DNA of 42,089 nucleotides, taken from an uncultured Mycobacteriales bacterium. GTDB taxonomy: Bacteria; Actinomycetota; Actinomycetes; Mycobacteriales; CADCTP01. A model generated the notes under the pieces. The model searched no databases. It saw only the letters and a list, made by a program, of their open reading frames with translations, and was not told the DNA's origin. Below are positions 1 to 42,089 of the stretch, one piece after another (position 1 is the first letter of the stretch; every line of letters begins with the position of its first letter). Location: the NCBI GenBank assembly GCA_902805565.1, contig CADCTP010000173.1, positions 1 through 42,089 of the forward strand, in the 5' to 3' direction. Both the position numbers and the translations under genes were made by a program.

Positions 1-16
1 GCGGCGGGCCCGGTCG

Positions 17-37
17 CCCGGGGTCCACGGCCCCGGG
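17..37 (-). terminator. short GC hairpin after the last cluster gene
   Basis: CCCGGGG (17-23) and CCCCGGG (31-37) are perfect inverted repeats around a 7-base loop. They lie directly beyond the stop codon (38-40) of the last minus-strand gene of the cluster. No T-run follows, so this is at most a weak or factor-dependent terminator. Confidence 0.3.
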
Positions 38-871
38 TCAGCGGGCCGGCGCGGCCGGCTCCCGGAGGAACTCCGCGACCGCAGCCCCGACCTCCCCGGG
101 CCGTTCCTCGTGCGGGAAGTCACCGCAGCCGGGCAGCAGCACGAGCCGGGAGGCCGGCAGCAGCCGGGCGAACCGCTCGCCGGTGGACGGCGGCACCAGC
201 GGGTCCGCCGCACCGAACAGCAGCAGCGTCGGGACGGGCAGCCCGGCCAGCGCGTCCGGCGACCGGTCGTAGCTGAGCCGGACGCCGAGCCCGAACCGGG
301 CCATCGCCGCGCCCTGCCGCCGCAGCTGCCGGTGCCAGCGGTCCACCGAGACCGGGTCCGGGACGAAGCCGGGACCGTGCGCCGCCGCCCACCGCTGCGC
401 GAACCGGCGGCGCGGCAGGGTCCGGGCCACCACCGGGCCGAGGACCGGCGCGGCCAGCAGCCGGTAGAGGCCGAGGTTCGTCGCGTTCTCGCCGAGCGCG
501 CCGGCGGCCATCACCACCAGCCGGGACACCCGGTCGGGATGGCGGGCGGCCAGCCAGGCCGCCAGCGACCCGCCCAGCTGGCTGCCGACCACCGCCGGTG
601 CGGCCAGCCCGAGCGCGTCCAGCAGCTCGGCCAGCAGGTCCGCGGCCCGTTCCGCGGTCCAGTCCCGGGTCCGGGCGGCGGGCGACCGGCCCGCCCCGGG
701 CAGGTCCACCGCCACCACCCGGTATCCGGCCAGCGCCGGCAGCACGTCCTGCCAGGCGTCGGCGGCGCCGAGGAAGCCGTGCAGCAGCAGCACCGCCGGC
801 CCGTCCGCCGGCCCGGTCTCGTACACGTGCAGGTCGGCGCCGGTCAGGGGGATCAGCCGGCCCGGGGTCAC
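38..871 (-). CDS. alpha/beta-hydrolase-fold protein with degenerate triad
   Basis: A 277-residue alpha/beta-hydrolase fold protein with a GTG start. The family architecture is clear: the oxyanion motif HGF is at 31-33, the elbow region at 94-101 and the acidic Asp at D223 in GAADPLVP. The elbow reads VGSQLGG where active members have VGHSMGG, so the nucleophile position is Gln98. The usual catalytic His position in GCGDFPHEERP is Asp251. Two of three triad residues are therefore replaced, although H254 remains nearby. The start overlaps the stop of the upstream hydrolase gene (GTGA, 868-871), so the two are translationally coupled and this is the last gene of the cluster operon. It could be a non-hydrolytic accessory, binding or lyase-type protein. 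The fold is certain; the activity is unknown. Confidence 0.85.
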   Translation of the reverse strand: MTPGRLIPLTGADLHVYETGPADGPAVLLLHGFLGAADAWQDVLPALAGYRVVAVDLPGAGRSPAARTRDWTAERAADLLAELLDALGLAAPAVVGSQLGGSLAAWLAARHPDRVSRLVVMAAGALGENATNLGLYRLLAAPVLGPVVARTLPRRRFAQRWAAAHGPGFVPDPVSVDRWHRQLRRQGAAMARFGLGVRLSYDRSPDALAGLPVPTLLLFGAADPLVPPSTGERFARLLPASRLVLLPGCGDFPHEERPGEVGAAVAEFLREPAAPAR

Positions 872-1638
872 CGGAAGGTCTCCCGCACGAGCCGGTTGAC
901 GTCCCGGTGTGCCTCCACCGGCGGTACGTGCGCGGCCGGCAGCAGCTCCAGCCGGGCGCCGGGCAGTTCCGCGGCCAGCCGCTCGGTGAGCTCCGGCGGG
1001 AACAGCATGTCCTGCGCGCCCCCGACGACCAGGGCCGGGCAGTCCACCGCGGCGAACCAGCCGCTGCTGTCGTGCTCGATCGCCTGCCCGTAGATGCTGC
1101 GCAGCGCGGCGGTGTCGTACTGGTCGAACATCGCCTGCTTCAGCGCGGTCTCCCGGCGGGCCAGCAGCTCCGCGCCGTCCGCCGTGAACAGGAACGCCCG
1201 CAGCACCTGCCAGAAGTTCGCCAGGTCGTCGCGCTCCAGGAAGCCGTGGAGCATCCGCAGCAGGAGCCGGGTGGGCCCGTGCGGGCAGGAGAACGTCGCG
1301 ACCAGGCCGAGCCCGGCCAGCCGGCCGGGGTACCCGGCGGCGAAGTGCTGCGCGACGAGGCCGCCGTGCGACTGGCCGACCACGGTCGCCCGCGGCAGGT
1401 CCAGCCGGTCCAGCAGCGCGGCCAGGTCGGCGGCGTGCTCGGCGTTGGTCGGGAAGCCCCTGTCCGAGGGCGAGCCGCCGAAGCCGCGCATGTCGTACGT
1501 GATCACCGTGAAGTCGCGGCTGAGCTCGGGAACCTGCCGCATCCAGCCCCCGGCCAGGGTGGACAGCAGGACCAGCGGCGGTCCCGCGCCCTTGCGCCGG
1601 AGCCGGATCGCCCCGCCGGGAATGTCGACCAGGTCCAT
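868..1638 (-). CDS. alpha/beta hydrolase (cluster)
   Basis: A 256-residue alpha/beta hydrolase starting at ATG 1638. The triad looks intact: nucleophile S90 in GQSHGG, acid D210 in GGAQDMLFPP and His237 in PAAHVPPVEAH. It lies 14 bases after the AMP ligase stop and overlaps the next gene by 4 bases, so it belongs to the same operon. Family knowledge points to hydrolysis of an ester, thioester or lactone. In this setting it may act as an off-loading or editing thioesterase, but that is inference. It is paired with a catalytically degenerate homologue immediately downstream. Confidence 0.88.
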   Translation of the reverse strand: MDLVDIPGGAIRLRRKGAGPPLVLLSTLAGGWMRQVPELSRDFTVITYDMRGFGGSPSDRGFPTNAEHAADLAALLDRLDLPRATVVGQSHGGLVAQHFAAGYPGRLAGLGLVATFSCPHGPTRLLLRMLHGFLERDDLANFWQVLRAFLFTADGAELLARRETALKQAMFDQYDTAALRSIYGQAIEHDSSGWFAAVDCPALVVGGAQDMLFPPELTERLAAELPGARLELLPAAHVPPVEAHRDVNRLVRETFR

Positions 1639-1652
1639 GCCCGCCCCTCTCC

Positions 1653-3167
1653 TCACGTTCCGGTGCCGATCGACCGCCAGTCGGCGGCGGCGCCGTGCAC
1701 CCGCTCGATGACGTGCCGGCGCGGCTTGGTCGTCTCGGTCAGGCAGCCCTCGTCCACGGTGGGCAGCCGGTCGACGACCGCGTACGACCGGGCGCGCTCC
1801 CACGGGTGCAGGCCCCGGTTGACCGCGCGGACCCGGTCGGCGACGTCGGCCGGCCCGGTTCCCGGCTCGAAGAACAGCAGGGCGCCGAGCCGTCCGTCGG
1901 GCCGGACCACCAGCTGGCACAACCCGGCCCCGCAGGCCAGCCGCAGCGCGTCCTCCACCGGCGTGACGAACACCTTCTCCCCGCTGGGCAGTGGGAGGAA
2001 GTCGCGCAGCCGGCCGCGTACGGACAGGAAGCCGTCGGCGTCCAGCGTGCCCACGTCCGCGGTCGGCTCCCAGGCCCCCGGCACCCACTCGTGCCGCTCG
2101 ACCCGGCCGTCCACCAGCCGGCCGTGCAGGAACGGCGTCGGCGTGCGCACCTGTATCTCCGCGGTCCCCGGAGCCAGCCGGACCGAGCCCCACGGGATGG
2201 GCCGGCCGACCGTGCCCGGCCGCCGGGCGCCGGGGACGTTGAGGCCGATCATGCCGAGCTCGGTGGTCCCGTAGACCTCGTACACCGGGACGCCGGCCGC
2301 GATCAGCTCGGCCATCAGCCCCGGGTCGGTCGGTGCGCTGCCGACGAACAGCGCCCGCAGCGCCGGCCCGAAGACCCCCCGGTAGTCGGTCGAGCCGGAC
2401 CGGCGCAGCAGGCTGCGCACGTGCTCCAGCAGCCGTGGCACCGTGACGTGCAGGGTGGGGGCGGCCCAGGCGGTGTCGGCGACCAGGTGCGCCGGGTCGG
2501 ACAGCACGAGGTCCAGGCCGAGCCGGAGGCCGCCGTAGAGCATCATCCGCTGCGGCAGGTGGGACAGCGGCAGGTAGAGCAGCAGGCGGTCGCCGGCCCC
2601 GAAGCCGTAGAGCTCGGCGAAGCGGTCCATCGTGGCCAGCAGCGGCGCGGAGTGGACGGTGAACAGCTTCGGCTCCGACAGCGTGCCGGAGGTCGACACC
2701 ACGGTGAACGGTCCGGTCCGGGGTTCCGCCGCCGGATACCCTGCCGGGACGGACCCGGTCGGCTCCAGCGGCAGCACCGCGGCGCCGCCGGACCGGAACA
2801 GCGCGACGGCGTCGGGCCGGTCGGTGAGGACGACCCGGCAGCCGCCCTCCCGGGCCGCGGCGGCCGCCCGGGCCGGCGGGGCGCTGGAGTAGAGCGCGAC
2901 GGAGACCGCGCCGGCCAGCAGGCAGGCCAGGTCGGCCAGCACCCAGCCGTAGCTCGTCGACCCGTGGATCGCGACCCGGTCGCCCGGTCGCACCCCGTGC
3001 TCCCGCAGCAGCGCGGCCAGCGCGGCCGCCTCCGCCCGGCACCGGTCGTACGTCACCTCGACCGGCGTGCCGGCCCGGCGGAACAGCAACCGGGCGGTGG
3101 TGTTGCCGGCCATCGCGTCGACGACGGCCGGCAGCGCGCAGGTGTCGACGACCGTCCCGCCGGTCAC
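1653..3167 (-). CDS. AMP-dependent acyl-CoA synthetase/ligase
   Basis: A 504-residue ANL-superfamily adenylating enzyme. The GTG start at 3167 overlaps the stop of the preceding gene (GTGA). Motifs visible are the P-loop STSGTLSEPK (158-167), YGTTELG (299-305), the ribose-binding Asp371 in TADVGTLD, the hinge region GRLRDF around 385-390, and a C-terminal TETTKPRR with K481 as the likely catalytic lysine. The length and the C-terminal LTETTKPRR pattern resemble long-chain fatty acyl-CoA synthetases of the FadD type more than NRPS adenylation domains. It should activate a carboxylic acid as acyl-AMP and then thioester. No carrier protein is encoded nearby, so CoA is the likely acceptor. It probably supplies or modifies the acyl part of the cluster product; the substrate cannot be read from sequence. 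Confidence 0.9.
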   Translation of the reverse strand: MTGGTVVDTCALPAVVDAMAGNTTARLLFRRAGTPVEVTYDRCRAEAAALAALLREHGVRPGDRVAIHGSTSYGWVLADLACLLAGAVSVALYSSAPPARAAAAAREGGCRVVLTDRPDAVALFRSGGAAVLPLEPTGSVPAGYPAAEPRTGPFTVVSTSGTLSEPKLFTVHSAPLLATMDRFAELYGFGAGDRLLLYLPLSHLPQRMMLYGGLRLGLDLVLSDPAHLVADTAWAAPTLHVTVPRLLEHVRSLLRRSGSTDYRGVFGPALRALFVGSAPTDPGLMAELIAAGVPVYEVYGTTELGMIGLNVPGARRPGTVGRPIPWGSVRLAPGTAEIQVRTPTPFLHGRLVDGRVERHEWVPGAWEPTADVGTLDADGFLSVRGRLRDFLPLPSGEKVFVTPVEDALRLACGAGLCQLVVRPDGRLGALLFFEPGTGPADVADRVRAVNRGLHPWERARSYAVVDRLPTVDEGCLTETTKPRRHVIERVHGAAADWRSIGTGT

Positions 3168-3820
3168 GCCCGGGTCATCGCGTCGGTGAACAGCTGACCG
3201 TACGCGCGCAGCGTGTTGACCCAGGTCGCGGTCATCAGCTCGTACCGCTGCGGGGAGGTCGCCGCCCGGTCGAACGCCTTGCGGACCAGCGCGATGTGCT
3301 CCTGGTCCTCCTCGGCGTGCACCTTGAGGAAGGTGAGCGCCGGGCGGGCGAAGTCGTAGCGCACCATCGCCTCGGCCACCTTCGGCCCGAGCGTCGCGCC
3401 CAGCCCTTCGGTGGCGGCGGCGAACCCGAGCAGGGCGGCCGGGTCCTTCATGCTGACCAGCCAGTGGTTCTGGCCGACCATCGTCCAGGTGCCGAACCCG
3501 GGCAGCCCGGCCAGGTAGGTGTCCGGGTCGTGGCCCAGCCGGCGCAGGTCCTGCACGCACAGCCGGTCGTGGTGCCGCTCCTCGATGGCCAGGTTGAGGA
3601 ACCAGTCCTGCAGCCAGCCCTCCTTGCTGCGGGAGGCGGCCGCGGCGAGGAAGTACGGCGTCTGCTGGACCAGGTGGTAGGTCTCCCGCAGGTACGCCGA
3701 GTAGACGGCCGGGGTCAGCTCGCCGCCCAGGATCACCTCGACGAACGGGTGCTCGAACACGTCGGACTGCAACACCGGCGCGGTCACCGCCAGGGCCTTC
3801 TCGTACGGGCCGATCGACAT
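3164..3820 (-). CDS. heme-oxygenase-like diiron oxidase (HDO family)
   Basis: A 218-residue all-helical protein of the TenA/PqqC/heme-oxygenase-like superfamily. The metal-ligand pattern of diiron members is visible: E46-x-x-H49, E81-x-x-H84 (EERHH), E138, H168, and D172-x-x-H175 in HAEEDQEH. Characterised HDO enzymes include UndA (terminal alkene formation), BesC (C-C cleavage) and the central domain of SznF (N-oxygenation). The reaction here cannot be chosen from sequence. The ATG start lies 2 bases after the stop of the ferritin-like diiron gene, and the stop overlaps the AMP ligase start. Co-translation with another diiron enzyme suggests successive oxidative steps. Confidence 0.85.
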   Translation of the reverse strand: MSIGPYEKALAVTAPVLQSDVFEHPFVEVILGGELTPAVYSAYLRETYHLVQQTPYFLAAAASRSKEGWLQDWFLNLAIEERHHDRLCVQDLRRLGHDPDTYLAGLPGFGTWTMVGQNHWLVSMKDPAALLGFAAATEGLGATLGPKVAEAMVRYDFARPALTFLKVHAEEDQEHIALVRKAFDRAATSPQRYELMTATWVNTLRAYGQLFTDAMTRA

Positions 3821-3822
3821 GG

Positions 3823-4527
3823 TCAGCTCCCCTGTATCCCGATCCTGGACATGACGTCGTCGAACCGCACCCGGGTCCGCTCGATGTAGTCGGGGGCGAC
3901 GAAACCGGCCTGCATCGCCCAGCCGATCGACTCCTTGAGCTGCCCGCCGAGGTAGCCCTCGAGGTGCTCCCGGTACCACTTGCAGTACTCGACCGCCCGC
4001 CGGCGCGCCTCCGGGTTCTCCGCCAGCACCCGGTTGGCCACGGTGATCCCGAACGCGACGTGCCGGCGCTCCTCCCGTTCGATCCGGGCGAACTGGTAGA
4101 AGTACTCGGGCCGGCCGCGGCCGAGCTGGACCAGCTCCTCCATCGCCAGCACTCCCTCGGCGTAGAGGTTCAGCCCGATCAGCACCTCGATCTCGTCGTC
4201 GCTGTAGAACAGCTTGGCGAACCGCTCGTCGATGTCGTCGATCCGGTACGGCTGGTGGTCGAAGCCGTGCCAGGGTTGCCCGAGGTGCTCGACGCCCTCC
4301 CGGAACAGCCGGGCGTGCACCACCTCGTCGGCCGCGTGCCGGATGAGGAAGTTCTTCTCCCGCAGGCTGTCGCGGCGCGGCAGCCAGCGCGCGCACAGGT
4401 CGATGATCTCCAGCTCGGAGTAGTAGAAGTTGACGTAGACGGTGAGGATCAGGTCCCAGGCGTCCCGCCCGTACGTGTCGATGATCTGCTGCTTGAGGCT
4501 GGTGTCCGCGCGGTCGGTGGCGGTCAT
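3823..4527 (-). CDS. ferritin-like diiron oxygenase (PaaA/MiaE-like)
   Basis: A 234-residue ferritin-like helical protein. Carboxylate and His ligands appear in the expected order: E38 or E40 in YYSELE, E68-x-x-H71 in ADEVVHA, E124 in LYAEG, and E153-x-x-H156 in EREERRHVAFG. The last motif resembles those of phenylacetyl-CoA epoxidase subunits and MiaE-type hydroxylases. The protein has no ferredoxin or reductase partner in the cluster, so electrons would come from elsewhere. ATG 4527 overlaps the AhpD stop (ATGA). It is likely an oxygenase acting on the acyl or amine moiety of the product. The family assignment is firm; the reaction is unknown. Confidence 0.85.
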   Translation of the reverse strand: MTATDRADTSLKQQIIDTYGRDAWDLILTVYVNFYYSELEIIDLCARWLPRRDSLREKNFLIRHAADEVVHARLFREGVEHLGQPWHGFDHQPYRIDDIDERFAKLFYSDDEIEVLIGLNLYAEGVLAMEELVQLGRGRPEYFYQFARIEREERRHVAFGITVANRVLAENPEARRRAVEYCKWYREHLEGYLGGQLKESIGWAMQAGFVAPDYIERTRVRFDDVMSRIGIQGS

Positions 4528-5078
4528 GACGCCTCCACCGCGACCAGCACGTCCTCGACCGGGATCTGCAGTGCCTTGAGCACCCGGCTGGTGAGGTTGT
4601 ACATCCCGATGGCCAGCACGATGTTGACCACCTCGCCCGGGGTGAACGCGGCCGCCAACTCGGTCCGCATGTCGTCGGTGACGCCGTCCGGGTCCTGGGT
4701 GAGCGCGTCGGCGACCTCCAGGATCAGCGCCTCCCGCGGGTCGAAGACGCTCTGCTCGGCGTCGGGGTCCCCGATGGCGTCCAGCTCGGTGTCGACCAGG
4801 CCGGCCCGGCGGGCCGAGCGGGTCATGTGGGCCACGCAGTACGTGCACTCCAGCGAGCGCGCCGTGCCCAGCGCGGCCAGCGCCCGCAGCCGCCCGCCGA
4901 TGACGGGGGAGCGGTAGACCCCGGCCCACAGCGGGAGGAACGCCGTGGCCAGCTCGGGCGTGTTCGCCAGCGCCCGCAGGATGTTGGGGACGAAACCGTA
5001 GTCCTCCTCGACGGCCTCGAACAACCCGGCCAGCGGCGGTGGCACCGCGTCGTCGGCCAGCAGTGGGACCATGGTCAT
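4524..5078 (-). CDS. AhpD-like carboxymuconolactone decarboxylase family protein
   Basis: A 184-residue AhpD-like protein with the peroxidase-type active site E77-C-T-Y-C-V-A-H84 (ExCxxCxxH). Proteins of this family reduce peroxides or pass electrons through a vicinal cysteine pair. In a cluster with four oxidative enzymes it may detoxify peroxide released by uncoupled turnover, or act as a redox partner; both are inference. ATG 5078 was chosen because GAGGAG precedes it at normal spacing; a second in-frame ATG lies at 5072. It sits 23 bases after the halogenase stop. Confidence 0.88.
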   Translation of the reverse strand: MTMVPLLADDAVPPPLAGLFEAVEEDYGFVPNILRALANTPELATAFLPLWAGVYRSPVIGGRLRALAALGTARSLECTYCVAHMTRSARRAGLVDTELDAIGDPDAEQSVFDPREALILEVADALTQDPDGVTDDMRTELAAAFTPGEVVNIVLAIGMYNLTSRVLKALQIPVEDVLVAVEAS

Positions 5079-5101
5079 GGATCGGCTCCTCTTCTCGTTC
5101 G

Positions 5102-6691
5102 TCAGGTGGCCGGGACCAGCAGGCCGTAGCTGACGGCCTCGTGCACCAGGCTCTGCGCGCCCTCCCGGCCCGCCCCGCCGGTCACCAGCCGGTCGACCAG
5201 GTCGACGCTGCCGCCGGTGCCGTCGGCCAGCTCCAGCAGCCGCTCCAGCGGCGGGCTGAGTGCCAGCGACGCCCCGCCGGCCGTCCGGATCGAGCGGGCC
5301 GGCCGCAGGTGGGCGCCGTCCACGGCCAGGTCCTCGACGACCGTGAAGCCGTCCGAGCGGACCAGCGGCCGCTGCGGGTCCACGCCCACCCCGGTCGACT
5401 TGCCGTCGAAGATCTGCTCGATGGTGTCCCGCAGCTGCCCGGGCACGTCCAGCTGTCGCAGGTAGCGGCTGTACCAGGACCGGTGCGCGAACGCGCCGGC
5501 GATCAGCGAGATGAACGCCTGCTGGGGGTCGATCCCGGGCACGTCGAACTGGCTGCGGGCGTGCCAGAAGTACGAGTCCTTGTTGGTGCCGTGGCCGCCG
5601 TAGAGGAAGTAGACCTGTGCCCGCAGCCGGGCGAACTCCTTCCGGTACGCGTTCTCGTAGAAGTCCAGCACCCTGGCCCGGCCCACCTCCGGGTGGTCCA
5701 GCTCGGTGTTCACCGACACCGCCGCCAGGAACCCGGACAGCATCGCCAGGTGCACGCCGGTGGAGAACAGCGGGTCGATGAAGCAGGCCGCGTCGCCGCA
5801 GGCCACGTACCCGTCGCCGGCGAACCGGTCGTAGACGTACGACCAGTCCCGGGCGACCCGCAGCCCCTCCACCCGCCGCGCCCCGGCCAGCCGCTCGGCC
5901 AGCTCCGGGGTCCGTTCCAGCGCGGCGGTGTAGTAGGCCTCCATGCCGTCGGCGCGGTGCTTCACCAGCACGGAGCTGTCCACCACCGCGCCGATGCTGG
6001 TGACGTCGTCGCGCAGCGGGATGAACCACCACCAGCCCTCGTCGAAGGTCGGCAGGAAGGTGTTGCCCGCGTCCACCCCCGGCGGCCGGGTGGCGCCCTT
6101 CCAGTAGCTCCACACCGCGAGGTTCTTCAGGTACGGGTCCCAGCCCTGGCTGTGCAGCCGGCGGGTCACGGTGCCACCCTGGCCGGACGCGTCGACGATC
6201 CAGCGGGCCTCGGCCGTCCCGGTCCGCCCGGCGGCGTCCCGGTAGGTCACCGTGCCGGTGCCGGCGGCGTCGGCCGGCAGCGTGAAGTCGACGACCCGGT
6301 GCTCCTCGCGCACGTCGACGCCGTGCTCCCGGGCGTTGTCCAGCAGCATCTTGTCGAACGGGCCGCGCTCCACCTGGTAGCCGTAGTCGTACGGCATGGC
6401 CAGGGCGTCCTTGAAGTAGACCGTCCACGGCTCGCGGCTGTCGCCCCACACCCATTGCACGCCGTGTTTCTTGATGTACCCGTCCCGCTCGACCCGGTCC
6501 AGCACGCCGATGCGGGCCATCAGGTCCGCGGTGCCCGACAGCAGCGACTCCCCGATGTGGTAGCGCGGAAAGCGGGCCGCCTCCAGCACCAGGACGCGTT
6601 TCCCGCTGTCGGCCAGCACGGTCGAGGCCATTGCCCCGCCGGGACCGCCGCCGATCACGATGACGTCGTACGAGTCGAGTTCTCCGGGCAC
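5102..6691 (-). CDS. FAD-dependent halogenase
   Basis: A 529-residue flavoprotein with the diagnostic halogenase motifs. These are the dinucleotide-binding GGGPGG (14-19), GESLL (47-51), the region GYIKKHG with K74/K75 in the position of the catalytic lysine, W220-x-W-x-I-P225, and DPLFSTGVHLA (306-316). The last pattern matches the branch acting on phenolic, pyrrolic or small acyl substrates (PltA/CmlS-like) rather than the free-tryptophan halogenases. It needs FADH2 from a flavin reductase, and none is encoded in the cluster. The start is GTG 6691, with GAGGGG upstream. Related non-halogenating monooxygenases keep the fold but usually lose WxWxIP, so halogenation is favoured though not proven. 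The C-terminal ~110 residues are less conserved and could confer substrate choice. Confidence 0.88.
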   Translation of the reverse strand: MPGELDSYDVIVIGGGPGGAMASTVLADSGKRVLVLEAARFPRYHIGESLLSGTADLMARIGVLDRVERDGYIKKHGVQWVWGDSREPWTVYFKDALAMPYDYGYQVERGPFDKMLLDNAREHGVDVREEHRVVDFTLPADAAGTGTVTYRDAAGRTGTAEARWIVDASGQGGTVTRRLHSQGWDPYLKNLAVWSYWKGATRPPGVDAGNTFLPTFDEGWWWFIPLRDDVTSIGAVVDSSVLVKHRADGMEAYYTAALERTPELAERLAGARRVEGLRVARDWSYVYDRFAGDGYVACGDAACFIDPLFSTGVHLAMLSGFLAAVSVNTELDHPEVGRARVLDFYENAYRKEFARLRAQVYFLYGGHGTNKDSYFWHARSQFDVPGIDPQQAFISLIAGAFAHRSWYSRYLRQLDVPGQLRDTIEQIFDGKSTGVGVDPQRPLVRSDGFTVVEDLAVDGAHLRPARSIRTAGGASLALSPPLERLLELADGTGGSVDLVDRLVTGGAGREGAQSLVHEAVSYGLLVPAT

Positions 6692-6730
6692 GGGCCACCC
6701 CTCGTGGGTATTTCTTTCCGTGGAATTGCT

Positions 6731-7408
6731 TCAGCGGTAGACGTCGATGGCCGGGTCGGGGGCCATCAAGTAGCGGTAGAAATCCGATCCGCCGCGGTAG
6801 GCGCGGGAGAACAGCTCGCCGATCCGCAGTTGCAGCGCGACACTGCGGCCCGCCTCGGCCAGCTCGGTGTCGACGAACTCCAGGCCGGTCTCGACGAAGC
6901 CGAGGGCGAGCAGCGGTGCCCTCGGCGTGGTCGGCGTGCTCACGAACAGGTCGGCGACCACGTGCGAGTACGCGTTGTCCAGGCACCAGTGCAGGCAGCC
7001 CTTGACCAGCGCGGCGAGCACTCCGTACGGCATTCCCTCGATCCGCTGGTTGCGCCGGTCGGGCAGCACCATCAGGCGCTGGCACTCGATCAGCCGCGGG
7101 TCACCGGACCCCCGGATCTTGTCGATGCCCACGAACTGCTCGACCGGCAGCCCGGCCTCGGAGTCCCGGACCAGCCGCATCGTGCCGACCGGGCTCCCGC
7201 CCACCCGGGCCAGCAGGTACACCGAGTGCGGGTGGTAGCGGTCGGCGTGCAGGTGGCCGCCCGCGCCGGCGGCCAGCCAGCCGAACTCGCGGCCGTAAAC
7301 GGTGCGCCACAACTGCTCGACCTGCTGGAAATCCGATTGGGAAACGGCCGGATAAACCCCGGTCGGGCTGCTCTCCGGTTTCGGTGCGGGCGTGAATCGC
7401 CAGTCCAT
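6731..7408 (-). CDS. FeeM-like N-acyl amino acid synthase (GNAT fold)
   Basis: A 225-residue GNAT/autoinducer-synthase-fold protein. The segment VYLLARVGGSPVGTMRLV followed by an acidic residue, and the later ECQRLMV strand with the Arg-rich PDRRNQR turn, resemble FeeM/PlsC-type N-acyl amino acid synthases and LuxI-like enzymes. Characterised FeeM joins a fatty acyl-ACP to an amino acid amine. Here it is the first gene after the internal promoter (7441-7470) and hairpin, and probably installs an acyl chain on an amino acid or amine. The ATG at 7408 lacks a strong Shine-Dalgarno. A plain small-molecule acetyltransferase is the alternative. Confidence 0.75.
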   Translation of the reverse strand: MDWRFTPAPKPESSPTGVYPAVSQSDFQQVEQLWRTVYGREFGWLAAGAGGHLHADRYHPHSVYLLARVGGSPVGTMRLVRDSEAGLPVEQFVGIDKIRGSGDPRLIECQRLMVLPDRRNQRIEGMPYGVLAALVKGCLHWCLDNAYSHVVADLFVSTPTTPRAPLLALGFVETGLEFVDTELAEAGRSVALQLRIGELFSRAYRGGSDFYRYLMAPDPAIDVYR

Positions 7409-7440
7409 CGTGGCCCCAACTATTCATCGACGGTGCATCG

Positions 7441-7470
7441 ACCATAGTCGCGCCGTCGGGCCGGGGTCAA
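7441..7470 (-). promoter_or_regulatory. predicted sigma70-type promoter of the halogenase operon
   Basis: On the minus strand TTGACC (7470-7465) is followed after 18 bases by TATGGT (7446-7441). This is a good housekeeping-type promoter, about 33 bases before the FeeM-like start at 7408. It sits in one of the few AT-enriched stretches of the cluster. Confidence 0.55.
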
Positions 7471-7486
7471 CCATGCGTCTGCGCTT

Positions 7487-7534
7487 GGAAAAGCATTTGT
7501 GAGACACACCCCGGCGTCTCAGAAATACTTTTCC
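7487..7534 (-). terminator. long imperfect hairpin between cluster sub-operons
   Basis: Arms 7487-7505 and 7516-7534 are 19 bases each, pair at 17 positions and enclose a 10-base loop; the mismatches are 7494/7527 and 7499/7522. The outer ends are GGAAAAG and CTTTTCC. The hairpin begins 15 bases after the ATP-grasp stop and lies just upstream of the predicted promoter. It may terminate the first sub-operon, possibly in both directions, or act as an operator or attenuator. Confidence 0.6.
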
Positions 7535-7548
7535 GCTTAGCGAATATT

Positions 7549-9024
7549 TCAGGGCATCCCGGCCAGGACGGTGACCGTCCGGTCATACAGGGAGCGGGCG
7601 GCGGCGGCGCTGTCCGCGATCGCGATCATCCCCAGCTTGCCGAACTCGGCCAGCGCGCCCAGCGCGTAGAGGACCACCCCGGTGCCGGTCGCCGGGTCGT
7701 ACGCCAGCCGGCGCCCGGCGACCAGGTCGAGCACGGCCCCCGGCCGGGCGCCGCGCAGCCGGTCGACCAGGATGCGGTCGCCGGCGAGGTAGTGCCGCGG
7801 GCCGTGGGCCGTGACGTAGTCCCCGGTCGCCGGGTCGTACCGGCCGCGCAGCAGGGCGTGCGCGAACAGGAACGGCGCGGTCGCGCCCCCCATCCGGAGG
7901 TTGACCTCCAACCCGTAGGTCCGGGCCGGGTCGTGCCGGTCGGCGAGGAAGTCGACCGACAACTGGCCGAGCACGCCCGCGGCGGCCAACCGGTCGCCGA
8001 CCCGCAGCGCGAGCCGGCCGATCCGGGACCGGTACGCCGGGTGGGCCGGGAACGCGCAGCCGACGAACGTCAGCCCGGCCGGCCCGCCGAGCACCTGGTC
8101 GTGGGTGGACAGCATCCGCACGTCCCCGCCCGGCCGGATCTCCAGCTGGACCGACGGCGACCCCATCGCCGGGCCGGTGTGGAAGCGCTCGACCACCCCG
8201 CCCATCTCCGCCAGCTTGGCCAGGAAGCCGGCCCAGGTGTCGCCGGGCACCGCCAGCCGCTCCGGCAGCCGGTCGGCGACCCAGCCGGCCAGCCCGTCGC
8301 CGGCGGGCGCCCCGGCGTAGGAGAACACGGCGTTGCCGGCGCCGGCGAAGCTGTCGTTCAGCTTGACCACGGCCCGCTCCAGGTTTCGGTGCCGGTGCTT
8401 GAGGCCGGTCAGGGCGTCGGTCACCGCGGCCGCGGACGCCAACCCCTCGTACCCGTCCGGGACCGGGACGCCGGCCGCCCGCAGCAGGCGCCGCCCGCCG
8501 CTCTTGTCGCCGATGCCCCGCAGCCGCGGGTCGCAGCCGAACAGCGGCAGCCCGAGCCGGACCGAGAGGTCCCGCTCGCTCGTCGTGGTGGTGTAGGTGA
8601 CCAGGTAGTCGCCCCGGGCCGCGGTGATCCGGGCCAGCACGTCCGTCCGGTCGAGGATCTTGTCGGCCAGCGGCCGCGCCGAGGCGTCCCCGCAGTCGAT
8701 CAGGGTCAGCCGGTCGCGGGCGCCGGTCGTGCCGGTGACGGCGAGCGCGGATTCCACGGTGTCCGGGTCGACCGGGCGGCTGGTGACGTACACGACCCGG
8801 GCGCGGGGGGCGCGCAGCCGGGCGAGCTCGAACAGCAGCCGCTCCTCGAAGTGCACGGCGCCGGGGATCTTGCGCAGCTCGTCCGGGTGCAGGGTGATGC
8901 TCGGCACCACGACCGTCGTCGCCGGGCCGTCCAGCAGCGGTCCGAGCCGCCCCTGCAGCAGCGCGAACCGCTCCGCCACGCCCGTCCCGCGCTCTCCGGT
9001 CCGGCGTGGGGATCCCGCCGTCAT
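7549..9024 (-). CDS. ATP-grasp peptide ligase (PGM1-like)
   Basis: A 491-residue ATP-grasp ligase resembling the peptide ligase PGM1 of pheganomycin biosynthesis. The N-terminal pre-ATP-grasp part contains LHPDELRKIPGAVHFEERL (46-64). The ATP-grasp core has lysines near K174 and K221 and the Mg-binding E373-x-N375-x-R377 in GLEVNLRMGG. A C-terminal extension of about 110 residues follows. Enzymes of this type activate a carboxylate as acyl phosphate and couple it to an amine, often using a peptide or unusual amino acid. ATG 9024 overlaps the stop of the oxygenase gene (ATGA). Together with the FeeM-like enzyme it supplies the amide chemistry that an NRPS would otherwise provide. The family call is from recognition of conserved segments, without alignment. 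Confidence 0.8.
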   Translation of the reverse strand: MTAGSPRRTGERGTGVAERFALLQGRLGPLLDGPATTVVVPSITLHPDELRKIPGAVHFEERLLFELARLRAPRARVVYVTSRPVDPDTVESALAVTGTTGARDRLTLIDCGDASARPLADKILDRTDVLARITAARGDYLVTYTTTTSERDLSVRLGLPLFGCDPRLRGIGDKSGGRRLLRAAGVPVPDGYEGLASAAAVTDALTGLKHRHRNLERAVVKLNDSFAGAGNAVFSYAGAPAGDGLAGWVADRLPERLAVPGDTWAGFLAKLAEMGGVVERFHTGPAMGSPSVQLEIRPGGDVRMLSTHDQVLGGPAGLTFVGCAFPAHPAYRSRIGRLALRVGDRLAAAGVLGQLSVDFLADRHDPARTYGLEVNLRMGGATAPFLFAHALLRGRYDPATGDYVTAHGPRHYLAGDRILVDRLRGARPGAVLDLVAGRRLAYDPATGTGVVLYALGALAEFGKLGMIAIADSAAAARSLYDRTVTVLAGMP

Positions 9025-9824
9025 CCCCAGGCGACGGCGTGCTCCAGCGCGTCGTCGCCGCCGAAGAAGAAGCCGACCGTCAGCCGGTCGTCCCCGCTGA
9101 CCTCGAGGATCTCGTGGTAGTGCCTCGGGTTGAGCACGTAGACGTCGTGCGCCTGCGGCGCGAACTCCAGCGCCGGCACCCCGGCGACCACGCCGTGGTC
9201 GTAGCCGAGCCCGCCGGGGATCTTGAACCGCTCGTCGGCGGGCTCCCAGGTCTTGGCGTAGATCTTCGACTCGCCGCCGCCCTGGCACTCCTGCAGGCAG
9301 ATCACGCAACTGAGCTGGTACGCCAGCCCCGCCACGGTCAGCCCCGTGCCGGCGGCGTCCCGGGCGATCAGGTCGTTGTGCATCGGGTTGGCCACCCCGT
9401 CCGGGTGGATGCGCACGCAGGCACCGGCGTACCGCCGGCCGCCGGGCTCCTCGGCCAGGTCGACCCGCAGCCCGAGTACCCGCTCGAAGGCGGCCCGCAC
9501 CTCGTCGGCGACGGTGAACCCGACCTGCGCGCAGAGCGCGTTCATCCGCTCCGCCTCGGCGAAGTAGCGGTCCGGGTCGTCGAGGTGCTTGGCCAGGTAC
9601 GGCCCGATCGTGGTCAGCTTGCCGTTGGCGTAGTACGTCGTCGCGGCGTGTTCGTAGAGCGTGGCGGCCCGCTCCCGATGCCGCTCGAACGCCGCCGCCG
9701 GCAGCAGGCCGCGCAGCACCAGGACGCCGATGTCGCCGTCGATCAGCGCCCGCAGCGCCTCCCGGCCCACCGGGTCCACTCCGACCCGGCGGATGTCGGC
9801 TCCCCACTGCGAGGTGGTGGTCAT
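9021..9824 (-). CDS. Fe(II)/2-oxoglutarate-dependent oxygenase
   Basis: A 267-residue double-stranded beta-helix oxygenase. The facial triad is H149-x-D151 in PMHNDLIA and a distal His in RHYHEI (H235 or H237), with R247 in DDRLTVGFFFG as the 2-oxoglutarate-binding arginine. The Asp in HxD argues for hydroxylation, desaturation or ring chemistry rather than halogenation, because Fe/2OG halogenases replace this Asp with Gly or Ala. ATG 9824 overlaps the exporter stop (ATGA) and the stop overlaps the ATP-grasp start, so the three genes form a tight unit. It probably tailors an amino acid before or after ligation. Confidence 0.85.
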   Translation of the reverse strand: MTTTSQWGADIRRVGVDPVGREALRALIDGDIGVLVLRGLLPAAAFERHRERAATLYEHAATTYYANGKLTTIGPYLAKHLDDPDRYFAEAERMNALCAQVGFTVADEVRAAFERVLGLRVDLAEEPGGRRYAGACVRIHPDGVANPMHNDLIARDAAGTGLTVAGLAYQLSCVICLQECQGGGESKIYAKTWEPADERFKIPGGLGYDHGVVAGVPALEFAPQAHDVYVLNPRHYHEILEVSGDDRLTVGFFFGGDDALEHAVAWG

Positions 9825-10801
9825 GGGCGGGATCCCTTCGGGACAGCGGTCGCCCGCGCCGCCGTGGACCCGGCGGGGGTGGACCGTGGTGGGCGGGTGA
9901 GCAGCACGCCGGCGAGCACCACGGCGACGCCGACGGCGGTGTTCCAGTGCAGCGGCTCGTGCAGCAGCAGCGTGCCGAACGCGATCGACCAGATCGGGAT
10001 CACGTACGTGACCGTCGAGGCGACGGTGGGACCGGCGATCCGGATGATCCGCAGGTTGAGGAGGAAGGCGAAGCCCGTGCCGACCGCGCCGAGCACGACC
10101 AGGCCGGCCAGCGGTCCCGGGCCCGGCCACGTCGGCAGCCCGTTGCCGATCGGCGCCGCGACCGCCATCGCGGTGGTCGCGCAGACGAGTTGGGTGGCGG
10201 TCAGCGCCGTGGCCGATCCCGGCCGGCCGGAGAAGAACCGGCGGGTGTAGGCGAACCCGCAGCCGATGAGCACGGGGGAGGCCAGGCAGGCCAGGCCGCC
10301 GGCCAGGGTGGCGTCGCCGACGCCGGACCAGACCCCGAGGACGACCAGCACACCGGCGAAGCCGATCGCGAGCCCGGCGAGGCGGCGCGGGGTGAGCTGC
10401 TCCTGCGGGACCAGCAGCGGCACGGCCAGCAGTGTGGTCAACGGGACGGTGGCGTTCAGCACCCCGGCGAGCACCGAGCTCACCTGCGTCTCCCCGTACG
10501 CCAGGAAGGAGGAAGGCAGCGCGTTGAGCAGCAGCGCCACCACCGCGGCGTGCACCCAGGTGCTCCGGTCCGCGGGCAGCCGGTCGCTGCGGACCACGCA
10601 GACCGCCAGCAGCGCGGCAGCGCCGAACGCACACCGGGCGAAGGCCACCCACAGCGGCTCCAGGCCGGCGTCGACAGCGACCTTGATCAGCGCGAAGCTG
10701 GAGCCCCAGACCGCTGACAACACGAGGAAGTCCGGCGCCCAGCGGCGCACCTCACTGCCCGGCACGGCACCATCGTCCGAACAGCGGATGGCGCTGTCCA
10801 A
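9821..10801 (-). CDS. EamA/DMT-family exporter (cluster)
   Basis: A ten-helix drug/metabolite transporter made of two EamA repeats. WGSSFALIKVA near the first helix and VTYVIPIWSIAFG in the second repeat are typical. It is the first gene of the cluster and probably exports the product or a precursor. The reading frame opens at TTG 10801 (326 residues), but GTG 10765 (314 residues) is equally plausible, because an AT-rich hexamer that could be a -10 box lies at 10801-10806. Repeated TCATGA palindromes sit just upstream. A second, frameshifted EamA gene occurs at 30883-31868. Confidence 0.85.
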   Translation of the reverse strand: MDSAIRCSDDGAVPGSEVRRWAPDFLVLSAVWGSSFALIKVAVDAGLEPLWVAFARCAFGAAALLAVCVVRSDRLPADRSTWVHAAVVALLLNALPSSFLAYGETQVSSVLAGVLNATVPLTTLLAVPLLVPQEQLTPRRLAGLAIGFAGVLVVLGVWSGVGDATLAGGLACLASPVLIGCGFAYTRRFFSGRPGSATALTATQLVCATTAMAVAAPIGNGLPTWPGPGPLAGLVVLGAVGTGFAFLLNLRIIRIAGPTVASTVTYVIPIWSIAFGTLLLHEPLHWNTAVGVAVVLAGVLLTRPPRSTPAGSTAARATAVPKGSRP

Positions 10802-10802
10802 T

Positions 10803-10839
10803 TCATGACCCGCATCGCCTCATGAGCCACACTCATGAG
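10803..10839. promoter_or_regulatory. repeated CTCATGAG palindromes upstream of the cluster
   Basis: Two copies of the palindrome CTCATGAG (10819-10826 and 10832-10839) are separated by five bases, and a third TCATGA core is at 10803-10808. They lie directly upstream of the first cluster gene, where an operator would be expected. No cluster-linked regulator gene is present, so the binding protein is unknown. Confidence 0.4.
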
Positions 10840-10903
10840 GGCGCCAGGACATGCAGGAACGCACGCACGTCGCGGTCGCCTCCACCGCCCGGGCCCGGCC
10901 GGA

Positions 10904-11674
10904 TCAGCCGGGCGTCAGCGGAGCGGTGCCGAAAGCGACGGTGAACGCGCGGCACCAGATGACGACGCCCCCGTACCGGCTGAGGTCGACGCCGGCGGGC
11001 ACCTCGTACTGCTGGGTGCCTCGGTTGCCGCGCAGCCCGCCGAGGTCCAGGGCCCCGGCCACGTCCCCGGAGGGACCGGCGGTGAGGTAGACCCGCAGGT
11101 CCGGGCCCGGACTGGTGTCCAGGTCGGTCAGCGTCACCACCGCGCCGCCGGACGGGCGGCGCAGCAGGGCGGCGGTGCCGGTCGTCTCGTGCTCGCCGCT
11201 GCGGAAGGCGCCGGACCCCAGCAGCACCGGCCCGGCCGGCGAGGCGGGGGAAGTGGGGGACGCGGGGGAGGTGGAGGGCCGGGGGAGGCCGGTCGCCCCG
11301 GACGTCGACGGGGCGGCCGTCGGGAGTGCGTCCGCGACGGTCAGCACCTCCTCCTCCACCACCCGGTCCACCCGGGACGTCCAGGCCAGTGCGCCGCCGA
11401 GCCCGACCGAGGTGAGCAGCACCGCCCCGACCACCGGCAGCGCGAGGGTCCGCCACCGCAGCCCGGCGAGGGCGGCGAGGACCACCGCGAGCCCGATCCA
11501 CAGGGCGGTCGCGGCCATCGCCAGCGCGGAGTTGTCGGTGAGCACGGCGCCGGTCACCCAGATCCCCACGGCCACCGTCGCGGCGGCGGCGACGGCCGCG
11601 GCCACCCGCACCGGACCGCTGACGCGCGCGGTGGACGGCGGTACCACCCGGGTGACCTGATCCCACAGTTGCAT
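10904..11674 (-). CDS. membrane-anchored DM13-domain protein
   Basis: A 256-residue protein with three predicted transmembrane helices (about 24-44, 50-74 and 76-98), then a Ser/Pro/Thr-rich linker (about 115-145), and a C-terminal DM13 domain (about 148-256). The domain contains LGSGAFRSGEHETTG, LTDLDTSPGPDLRVYL and YGGVVIWCRAF. DM13 domains carry a nearly invariant cysteine and are proposed to function in redox or electron transfer outside the membrane. The gene is divergent from the ECF sigma gene at 11762, with an 87-base intergenic region, so it could be a target of that sigma factor. Confidence 0.8.
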   Translation of the reverse strand: MQLWDQVTRVVPPSTARVSGPVRVAAAVAAAATVAVGIWVTGAVLTDNSALAMAATALWIGLAVVLAALAGLRWRTLALPVVGAVLLTSVGLGGALAWTSRVDRVVEEEVLTVADALPTAAPSTSGATGLPRPSTSPASPTSPASPAGPVLLGSGAFRSGEHETTGTAALLRRPSGGAVVTLTDLDTSPGPDLRVYLTAGPSGDVAGALDLGGLRGNRGTQQYEVPAGVDLSRYGGVVIWCRAFTVAFGTAPLTPG

Positions 11675-11761
11675 GCCGGACAGTCTCGGCGACGCCCGCC
11701 CGCGTTACACGGCGCGCGATTCGGCGACGGTGCGGACCGCGGCCGTCCCGGAGGACCTACT

Positions 11762-12445
11762 GTGACCTCGATGAGCGGCATCCGGGCGGACGAGCCGGCC
11801 CGCGCCCTGCCGGCGGCGTCCGAGCAGGCGTTGGTCGCGGCGCTGCGCCGCGGCGACGAGGCGGCCTTCGCCCGGCTGGTGGAACTGCACACGCCGTCGA
11901 TGCTGAGGCTGGCGGGGCGGTACGTGCGGAGCCGGTCGGTGGCCGAGGACGTCGTCCAGGAAACCTGGGTCGCCCTGCTGGAAGGGCTGGACCGGTTCGA
12001 GGAGCGGGCCACCGTGAAGACGTGGTTGTTCCGGGTGCTGCTCAACATCGCCCGGACCCGCGCGGTCCGGGAGCGGCGGGTGGTGCCGATGAGCGCCCTG
12101 GACGGCGACGGCGGCGACGACGGCCCGACCGTCGACCCGGCCCGGTTCCTGCCTCCGGACGCGGCCGGGTGGCCGCGGCACTGGGCCTCCACGCCGTACG
12201 ACTGGCGGGACCGGCCGGAACTGGTGGCCCTGTCCCGGGAGATGCTGGAGACCGTCCGGCGTGCGCTCGAGGGCCTGCCCGAGCGCCAGCGAACCGTGGT
12301 GGAGCTGCGCGACGTCGACGGGTTGTCGGCCGAGGAGGTGTGCGCGGTGCTCGGATTGTCCGGCGCCAACCAGCGGGTCCTGCTGCACCGGGGCCGGGCC
12401 CGGATCCGGCAGGCGATCGAGGACGTCCTGGACGGCCCCCGGTGA
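11762..12445 (+). CDS. ECF RNA polymerase sigma factor
   Basis: A 227-residue ECF sigma-70 factor. Region 2 carries the helix ending SVAEDVVQETWVALLEGL and KTWLFRVLLNIAR. Region 4 carries LPERQRTVVELRDVDGLSAEEV and a recognition helix SGANQRVLLHRGR. An acidic/Pro-rich linker of about 45 residues separates them, longer than in minimal ECFs. GTG 11762 is chosen because GGAGGA (11750-11755) lies six bases upstream; ATG 11771 is the alternative. It overlaps the zf-HC2 gene (GTGA), the standard arrangement for a sigma factor and its anti-sigma. Confidence 0.92.
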   Translation: MTSMSGIRADEPARALPAASEQALVAALRRGDEAAFARLVELHTPSMLRLAGRYVRSRSVAEDVVQETWVALLEGLDRFEERATVKTWLFRVLLNIARTRAVRERRVVPMSALDGDGGDDGPTVDPARFLPPDAAGWPRHWASTPYDWRDRPELVALSREMLETVRRALEGLPERQRTVVELRDVDGLSAEEVCAVLGLSGANQRVLLHRGRARIRQAIEDVLDGPR

Positions 12446-12702
12446 CCGGGCCCGGCCAGGACTGCCAGGACGTCGTCGAGCTGGTCACCGACTACCTGGA
12501 GGATGCGCTCGACCCGGACACCCGGTCGCGCGTGCGCGGGCACCTCGCCGAGTGCGACGGGTGCGAGGTGTACGTCGACCAGATGCGCCGGACGGCCGCG
12601 GTCCTCGGCGCCGGCGACCCGCTCCCGCTGGAGCCGCCGATGCGCGACCGGCTGCTGACCGCGTTCCGGGACTGGGCCGCCGACCGCACGCCGCCTAGCT
12701 GA
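12442..12702 (+). CDS. zf-HC2 anti-sigma factor
   Basis: An 86-residue soluble anti-sigma factor. The zinc-binding HLAECDGC motif (HxxxCxxC) follows an N-terminal helix, with a conserved Cys at about position 8 (DCQDVVELVTDYLE). There is no membrane segment, so it probably senses cytoplasmic redox or metal state and releases the ECF factor encoded upstream. Its last 8 bases overlap the 3' end of the convergent DUF427 gene. Confidence 0.88.
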   Translation: MTGPGQDCQDVVELVTDYLEDALDPDTRSRVRGHLAECDGCEVYVDQMRRTAAVLGAGDPLPLEPPMRDRLLTAFRDWAADRTPPS

Positions 12703-13471
12703 ATCTCGTCCGCGGCCGCTGCTGCCGGGCACCGTCCAGCCACACGTCCACCTTCTCGTCGAAAAAGGCGACGAGACCGGCGACCTTCTGGCTCTCCGGC
12801 AGCGGGTACCGGTAGATCCACGCGAGGTCCGCGGACACCCGACCGTTCACCTCGACCGTGAAGTAGCCGGCCGCGCCCTTGTACGGGCAGTGGGTGACGG
12901 TCGCCGAGGGCCGCAGCAGCTCGGTCCGGACGTCCGGCAGCGGCAGGTACCACCGCGGCGGGAGGTGGGTCTCGAACAGGACCCGCGGCCGGACCGAGTC
13001 CGCGACCGTGACACCGTCGACCTCGACCCGGACGTGCCGGCTGCTGGCCAGGATGTCGACCCGGGTGTACGGGTCCCGCGGGTGGGTGTAGACCGGCTCG
13101 TCCTCCTCCAGCCACTCGTCCATCGCGTCCCACTCGAGGCGGACCACGTCCCGCAGCGCCGGGATCGGCGAGTCCGGATAGGTCGTCGCGGCGCCGGCGG
13201 CGGTGCGGCCCCCCACCCGGACGTCGTGCACCAGGCCCGTACCCCGGCTCGGCGAGCGCTGCCGCGCCCCGGTCGGGACCAGCTCGGCGCGGACGTCCGC
13301 CGCCGGCAGGTAGTAGGCCGGGTAGTACGGCTTCTCCCACACCAGCAGCGGGCGCATGCTGTCCGCCACCAGGCCGGACCCGAGATAGGCCCGGACCCGC
13401 TTCGTGCCGGGCTCGACCACCACCCGCCCCCGGGCCGCCCGGCTGGTGGCCGCTGCCTCGGTCAGATCCAT
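12695..13471 (-). CDS. tandem DUF427-domain protein
   Basis: A 258-residue protein made of two DUF427 repeats. Each repeat has a strand with ADS.RPLLVWE or ADSVRPRVLFE, then PPRWYLPLPDVRTELL, and the CPYKG-type motif CPYKGAAGYFTVEVNG in the second copy. The first copy carries a degenerate version (SPSRGTGLVHDVRVGG). The family is widespread in actinobacteria without a defined activity. Its ATG has GGAGGACCC in front. It is convergent with the sigma/anti-sigma pair. Confidence 0.85.
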   Translation of the reverse strand: MDLTEAAATSRAARGRVVVEPGTKRVRAYLGSGLVADSMRPLLVWEKPYYPAYYLPAADVRAELVPTGARQRSPSRGTGLVHDVRVGGRTAAGAATTYPDSPIPALRDVVRLEWDAMDEWLEEDEPVYTHPRDPYTRVDILASSRHVRVEVDGVTVADSVRPRVLFETHLPPRWYLPLPDVRTELLRPSATVTHCPYKGAAGYFTVEVNGRVSADLAWIYRYPLPESQKVAGLVAFFDEKVDVWLDGARQQRPRTRFS

Positions 13472-13539
13472 GGGTCCTCCTCGTCGTCGCCCCGGGTACG
13501 GTCCCGGCCGGGCCGCCGGCGTTTCACCGGACCGGACGT

Positions 13540-13893
13540 CACCCGATCGTCACAGGTGCCGCCCCCGCCGACCCGGAGCCGCCGCCGAGCAACGTCGGCA
13601 CCGACGTCCCGCTGACTTACCAGGGTCCGGCGCCGTCGCAGATGGCCGCGGGCAAGGTCGACCTGCCCGCCGGTGTCCCGCTTCGGCTGACCCGGTCCGA
13701 CGGAGGCCGACGCGCGGGCCGCGGGGCTGCGGGTCCGGGTGGTGAGCACGCCGACCGGCCCCCGGGCCCGGGTGCCGGCCGACCTGACCACCGCCGGCTC
13801 CGTGCTCGCGCCCGTCGCGCCTCCCCGGCTCGATACTGGAAACCTGCCCCGGTCGGCGGGCAACCTCGGCGGCCGGACCGGAGTACTGACTGA
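13540..13893 (+). pseudogene. possible decayed coding remnant, two frames
   Basis: This gap holds no intact gene, but two consecutive stretches look like protein coding. From about 13540 to 13695 one frame reads PSNVGTDVPLTYQGPAPSQ and KVDLPAGVPLRLTRSD. From about 13705 a different frame reads EADARAAGLRVRVVSTPTG and later ARVPADLTTAGSVLAPVAPP. A single frame change near 13700 (one extra or two missing bases) would join them. I do not recognise the family. It could be the 3' end of a lost gene; both halves could also be chance open frames in GC-rich DNA. Confidence 0.3.
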
Positions 13894-13894
13894 C

Positions 13895-14439
13895 GTGGGT
13901 GACGAGAAGCAGTTCGCGGAGTTGTGTCGGCGCGGATGCCGGCCGTGCTGCGCTGGGCCCACCTGCTCACCGGGGACCGCGGCCGGGCCGAGGACCTGGT
14001 GCAGCACGCGTTCGCGGCGACGTACCGGCACTGGCGGCGGATCGAGCCCGGCGGCGCGGAGGCGTACGTGCGGCGGGCGGTGCTCAACGCGCACCTGAGC
14101 TCGTGGCGGCGCGGCTGGCGGTCCGAGGAGACCGTTCCGGAGCTGCCCGAGCGGCCCGGGCCGGACCTGACCGGCGGCGTCGACGAGCGGGACGCCGTGT
14201 GGACCGCGCTGGCCGCGCTGCCGCCCCGGCAGCGGGCCGTGCTGGTGCTGCGCTACTACGAGGACCTGCCGGAGGCGGAGATCGCCCGGGTCCTGGACAT
14301 CGCCCCGGGGACGGTGAAGTCGCAGGCGGCCAGGGGACTGGCCCGGCTCCGCACCCTCGTCCTGCGGCCCGGCGCGGCAGGACGGGCCATGAGCGTGACC
14401 GAGGCGGGCCGCCCGGCGGCCGAGGGGGAGCTCCGATGA
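13895..14439 (+). pseudogene. SigE-family ECF sigma factor, frameshifted at its N-terminus
   Basis: A SigE-family sigma-70 factor. From 13924 the frame encodes 171 residues with region 2 (LRWAHLLTGDRGRAEDLVQHAF) and region 4 (LPPRQRAVLVLRYYEDLPEAEIARVLDIAPGTVKSQAARGL). The family's usual start, here VGDEKQFAEL from GTG 13895, lies in another frame. One added base near 13923 (GAGTTGTG read as GAGTTCGTG) would join them into one protein. If translated from the internal GTG 13924 the protein lacks only about ten residues and may still work. The stop overlaps the start of its membrane partner (ATGA). Confidence 0.75.
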
Positions 14440-15319
14440 CCGACGTCGAGGACCTGCTGGCCCGCACCCTGCGCGACCCGGACCGGGCGTTGCCGGCCCC
14501 GGCCGACCCGATGCCGGCGATCCGGCCCCGGGTCCGCCGGCAGCGCCGGACCACAGTCCTGGCCGCGGCCGCGGTCGTGCTGGCCGTGGCGGGCGCGCTG
14601 GCCGTCCCCGCCACGCTCACCCGGCTGACCCGGCCGCTGCCGGTGGCCACCGACCCGCCCCCGGCGTCCTCCGGCCTGCTTCCCTGGGCGGCCCGCGGCC
14701 CGCTCACCGGCGACACCGGGCTGGTCGCCGACGCGGCCCGGGTCTGGCGGGACGCCGGTGGGCCGGCCGACGCCCGGCTGCTGTGGGCCGGACCGGTGGA
14801 CACGGCCCGGGTCGTGCTCCTGCAGGGCACCGCCGGGGACGGCGGGGCCCGGGAGCTGCCGGCGAGCCCGCTCCGGCAGCCGGTCTCGGTGGGGGTGCTC
14901 GACGACTCCAGCACCGTCAACCTCCGGCGGGCGGGGACGGTGCGCCCGGTCCTCTACGAGCTGCGGCAGGCCGGCCGGACGTACGTGGGCTGGATCGTCT
15001 GGGTGCGGGACCGGCCGGAGTGTGCGCAGGTCCAGGACATCACCGACGCCGGCCAGCCGGACGCCGTGGTGGTGCGCTGCGCGCTGGGCGGGGACGGTCT
15101 GTACTGGGTCGCCCTGCACGAGGGCATCCGGCTTGCTGGGCTCCGGCTCGACCCGGCCGGCCCGGGACAGCAGGTCGAGGACTCCGAGTACGCCCCCGCG
15201 CTCGAGGGCGGGCTGATCGCGGTGAAGTCACCGCTCCCGACGGGTCCCGGCCAGGTTCGGCTGGTCGACGACGCGGCAGGCCCCGGCCGCCGATCAGCCT
15301 GCCGCCCTACCGCCCCTAG
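14436..15319 (+). pseudogene. SigE-linked membrane protein, 3' frameshift
   Basis: A membrane-anchored partner of the SigE-like factor: about 45 cytoplasmic residues, one helix (VLAAAAVVLAVAGALAVPATL), then an extracytoplasmic domain with C-terminal strands. The frame from ATG 14436 finds no stop and stays open to 17810, antisense through katG, which is not believable. Adding one base near 15274 (GACGCGGC read as GACGCCGGC) would end the protein at TAG 15317-15319 as RPPISLPPYRP, about 294 residues. I take that as the real gene. It probably modulates the sigma factor; no zf-HC2 motif is seen. Confidence 0.65.
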
Positions 15320-15445
15320 GCCGGGGCGCGGCCGACAACTCCCGGACCGCGCCGGTCAGGTGTCCATGGACGGCGGGGCGTGGACCTTCGAGGGCACCGG
15401 GACACCCTCCGACCCGGCGGCCGGCCCGCGTCGGCCGGGACAGCC

Positions 15446-15487
15446 GGATGCCCCGGCCCGCGGGTGGGCGGGCCGGGGCATCCGGTC
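15446..15487 (-). terminator. strong katG terminator, possibly bidirectional
   Basis: Perfect 18-base arms (15446-15463 and 15470-15487) enclose the six-base loop GGGTGG. The hairpin begins 10 bases after the katG stop on the minus strand and lies between convergent genes, so it could also stop transcription arriving from the SigE locus. There is no T-tract, as is common in high-GC actinobacteria. Confidence 0.8.
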
Positions 15488-15497
15488 GGGCCAGGGT

Positions 15498-18192
<2,695 letters not shown>

Positions 18193-18198
18193 GCGAAC

Positions 18199-18229
18199 AT
18201 CATCACGCGCAGTCTTGATTAGGTCAAGA
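18199..18229 (-). promoter_or_regulatory. furA promoter with Fur box
   Basis: TCTTGA-N5-TCAAGA (18213-18229) is a perfect inverted repeat of FurA-box type. On the minus strand TTGACC (18227-18222) and, 17 bases later, GATGAT (18204-18199) form a promoter whose -35 lies inside the box. Bound FurA would block RNA polymerase. The GTG start at 18192 is only six bases past the -10. Confidence 0.75.
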
Positions 18230-18278
18230 TGCGCGCGCCGGCCAGGCATCGTCCGCCTGTCCCAGCGGAGGTGCCCCG

Positions 18279-18440
18279 ATGTCCCGGTACTCGATGGAAC
18301 CCGCCGAGATCGACGCCGTCCACGACCGGACCACGGTCCTGGGGAACGAACTGGTGGACCAGTACGAAGCGGTGCGCCGGCCGCTGGCCACGGCCGGGGA
18401 CGCGACCGGCGGCAGCGGTCTCGTCGACCTGGCGGGATGA
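18279..18440 (+). CDS. 53-residue WXG100/EspC-like small protein
   Basis: A short reading frame of 53 residues with GGAGG (18267-18271) before ATG 18279. The protein begins MSRYSMEPAEIDAVHDRT and continues as one amphipathic helix (TTVLGNELVDQYEAVRRPL), like the first half of EspC/WXG100-type secretion targets. Family members are near 100 residues, so this looks truncated at a Gly/Ser-rich tail. It is divergent from furA. No type VII secretion genes are nearby. Confidence 0.5.
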   Translation: MSRYSMEPAEIDAVHDRTTVLGNELVDQYEAVRRPLATAGDATGGSGLVDLAG

Positions 18441-18585
18441 CGCGGTGGCCGGGGCGCGAGTCCACCCCGGGCGGAGCATCCGGTGCTGCCGCGGTGCGGG
18501 CGGCATGCGGCGCAGCAGGTGCCGAGTCCTGCCGGTGGTGAGGCCTGATCGGCTCAGGAAGGGTGCGGCAGGGCTCCCGGCCGGG

Positions 18586-19725
18586 TCAGGCTGTCAGGGC
18601 GTTTCCGGCTCCGGTGATGAACGCCTCGACGAGCCCCGGGGACGGGGGGAGCACCTGGGTGAGCAGGACGGCTGCGCAGCCGTGGTCGGGCCAGGAGTAC
18701 CACAGCGTGCCCAGCCCGCCGCCCCAGCCGTACCGGGCGGGCGCCCCATGGTCGTCGGCGGGCACGACCTGCACGCCGTACCCCCAGCCGGACCCGGTGA
18801 GGAACGCCTGCGCCGAGGGTCCTCGCCGCTGCTCGGGCGTGAGTTGGTCGGTGGTCATTGCGGCGACCGAGGCCGGCGAGAGGACGTCCTTGCCGCCGTC
18901 GAGCAGGGCGCCGGCGAAGCGCAGCAGGTCACCCGCGGTGGACACGAGGCCGTTGCGGGCGTCGGGGAAGGCCGGGGGAGCACTCCACCGGCTGTTGCCG
19001 GCCGCGGCGTCGAAGACGGTGAGCCCGTCCTCGCCGGCGGCGAAGCACGGCGGGAGCCGGTCGGGCGGGGCGAGGAAGGCGGTGTCGGTCATGCCCAACG
19101 GCTCGAACAGCCGGGTGCGCAGGAGCTCGTCGAGCGGACGCCCGCCGGCCCGGGCGAGCACGACGCCGAGCACCGCGTACGCCAGGTCGTAGCGCCACGC
19201 GCTGCCGGGCTGCTCGAGCAGCGGGAGTTCGGCGAAGCGCGCGATCCACTCCTCGGGGCCGAGCGGGACGGAGGGGTCGGGCGGGCCGATGCCCAACCCC
19301 GCCCGAGCGGCGGCGCCCACCGTCGGACAGTCGGCCTCGAACACGAACCCGAAGCCCAGCCGCATGGTCAGCAGGTCCTCGACGGTCACCGGGCGCTCGG
19401 CGGGCACCGTGTCCTCCTGCGGCCCGTCGAGGCGCCGCAGGACCCGCCGGTCGGCGAGTTCGGGCACGAACCGCTCCACGGGATCGGCCAGCGCGAGCAC
19501 ACCGTCGTCCGCCAGCGACAGCGCCAGCGCCGCCGCCATCGGCTTGGTGTTCGAGCTGATGCGCACGCGGGCGTCACCGGTCAACGGCGTGCCGCCGCCG
19601 GGCGCGGTCGTGCCCGCGGCCTCCACCGACACCTGACCGTCGTGCCGGACACCGACCACGGCACCCGGCACGCCACCGGCGCCGACGTGCGGACGGATCG
19701 CGTCGAGCAACACCCCAGCCTGCAC
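18586..19725 (-). CDS. serine hydrolase, class C beta-lactamase fold
   Basis: A 379-residue beta-lactamase-family serine hydrolase. The nucleophile motif S58-x-x-K61 (SSNTK) is present, followed by the expected tyrosine region AWRYDLAYAVLG and a late YGWGGGLGTLW segment in the position of the KTG-like box. There is no signal peptide with the chosen GTG start at 19725, so an intracellular esterase or D-aminopeptidase-like role is more likely than antibiotic resistance. The reading frame extends upstream to 19998, but that part is low-complexity and lacks conserved features. Confidence 0.82.
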   Translation of the reverse strand: MQAGVLLDAIRPHVGAGGVPGAVVGVRHDGQVSVEAAGTTAPGGGTPLTGDARVRISSNTKPMAAALALSLADDGVLALADPVERFVPELADRRVLRRLDGPQEDTVPAERPVTVEDLLTMRLGFGFVFEADCPTVGAAARAGLGIGPPDPSVPLGPEEWIARFAELPLLEQPGSAWRYDLAYAVLGVVLARAGGRPLDELLRTRLFEPLGMTDTAFLAPPDRLPPCFAAGEDGLTVFDAAAGNSRWSAPPAFPDARNGLVSTAGDLLRFAGALLDGGKDVLSPASVAAMTTDQLTPEQRRGPSAQAFLTGSGWGYGVQVVPADDHGAPARYGWGGGLGTLWYSWPDHGCAAVLLTQVLPPSPGLVEAFITGAGNALTA

Positions 19726-19948
19726 GGGGCGATCCTGCCAGGCCGTACGGCGGGGCGGCGACCCGGGAGCCGACGCCCGGCACGGAGCTGGGCGGCCCGG
19801 AGCGGACACGGCCGGAAACGGGTTGAGCCGCCGCGGGACGGACAGACCAGCCGCGCCGGCGGCGGACGCCGCCACCTCGGCGGGCGCGCCGGCGGGAGCA
19901 CATCCGGGTTCGGCCGAGAGCCCTCCTCCGACGCACCGGGAGCCCACC

Positions 19949-20608
19949 GTGGCCGACACCGCCATCTTCGACGTCGACGGGACCCTCGTCGACACCAACT
20001 ACCAGCACGCCCTGGCCTGGTACCGGGCGTTCCGCCGCTTCGACCTGACCGTCCCGCTGTGGCGCATCCACCGCTCCATCGGGATGGGCGGCGACCAGTT
20101 GGTCACCGCCGTGGCCGGCGAGCAGGTCGAGCGCGAGCGCGGGGACGCCCTTCGCGACGGCTGGGTCGAGGAGTACCGGCCCATGCTCGGGGAGGTCCAG
20201 CCCTTCGCCGACGCGAGGCGGCTGCTGACCGGCGTCCGGGATCGGGGCTTCACGCTGGTCCTGGCCAGTTCCGGCCGGCGGGATCAGGTGGAGCACTATC
20301 TCGACCTGCTCGACGGCCGGGCGGTCGCGGGGGCCTGGACCACGTCCGACGACGTCGAGCGCACCAAGCCGGAACCGGACCTCCTGCACGCCGCGATGGA
20401 CAAGGTGCCCGGCCGGTCCGCCGTCATGGTCGGCGACTCGACCTGGGACTGCGTCGCCGCGGCGAAGGCGGGGATCCCGTCCTACGCCGTACGCACCGGC
20501 GGCTTCTCGGTCGAGGAGCTCCGCGAGGCCGGCGCGAAGGAGGTCTTCGAGTCCCTCGGCGACCTGCAGCGACACCTCGACGACACCCTGCTGGCCCGAC
20601 CGAGCTGA
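19949..20608 (+). CDS. HAD-superfamily phosphatase
   Basis: A 219-residue haloacid dehalogenase-type hydrolase. Motif I is FDVDGTLVD (nucleophile Asp and general acid Asp), motif II is LASSGRR, motif III is the lysine in ERTKPEPDL, and motif IV is VGDSTWDCVAA. The helical cap between motifs I and II matches the phosphoglycolate-phosphatase-like subgroup. GTG 19949 follows GGGAG at good spacing. Substrate unknown. Confidence 0.9.
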   Translation: MADTAIFDVDGTLVDTNYQHALAWYRAFRRFDLTVPLWRIHRSIGMGGDQLVTAVAGEQVERERGDALRDGWVEEYRPMLGEVQPFADARRLLTGVRDRGFTLVLASSGRRDQVEHYLDLLDGRAVAGAWTTSDDVERTKPEPDLLHAAMDKVPGRSAVMVGDSTWDCVAAAKAGIPSYAVRTGGFSVEELREAGAKEVFESLGDLQRHLDDTLLARPS

Positions 20609-20611
20609 CCC

Positions 20612-20755
20612 CGGCCCGGGCCCGCCACCGCGATCCTGCGCGCGCTCGGCGCTCCCGCCGCGCCGCTGCGGCTGCCCCTCGGCGCCGACGCCGTCGACGC
20701 GATCCTCATCCACCTGGCGCAGGTCGGCGACGGCGTCCGCGCCCGGAGCAGGTCT
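20612..20755 (+). pseudogene. C-terminal remnant of a short-chain dehydrogenase
   Basis: Just after the HAD gene one frame reads ATAILRALGAPAAPLRLPLG and then ADAVDAILIHLAQV. This resembles the last ~40 residues of SDR oxidoreductases, where LRLPLG and a final helix are typical. No Rossmann domain precedes it, so only a tail survives. Confidence 0.5.
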
Positions 20756-20825
20756 CGCAGCGCTGCGGTGCCAGCCCCGCGTCGCCCTGCGGGCGGTCCG
20801 GTGTGGTGGCTGGCACGATCGTCGG

Positions 20826-21404
20826 GTGACCTCGGTGGCGGCAGGACCGGTCGTCGGACTGGTGTCCTGCGCGGCCGGCGGCGTCGAGCAGCTCCGCACC
20901 GGCTACGTGGAGCCGGCCCTGGCGCGAGGCTGGAGAGTGGCGGTGACCCTGACTCCGACCGCGGCCACCTGGCTCCGGGCCAACGGTGAGACCGAGAAGT
21001 TGGAAGCTCTCACCGGCCTGTCGGTGCGTTCCGAGGGACGCCTGCCGTGGGAGGAGCGACCTCACCCACCCGCGGACTGTTGGGTGGTCGCCCCCGCCAC
21101 CGCCAACACCGTGGCCGGTCTCGCGATCGGACTGTCCGGCAACCAGGCCCTGACCCAGGTCTGCGAGGCGATCGGCGCCCGGACGGCTCCGATCATCGTC
21201 TTCCCGTGCGTGAACACCGGCCATGCCGGTCACCCCGCCTGGGACGATCACCTCGCCGCACTCCGCGGGGCCGGCGTGCGACTGATCTACGGCGACGACG
21301 TGTGGCCGCTGCATCCGCCCCGTTCCGGGCCGTCCGACCGCGAGTTGCCCTGGTCGGCGGTCCTCGACGCGACCGAAGACGCCCTGCGGGGCCGCCGACA
21401 GTAG
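20826..21404 (+). CDS. flavoprotein (PPC decarboxylase-like fold)
   Basis: A 192-residue protein of the flavoprotein superfamily that includes EpiD, phosphopantothenoylcysteine decarboxylase and UbiX. VAPATANTVAGLAIGLSGNQAL matches the conserved PASANT/FMN-binding segment, and VTLTPTAATWL the earlier strand. The fold binds FMN. No substrate-specific signature, partner enzyme or lanthipeptide precursor is seen nearby, so the reaction is open. It starts at GTG 20826. Confidence 0.82.
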   Translation: MTSVAAGPVVGLVSCAAGGVEQLRTGYVEPALARGWRVAVTLTPTAATWLRANGETEKLEALTGLSVRSEGRLPWEERPHPPADCWVVAPATANTVAGLAIGLSGNQALTQVCEAIGARTAPIIVFPCVNTGHAGHPAWDDHLAALRGAGVRLIYGDDVWPLHPPRSGPSDRELPWSAVLDATEDALRGRRQ

Positions 21405-21514
21405 GCACGAGTCCGGACCCCGCGCGCCTGCAGGGGGACCGGGACCAGCTCCGAGACGTCGTCGACCGTGGACGAGCGCTGCCGCCACCACGCGGATCAC
21501 ACAGTTCGGCCGGC

Positions 21515-22318
21515 TTACTGGCCGGCGAGGAACGCCCGTACCGGCGGGGCGACAGCGGCCGCGTCGACCGCGTGGCCCGGTGCGTCGATCGTGTGCCTCA
21601 CGACGTGCGGCAGCGCCGCCGCCACCGCGTCCGCCGCGGCCGCGAAGAACTCGACCGGGAGCGTACGCATGTACGGGTCGGAGGTGGACCGGGTGAGCAC
21701 CATCGTCTTCTGACGGATGGTGGCGAGGCGGCCCGAGGGAGGCCCGTCGTCGCCGAGGACCGCCGCGTCGTAGGCGAGGGTCGGCGCCAGCGCAAGCACT
21801 CCATCCCAGAATGGCGCCGCCCGCGCACCCGCGATCTCCTCGTCGCTGGCGCCACCCAGCCGCATGAACGCGGCGAGCGCCTCATCGATCCGCCCCTGGG
21901 CCAGCGCCTCGTCGAGCTCGGTGCGGTACGCCCGCCACCGTTCGACCGCGTCCTCGGCAACGCTGTACGGCACGTCGTACACCACGAGGCGGGCGATCGG
22001 CAGACCGGCTGCGGCGGCCTCCAGCGCGAGCGCGGCACCGCTCGATGCGCCGAACACGTGGGCCTCACCCCCGGCCGCGTCGAGCACCGCCGCCAGATCC
22101 TCGAGCTCACGCCGCACCGTGTACGGCGGCGTGTCCCCGCTGCCGCCACGACCCCGGCGCGCGTAGTTGTGGACGGTGAACTCGTCCGCCAACGCGGGCA
22201 TGAGCACCGCGTTCTCCGAACCGTCATCGAGCCCGCCGCCGACGAGGACCACCGCCGGCCCGGAACCCTCGCGCCGACAGGCGATCCGCGTCCCATCGGC
22301 GGACGTCACCGTCCACAT
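21515..22318 (-). CDS. alpha/beta hydrolase
   Basis: A 267-residue alpha/beta hydrolase with the family segments LVGGGLDDGSEN, YARRGRGGSGDTPPY and the nucleophile elbow FGASSGAAL (G-x-S-x-G). ATG 22318 is chosen because AAGGG precedes it and the conserved TVTSADGT begins directly after; ATG 22330 is possible. It is transcribed in the same direction as the marR gene, whose stop is about 58 bases upstream. A truncated paralogue lies at 35349-35813. Confidence 0.85.
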   Translation of the reverse strand: MWTVTSADGTRIACRREGSGPAVVLVGGGLDDGSENAVLMPALADEFTVHNYARRGRGGSGDTPPYTVRRELEDLAAVLDAAGGEAHVFGASSGAALALEAAAAGLPIARLVVYDVPYSVAEDAVERWRAYRTELDEALAQGRIDEALAAFMRLGGASDEEIAGARAAPFWDGVLALAPTLAYDAAVLGDDGPPSGRLATIRQKTMVLTRSTSDPYMRTLPVEFFAAAADAVAAALPHVVRHTIDAPGHAVDAAAVAPPVRAFLAGQ

Positions 22319-22375
22319 GCCACCCTTCATGGCCAGCAAACTACCCGGCGCCGTAGGTGACCGGCCCGGAGCAGG

Positions 22376-22873
22376 TCAGGTGCCGTCGGTGCGCCGGGCG
22401 TAGCGGTGCAGCCGGTCCGCGGCGGATCGGAGGTAGCGCTGGATCGCGGCCTGCTCGTCGGGGGTGAAGTCGCGCGCCAGGGCATCGAGGTCAGTCAGCA
22501 GGGGTTCCAGGGCCTCGAGGATCGTGCGCACCGAGGTGTCGGTGGGGGAGAGGCTGACCCTGCGCCGGTCGTTGGGGTGGCGGTCGCGGCGCAGGTGTCC
22601 GGCGGCCTCGAGCCTGTCGACGAGCTCGGTCGCGGATCCGGTGGCGATGCCGAGCCGCTCGCTGAGCTCGACCGGTCCGAGGAGGTCCGGAGCGTTCATC
22701 GCGTGGGTCATCGCGGCGTAGTCGAGGGGGCGCAGGTCCAGGCGGCGGGCGAGGGTCCGGTCGACCTCGCCGCTGGCCTGCACGACCGCCCGCAGCGCCC
22801 AGGACAGCTCCTCTGCCTCGGTGCGCTGCCGCTCGATGCGTTCGACCTTCTCAGCTTGCGTTTCCTCGGCCAC
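22376..22873 (-). CDS. MarR-family transcriptional regulator
   Basis: A 165-residue winged-helix regulator. The recognition part is GPVELSERLGIATGSATELVDRLEAAGHLRRDRHPNDRRR, with the DRR wing diagnostic of MarR proteins. The N-terminal ~25 residues form a charged helix that would help dimerise. It starts at GTG 22873, itself inside one copy of the repeated operator motif, and is divergent from an MFS exporter. This is the classical arrangement for ligand-released control of an efflux pump and of its own gene. Confidence 0.92.
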   Translation of the reverse strand: MAEETQAEKVERIERQRTEAEELSWALRAVVQASGEVDRTLARRLDLRPLDYAAMTHAMNAPDLLGPVELSERLGIATGSATELVDRLEAAGHLRRDRHPNDRRRVSLSPTDTSVRTILEALEPLLTDLDALARDFTPDEQAAIQRYLRSAADRLHRYARRTDGT

Positions 22874-22931
22874 CGAGGCATCCTATCGACTCGATAGCTC
22901 GGTAACCGAGCATCTCGGAGACCGAGATAAT
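22865..22931. promoter_or_regulatory. marR/MFS operator array with exporter promoter
   Basis: CTCGGnnnCCGAG occurs three times: 22865-22877, 22898-22910 and 22914-22926. The latter two extend to GCTCGGTaACCGAGC and ATCTCGG-aga-CCGAGAT. A further palindrome, CTATCGAcTCGATAG, is at 22883-22897. The exporter's probable -10 GATAAT (22926-22931) abuts the third site, and the first overlaps the marR start codon, so one protein could repress both genes. The ribosome site AGGAGA is at 22941-22946. Confidence 0.8.
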
Positions 22932-22951
22932 CCGGACGACAGGAGAGAGCG

Positions 22952-24562
22952 ATGACCGCTGAGGCGAGGAGCCCCGCGTCGGAGCACGGAGGTGCCGGCG
23001 CCTTGCCGGACGGCCTGCGGGCGCTGCTGGCGTTGTTGTGCGGGGCGCTCGCGCTGGTCGTGGCCGGCAACTCCGCGCTGGCGATCGCGCTGCCCGACAT
23101 CGCCGGCGACCTCGGCGCCGACCAGACAGGGGTCACCTGGATCATCGACGCGTACGCGCTCACCTTCGCCGCGGCGCTGCTGCCGGCCGGCATCGCGGCG
23201 GACCGCCTCGGCCGCCGCACCCTCCTCGTCGGGGGCCTGCTCGTGTTCGGTGTCGCCGGCGTCGTGTCCGCCTACGCCTCCGGCCCTGCCGAGCTCATCG
23301 CCTGGCGCGCGGTCGCGGGGCTCGGCGCGGCCGCGGTCTTCCCGGTCACGCTGTCGGCCCTCGTCGACGCCTATCCCGCGCACAGGCGCGGCTTCGCGGT
23401 GGCCGTGTGGTCCGCGGTGTCCGCGGCCGGTGCCGTCGCCGGCGCCCTGGTCGCCGGTGGGCTGCTCGAGGCGTTCTGGTGGGGCAGCGTGCAGCTCGCC
23501 TTCGGCATCGCCGCCCTGGCCCTGGTGCCCGGGATGCTGCGGTTGGTCGCCCAGAACCGGAACCCGAACCTGTCGCTGGACCCCGTCGGGGCGCTGCTGT
23601 CCGCGATCGGCCTGGCCGCGGTGGTGTTCGCCGTCATCGAGGCCCCGAGGTGGGGCTGGACCGACGCGCGCACCGTCACCGCGGCCGGCGCAGGGCTGGC
23701 CGCACTGGCCGCGTTCGTGCTGCACGAGCTGCGCACGCCGGCCCCGTCGCTGGACGTCCGGCTGTTCCGCAACCGCGGTCTGGCGGCCGGGTCGCTGCTG
23801 GTGTCCCTGCAGTTCTTCGCCAGCCTCGGCCTGTTCGTCCTCGCCCCGCAGTACCTGCAGCTGGTCCGCGACCTCGGGCCGCTGCAGGCGGCGGCGGCGC
23901 TGCTGGTCATCCCCGTCGGCGTCGGTGCCGGTACGGCCGTCGCCACGGCCGCGCTGGCCCGAGTCGGCGCCGGCATCCCCGGCGCCGCCGGCCTGGCGAT
24001 CATGGCCACGGGCTTCGCGGTGCTCGCGGCCACCGCCACCGCGGACACCACGGGCTGGCTCGCCGCCGGTGTGCTCCTGTTCGGCGTCGGCTTCGGCCTG
24101 GCTGTCACACCCGGCACCGTTCTCATCCTCGAAGGGCTGCCCCCCGAGCGGCGGTCGGTCGCCAGTGCGGTCAACGACATCACCCGCGAGGTCGGCGGGG
24201 TACTGGGCATCGCCCTGCTCTCCAGCGTCCTGCTCGCCGGCTACCGCGACTCGATCACCCCCGCTCTGACCGGCCTGCCGCCGGCGCTGGCCGGCGCGGC
24301 CGGGGACGGGGCAGGCGCCGCCATCGGCGCCGCCGCCGGCCTCGGCCCGGACGGGACCGCGCTCGCCGAGGCCGCCCGCGTGGCGTTCGCCGCCGGCATC
24401 GCCGCCGCGCTGCTCGTCGGCGCCGCCGTGCTCGCCGCCGCGGCCGTGCTCGGCGGCGTCCTCGCCCCCGGTCGTCGACCGACGGCACCACCGACCCCGC
24501 GCCCCCCGGTCCCGGCCACCACCGCGGCCCCCACCGACGGCACCTCCGAGGACCACCGGTGA
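22952..24562 (+). CDS. MFS drug exporter, DHA2 (14-helix) type
   Basis: A 536-residue major facilitator with 14 predicted helices. The DHA2 signatures include DQTGVTWIIDAYALTFAA (helix 1-2 region), the motif A-like ADRLGRRTLL, and motif C-like WSAVSAAGAVAGALVAGGLL. The late segment FGVGFGLAVTPGTVLILEGL is the part duplicated in the remnant at 34800. The Pro/Thr-rich tail is cytoplasmic. It likely exports a drug or metabolite sensed by the divergent MarR protein. Confidence 0.93.
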   Translation: MTAEARSPASEHGGAGALPDGLRALLALLCGALALVVAGNSALAIALPDIAGDLGADQTGVTWIIDAYALTFAAALLPAGIAADRLGRRTLLVGGLLVFGVAGVVSAYASGPAELIAWRAVAGLGAAAVFPVTLSALVDAYPAHRRGFAVAVWSAVSAAGAVAGALVAGGLLEAFWWGSVQLAFGIAALALVPGMLRLVAQNRNPNLSLDPVGALLSAIGLAAVVFAVIEAPRWGWTDARTVTAAGAGLAALAAFVLHELRTPAPSLDVRLFRNRGLAAGSLLVSLQFFASLGLFVLAPQYLQLVRDLGPLQAAAALLVIPVGVGAGTAVATAALARVGAGIPGAAGLAIMATGFAVLAATATADTTGWLAAGVLLFGVGFGLAVTPGTVLILEGLPPERRSVASAVNDITREVGGVLGIALLSSVLLAGYRDSITPALTGLPPALAGAAGDGAGAAIGAAAGLGPDGTALAEAARVAFAAGIAAALLVGAAVLAAAAVLGGVLAPGRRPTAPPTPRPPVPATTAAPTDGTSEDHR

Positions 24563-24751
24563 CCCAGGTCGAGCTCAGCGCCGCTCCGGCCGGCTGATCA
24601 CCCCGCCCCGGCCGCCGGTGGTCCGGCGCCCGGAGTGCCGTACGGCTCGGCGGGTTCGGACCACCCCGGTGGCCGGTGGAGCGCGGGATGGCCCGCCATC
24701 TGGCAGGCTGGCCGGCGTGCGCCCCGGCACCGTCTCCCGCGGACCGCGGTG

Positions 24752-25426
24752 ATGCGCGTGCTCGTGGTCGACGACGAGCCGGCCGTGCGACGGTCGGTGG
24801 AGCGGTCCCTGCGCTACGAGGGCTACCAGGTCACGGCCGTCGGTGACGGCGGGTCGGCGTTGCGCGCGGTGCACGAGCAGCGGCCGGATCTCGTGGTGCT
24901 CGACGTGACGATCCCGTCCCCCGACGGGCTGGCGGTGTGCCGGCGGCTGCGCGCCGCCGGCGACCGGACGGCGGTGCTGATGCTGACCGCCCGCGACCGG
25001 GTGGCCGACCGGGTCGCCGGACTCGATGCCGGCGCGGACGACTACCTGGTGAAGCCGTTCGCGCTGGAGGAGCTGCTGGCCCGGGTGCGGGCGCTGTTGC
25101 GCCGCTCCTCACCCGCGGAGGCCGACCGGGGGCCGTGCGAGTCCGCGGGCGTCCGACTGGATCCCGCGGCCCGCACCGCACGCCGGGACGGCCGCGACCT
25201 CGTGCTGACCCGCACCGAGTTCGTGTTGCTGGAGCTGCTGCTCCGCAACACCGGACAGGTGCTCACCCGGGCCAAGCTGTACGAGGAGGTGTGGGGCTTC
25301 GACCTGCACTCCTCGTCCAACAGCCTCGACGTCTACGTCGGCTACCTGCGGCGGAAGCTGGAGGCCGGCGGCGAGCCGCGGCTGGTGCACACCGTGCGCG
25401 GTGTCGGCTTCGTCTTCCGGCCGTGA
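24752..25426 (+). CDS. OmpR-family response regulator
   Basis: A 224-residue two-domain regulator. The receiver has the acidic pocket DDE at 7-9, phospho-acceptor D51, and K101 in YLVKPF. The C-terminal winged-helix domain contains LTRTEFVLLELLLRNTGQVLTRAKLYEEVW and the wing HTVRGVGFVFRP. It overlaps the kinase gene (GTGA at 25423), so the two form a two-component system of the MprAB/TcrXY kind. ATG 24752 was preferred to the adjoining GTG 24749. Confidence 0.94.
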   Translation: MRVLVVDDEPAVRRSVERSLRYEGYQVTAVGDGGSALRAVHEQRPDLVVLDVTIPSPDGLAVCRRLRAAGDRTAVLMLTARDRVADRVAGLDAGADDYLVKPFALEELLARVRALLRRSSPAEADRGPCESAGVRLDPAARTARRDGRDLVLTRTEFVLLELLLRNTGQVLTRAKLYEEVWGFDLHSSSNSLDVYVGYLRRKLEAGGEPRLVHTVRGVGFVFRP

Positions 25427-26781
25427 CCCTGCGGGGGCGGCTGGCACTGCTGGCCGCGGGCGCGGTGAGCCTGGCCGTGGTGGCCGTCGCGCTCACCGCC
25501 TGGCTGCTGGCGCGGGCCGCGCTGCTGGCCGAGGTCGACGACCGCCTGCTCGCGCAGGCCCGGCTGACCGCCGGGGTGGTGGCCGAGGTGGAGCTCGGCC
25601 AGCGCCCCCAGCCCCGGCTGCTGTCGTCGATCCAGCCGATCCGGATCGGCGTGCAGACGGTGTCGCCGGACGGTCGGTCGAGCACACCGGTCGTCGGCGC
25701 GGCGATCAGGCTGCCGCCGGACGACGCACTGCGCGACGTGCAGGCCGGCCGGCGGGACGTCGCCGTCCGCACGCTGCGGACCGGGGACCAGCGCTGGCGG
25801 GTGGCGTCGCTGCGGCTGCCGGGCGGGACCGTCCTGCAGGTGGCCCGGGACCTCTCGGAGTTCGACCGGACCCTCACCCGGCTCGGCTACCAGGTGGGGC
25901 TGCTCGCGCTGGTCGGGGTGCTGCTGGCCGGTGCGGCGGGGTGGCTGGTGGCGCGGGCCGGGCTGCGGCCGGTGGACCGGCTGACCTCCGGCGCGGAGCG
26001 GGTGGCGCGCACGCAGGACCTCGCCGCGCGCATCGACGTCAGCGGCCACGACGAGGTGGCCCGGCTGGGGCGGGCGGTGAACTCGATGCTGGAGGCGCTG
26101 GACGACGCCAACCGCCGGCAGCGGGCGCTGGTGGAGGACGCGGCGCACGAGCTGCGCTCGCCGCTGACCGTGCTGCGGACCAACCTGGACCTGCTGACCC
26201 GGGCCGAGGGCGGCGGCCGCGCCCTGCCCGCGATCGACCGCGCCGAGCTCGTCGCCGACCTGCGCGGGATCGCGCTGGACCTCGGCACCCTCGTCGCCGA
26301 GATCGTGGAGCTGGCCCGCGGCGACGCGCTGGACGAGGAGCCGGTGGAGGTGGACGTCCGTGAGCTGGTGGAGCGGGCCGTGCGCCGTGCCGGGCGGGAC
26401 GGGCCCGGGGTTCCGGTGACCGTCACCGGCGAGGGCGGCTCGGCGACGGTGCCCGTCGCGACGCTCGACCGCGCCCTGACCAACCTCGTCCGCAACGCCG
26501 TACAGGTCAGCGAGCCGGGCCAGCCGGTGGAGGTGCACCTGGAGCGGACCGCGGACCGGATCACCGTGCGGGTCGCCGACCGGGGCGTCGGGGTCGACCC
26601 CGCGGAGCGGGACCGGATCTTCGACCGGTTCTACCGGGGCACCGGATCCCGGGACCGGCAGGGCTCGGGCCTGGGCCTGGCGATCGTCACCCAGGCCGCG
26701 ACCCGGGCCGGTGGCGGTGTCGGGGTGACCGACCGGCCGGGCGGCGGCGCGACCTTCAGCCTGTGGTGGCCGGTGTCCTGA
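25423..26781 (+). CDS. sensor histidine kinase
   Basis: A 452-residue membrane kinase. There are two helices (about 8-33 and 156-178) around a ~120-residue extracytoplasmic sensor, then HAMP (about 179-232), and the phospho-acceptor H242 in EDAAHELRSPL. The ATPase has NLVRNAVQ (N box), DRGVGVD (G1), FDRFYRG (F) and GSGLGLAI (G2). All catalytic boxes are intact. It is co-translated with the response regulator. The sugar ABC operon starts 138 bases downstream, but a regulatory link is only a possibility. Confidence 0.94.
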   Translation: MTLRGRLALLAAGAVSLAVVAVALTAWLLARAALLAEVDDRLLAQARLTAGVVAEVELGQRPQPRLLSSIQPIRIGVQTVSPDGRSSTPVVGAAIRLPPDDALRDVQAGRRDVAVRTLRTGDQRWRVASLRLPGGTVLQVARDLSEFDRTLTRLGYQVGLLALVGVLLAGAAGWLVARAGLRPVDRLTSGAERVARTQDLAARIDVSGHDEVARLGRAVNSMLEALDDANRRQRALVEDAAHELRSPLTVLRTNLDLLTRAEGGGRALPAIDRAELVADLRGIALDLGTLVAEIVELARGDALDEEPVEVDVRELVERAVRRAGRDGPGVPVTVTGEGGSATVPVATLDRALTNLVRNAVQVSEPGQPVEVHLERTADRITVRVADRGVGVDPAERDRIFDRFYRGTGSRDRQGSGLGLAIVTQAATRAGGGVGVTDRPGGGATFSLWWPVS

Positions 26782-26919
26782 CTTCGCGCCGATGTGCCCG
26801 GGTTGTTGCCCGCGTGTTTCTAAGAAGGCAGTAAGACACCATTGACCGGCCATCTCGGCGCTCTGAGGATCCCGGCAACGCTCACCTTCACGAGGTCGAC
26901 GAGCAAGGGATGTGGACGC

Positions 26920-28002
26920 ATGGCTCGCAATGGCTCCCGTCATCGGTCCGGGCGGGTGGGCGCGGTCGCCCTCGCCGCCGCACTGGCGCTCAGCGCGTGC
27001 GGCGGCGACGGGGACGCCGCCGCCGCGGGTGGCGGCGGTGATGGTGGCGGCGACGGGGGCACGGTGATCCTCGGCCTCATCACCAAGACCGACACCAACC
27101 CGTTCTTCGTCAAGATGAAGGCCGGCGCGGAGGCCAAGGCGAAGGAGCTCGGCGCCGAGCTGCGGTCGTACGCGGGGAAGCAGGACGGCGACAACGAGAG
27201 CCAGGTCGCCGCGATCGAGAACCTCATCTCCGCGAACGCCAAGGGCTTCCTCATCACCCCGAACGACTCGAAGGCGATCGTCCCGGCGATCGACAAGGCC
27301 CGGAAGGCCGGCCTGCTGGTGATCGCGCTGGACACCCCGACCGAGCCGGCGGGCGCGGTCGACGTCACCTTCGCCACCGACAACTTCGCCGCCGGCGAGC
27401 TGATCGGGAAGTGGGCCGCCGCCCAGTTCGAGGGCAAGGACGCGAAGATCGCGATGCTGGACCTCAACCCCAACGGGATCTCCGTCGACGTCCAGCGCGA
27501 CCAGGGTTTCCTGTCCGGCTTCGGGATCGACGTCAAGGACCGGGACAGGATCGGCGACGAGGCGGACCCGCGGGTCGTCGGGCACGAGGTCACCGACGGC
27601 GACCCCGAGGGCGGCCGCACGGCGATGGAGAAGCTGCTGCAGGTCGACGGGTCGATCAACCTCGTCTACACGATCAACGAGCCCGCGGCGGCCGGCGCGT
27701 ACGAGGCGCTGAAGGCGGCCGGCAAGGAGAAGGCCGTCACCATCGTCTCGGTCGACGGCGGCTGCCCCGGGGTGAAGAACGTCGCCGAGGGGATCATCGG
27801 CGCCACCTCCATGCAGTTCCCGCTCAACATGGCCTCGCTCGGCGTCGAGGCGGTCGTCGAGTTCGCCCGCACCGGCCAGAAGCCGCGCACCACCGAGGGC
27901 CTCAGCTTCTACAACACCGGCGTGGAGCTCATCACCGAGCGGCCGGTGGACGGCGTGAAATCGAAGGACGCCGCCTGGGGCACCGAGAACTGCTGGGGCT
28001 GA
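26920..28002 (+). CDS. sugar ABC transporter substrate-binding lipoprotein
   Basis: A 360-residue periplasmic-binding-protein type I lipoprotein. The signal peptide ends in the lipobox LSAC with C27 as the lipidated residue, followed by a Gly/Asp-rich tether. The mature part begins [15 protein letters not shown], the typical start of ribose/fructose/xylose-binding proteins, and has [14 protein letters not shown] and [11 protein letters not shown] 26920 is preferred over 26842 because it places the signal peptide at the N-terminus. It is the first gene of a binding protein-permease-ATPase operon. Confidence 0.92.
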
Positions 28003-28005
28003 GCG

Positions 28006-29058
28006 GTGAGCACCGGCAGCGGCACCACCGGCGTCGCCGACGTCGCCGACGACCCCGGGCGCAGGCCCGCCGGGCCCGCCCGGCCGACCCCGCTGCAATG
28101 GGTCCAGCGGCTGCTGCACGCACAACCCGCGCTGGGGCCGGCGCTGGTCCTGGTGCTGGCGGTCATCGGGTTCTCCGTCGTGTCGGACAACTTCCTGCGG
28201 GCGAACAACATCTCGCTGGTCCTGCAGCAGGTCGCGGTCGTGGGCACCCTCGCGGTCGGCCAGACGCTGGTGATCCTGACCGCCGGCATCGACCTGTCCG
28301 TCGGCGCCATCATGGTGCTCAGCTCCATCGTCATGGCCAGGCTGTCGGCGGAGGCCGGCCTGCCCGGCCCGGTCGCCCTGCTGGCCGGCTTCGCCGTCGG
28401 GCTGGCCTGCGGGCTGCTCAACGGCGCGCTGATCACCCGGCTGTCGCTGCCCCCGTTCATCGTCACGCTCGGGACGCTGAACGTCTTCTTCGCCCTCAAC
28501 CTCTGGTACTCCGAGGCCGCCACCATCCGCGGCACCGACATGAGCGGGTGGCTGCTGTGGACCGGTGAGACGTTCACCGTGCTCGGCACCCAGATCACCT
28601 ACGGGTCGGTGATGCTGCTCGGGCTGGTCGGCTTCGTGGCGTACGCGCTGCGGCTGACGGTGTGGGGCCGGCACGTCTACGCCACCGGCGACGACCGCGA
28701 GAGCGCGCGGCTGTCCGGGATCCGCACCGACCGGGTCCTGCTGTCGGTGTACGGCGCGGCCGGGCTGATCTGCGCCCTCGGCGCCTGGGTCCTCATCGGA
28801 CGGATCGGCTCGGCGAGCCCGCAGGCCGGGCAGACGGACAACCTGGACAGCATCACCGCCGTGGTACTCGGCGGGACGAGCCTGTTCGGCGGCCGCGGGA
28901 GCATCGTCGGCACGCTGCTGGGTGCGCTGCTGGTCGGGGTCTGCCGCAACGGTCTGGCGCTGGCCGGCGTGGACGTGCTCTGGCAGAACCTCGCGGTCGG
29001 CGTGCTGGTCATCGTCGCCGTGGCGGTGGACCAGTGGATCAGGAAGGTGCGGTCGTGA
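28006..29058 (+). CDS. sugar ABC transporter permease (RbsC/FrcC-like)
   Basis: A 350-residue membrane permease with about nine helices. The motif LTAGIDLSVGAIMVLSSI and ITAVVLGGTSLFGGRGSIVGTLLGALL near the C-terminus are characteristic of the ribose-type permeases. GTG 28006 follows the lipoprotein stop by three bases, and the stop overlaps the ATPase start (GTGA). It presumably works as a homodimer, since only one permease gene is present. Confidence 0.93.
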   Translation: MSTGSGTTGVADVADDPGRRPAGPARPTPLQWVQRLLHAQPALGPALVLVLAVIGFSVVSDNFLRANNISLVLQQVAVVGTLAVGQTLVILTAGIDLSVGAIMVLSSIVMARLSAEAGLPGPVALLAGFAVGLACGLLNGALITRLSLPPFIVTLGTLNVFFALNLWYSEAATIRGTDMSGWLLWTGETFTVLGTQITYGSVMLLGLVGFVAYALRLTVWGRHVYATGDDRESARLSGIRTDRVLLSVYGAAGLICALGAWVLIGRIGSASPQAGQTDNLDSITAVVLGGTSLFGGRGSIVGTLLGALLVGVCRNGLALAGVDVLWQNLAVGVLVIVAVAVDQWIRKVRS

Positions 29059-29819
29059 CACCGGTGCTCGAGGCCAGGGGCCTCACCATGCGGTTCGGGC
29101 GGGTGACCGCGCTGGACGGTGCCGACCTGGAGCTGCGGTCCGGGGAGATCCTCGCGGTCATCGGGGACAACGGCGCCGGGAAGTCCAGCCTCATCAAGTG
29201 CCTGTCCGGGGCGGCGGTGCCCGACGCCGGGCAGGTGCTCCTGCACGGCGAGCCGGTCCGCTTCGCCAACCCGCTGGAGGCGCGGTCGGCCGGCGTGGAG
29301 ACCGTGCACCAGGCGTTGGCGGTCGCGCCGTCGCTGGACATCGCGGCCAACCTCTTCCTGGGCCGGGAGCGCCGGAAGGCCGGGCCGCTGGGCAGTGTGC
29401 TGCGGATGCTGGACGTCGGCGGGATGCGGGAGGCCGCCCGCCGGCAGATGGACGACCTCGGCCTGCTGACCATCCAGAACATCACCCAGCCGGTGGAGTC
29501 GCTGTCCGGCGGGCAGCGGCAGGGGGTGGCCGTGGCCCGGGCGGCCGCGTTCGGCAGCAAGGTCGTGATCATGGACGAGCCGACCGCCGCCCTCGGGGTG
29601 AAGGAGTCCCGGAAGGTTCTCGACCTCATCCTCGACGTCCGCGCCCGCGGGCTGCCGGTCATCCTCATCAGCCACAACATGCCGCACGTCTTCGACATAG
29701 CGGACCGGATCCACATCCAGCGGCTCGGCCGGCGGATCGCGGTGATCACCCCGGCCAGTCACACCATGTCCGAGGCGGTGGCGATCATGACCGGCGCCGC
29801 GCCACCGCCCGCGGGCTGA
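29055..29819 (+). CDS. sugar ABC transporter ATP-binding protein (FrcA-like)
   Basis: A 254-residue single ABC domain: Walker A GDNGAGKSS, signature LSGGQRQG, Walker B VVIMDEPTAA and the switch His in LISHNM. Ribose-type systems usually have a double-domain RbsA. A single-domain protein points to the fructose/FrcA-like group. No sugar kinase, isomerase or LacI regulator accompanies the operon, so the substrate is not defined. Confidence 0.92.
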   Translation: MTPVLEARGLTMRFGRVTALDGADLELRSGEILAVIGDNGAGKSSLIKCLSGAAVPDAGQVLLHGEPVRFANPLEARSAGVETVHQALAVAPSLDIAANLFLGRERRKAGPLGSVLRMLDVGGMREAARRQMDDLGLLTIQNITQPVESLSGGQRQGVAVARAAAFGSKVVIMDEPTAALGVKESRKVLDLILDVRARGLPVILISHNMPHVFDIADRIHIQRLGRRIAVITPASHTMSEAVAIMTGAAPPPAG

Positions 29820-29891
29820 GTACAACTGCCTGCCGTGGTGGGGGAGCAGGGCTCAGGCCCGGGGTCGGTCCGCCCGCCTAGCGTTCGACCC

Positions 29892-30242
29892 ATGCTGAGC
29901 CGCTTCTCCCCGAGCCGCTGGACCCATGGCCTGCTCGCCCTGTCCGTGGCGGGCGCGTACCTGCTGCTGGTCGCGCTCACCTACGCCTACGTCGTCGCGG
30001 ACACCGCCGTCGTCGACCATCCCGACGCCTCGCTGGCGGCAGTGTCGATCTACCTGGTGACCATGCCGTTGTCGCTGCTCGGGATCATGGTGATGCCGGA
30101 AGCCACCGGCCCGCTCGCGACCGTCGCGTTCTTCGCCGTCCCCGCGGTCTGCGCTCTCCTGCAGGCCGCCGGCCTCTGGCTGGCACTGCGCGGCCGGGCC
30201 GTCCACCGTGGCGCTCCAGCGGCCCCTCGCACCTCGGGGTGA
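29892..30242 (+). CDS. small membrane protein, SCO4225-like
   Basis: A 116-residue protein with three predicted helices (about 12-33, 45-66 and 74-97) and a short cytoplasmic tail. The central VVDHPDASLAAVSIYLVTMPLSLLG resembles a group of small streptomycete membrane proteins (SCO4225 type) of unknown function. It lies 72 bases after the ABC operon and may be independently transcribed. Confidence 0.65.
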   Translation: MLSRFSPSRWTHGLLALSVAGAYLLLVALTYAYVVADTAVVDHPDASLAAVSIYLVTMPLSLLGIMVMPEATGPLATVAFFAVPAVCALLQAAGLWLALRGRAVHRGAPAAPRTSG

Positions 30243-30322
30243 CGCCTGCGCCTGGAGTCCGCCCCTCACCCGCGTGGCCGGGCTGACCGGAGTCGCCGGC
30301 CCGCTGCTCGTAGGGTGGCGGG

Positions 30323-30811
30323 GTGGAGGCCGAGCAGGTGCCGGACGTGCTGGACCGGCTGGCCGCGGTGACCGGCACGGCGTGGGTGTGCGGGGGCTGG
30401 GCGGTCGACGCGCTGGTCGGCCGGCAGACCCGGCCGCACGCCGACCTCGACCTGGCCGTGGACGCCGCCGACCTGGACGCGGTGCTGCGGTTGCTGCACG
30501 GTCTCGGCTTCGTACCCGCGCAGGACTGGTTGCCGGTCCGCATCGAGGTCGCCCACCCCGATGGCCGCCGGATCGACCTGCACCCGGTCGTGCTCGCCGC
30601 TGACGGCAGCGGCGTGCAGGCGGGCCTGGACGGCGCCACCTTCCGCTACCCCGCCGGCTGCGTCACCACCGGCCGGGTCGCCGGTCGCGAGGTGCACTGC
30701 CTGACCGCCACCCAACAGCTGGCCTTCCGCCACGGCTTCGAGCTGCGCCCGGTCGACCACCACGACCTCGCCCAGTTGCGCGCACTCGGAACTGCCGGTG
30801 GTCCGGCCTAG
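30323..30811 (+). CDS. nucleotidyltransferase-fold protein (LnuA/AadB-like)
   Basis: A 162-residue protein of the nucleotidyltransferase superfamily. GGWAVDALVGRQTRPHADLDLAV carries the GG helix and the metal-binding DxD. A third acidic position is in RRIDLHPV. This layout resembles lincosamide and aminoglycoside 2''-nucleotidyltransferases, but resistance is not established; many such small proteins are uncharacterised. The GTG start at 30323 follows the previous gene by 80 bases. Confidence 0.78.
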   Translation: MEAEQVPDVLDRLAAVTGTAWVCGGWAVDALVGRQTRPHADLDLAVDAADLDAVLRLLHGLGFVPAQDWLPVRIEVAHPDGRRIDLHPVVLAADGSGVQAGLDGATFRYPAGCVTTGRVAGREVHCLTATQQLAFRHGFELRPVDHHDLAQLRALGTAGGPA

Positions 30812-30882
30812 GCCGGCATTCCGGCTGAGAAGGCCAGCGCTGCGATCATGCAGCCGGTCGGCGGCCAAGGGTCGAGGCTCCG

Positions 30883-31868
30883 TCACGGAGTTCCGGTACG
30901 CCGATCCTCCCGAGCGGGCTCAGGCGAGCCGACGCGTGCTGCCGTCCCGGGCGCGGTGGAGTCTGGGCGTCTGCGCAGGCGGTTGTGCGTGATGGCGATG
31001 CCGAGGACGACGACGAGGGCGCCCACGGGTTGGTTCCAGGTCGGAGTTTCGCTCAGGACGATGACGCCGAGTGCGACGCCGACGAGTGGCGTGAGGTACG
31101 TGACGGTGGAGGCGTTCGTCGCTCCCCAGCCGGCCACGACGTTGGTGTTCCACATGTAGGCCAGGCCCGTGCCGAGGACCCCCAGCGCCAGGATGCTCCC
31201 CACGACCCGCGGCGTCAGGTCCACCGGGCCGGTGGCCACGAGGGGAGCGAGCGCGAGCATCATGACGGCTCCCAGGCCGACCTGCGTCGCGGCTACGGGA
31301 ACGGCGTGCAGCCCGCGGGGGGTGAGACGTAGCGGCGCAGGTAGACGAAGGCGACGCCGTAGCTGGCCGTCGCGGCCAGGCAGGCGGCCTGGGCGAGCGT
31401 GGCACCGCCGTCGAGTCCCTGCCAGGGGCCGAAGACGACGAGCACGCCGGCGAAGCCGGTGAGCAGCCCGACCGTGCGGGCCCGGGTGAGCTGCTCCTCG
31501 CGGAGGGCCGCGAGCGCCACCACACTGGTCATCAGCGGCGTGGTGGCGTTGTAGATGCTCGCCAGCCCGGAGGAGATGTGCTCCTCGGCCCAGGCGAAGA
31601 GCAGGAACGGCGCGACGCACAGCAGCACCCCCACGACGGCGAGGTGCCCCCACACCACCGGGTCGCGAGGCGGCGGGTGGCGCAACACCACCATCAGCAG
31701 CACCAGCGCCAGTGCGCCGACACCGAGCCGGCCGAGGACGACCTGACCGGGGGACAACCCCTCCAATGCGATCTTGATGAACAGGAAGCTCGATCCCCAG
31801 ACCAGCGCCAGCGCGAGGAACTGCGCCAGCACGGACGTCGACGGCCGACCTCCGGCACCGCCCGCCAT
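30883..31868 (-). pseudogene. EamA transporter, frameshifted in a G6 tract
   Basis: A drug/metabolite transporter with two EamA repeats, encoded in two frames. From ATG 31868 (GGGAGGAG upstream) the first frame has WGSSFLFIKIALEGL and runs to VYLRRYVSPP, then meets a stop. The second frame resumes at RGLHAVPVAATQ and ends at 30883 with VTYLTPLVGVALG and the terminal helix. The shift lies in the run of six G (31317-31322); a seventh would give one protein of about 327 residues. It is a distant paralogue of the cluster exporter at 9821. Confidence 0.8.
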
Positions 31869-32169
31869 CCCGCTCCTCCCTCAGTCACCCTGATCCTGGC
31901 CAGCCGCTGCCCCGTGCCAAGCGAGTCTCCCTAATGTCGCACCGTTCGCGCTGGCGAGTATCGGCCGACGCGGTGGCCGCTGGGTCGTCCACGTCTTCGC
32001 CGCGCCGGCTGATCGGACGGCCGCACGGGCAGCTTCGGCGAAAGCGCCCTTTTCGCACCAACGATGGAGCAGGGGAGACAGGTGCGCCCGCATGCTCATC
32101 CGCGTGTCCCGCATCATGGGGGCCGACGAGTGGCTCATGGGGCGTCGAGGGCCGCACCGCCAGGGGTTG
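31869..32169. other. 301-base gap without a called gene
   Basis: Between the EamA gene and metF several overlapping open frames exist on both strands, none with a recognisable domain or ribosome site. A minus-strand frame reads VRKGRFRRSCPCGRP, which has no motif I can place. I see no terminator or repeat of note. Confidence 0.5.
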
Positions 32170-33042
32170 CTAGGCCTGTTCGACGGCCGTCCAGCCGAGC
32201 CGGCCGCAGACCTCCAGCGTCGCCGCGGCCCGGTTCATCGTGTAGAAGTGCAGTCCCGGTGCGCCGCCGTCGAGGAGCTGCCGGCAGACCTGCACGGCGT
32301 GGTCGATGCCGACGCGGCGTGCGTCGTCCGGGTCGTCCCCGGCGTCGCGCAGGCGGTCGAGCAGGTCGGTGGGGATGGCCGCGCCGGACATGGCCGTCAT
32401 CCGTTCGGCCTGGCCGAGGGTGCTGAGGATGCGCAGGCCCGGGATGACCGGGGTGTCCACCCCGCGTACGGCCATCGCCTCGACGAAGCGGAAGTAGTCC
32501 TCGGCGGTGGTGATGAACTGGGTGAGCGCGAAGTCCGCCTCCCGCAGCTTGGCCGCCTGGTGCCGCAGGTCGGCCTCCGGTGACTCGGCGGCGGGGTGGC
32601 CCTGGGGGTGCACGGCGACACCGACGCAGCCGATGCCGCGCTCGCGGGCCAGCCGGAGCAGCTCGACCGCGTACCGCAGCTCGCCCTCGGGCAGGTCGGA
32701 CGATGCGGCCAGCGGTGGGTCGCCGTGCAGGGCCAGGATGTTGCCGACGCCCATCGCGCGGTACCGGTCCAGCAGCGCGGTCAGCTCGTCCCGGCGGTGG
32801 GCGGCGCAGGTCAGGTGCGGCAGCGGCAGCGTCGGTCCGGTGGCCAGCTGCTGGACCAGGGCCTCGGTGCGGCCCCGGTCGGTGCCCGCCGCGCCGTAGG
32901 TGACCGCCACGAACGCCGGCCCGAGCGGCGCCAGGTCCCGCACCGCGGTGGCGAGTGCCTCCTCGCCGACCGGCGTACGCGGCGGGAGCAGCTCGACCGA
33001 GACGAACCGCCCCGCCGCGATCCGCTCTCCGACCGTGCTCAC
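32170..33042 (-). CDS. metF: methylenetetrahydrofolate reductase
   Basis: A 290-residue FAD-dependent reductase with a TIM barrel that makes 5-methyltetrahydrofolate for methionine synthesis. Family segments are VSVELLPPRTPVGEEAL, LTCAAHRRDEL, NILALHGDPP, FALTQFITTAEDYFRFVEAM, VIPGLRILS and LHFYTMNR. It starts at GTG 33042, just before the conserved FVSVELLPPR. It stands alone, divergent from the broken phosphotransferase, with about 120 bases between them. Confidence 0.93.
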   Translation of the reverse strand: MSTVGERIAAGRFVSVELLPPRTPVGEEALATAVRDLAPLGPAFVAVTYGAAGTDRGRTEALVQQLATGPTLPLPHLTCAAHRRDELTALLDRYRAMGVGNILALHGDPPLAASSDLPEGELRYAVELLRLARERGIGCVGVAVHPQGHPAAESPEADLRHQAAKLREADFALTQFITTAEDYFRFVEAMAVRGVDTPVIPGLRILSTLGQAERMTAMSGAAIPTDLLDRLRDAGDDPDDARRVGIDHAVQVCRQLLDGGAPGLHFYTMNRAAATLEVCGRLGWTAVEQA

Positions 33043-33163
33043 CCCTGGAGCGTAGTCGCCCCCCACAACCGTGACATCACACCCGGCACCGGCTCGACCT
33101 CCCGGGGTCGCCTGTGTCGCGGCGGCTGGTCGTATGGGCCGGTCGCCTGGATAGGTTCGTGTC

Positions 33164-33824
33164 GTGACGCTGCCGTTGCCCCGCATCGACGAGGATCTGG
33201 TCGCGCGGCTGATCGCGGAGCAGTTCCCGGACTGGGCGGGCGTGCCGGTGACGGCAGTGTCACCCCAGGGGTGGGACAACCGGACGTTCCGGCTCGGTGA
33301 CGGGCTGTCGGTGCGGCTACCGAGCGCGGAGGGCTACGCCCCGCAGGTGGTGAAGGAGCAGCGGTGGCTGCCGCGCCTCGCACCCCACCTGCCGGTGGCG
33401 ATCCCGCAGCCGGTGGCCATGGGCCGCCCCGGGGCGGGCTACCCGTTCGCCTGGTCGGTGCGCCGGTGGATCGGCGCTCGCCGGCCGGTGGGACCAGGAG
33501 CCGGTGTGGTTCCACGGCGACGTCGCGGTCGACAACGTCCTGGTGAGCGGCGGCCGGGTGTCGGCCGTGCTGGACTTCGGCTGCGCGGGCGTCGGTGACC
33601 CGGCCTGCGACCTCGGCATCGCCTTCACCCGGTTGGGCCGCCGGGGCCGAGAGGTGTTCCGCCGGGCCGTCGACCTCGACGACGACACGTGGCGCCGGGC
33701 CCGCGGATGGTCGGCCTGGAAGGCGGCGATCACCCTGGCGGACCCCGCGTCAGCGCCCGTACGCCGACAGGAGTCCCACCGCGCCCTGGCCGCGGTCCTG
33801 CAGGACTCCGCCGCCAACCGCTGA
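33164..33824 (+). pseudogene. aminoglycoside phosphotransferase-family gene with internal deletion
   Basis: The N-terminal part (GTG 33164 to about 33470) is a phosphotransferase lobe: WDNRTFRLGDGLSVRLPS, the lysine region VVKEQRWLPRLA and YPFAWSVRRWIG. The C-terminal part in another frame (from about 33475) reads ALAGRWDQEPVWFHGDVAVDN and VLDFGCAGVGDPACDLG, which are the catalytic HGD and the metal-binding DFG-like motif. The middle ~90-100 residues normally found between them are missing. A deletion near 33468-33485 removed them and shifted the frame, so the product should be inactive. Confidence 0.8.
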
Positions 33825-34039
33825 GAGCGCGGCTCTCCCCGGCGGGTGGGCGTCGTGCCGGACACCGGGCGAGGTCGCGGGCCTCCTCGCCGGGATCGGC
33901 ACGCCTGGTACGTGGCCGGCGGCTGGTCGGTGGCCCGGTTTCCCCCTCCGGCGGATCGGGCACCGGTCGTTCACCGGGCCCGGGATGGTGGGTGGCGGAG
34001 CAGGGGCGACTGATCCTGGATCTACGGACTGGAGTGGTC

Positions 34040-34669
34040 ATGAAGGTGCTCGTGCTCGGTGCCGGCGGCAAGACCGGTGGTGCGGTGGTCCAGGAGGCGG
34101 TGGCCGCCGGTCACCAGGTCACGGCCTTCGTCCGCCACGCCGCCGCCTATCCCGCCCCGGCCGGGGTGACGGTCATGGAGGGCGACGCGACCGACGCGGA
34201 CTCCGTCGCGGCCGCTGTCGCGGGCCAGGACGCCGTCATCGACACCATCGGCGGCAAGACCCCGTACAAGTCGAACATCACGCTCGAGGACGACGTGGCC
34301 AAGGCGGTCATCGCCGCCATGCAGCGCCACGGCGTCCGCAGGTTGCTGGTCACCTCCAGCCTCGGCGAGGGCGACAGCATCGCCAACGCCGGCGTATTCC
34401 TGCGGATCCTGATGAAGACCTTCCTGCGCGGCTCGACCGCGGACAAGGCCGCCATGGAGCGGGACGTCAAGGCGAGCGGGCTGGACTGGACCATCGCGCG
34501 CCCGGCGATCCTGAACGACGACCCCGCGGGCGGCGACGTACGGGTCTTCGACCCCGCGACCGGCGAGAAGGCCCACAAGATCTCCCGAGCCGACCTGGCA
34601 GCATGGTTGGTCGCGCAACTCGGCAGCAGCGCCCATGTGCACCGCGCGGTCGCCGTGGCCAGCAGCTGA
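34040..34669 (+). CDS. NAD(P)-binding NmrA-like oxidoreductase
   Basis: A 209-residue Rossmann protein of the atypical SDR/NmrA group. GAGGKTGGAVVQEAVAAGH is the dinucleotide site, followed by VMEGDATDADSV, LLVTSSLGEGD and DWTIARPAILND. Members include flavin reductase-like and regulatory proteins. ATG 34040 follows GGAG (34031-34034). It is intact, between the phosphotransferase pseudogene and the MFS remnant. Confidence 0.88.
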   Translation: MKVLVLGAGGKTGGAVVQEAVAAGHQVTAFVRHAAAYPAPAGVTVMEGDATDADSVAAAVAGQDAVIDTIGGKTPYKSNITLEDDVAKAVIAAMQRHGVRRLLVTSSLGEGDSIANAGVFLRILMKTFLRGSTADKAAMERDVKASGLDWTIARPAILNDDPAGGDVRVFDPATGEKAHKISRADLAAWLVAQLGSSAHVHRAVAVASS

Positions 34670-34799
34670 CCGGCGTCGTCGGGTGGGCCGGAGTCGGCGG
34701 CGATCGGTTCCGACGGCACATCCGGCTCGGGTGGCGATCCACCCTTCCGCGTCCACGCGGAACTCGCCCCGTCACGGCAGCCGCAGCGGCAGCCAGTAC

Positions 34800-35352
34800 G
34801 CCTCCTCGTGTTCGGTGCCGGCTTCGGGCTCGCGGTCACCCCCGGCACCCAGCTGATCATCGACGGCCTGCCCGCGGATCGGCGCACCCTCTCGGCGGCG
34901 GTCAACGACGTCACCCGTGAGGTCGGCGGCGCGCTCGGCGGGGCGGTGGCGGCCAGCGTGCTCATCGGGGTGTACGGCGGGGACCTCGTGACGGCCGGGC
35001 TGCCGCCGAGGCCGCCGAGGCGGCCGAGGGGGGAGTGGCGGCGGTCCTGGCCGTTTCCGGCGAACTCGGCCCCCGGGGCACGGCGTTGGTGACCAGCGCA
35101 CAGGACGCCTTCACCGCCGGCTACAGCGCCGCGTTGCTGGTCGCGGCGGGCGTCCTGCTGCTCGGCGCGGTCGCCGGCGGGCTGCTCGCGCCGGCCCACC
35201 GGGCCGATGGGCACAGGGACACGGGGGCGACCCGTACGCCGCACCCCTGTGACAATGAAAGTGTTGGTGTCCCGCATCCCGACCCGGAACCGCTGTCGGA
35301 CCCACCCAATAACTTGAACGTGGTGGACCGACAGCGGGAGGAAGCACCATGA
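34800..35352 (+). pseudogene. C-terminal remnant of a DHA2 MFS exporter
   Basis: About 145 codons matching the last quarter of the intact exporter at 22952. It begins at LLVFGAGFGLAVTPGTQLII and has AAVNDVTREVGGALGG in one frame. After the frame change near 35001 it continues AVSGELGPRGTALVTSAQDA and ends with the last helix GVLLLGAVAGGLLAP. The first ~350 residues are absent. One base added near 35003 would restore the frame through GLPAEAAEAAEGG. Confidence 0.8.
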
Positions 35353-35813
35353 ACCACTTGAAGTCGAAGGACAGAACCGCGATCGCCTACACCCGTGGCG
35401 GCGACGGGCCGGCGGTGGTGCTGGTCGGCGGAGGCCTCGATGACGGGACGGAGAATGCGACGCTCATCCCGACGTTGGTCGACTTCTTCACGGTGGCCAA
35501 TTACGCGCGACGCGGCCGCGGAGACAGTGGTGACACCCCGCCATACGCACTCGAACGCGAGATCGAGGACCTCGCCGCGGTGGTCGACGAACTCGCGGGT
35601 CATGCGCACGCCTTCGGTGCCTCCTCAGGTGGAGCGCTCCTCCTGGAGGCCGCCGCCGCTGGCCTGTCGCTCGACCGGATCGCGGTCTGGGAGGTCCCGT
35701 ACGCCGTGGGCGGGGAAGCCGTCGCCGTATCCGGCCGCTCGACAGAAACGGCTGCGGCTCCCGCGGCGCCTCCTCCAGCATGTGCAGCACCGACCGGCCG
35801 CACCACCGCTTGA
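35349..35813 (+). pseudogene. truncated alpha/beta hydrolase
   Basis: A 154-codon frame with GGAGGAAG before ATG 35349. Up to about codon 125 it parallels the intact hydrolase at 21515: LVGGGLDDGTEN, YARRGRGDSGDTPPY, FGASSGGAL and VWEVPYAVGGEA. After about 35725 the homology ends and a low-complexity Ala/Pro tail runs to the stop. The acid and His of the triad and the lid are missing, so a working enzyme is unlikely. Confidence 0.75.
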
Positions 35814-35880
35814 GCGCTGCCGGTCCAGCAGGTTCGACCACGTCGATCCTTCCTCCGACGTGGTCGAACCAGCGCCCGGG

Positions 35881-36246
35881 TCAGCCGCCTTGCCCGCGAA
35901 TGTGGTCGACCACCGCCGTGAACTCCTCGGTCGGCGAGAAGTCGACGTACTCGGTGTCCTCCAGGGCCGACGGGGCATGGCCGGGCGCCCAGTAGACGGC
36001 CTGACCGGCCTCGAACACCTGGGTCCCGCTCGGCGTACGCATCTGCAGCCGACCGGAGAGCAGGTAACCCCAGTGCGGGCACTGGCATGCGTCGCCGGGC
36101 AGGCCGACGAGCGCGGGGCCGAGGTCGGTGCCCTTCGGTAGCCGGATGAACGACGTGGACATGCCGCCGCCGATCTCCTGCAGGCGCACCTCCACTCCGT
36201 TGCCCTCGATGACGATGGGGACGTCCTGACGTGCGACTGCGTGCAC
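35881..36246 (-). CDS. cupin-domain protein
   Basis: A 121-residue single-cupin protein. PHWGYLLSGRLQMRTPSG corresponds to the first cupin motif and AVYWAPGHAPSALEDTE to the second, with His residues available for metal binding. GTG 36246 is preceded by a strong GAGGAGG. Stand-alone, function unknown. Confidence 0.8.
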   Translation of the reverse strand: MHAVARQDVPIVIEGNGVEVRLQEIGGGMSTSFIRLPKGTDLGPALVGLPGDACQCPHWGYLLSGRLQMRTPSGTQVFEAGQAVYWAPGHAPSALEDTEYVDFSPTEEFTAVVDHIRGQGG

Positions 36247-36322
36247 GGCTCCTCCTCGGCTAGAACTTGCGATCAGGAGTCAGCGTGGCGACGCGACGTT
36301 CCTGGTTCGTTCCCGGCGGGGC

Positions 36323-39300
36323 TCAGGGCAGCAGCGCGGCGTCGCGTACGCACCGGTCGTGGTCCAGCGGCTGCCCGGCAGCGCGGAATCGCTGGGCGGC
36401 GGCGTGGAGGTGACGCCCGGCCGACCGCAGGTCGCCCTCGGCGCGCGCCCGGTGCCCGCGCACTTCGTCCAGCGCGGCGTACCACCCGGGGAGCCGCATG
36501 AGCAGCGTCGTCAATTTTTCCACCACCGCCTCGTAGCGCAGGGCACGCTTAAGGTCGCCGGCGTCCGCGGCGGCCAGCGCGGCCGGTACGGCGAGGGTGA
36601 TGCGGCAGCCCGGGCAGGTCTCCAGAGCACCCTGCACGGACGCCTCGGCCTCCTCCACAGCAGCCAGCGCCCTGGCCGGGTCGGCAGCGGCGGTGATCCG
36701 AGCGCCGTAGACGCGGTCGAACAGGTGGAAGCCCAGCCCGGAGTCGCGCGCCGCGACCAGGGCGTCGTCCAGCAGGGCGACGGCGCCCGGCCGGTCGCCA
36801 CGGTGCAGCGCGAGCTGAGCCAGCCGCTCGAGCCCGAGCGACGCCCCGCCGGACGCACCGATGGCACGGTGCAGCGACACCCCGCGCTCCAGGTCCGCGC
36901 AGGCCCGCTCCAGGTCGCCGGTCAGGAGCCGGGCCTCGCCCCGGAACGTGGTGGCGAACGCCTTCCCGCGGGCCGCCCCCAGCCGGTCGGCCTCCGCCTC
37001 CAGCGCGTCGGCGAAGGCGATGACCTCGCCGTACGGCTGGCCGCCGTAAAGCAGTCGCTCGGCCACGCAGAGGTGGCCGTCGAAGGTGGTGATCGCGACC
37101 TCGGGCAGCGCCCAGGTCTCACGAAGTCCGGCGCGCAGGAGCCCGGGCAGCTCGCCCTGGGCGTGGGCCGCGGCGGCCTCGGCCCACGACGCGATGACCA
37201 CCGCCGAGGGATTCCCTGACTCGATGGCCAGCCGCCGCGTCTCGGCAGCGCGGGCAATCCCGAGCGCCGGATCACCATGACCCATCGCAGCGGCGCCGGC
37301 CAGCGCCAGCGACTGCGCGAGCCGTCCCTCCAGCGTCCGGGCCTCCACCCCGTCGAGCGCCGCGAGGGCGCCGGCGGGATCGCCCGCCCGCACCGAGGCC
37401 AGCGCCTGCCGGGCCCGCACCTCTGCCCGCTGCTCGGCGGGCACGGCCCGGACGGCGGCCGCGAACGCCACCGGGGCGCGTACGTCGCCGACCGCCTCGA
37501 GGGCCTCGGCGCGCAGGCACAGCGCCGCGGCGTGCCCGGGCGCGTGCCGCAGCAGGACCTCGAGCGTGGCGAGCGCATCGTGGAAGGCACCCAACCGCAC
37601 GGCCTCGCGGGCGGCGGCCGCCAGCCACGGCACGGCCTCCCGCGGTCGTTCGCCGGCGAGCCAGTGCCGCGCGACGGCCTGAGGGGGCGCGCCCGACCCC
37701 GCCAGGCGCAAGGCCGTCCGGCGGTGGACGTCGGCCCGCCGGTGCGGCGGCACCTGGGCGGCCAGGGCCTGCCGCACGAGCTCGTGGCGGAACGCGTACC
37801 CCGTGCCCTGTACGACCAGCAGGTCCGCCGCCAGGGCCGTGTCCAGCACCGCGAAGGCGTCCGGCTCGGCCAGCCCGATCACCGCGACGACGGCATCCGC
37901 CTCCAGTTCGTACCCGACGACGGCGAGCCGCTGCACGGCGGCGCGGGTCCGCTCGTCGACGTCGACCAGGCGGTGGCAGACGGCGTTCCACAGGCTGTCC
38001 GACGCCGGCCCCCCGGCTGCCGCCTCCCGCGCCAGCTCCAGCAGGAAGAAGGGGTTGCCGGCCGCGCGATCGACCACCTGGGCGAGGACCTCGGACGACG
38101 GCGGCGTCGGACTGGCCACCGCCACCAGGGCGACGGCGTCGTCGTGCGACAGCGGCGCGAGATCGATGGTGACCGAGTGTCCCGCTCGGTCCAGCCGGGC
38201 CAGGCCGTCGAGCAGCGACGTACGGTCCGGAGCCGGACGATGCGCCAGGACGACCAGGAGTCCTCCGGCGGCGCTCGTTCCGGCGAGATGCAGCAGCGCG
38301 GTGGCCGTGTCGTCATCGGTCAGGTGCACGTCGTCGACGACGAGGGCGATCGGTGCCCCGGCGGCCGCTGCGCGCAGGACCTGCCGGGCGGCCCCGACGA
38401 CCTGGTGCCGGCTCACCGGACCGTCGAGCGGACGGCTGCCGCCGAACAGCGAGCTGAGCTCGGCGAGCACGCTGCGCGAGCGCGCGGAGATGACCGGCGC
38501 GAGCGAGGGCTGCCGTTCCACGACGAGCTCGACGGCGTCCACCAGCGGTGCGTACGGACCCGCGTCGGCCGCCGCCCGCACCCCGACGACGACCCAGCCG
38601 TGCTCCCGGGCGACCGCGGCCAGGGCGGTGCACAGCGCGGTCTTGCCGATGCCGCCCGGGCCCCGGACCACCAGCGTGGTGATGTCCCCGGCGGCCGCCC
38701 GGCGCAGCGCCTGCTCGGCCTGTGCCAGCTCGACGTGCCGGCCGAGCAGCGTCGGGGCGGCCGGCCGCGGGCCCTGGACGCAGGCGTCGTACAGCGCCTG
38801 CGCCTCGCGTCCCGGGCGCACCCCGACGTCCTGCTCGAGGACCGTACGGAGGCGGCCGAACCAGCGCAGCGCCGCGGGGCGGTTGCCCGCGTCGAGCGAC
38901 TCGCGCATCAGGGCGCAGTGGGCCGGCTCGTCGGCGGGTTCGACCTCCAGCAGCTGCTCCCACCGGCCGCCGGCCCGCAGCAGGCCGGCGTACCGGGCCC
39001 GCAGCTGCTCCCGGCGCTCCTGGGTCCAGTCCTGGTACCGGGCGGCGGGCAGCAGCTCACCGCCGTAGCGGGTCGCGGCGTCCGCGCACGCCTGCGGGTC
39101 ACCGCGGCGCAGGGCGGCAGCCGCGCCGGCCTCGAACGTACGCACGTCCGTGGTGACCCGGTGGGACGGGAACAGGCTCACCTGGCCACCGCGGAGCACC
39201 ACCGCGTCGGGCTCGCGCAATGCCTGGCGGGCGTGGTGGGCGGCCTTGCGCAGGTTAGCCGCACCTGCCTCCGGCGTCAGGTGGCGCCACAGCGCGTCGA

Positions 39301-39463
39301 CGACCTGGTCGCGGGCGAGCCGGTGCCCGTCGGCCAGGGCCAGCAGCGCCACCAGGTCGGCGGCGCGGCGGACCGGCCAGTCGTCGGGGCCCAGCCGCAC
39401 CTGCCCCGCCGACACGCAGAAGCGCCCCATCAGGTCGACGTGCACCTGGATGTCCGCCGCCAC
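36323..39463 (-). CDS. BTAD-ATPase transcriptional regulator (AfsR-like)
   Basis: A 1046-residue multidomain regulator. Residues 5-100 form an OmpR-like DNA-binding domain (HRLARDQVVDALW, then the RHLTPEAG turn), and 105-230 the BTAD helical repeats with WFGRLRTVLEQDVGVRPG. The ATPase begins near 240, with Walker A GPGGIGKT (268-275) and Walker B IALVVDDVH. The C-terminal ~450 residues are TPR-like helical repeats. There is no C-terminal LuxR helix-turn-helix. GTG 39463 is chosen because GAGGGGG precedes it; the frame itself reaches 39499. It probably integrates nucleotide state with an unknown signal. It is not adjacent to a biosynthetic cluster. Confidence 0.88.
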   Translation of the reverse strand: MAADIQVHVDLMGRFCVSAGQVRLGPDDWPVRRAADLVALLALADGHRLARDQVVDALWRHLTPEAGAANLRKAAHHARQALREPDAVVLRGGQVSLFPSHRVTTDVRTFEAGAAAALRRGDPQACADAATRYGGELLPAARYQDWTQERREQLRARYAGLLRAGGRWEQLLEVEPADEPAHCALMRESLDAGNRPAALRWFGRLRTVLEQDVGVRPGREAQALYDACVQGPRPAAPTLLGRHVELAQAEQALRRAAAGDITTLVVRGPGGIGKTALCTALAAVAREHGWVVVGVRAAADAGPYAPLVDAVELVVERQPSLAPVISARSRSVLAELSSLFGGSRPLDGPVSRHQVVGAARQVLRAAAAGAPIALVVDDVHLTDDDTATALLHLAGTSAAGGLLVVLAHRPAPDRTSLLDGLARLDRAGHSVTIDLAPLSHDDAVALVAVASPTPPSSEVLAQVVDRAAGNPFFLLELAREAAAGGPASDSLWNAVCHRLVDVDERTRAAVQRLAVVGYELEADAVVAVIGLAEPDAFAVLDTALAADLLVVQGTGYAFRHELVRQALAAQVPPHRRADVHRRTALRLAGSGAPPQAVARHWLAGERPREAVPWLAAAAREAVRLGAFHDALATLEVLLRHAPGHAAALCLRAEALEAVGDVRAPVAFAAAVRAVPAEQRAEVRARQALASVRAGDPAGALAALDGVEARTLEGRLAQSLALAGAAAMGHGDPALGIARAAETRRLAIESGNPSAVVIASWAEAAAAHAQGELPGLLRAGLRETWALPEVAITTFDGHLCVAERLLYGGQPYGEVIAFADALEAEADRLGAARGKAFATTFRGEARLLTGDLERACADLERGVSLHRAIGASGGASLGLERLAQLALHRGDRPGAVALLDDALVAARDSGLGFHLFDRVYGARITAAADPARALAAVEEAEASVQGALETCPGCRITLAVPAALAAADAGDLKRALRYEAVVEKLTTLLMRLPGWYAALDEVRGHRARAEGDLRSAGRHLHAAAQRFRAAGQPLDHDRCVRDAALLP

Positions 39464-39615
39464 ATGACCCCCTCGACCGGCTCGGTTGACAGCCACCACC
39501 TGGATGCCGCCGGGCGCCGGCGACGCCCGCCCAGCACCCGGTCCCCGGCCGAGTGTGCACCTCGGTCAGCGCCAGCATCGGGTCGGGACGGTCGCACGGA
39601 TTGAGCTGCGTCGGT

Positions 39616-39800
39616 TCAGCCGACCGAGAGGTGTCCTTGCGGGCGGCGGTAGAGCTTGCTGGTGGCGGACGGCGAGGGCGGCGGCGAGGGTGACCGGGCC
39701 GAGTCGGCCGGCGAACATGAGCCCGATCAGCAGGTAATGCCGGATGGTGGCAGGGCGGCGGTGATGCCGGTGGACAGCCCGACGGTGTTCCACGCCCCGG
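39616..39800 (-). pseudogene. C-terminal remnant of a TrkH-type potassium transporter
   Basis: The only recognisable content of the 508-base gap between the BTAD regulator and the flavodoxin gene. On the minus strand AWNTVGLSTGITAALPPSG is the last pore region of TrkH/KtrB. After one missing base near 39739 it continues as YLLIGLMFAGRLGPVTLAAA. A second frame change gives SKLYRRPQGHLSVG and a stop at 39616-39618, the usual end of the family. All earlier helices are absent. Nothing else was seen between 39464 and 39971. Confidence 0.75.
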
Positions 39801-39971
39801 TCGACCCCGCCGACCGAGTTCGCCCCACTGTCCAGGCCGTCCGCCGACCGGACATCGGCCGGGAGCCGGCGCGGCGGCATTGGACCCGGCGTCCTGGCCC
39901 ACTGAGGCTCAGATCCTGTCCCGACATGCTGTAGAGCACTGGACGCACGCCGGGCTGTGCGCCGAGGGTGC

Positions 39972-40613
39972 TCAGCTCGACGCCGCCGGCGGGTAGGGCA
40001 CGCTCTTGAGCAGCCGAGCCAGGTGCGCAGCGTTCACCGCGACCGTAGCGGTGGTCGAGGCGACCGGCTCCGGCGTCGTCTCGAGGTCCTGGTAGTCGGT
40101 GCCCTGCATGGCCTCCCCGACCCAGTACGTCACGCCGGCGGCCGGCACGGTGAACCCGACGTCGCTCAGCGCCTGGAACGCCTGCGCGCTGGTGTTGTGA
40201 GCGCCGTCCTCGTTGCCGACGACGGCCACGACGGCCACCTTGCCGTAGACCGGGCTGTGGCCCTGATCGTCAGTCTCGGACAGCTCGCCGTCGAGGCGCT
40301 CGAGCACCTTGCGCATGATGCTCGACGGATTCCCCATCCAGATCGGCGTGGCGAGCACGAGGATGTCGGCGGCGAGCAGCCGCTCGCGGATCGCCGGCCA
40401 TGCGTCGCCCTCGCCGATCGGCCCGGACACCACGCCGTAGTGCACGTCGTGGTCAACGACCCGGATGAGCTCGGTCTCGACGCCGTTGTTCTCCAGCTGC
40501 TCGAGGACCTGCTCAGCGAGCAGTTGGCTGCTCGAGCGGGCCGGTGAGGGGCTCAGGGTGCACACGAGGGCGAGCGCCCGCAGGGCCGCGTTCTGCGCAG
40601 AGGTGTTTGTCAC
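39972..40613 (-). CDS. flavodoxin/NADPH-dependent FMN reductase-fold protein
   Basis: A 213-residue flavodoxin-like protein. LALVCTLSPSPARSSSQLLA is the phosphate-binding loop for FMN, LVLATPIWMGNPSSIMRKVLERL the second flavin loop, and VVAVVGNEDGAHNTSAQ the third. Members reduce quinones or other small substrates. GTG 40613 is chosen by comparison with typical short N-termini; GTG 40622 is also possible, and neither has a clear ribosome site. Confidence 0.82.
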   Translation of the reverse strand: MTNTSAQNAALRALALVCTLSPSPARSSSQLLAEQVLEQLENNGVETELIRVVDHDVHYGVVSGPIGEGDAWPAIRERLLAADILVLATPIWMGNPSSIMRKVLERLDGELSETDDQGHSPVYGKVAVVAVVGNEDGAHNTSAQAFQALSDVGFTVPAAGVTYWVGEAMQGTDYQDLETTPEPVASTTATVAVNAAHLARLLKSVPYPPAASS

Positions 40614-40778
40614 GGCGTACACGATGAAGGCACGGCACCCGCCACGCGAGTAAGACACCGCCGTGCATGTCGACGAGGAACTTCCGCGACCCCGGCGTTC
40701 GCGGGCCAGCACTGCCGCCAGCCGGCCCGGCGCAGCTGCGGCGGGTCAAGCCCGGCCCGGTGAGGGCCGGCAAGGCCA

Positions 40779-40820
40779 GTGAGCAACGAGACGGTGAGCA
40801 ACGAGACCGGTGAGCAACGA
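40779..40820 (+). repeat. three tandem copies of GTGAGCAACGA
   Basis: The 11-mer GTGAGCAACGA occurs at 40779-40789, 40794-40804 and 40810-40820, so the unit is 15-16 bases. The third copy opens a short frame, VSNELPVPAVKQITRLLRRG, that runs to 40968 antisense to the end of the next gene. Each copy contains a possible GTG start. No function is assigned; the rest of 40623-40913 shows no gene. Confidence 0.5.
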
Positions 40821-40913
40821 ACTGCCAGTGCCGGCGGTCAAGCAGATCACCAGGCTGCTGCGGCGCGGGTCCGGCCAGGTCGCGGTCATCGCTACCGCCA
40901 ACTGCTGTACCGA

Positions 40914-41387
40914 TCACGGCGAGCGGGCCGGATCCAGGGCCAGGTCGAACACTGCGCCGGTCGCCTGAGCCTGCACATACTTGTCCACCACGTCGATGGC
41001 CCAGTCCTTGGCGGTCCAGCGCCCCGGCTGGTAAAGCCCGAGCGCGGTGTTGAGGACCACGTCGCCGGTGTACACGACCGCGAAGACCGCGTTGACTGCC
41101 TTCTGCCCCCGCAGCCCCCTGGCGGCAGCGATGCCGTACGCGGTGCCCCACATCCCACCCAGGGCGAAGTGGACGCTGTAGTTCAACCGCCGGCGCCCTT
41201 TGCGTGTCGCCGGGGACACCGGCAGCAACTTCTCGGCGAAGTCCGCCGGCGCATAGCTCTCCCCGCGCCCGGTGAGCGGCATCTCGACGAACCTCTGGAA
41301 CGCGGTCATCACCGCGGTCCCCGCCAGCCCGGCGAGCACCCCCCGACCGACCAGAGCCGCCGTATATGGCCTGTTGTCCGCTTCCAT
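40914..41387 (-). CDS. small membrane protein of unknown function
   Basis: A 157-residue protein with three predicted helices: LVGRGVLAGLAGTAVMTAF (about 12-31), YSVHFALGGMWGTAYGIA (about 70-88) and AVNAVFAVVYTGDVVLNTAL (about 97-116). A conserved-looking Arg/Lys-rich loop (TRKGRRRLNY) lies between the first two. It resembles DUF1440-type inner-membrane proteins in layout, but I cannot assign it firmly. GGAGGAG precedes ATG 41387. Confidence 0.7.
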   Translation of the reverse strand: MEADNRPYTAALVGRGVLAGLAGTAVMTAFQRFVEMPLTGRGESYAPADFAEKLLPVSPATRKGRRRLNYSVHFALGGMWGTAYGIAAARGLRGQKAVNAVFAVVYTGDVVLNTALGLYQPGRWTAKDWAIDVVDKYVQAQATGAVFDLALDPARSP

Positions 41388-41754
41388 GGCGCTCCTCCAA
41401 GAGCCTATGCAGGCGTAGCGCTCGGCCCGTTCGGGACGAGGCCGGACGTCCTGCCGGGGCTTCCGTACCCACGATCATGCTGCGGCACCCAGACATACAA
41501 AGCTGAGCTGCAGATGTCGAGGGGGACCGTCAGCGGTGCGGGGCACTCAGTTTTCGCCGGGGGCAGGGGTCTATTCGGCATGTCAGAAACACGGCTCCCC
41601 GACGCACCTCACGCAATGTGATGTTTGCTAACAGTACGTTAGTGTCCGTGAGCGCCAACGGAATCGGCCACTGGACTCGGTGTCCTCAGGCGCGAACGCG
41701 GGAGCTGACCACGGAGTCGCCGGGGCCCGTCCCGGCTAGTCAACCGGGTCCGTC
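41388..41754. other. 367-base gap with an orphan palindromic operator-like site
   Basis: No intact gene is seen. CTAAC-AGTAC-GTTAG (41628-41642) is an inverted repeat in an AT-enriched island (about 41612-41650), of the kind bound by TetR-type repressors. Just downstream a GTG (41648) opens a 36-codon frame, VSANGIGHWTRCPQ and so on, without recognisable domain. This may be the truncated start of a lost gene. Confidence 0.45.
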
Positions 41755-42089
41755 CTAGTCGTAGGCGGCCTCGATCCGCCAGCTGCCCGCCTCCAGGGTG
41801 GCCAGCCAGGCGGTGCCGTCCGCGGCGACCAGCTGGAAGCGGGCCCGCCGGACGGCGGTCCCCGGGTCCCACCAGCGCTCGTCCGCCGCCCACGGTCCGG
41901 TCCAGGACACCACGTCGACCGCCGGCCGGCCGCCGATCGCCAGCCGGGCCGGTGGGCCGGTCACCACGAACCGGCCGGTCACCCCGACCGGCGCGCCCGC
42001 CGGGTCGGTCACCTCGGCCGGCAGCGGGTCGGGCAGCACGGTGGCCGGGGACGGCGCCGGCACCCGGCCCGGCCAGGGCGGCTCGGCCG
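41755..42089 (-). CDS. imuB: DNA polymerase Y-family protein ImuB, C-terminal part
   Basis: The last ~111 codons of a minus-strand gene that continues beyond the window end. The sequence PPWPGRVPAPSPATVLPDPL, then WTGPWAADERWWDPGT and RRARFQLVAADG, ending LEAGSWRIEAAYD, matches the C-terminal domain of ImuB. ImuB is the inactive Y-family polymerase homologue that tethers DnaE2 to the beta clamp in mutagenic repair. The polymerase-like core and the clamp-binding motif would be upstream, outside view. In many actinobacteria dnaE2 follows imuB; here the gene is followed by the 367-base gap and no dnaE2. Confidence 0.85.
   Translation of the reverse strand, partial: AEPPWPGRVPAPSPATVLPDPLPAEVTDPAGAPVGVTGRFVVTGPPARLAIGGRPAVDVVSWTGPWAADERWWDPGTAVRRARFQLVAADGTAWLATLEAGSWRIEAAYD

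Follow-up and report, generated by a model that had tools for sequence, protein, structure and literature searches.

Heme-oxygenase-like dimetal oxidases (HDOs), which carry three histidines and three carboxylates on their core helices, are described as a class with more than 10,000 known members and only about a dozen functionally validated ones (PMC13108848), and HDOs encoded beside ATP-grasp ligases are an established context for amino-acid tailoring, for which at least 25 cluster types and 1447 HDOs have been reported (PMC13185094). Pairing of a predicted haem-oxygenase-like protein (HamA/PvfA) with a ferritin-like diiron oxygenase is reported for the ham/pvf operons of fragin and valdiazen, where the partner is an AurF-like N-oxygenase (HamC/PvfB; PMC11659414, PMC10194917); N-oxygenases of the ferritin-like family such as Dob3 and AurF are marked by a seventh histidine, four residues before the last ExxH glutamate (PMC13061610). 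A further point of comparison is chloramphenicol biosynthesis, in which the AMP ligase CmlK adjoins the halogenase CmlS; what each dichloroacetylation gene does there has been called obscure (PMC4249514).

The window analysed here, a whole contig of 42,089 nucleotides from an uncultured Mycobacteriales bacterium (G000:C173), encodes a ferritin-like dimetal oxidase (FDO) and an HDO within a block of biosynthetic genes lying entirely on the minus strand (Table 1). We consider it somewhat better than an even bet (probability roughly 0.6) that the two enzymes supply the central oxidations of an orphan natural-product operon of rare occurrence, acting on consecutive intermediates of one molecule.

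Table 1. Features of the biosynthetic block, listed from right to left along the window, with the basis of each assignment
Feature	Position	Strand	Basis and remarks
EamA-type exporter	9821..10750	(-)	Pfam
WelO5-like 2-oxoglutarate enzyme	9021..9824	(-)	Pfam; among four loci, window only
ATP-grasp ligase, BesA-like, with PGM1_C domain	7549..9024	(-)	Pfam + NCBIfam
FeeM/autoinducer-synthase-like GNAT acyltransferase	6731..7408	(-)	Pfam + NCBIfam
CmlS/CndH-type FAD halogenase	5102..6691	(-)	Pfam + NCBIfam; WxWxIP + K75 aligned to CmlS, CndH
CMD / peroxidase-related enzyme, CxxC	4524..5078	(-)	Pfam + NCBIfam
FDO, ferritin-like dimetal oxidase, 234 aa	3823..4527	(-)	Ligand set + fold match of model
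HDO, heme-oxygenase-like dimetal oxidase, 218 aa	3164..3820	(-)	PF14518 + ligand set
AMP-binding acyl/aryl-activating ligase	1653..3167	(-)	Pfam + NCBIfam
Alpha/beta hydrolase 1	868..1638	(-)	Pfam + NCBIfam
Alpha/beta hydrolase 2	38..871	(-)	NCBIfam; contig end just beyond

Gene order follows the table, from the exporter through to the two hydrolases. The FDO frame, read from 4527 to 3823, closes with TGA, and two bases on stands the HDO ATG (3820); the GTG start of the AMP ligase (3167) in turn overlaps the HDO stop (end at 3164), and a gap of about 140 bases separates the ATP-grasp and GNAT genes. These coordinates confirm the first-pass annotation in placing the two oxidase frames two bases apart with an acyl-activating ligase gene next to them, and its picture of two unrelated dimetal-oxidase folds encoded back to back is borne out by the ligand sets, the PF14518 match and the FDO fold matches, the term ‘diiron’ being inferred from the ligands. 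A Pfam scan of ten window proteins recognised no carrier protein, NRPS or PKS. The GC content of the block is about that of the remainder of the window and gives no sign of recent transfer.

Assignment of the FDO rests on its ligands and fold, with no Pfam family scoring above cut-off. Residues E38, E68, H71, E124, E153 and H156 are invariant in the window and three relatives (4/4), and they follow the superfamily pattern of E, ExxH, E, ExxH on a four-helix core; the motifs first read from the sequence, E68xxH71 and E153xxH156, were correct, and E38 and E124 are added to them by the full invariant set. In the only moderate structural model (mean pLDDT 75), Foldseek matched PaaA, R2lox, R2 and ADO chains (aldehyde-deformylating oxygenases) with probability 1.00, yet with no E-value below 1e-3, and VIA-align returned Z-scores of 14.0 for R2, 13.8 for the azoxy synthase VlmB, 13.7 for cADO and 13.6 for R2lox, scores near the level of helical bundles in general; because these four matches are tied within 1 Z, no functional subclass is drawn for the FDO. 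The position of the seventh histidine is occupied by Ile149 in 4/4, and AurF-type N-oxidation by the FDO is therefore judged unlikely, which weakens, for the FDO's share, an earlier suggestion that the pair might carry out N-oxidation. An AurF/CmlI/Dob3-type N-oxygenase was rejected on the missing histidine and on the AurF model, at 14.8 bits against a cut-off of 29.6. R2lox was also rejected as an identity, the FDO scoring 28.7 bits against an NCBIfam cut-off of 194 and carrying Leu119 (4/4) at the position aligned to the tyrosine of the Tyr–Val crosslink, which we take to be Y162.

The HDO, by comparison, is matched above cut-off by PF14518 (iron-containing redox enzyme; E=1.5e-16), and by TENA_THI-4 at 1.1e-4 only. 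Its best PDB sequence match is 3dde (1.2e-14 with the single sequence, 1.2e-15 with a four-sequence profile), with CADD/pABA synthase and BesC next as weak matches, and a TenA ranking last in the profile search. Seven residues, E46, E81, H84, E138, H168, D172 and H175, are invariant in the window and its three relatives; six of them (E46, E81, H84, H168, D172 and H175) make up the three-histidine, three-carboxylate count of the class, and E138 is a further invariant position beyond the motifs listed earlier. From that list E46, E81/H84, H168 and D172/H175 stood, and H49 fell, being Phe in Actinokineospora (L005) and so not a conserved ligand. The residue seven before E81 is Phe74 in 4/4, at the spacing where SznF-type 3H/4C HDOs presumably bear an extra auxiliary-helix Glu (seven before the helix-2 ExxH). 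As an orthologue of BesC the HDO was rejected, at 13 bits against an NCBIfam equivalog cut-off of 500. Its predicted structure, with a mean pLDDT of 45.7, was rejected.

A tree of 42 rows, among them 8 of the 30 PF14518 loci listed and, for TenA, 16 of 20 loci, with PqqC left out, gathers the 16 TenA rows into one group (100/100 support) and sets the window HDO on the PF14518 side, in a clade of four rows (100/100) on its own long branch; L091 (frame length at odds with the table) and L097, L103 and L104 (partial or weak) were omitted, and the long branches L083 and L084, grouped with PF14518, may be misplaced. The first-pass annotation had named a grouping with metal-free TenA/PqqC proteins as the outcome that would count against an HDO; the HDO came out apart from metal-free TenA in this PqqC-free tree, and TenA membership was rejected on the 100/100 split from the 16 controls. 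All seven HDO positions are kept in the four rows of the window clade, in 3dde, in a Variovorax row and in one actinobacterial row (L082); since they are present in 4/4 of the clade against 0/16 TenA controls, the match is not attributed to chance. Other distant HDO rows differ at the position aligned to E46, through either misalignment or a real difference. The protein is thus confirmed, at the level of sequence, as a true heme-oxygenase-like dimetal oxidase with a predicted two-metal site, for which N-oxygenation or C–C cleavage is possible.

Conservation of the pair had been set in advance as a test of its meaning, and the two genes are adjacent within one operon in 4/4 known loci. Scanning 84,980 species, each represented by one genome, brought up three loci besides that of the window, in Actinokineospora bangkokensis, Saccharothrix tamanrassetensis and Lentzea terrae (L005–L007), all of one family, Pseudonocardiaceae; the scan depends on short exact peptide matches and therefore recovers close relatives only, so that distant FDOs may be missed. 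Eight genes are colinear in all four loci (GNAT, FAD halogenase, CMD, FDO, HDO, AMP ligase and two alpha/beta hydrolases), the relatives being 61–83% identical, and an EamA gene and a BesA-like ATP-grasp gene lie in the same neighbourhood in 4/4. The interval between these last two varies, holding a nitronate-monooxygenase (NMO)-family gene in L005 and L006, an antiporter-like ORF, named from its sequence alone, in Lentzea, and the WelO5-like gene in the window, an enzyme with no match in the genomes of the three relatives. The FDO–HDO junction is 2 bases in the window, −4 in L005 and L007 (ATGA overlap in each) and 1 base in L006. Across the six genes compared between window and relatives, FDO and HDO have the highest protein identity (77–82%) and the lowest dN/dS (0.29–0.39, with synonymous sites uncorrected for codon bias).

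A search of 394 genomes of the class found the FDO in its own genome and one weak match (G016, E=7e-4, 26%), a profile search of 150 relatives found it in its own genome only and not in the one same-genus genome listed, and no match was found among plasmids. Because the FDO is so confined in the class and relative searches, the block is rare and patchy. The window's own genome holds six PF14518 and three PF11583 matches, none of the three PF11583 matches sharing a contig with an HDO match; class-wide background lists cover at least 236 and at least 197 of the 394 genomes.

Relatives of the HDO alone occur in other settings. Five of 72,556 plasmid records encode one at 24–30% identity, and in 5/5 the operon comprises a ‘thermostable hemolysin’ (PF12261), an AMP ligase, the HDO, an SDR and a TPR protein, as read from annotation in three and by tblastn in the other two; no FDO is listed in the three annotated neighbourhoods. 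More distant actinobacterial HDOs were followed in 11 neighbourhoods, from 11 of 12 non-window matches (the remaining one carried an in-frame stop and was dropped): an FDO of the window type is absent from 11/11, and an AMP ligase of the window type lies within about 5 kb of the HDO in 3/11. The association of AMP ligase and HDO thus recurs, and it is only in the clade of the window that an FDO has been added to it. A homology between the GNAT and the plasmid ‘thermostable hemolysin’ was considered and dropped, no relation being detected between two shallow profiles (probability 0.1).

Neighbouring enzymes suggest the kind of product. The FAD enzyme aligns with CmlS and CndH over about 375–400 residues (E ~1e-90 each), and its WWWFIP segment and K75 align to both, placing it with CmlS-type FAD halogenases, of which we take the WxWxIP motif and a catalytic Lys to be characteristic; CmlS itself was rejected as an identity, at 303 bits against an equivalog cut-off of 900. 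The ATP-grasp ligase resembles BesA (E=4.4e-37, well below that family's cut-off) and points to a short peptide product. In the WelO5-like protein an HxD motif lies two residues off the WelO5 iron site in a pairwise alignment, an offset that fits either function, and the enzyme may be a halogenase or a hydroxylase. Taken as a whole, the cluster probably makes a small antibiotic-like molecule, possibly chlorinated.

In the proposed pathway, the AMP ligase would activate a small acid, the GNAT and ATP-grasp ligase would form amide bonds to give a short acyl-amino-acid or dipeptide-like product, and the halogenase would chlorinate an activated carbon. Using O2 at their respective two-metal sites, FDO and HDO would oxidise consecutive intermediates of the same acyl- or amino-acid-derived molecule: for the FDO, with its plain 4-Glu/2-His set, C–H or aldehyde-type oxidation (hydroxylation, desaturation) would be likelier than N-oxygenation of the AurF type, and the HDO, in which the ligand motif of UndA-, BesC- and HrmI-type enzymes is preserved, would follow with C–C cleavage, desaturation or N-oxygenation. 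Trimming or release of the product would fall to the hydrolases, and its export to EamA. This one-pathway reading is drawn from the complete invariant ligand sets, the tight FDO–HDO coupling and the strict co-conservation with neighbour genes; tandem action on one substrate is plausible, and we infer the order of action, the shared substrate, the metal and the product. Same-operon membership does not by itself imply a common substrate, and the nearest plasmid HDO relatives are without an adjoining FDO; both observations run against a single pathway, as do the small number of loci in the genomes searched (four, three of them from one family), the poor HDO model and the moderate FDO model with its tied nearest folds.

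A tenable though unlikely alternative assigns FDO and HDO different jobs in the same operon, each oxidising a separate building block (for example an acyl and an amino-acid part) that is joined to the other later, with adjacency reflecting operon packing only. The operon does encode three or more enzymes that join building blocks (AMP ligase, GNAT and ATP-grasp), and HDO homologues elsewhere do stand beside an AMP ligase without an FDO; direct adjacency with overlapping or 1–2 base junctions in 4/4, and constraint similarly strong on both genes, count against it. A more specific version of the shared-substrate reading, which we hold to be rather improbable, is a relay leading to a new class of chlorinated small peptides: the FDO, of an undescribed family, would oxidise carbon; the HDO, of an undescribed subfamily, would then cleave a C–C bond or oxygenate nitrogen, with a nitro group as one possible outcome; and chlorination by the CmlS-type halogenase would take place at the carbon thus made acidic, the nitro group and the neighbouring-carbon chlorination being guesses drawn solely from the NMO-family gene in two relatives and the type of halogenase.

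Chemistry directed at N–N or N–O bonds, in which a hydroxylamine or nitroso group formed by one diiron enzyme would be carried on by its partner to a diazeniumdiolate, azoxy or nitro group, recalls the HamA/PvfA–HamC/PvfB pairing (PMC11659414, PMC10194917), and the folds tied as structural matches to the FDO include VlmB. The NMO-family gene, present in the cluster of 2/3 relatives, would suit such chemistry; it is missing from the window block, and PF03060, to which it belongs, also includes enoyl-reductase-like flavoproteins. With no NRPS in the block, Ile149 in place of the seventh histidine in 4/4 and an AurF score about half the cut-off, this explanation is improbable. That one of the pair is no substrate oxidase, with the FDO serving as a radical or redox helper akin to R2 or R2lox, or the HDO consuming itself as CADD-type enzymes do, is very improbable: R2lox is the closest NCBIfam match of the FDO (E=7.2e-7, far below cut-off) and the CADD model matches the HDO weakly (E=1.2e-6), but both cut-offs are missed by wide margins and Leu119 stands at the presumed crosslink tyrosine in all four loci.

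Set against described systems, the shared-pathway reading finds partial likenesses in several. As in ham/pvf, one operon pairs a protein of the heme-oxygenase-like kind with a ferritin-like diiron oxygenase (PMC11659414, PMC10194917); ham/pvf has an NRPS and an AurF-type enzyme, whereas the window block is without an NRPS among the ten proteins scanned, its FDO is not of the AurF type, and it has instead a halogenase, a GNAT, an AMP ligase and an ATP-grasp ligase. The bes and mbo (mangotoxin) clusters likewise place an HDO near a BesA-like ATP-grasp ligase, but the window lacks recognised BesB-, BesD- or MboB-type partners, has an FDO and an FAD halogenase, and its HDO is no BesC orthologue. 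Like the chloramphenicol cluster (CmlK/CmlS/CmlI; PMC4249514), the block brings together an AMP ligase, a CmlS-type FAD halogenase and a diiron FDO; it differs in having no carrier protein or CmlP-type NRPS, an FDO that is not CmlI-like, and an added HDO. The HDO has 3dde as its best PDB sequence match and shares with the plasmid HDOs a directly adjoining AMP ligase gene, although the plasmid operon, its HDOs 24–30% identical to that of the window, has SDR and TPR proteins and no FDO or halogenase. No described cluster matching this operon was found in open-licence PMC literature, a body of text in which absence is weak evidence. The compact block, with no NRPS or PKS recognised and the same genes in four genomes, lends itself in practice to complete reconstitution in vitro, which would bear on the tandem action of two unrelated diiron folds that have been compared mechanistically (PMC13108848); if true, a relay would have the two folds working together outside diazeniumdiolate pathways. 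Occurrence of an FDO and an HDO in one cluster is already precedented by ham/pvf, and what appears new here is the company of a non-AurF FDO with a CmlS-type halogenase and a GNAT.

The relatives of the window's heme-oxygenase-like dimetal oxidase (HDO) found on plasmids of Variovorax and Pseudoalteromonas sit, in all five records, within an operon ordered 'thermostable hemolysin' (PF12261), AMP ligase, HDO, SDR and TPR, for which no publication was found in the open-licence PMC literature. Among distant HDO relatives, the helix-2 histidine ligand is replaced by aspartate in two of 11, both actinobacterial.

In two of the three relatives with a colinear block, Actinokineospora bangkokensis (L005) and Saccharothrix tamanrassetensis (L006), the interval between the EamA and ATP-grasp genes holds a nitronate-monooxygenase-family gene; the window carries a WelO5-like gene at this position instead, and its own genome offers only a 45% match, located on a different contig and containing an in-frame stop.

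Coordinates of features in the HDO relatives and colinear blocks
Feature	Record	Position
PF12261–TPR operon	L030 (plasmid)	5825-10215
PF12261–TPR operon	L031 (plasmid)	5838-10056
PF12261–TPR operon	L073 (plasmid)	2825-7210
PF12261–TPR operon	L072 (plasmid)	2884-7053
PF12261–TPR operon	L113 (plasmid)	2884-7053
HDO, helix-2 His to Asp	L083	about 7171-7731
HDO, helix-2 His to Asp	L084	about 6966-7535
Nitronate-monooxygenase-family gene	L005	17338-18336
Nitronate-monooxygenase-family gene	L006	16869-17936

A second, more distant ATP-grasp paralogue lies away from the block in both the Actinokineospora (G394:C9:392274-393653, 47%) and Saccharothrix (G395:C5:455023-456153, 40%) genomes. The block of Lentzea terrae is adjoined by a TauD-type dioxygenase and an Asp/Glu racemase–DUF6025 fusion (both within L007 14621-17427). 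Elsewhere in the window, ORFs 15498-17714 and 17731-18465 stand side by side and, judged by eye, resemble a catalase-peroxidase and a Fur-type regulator.
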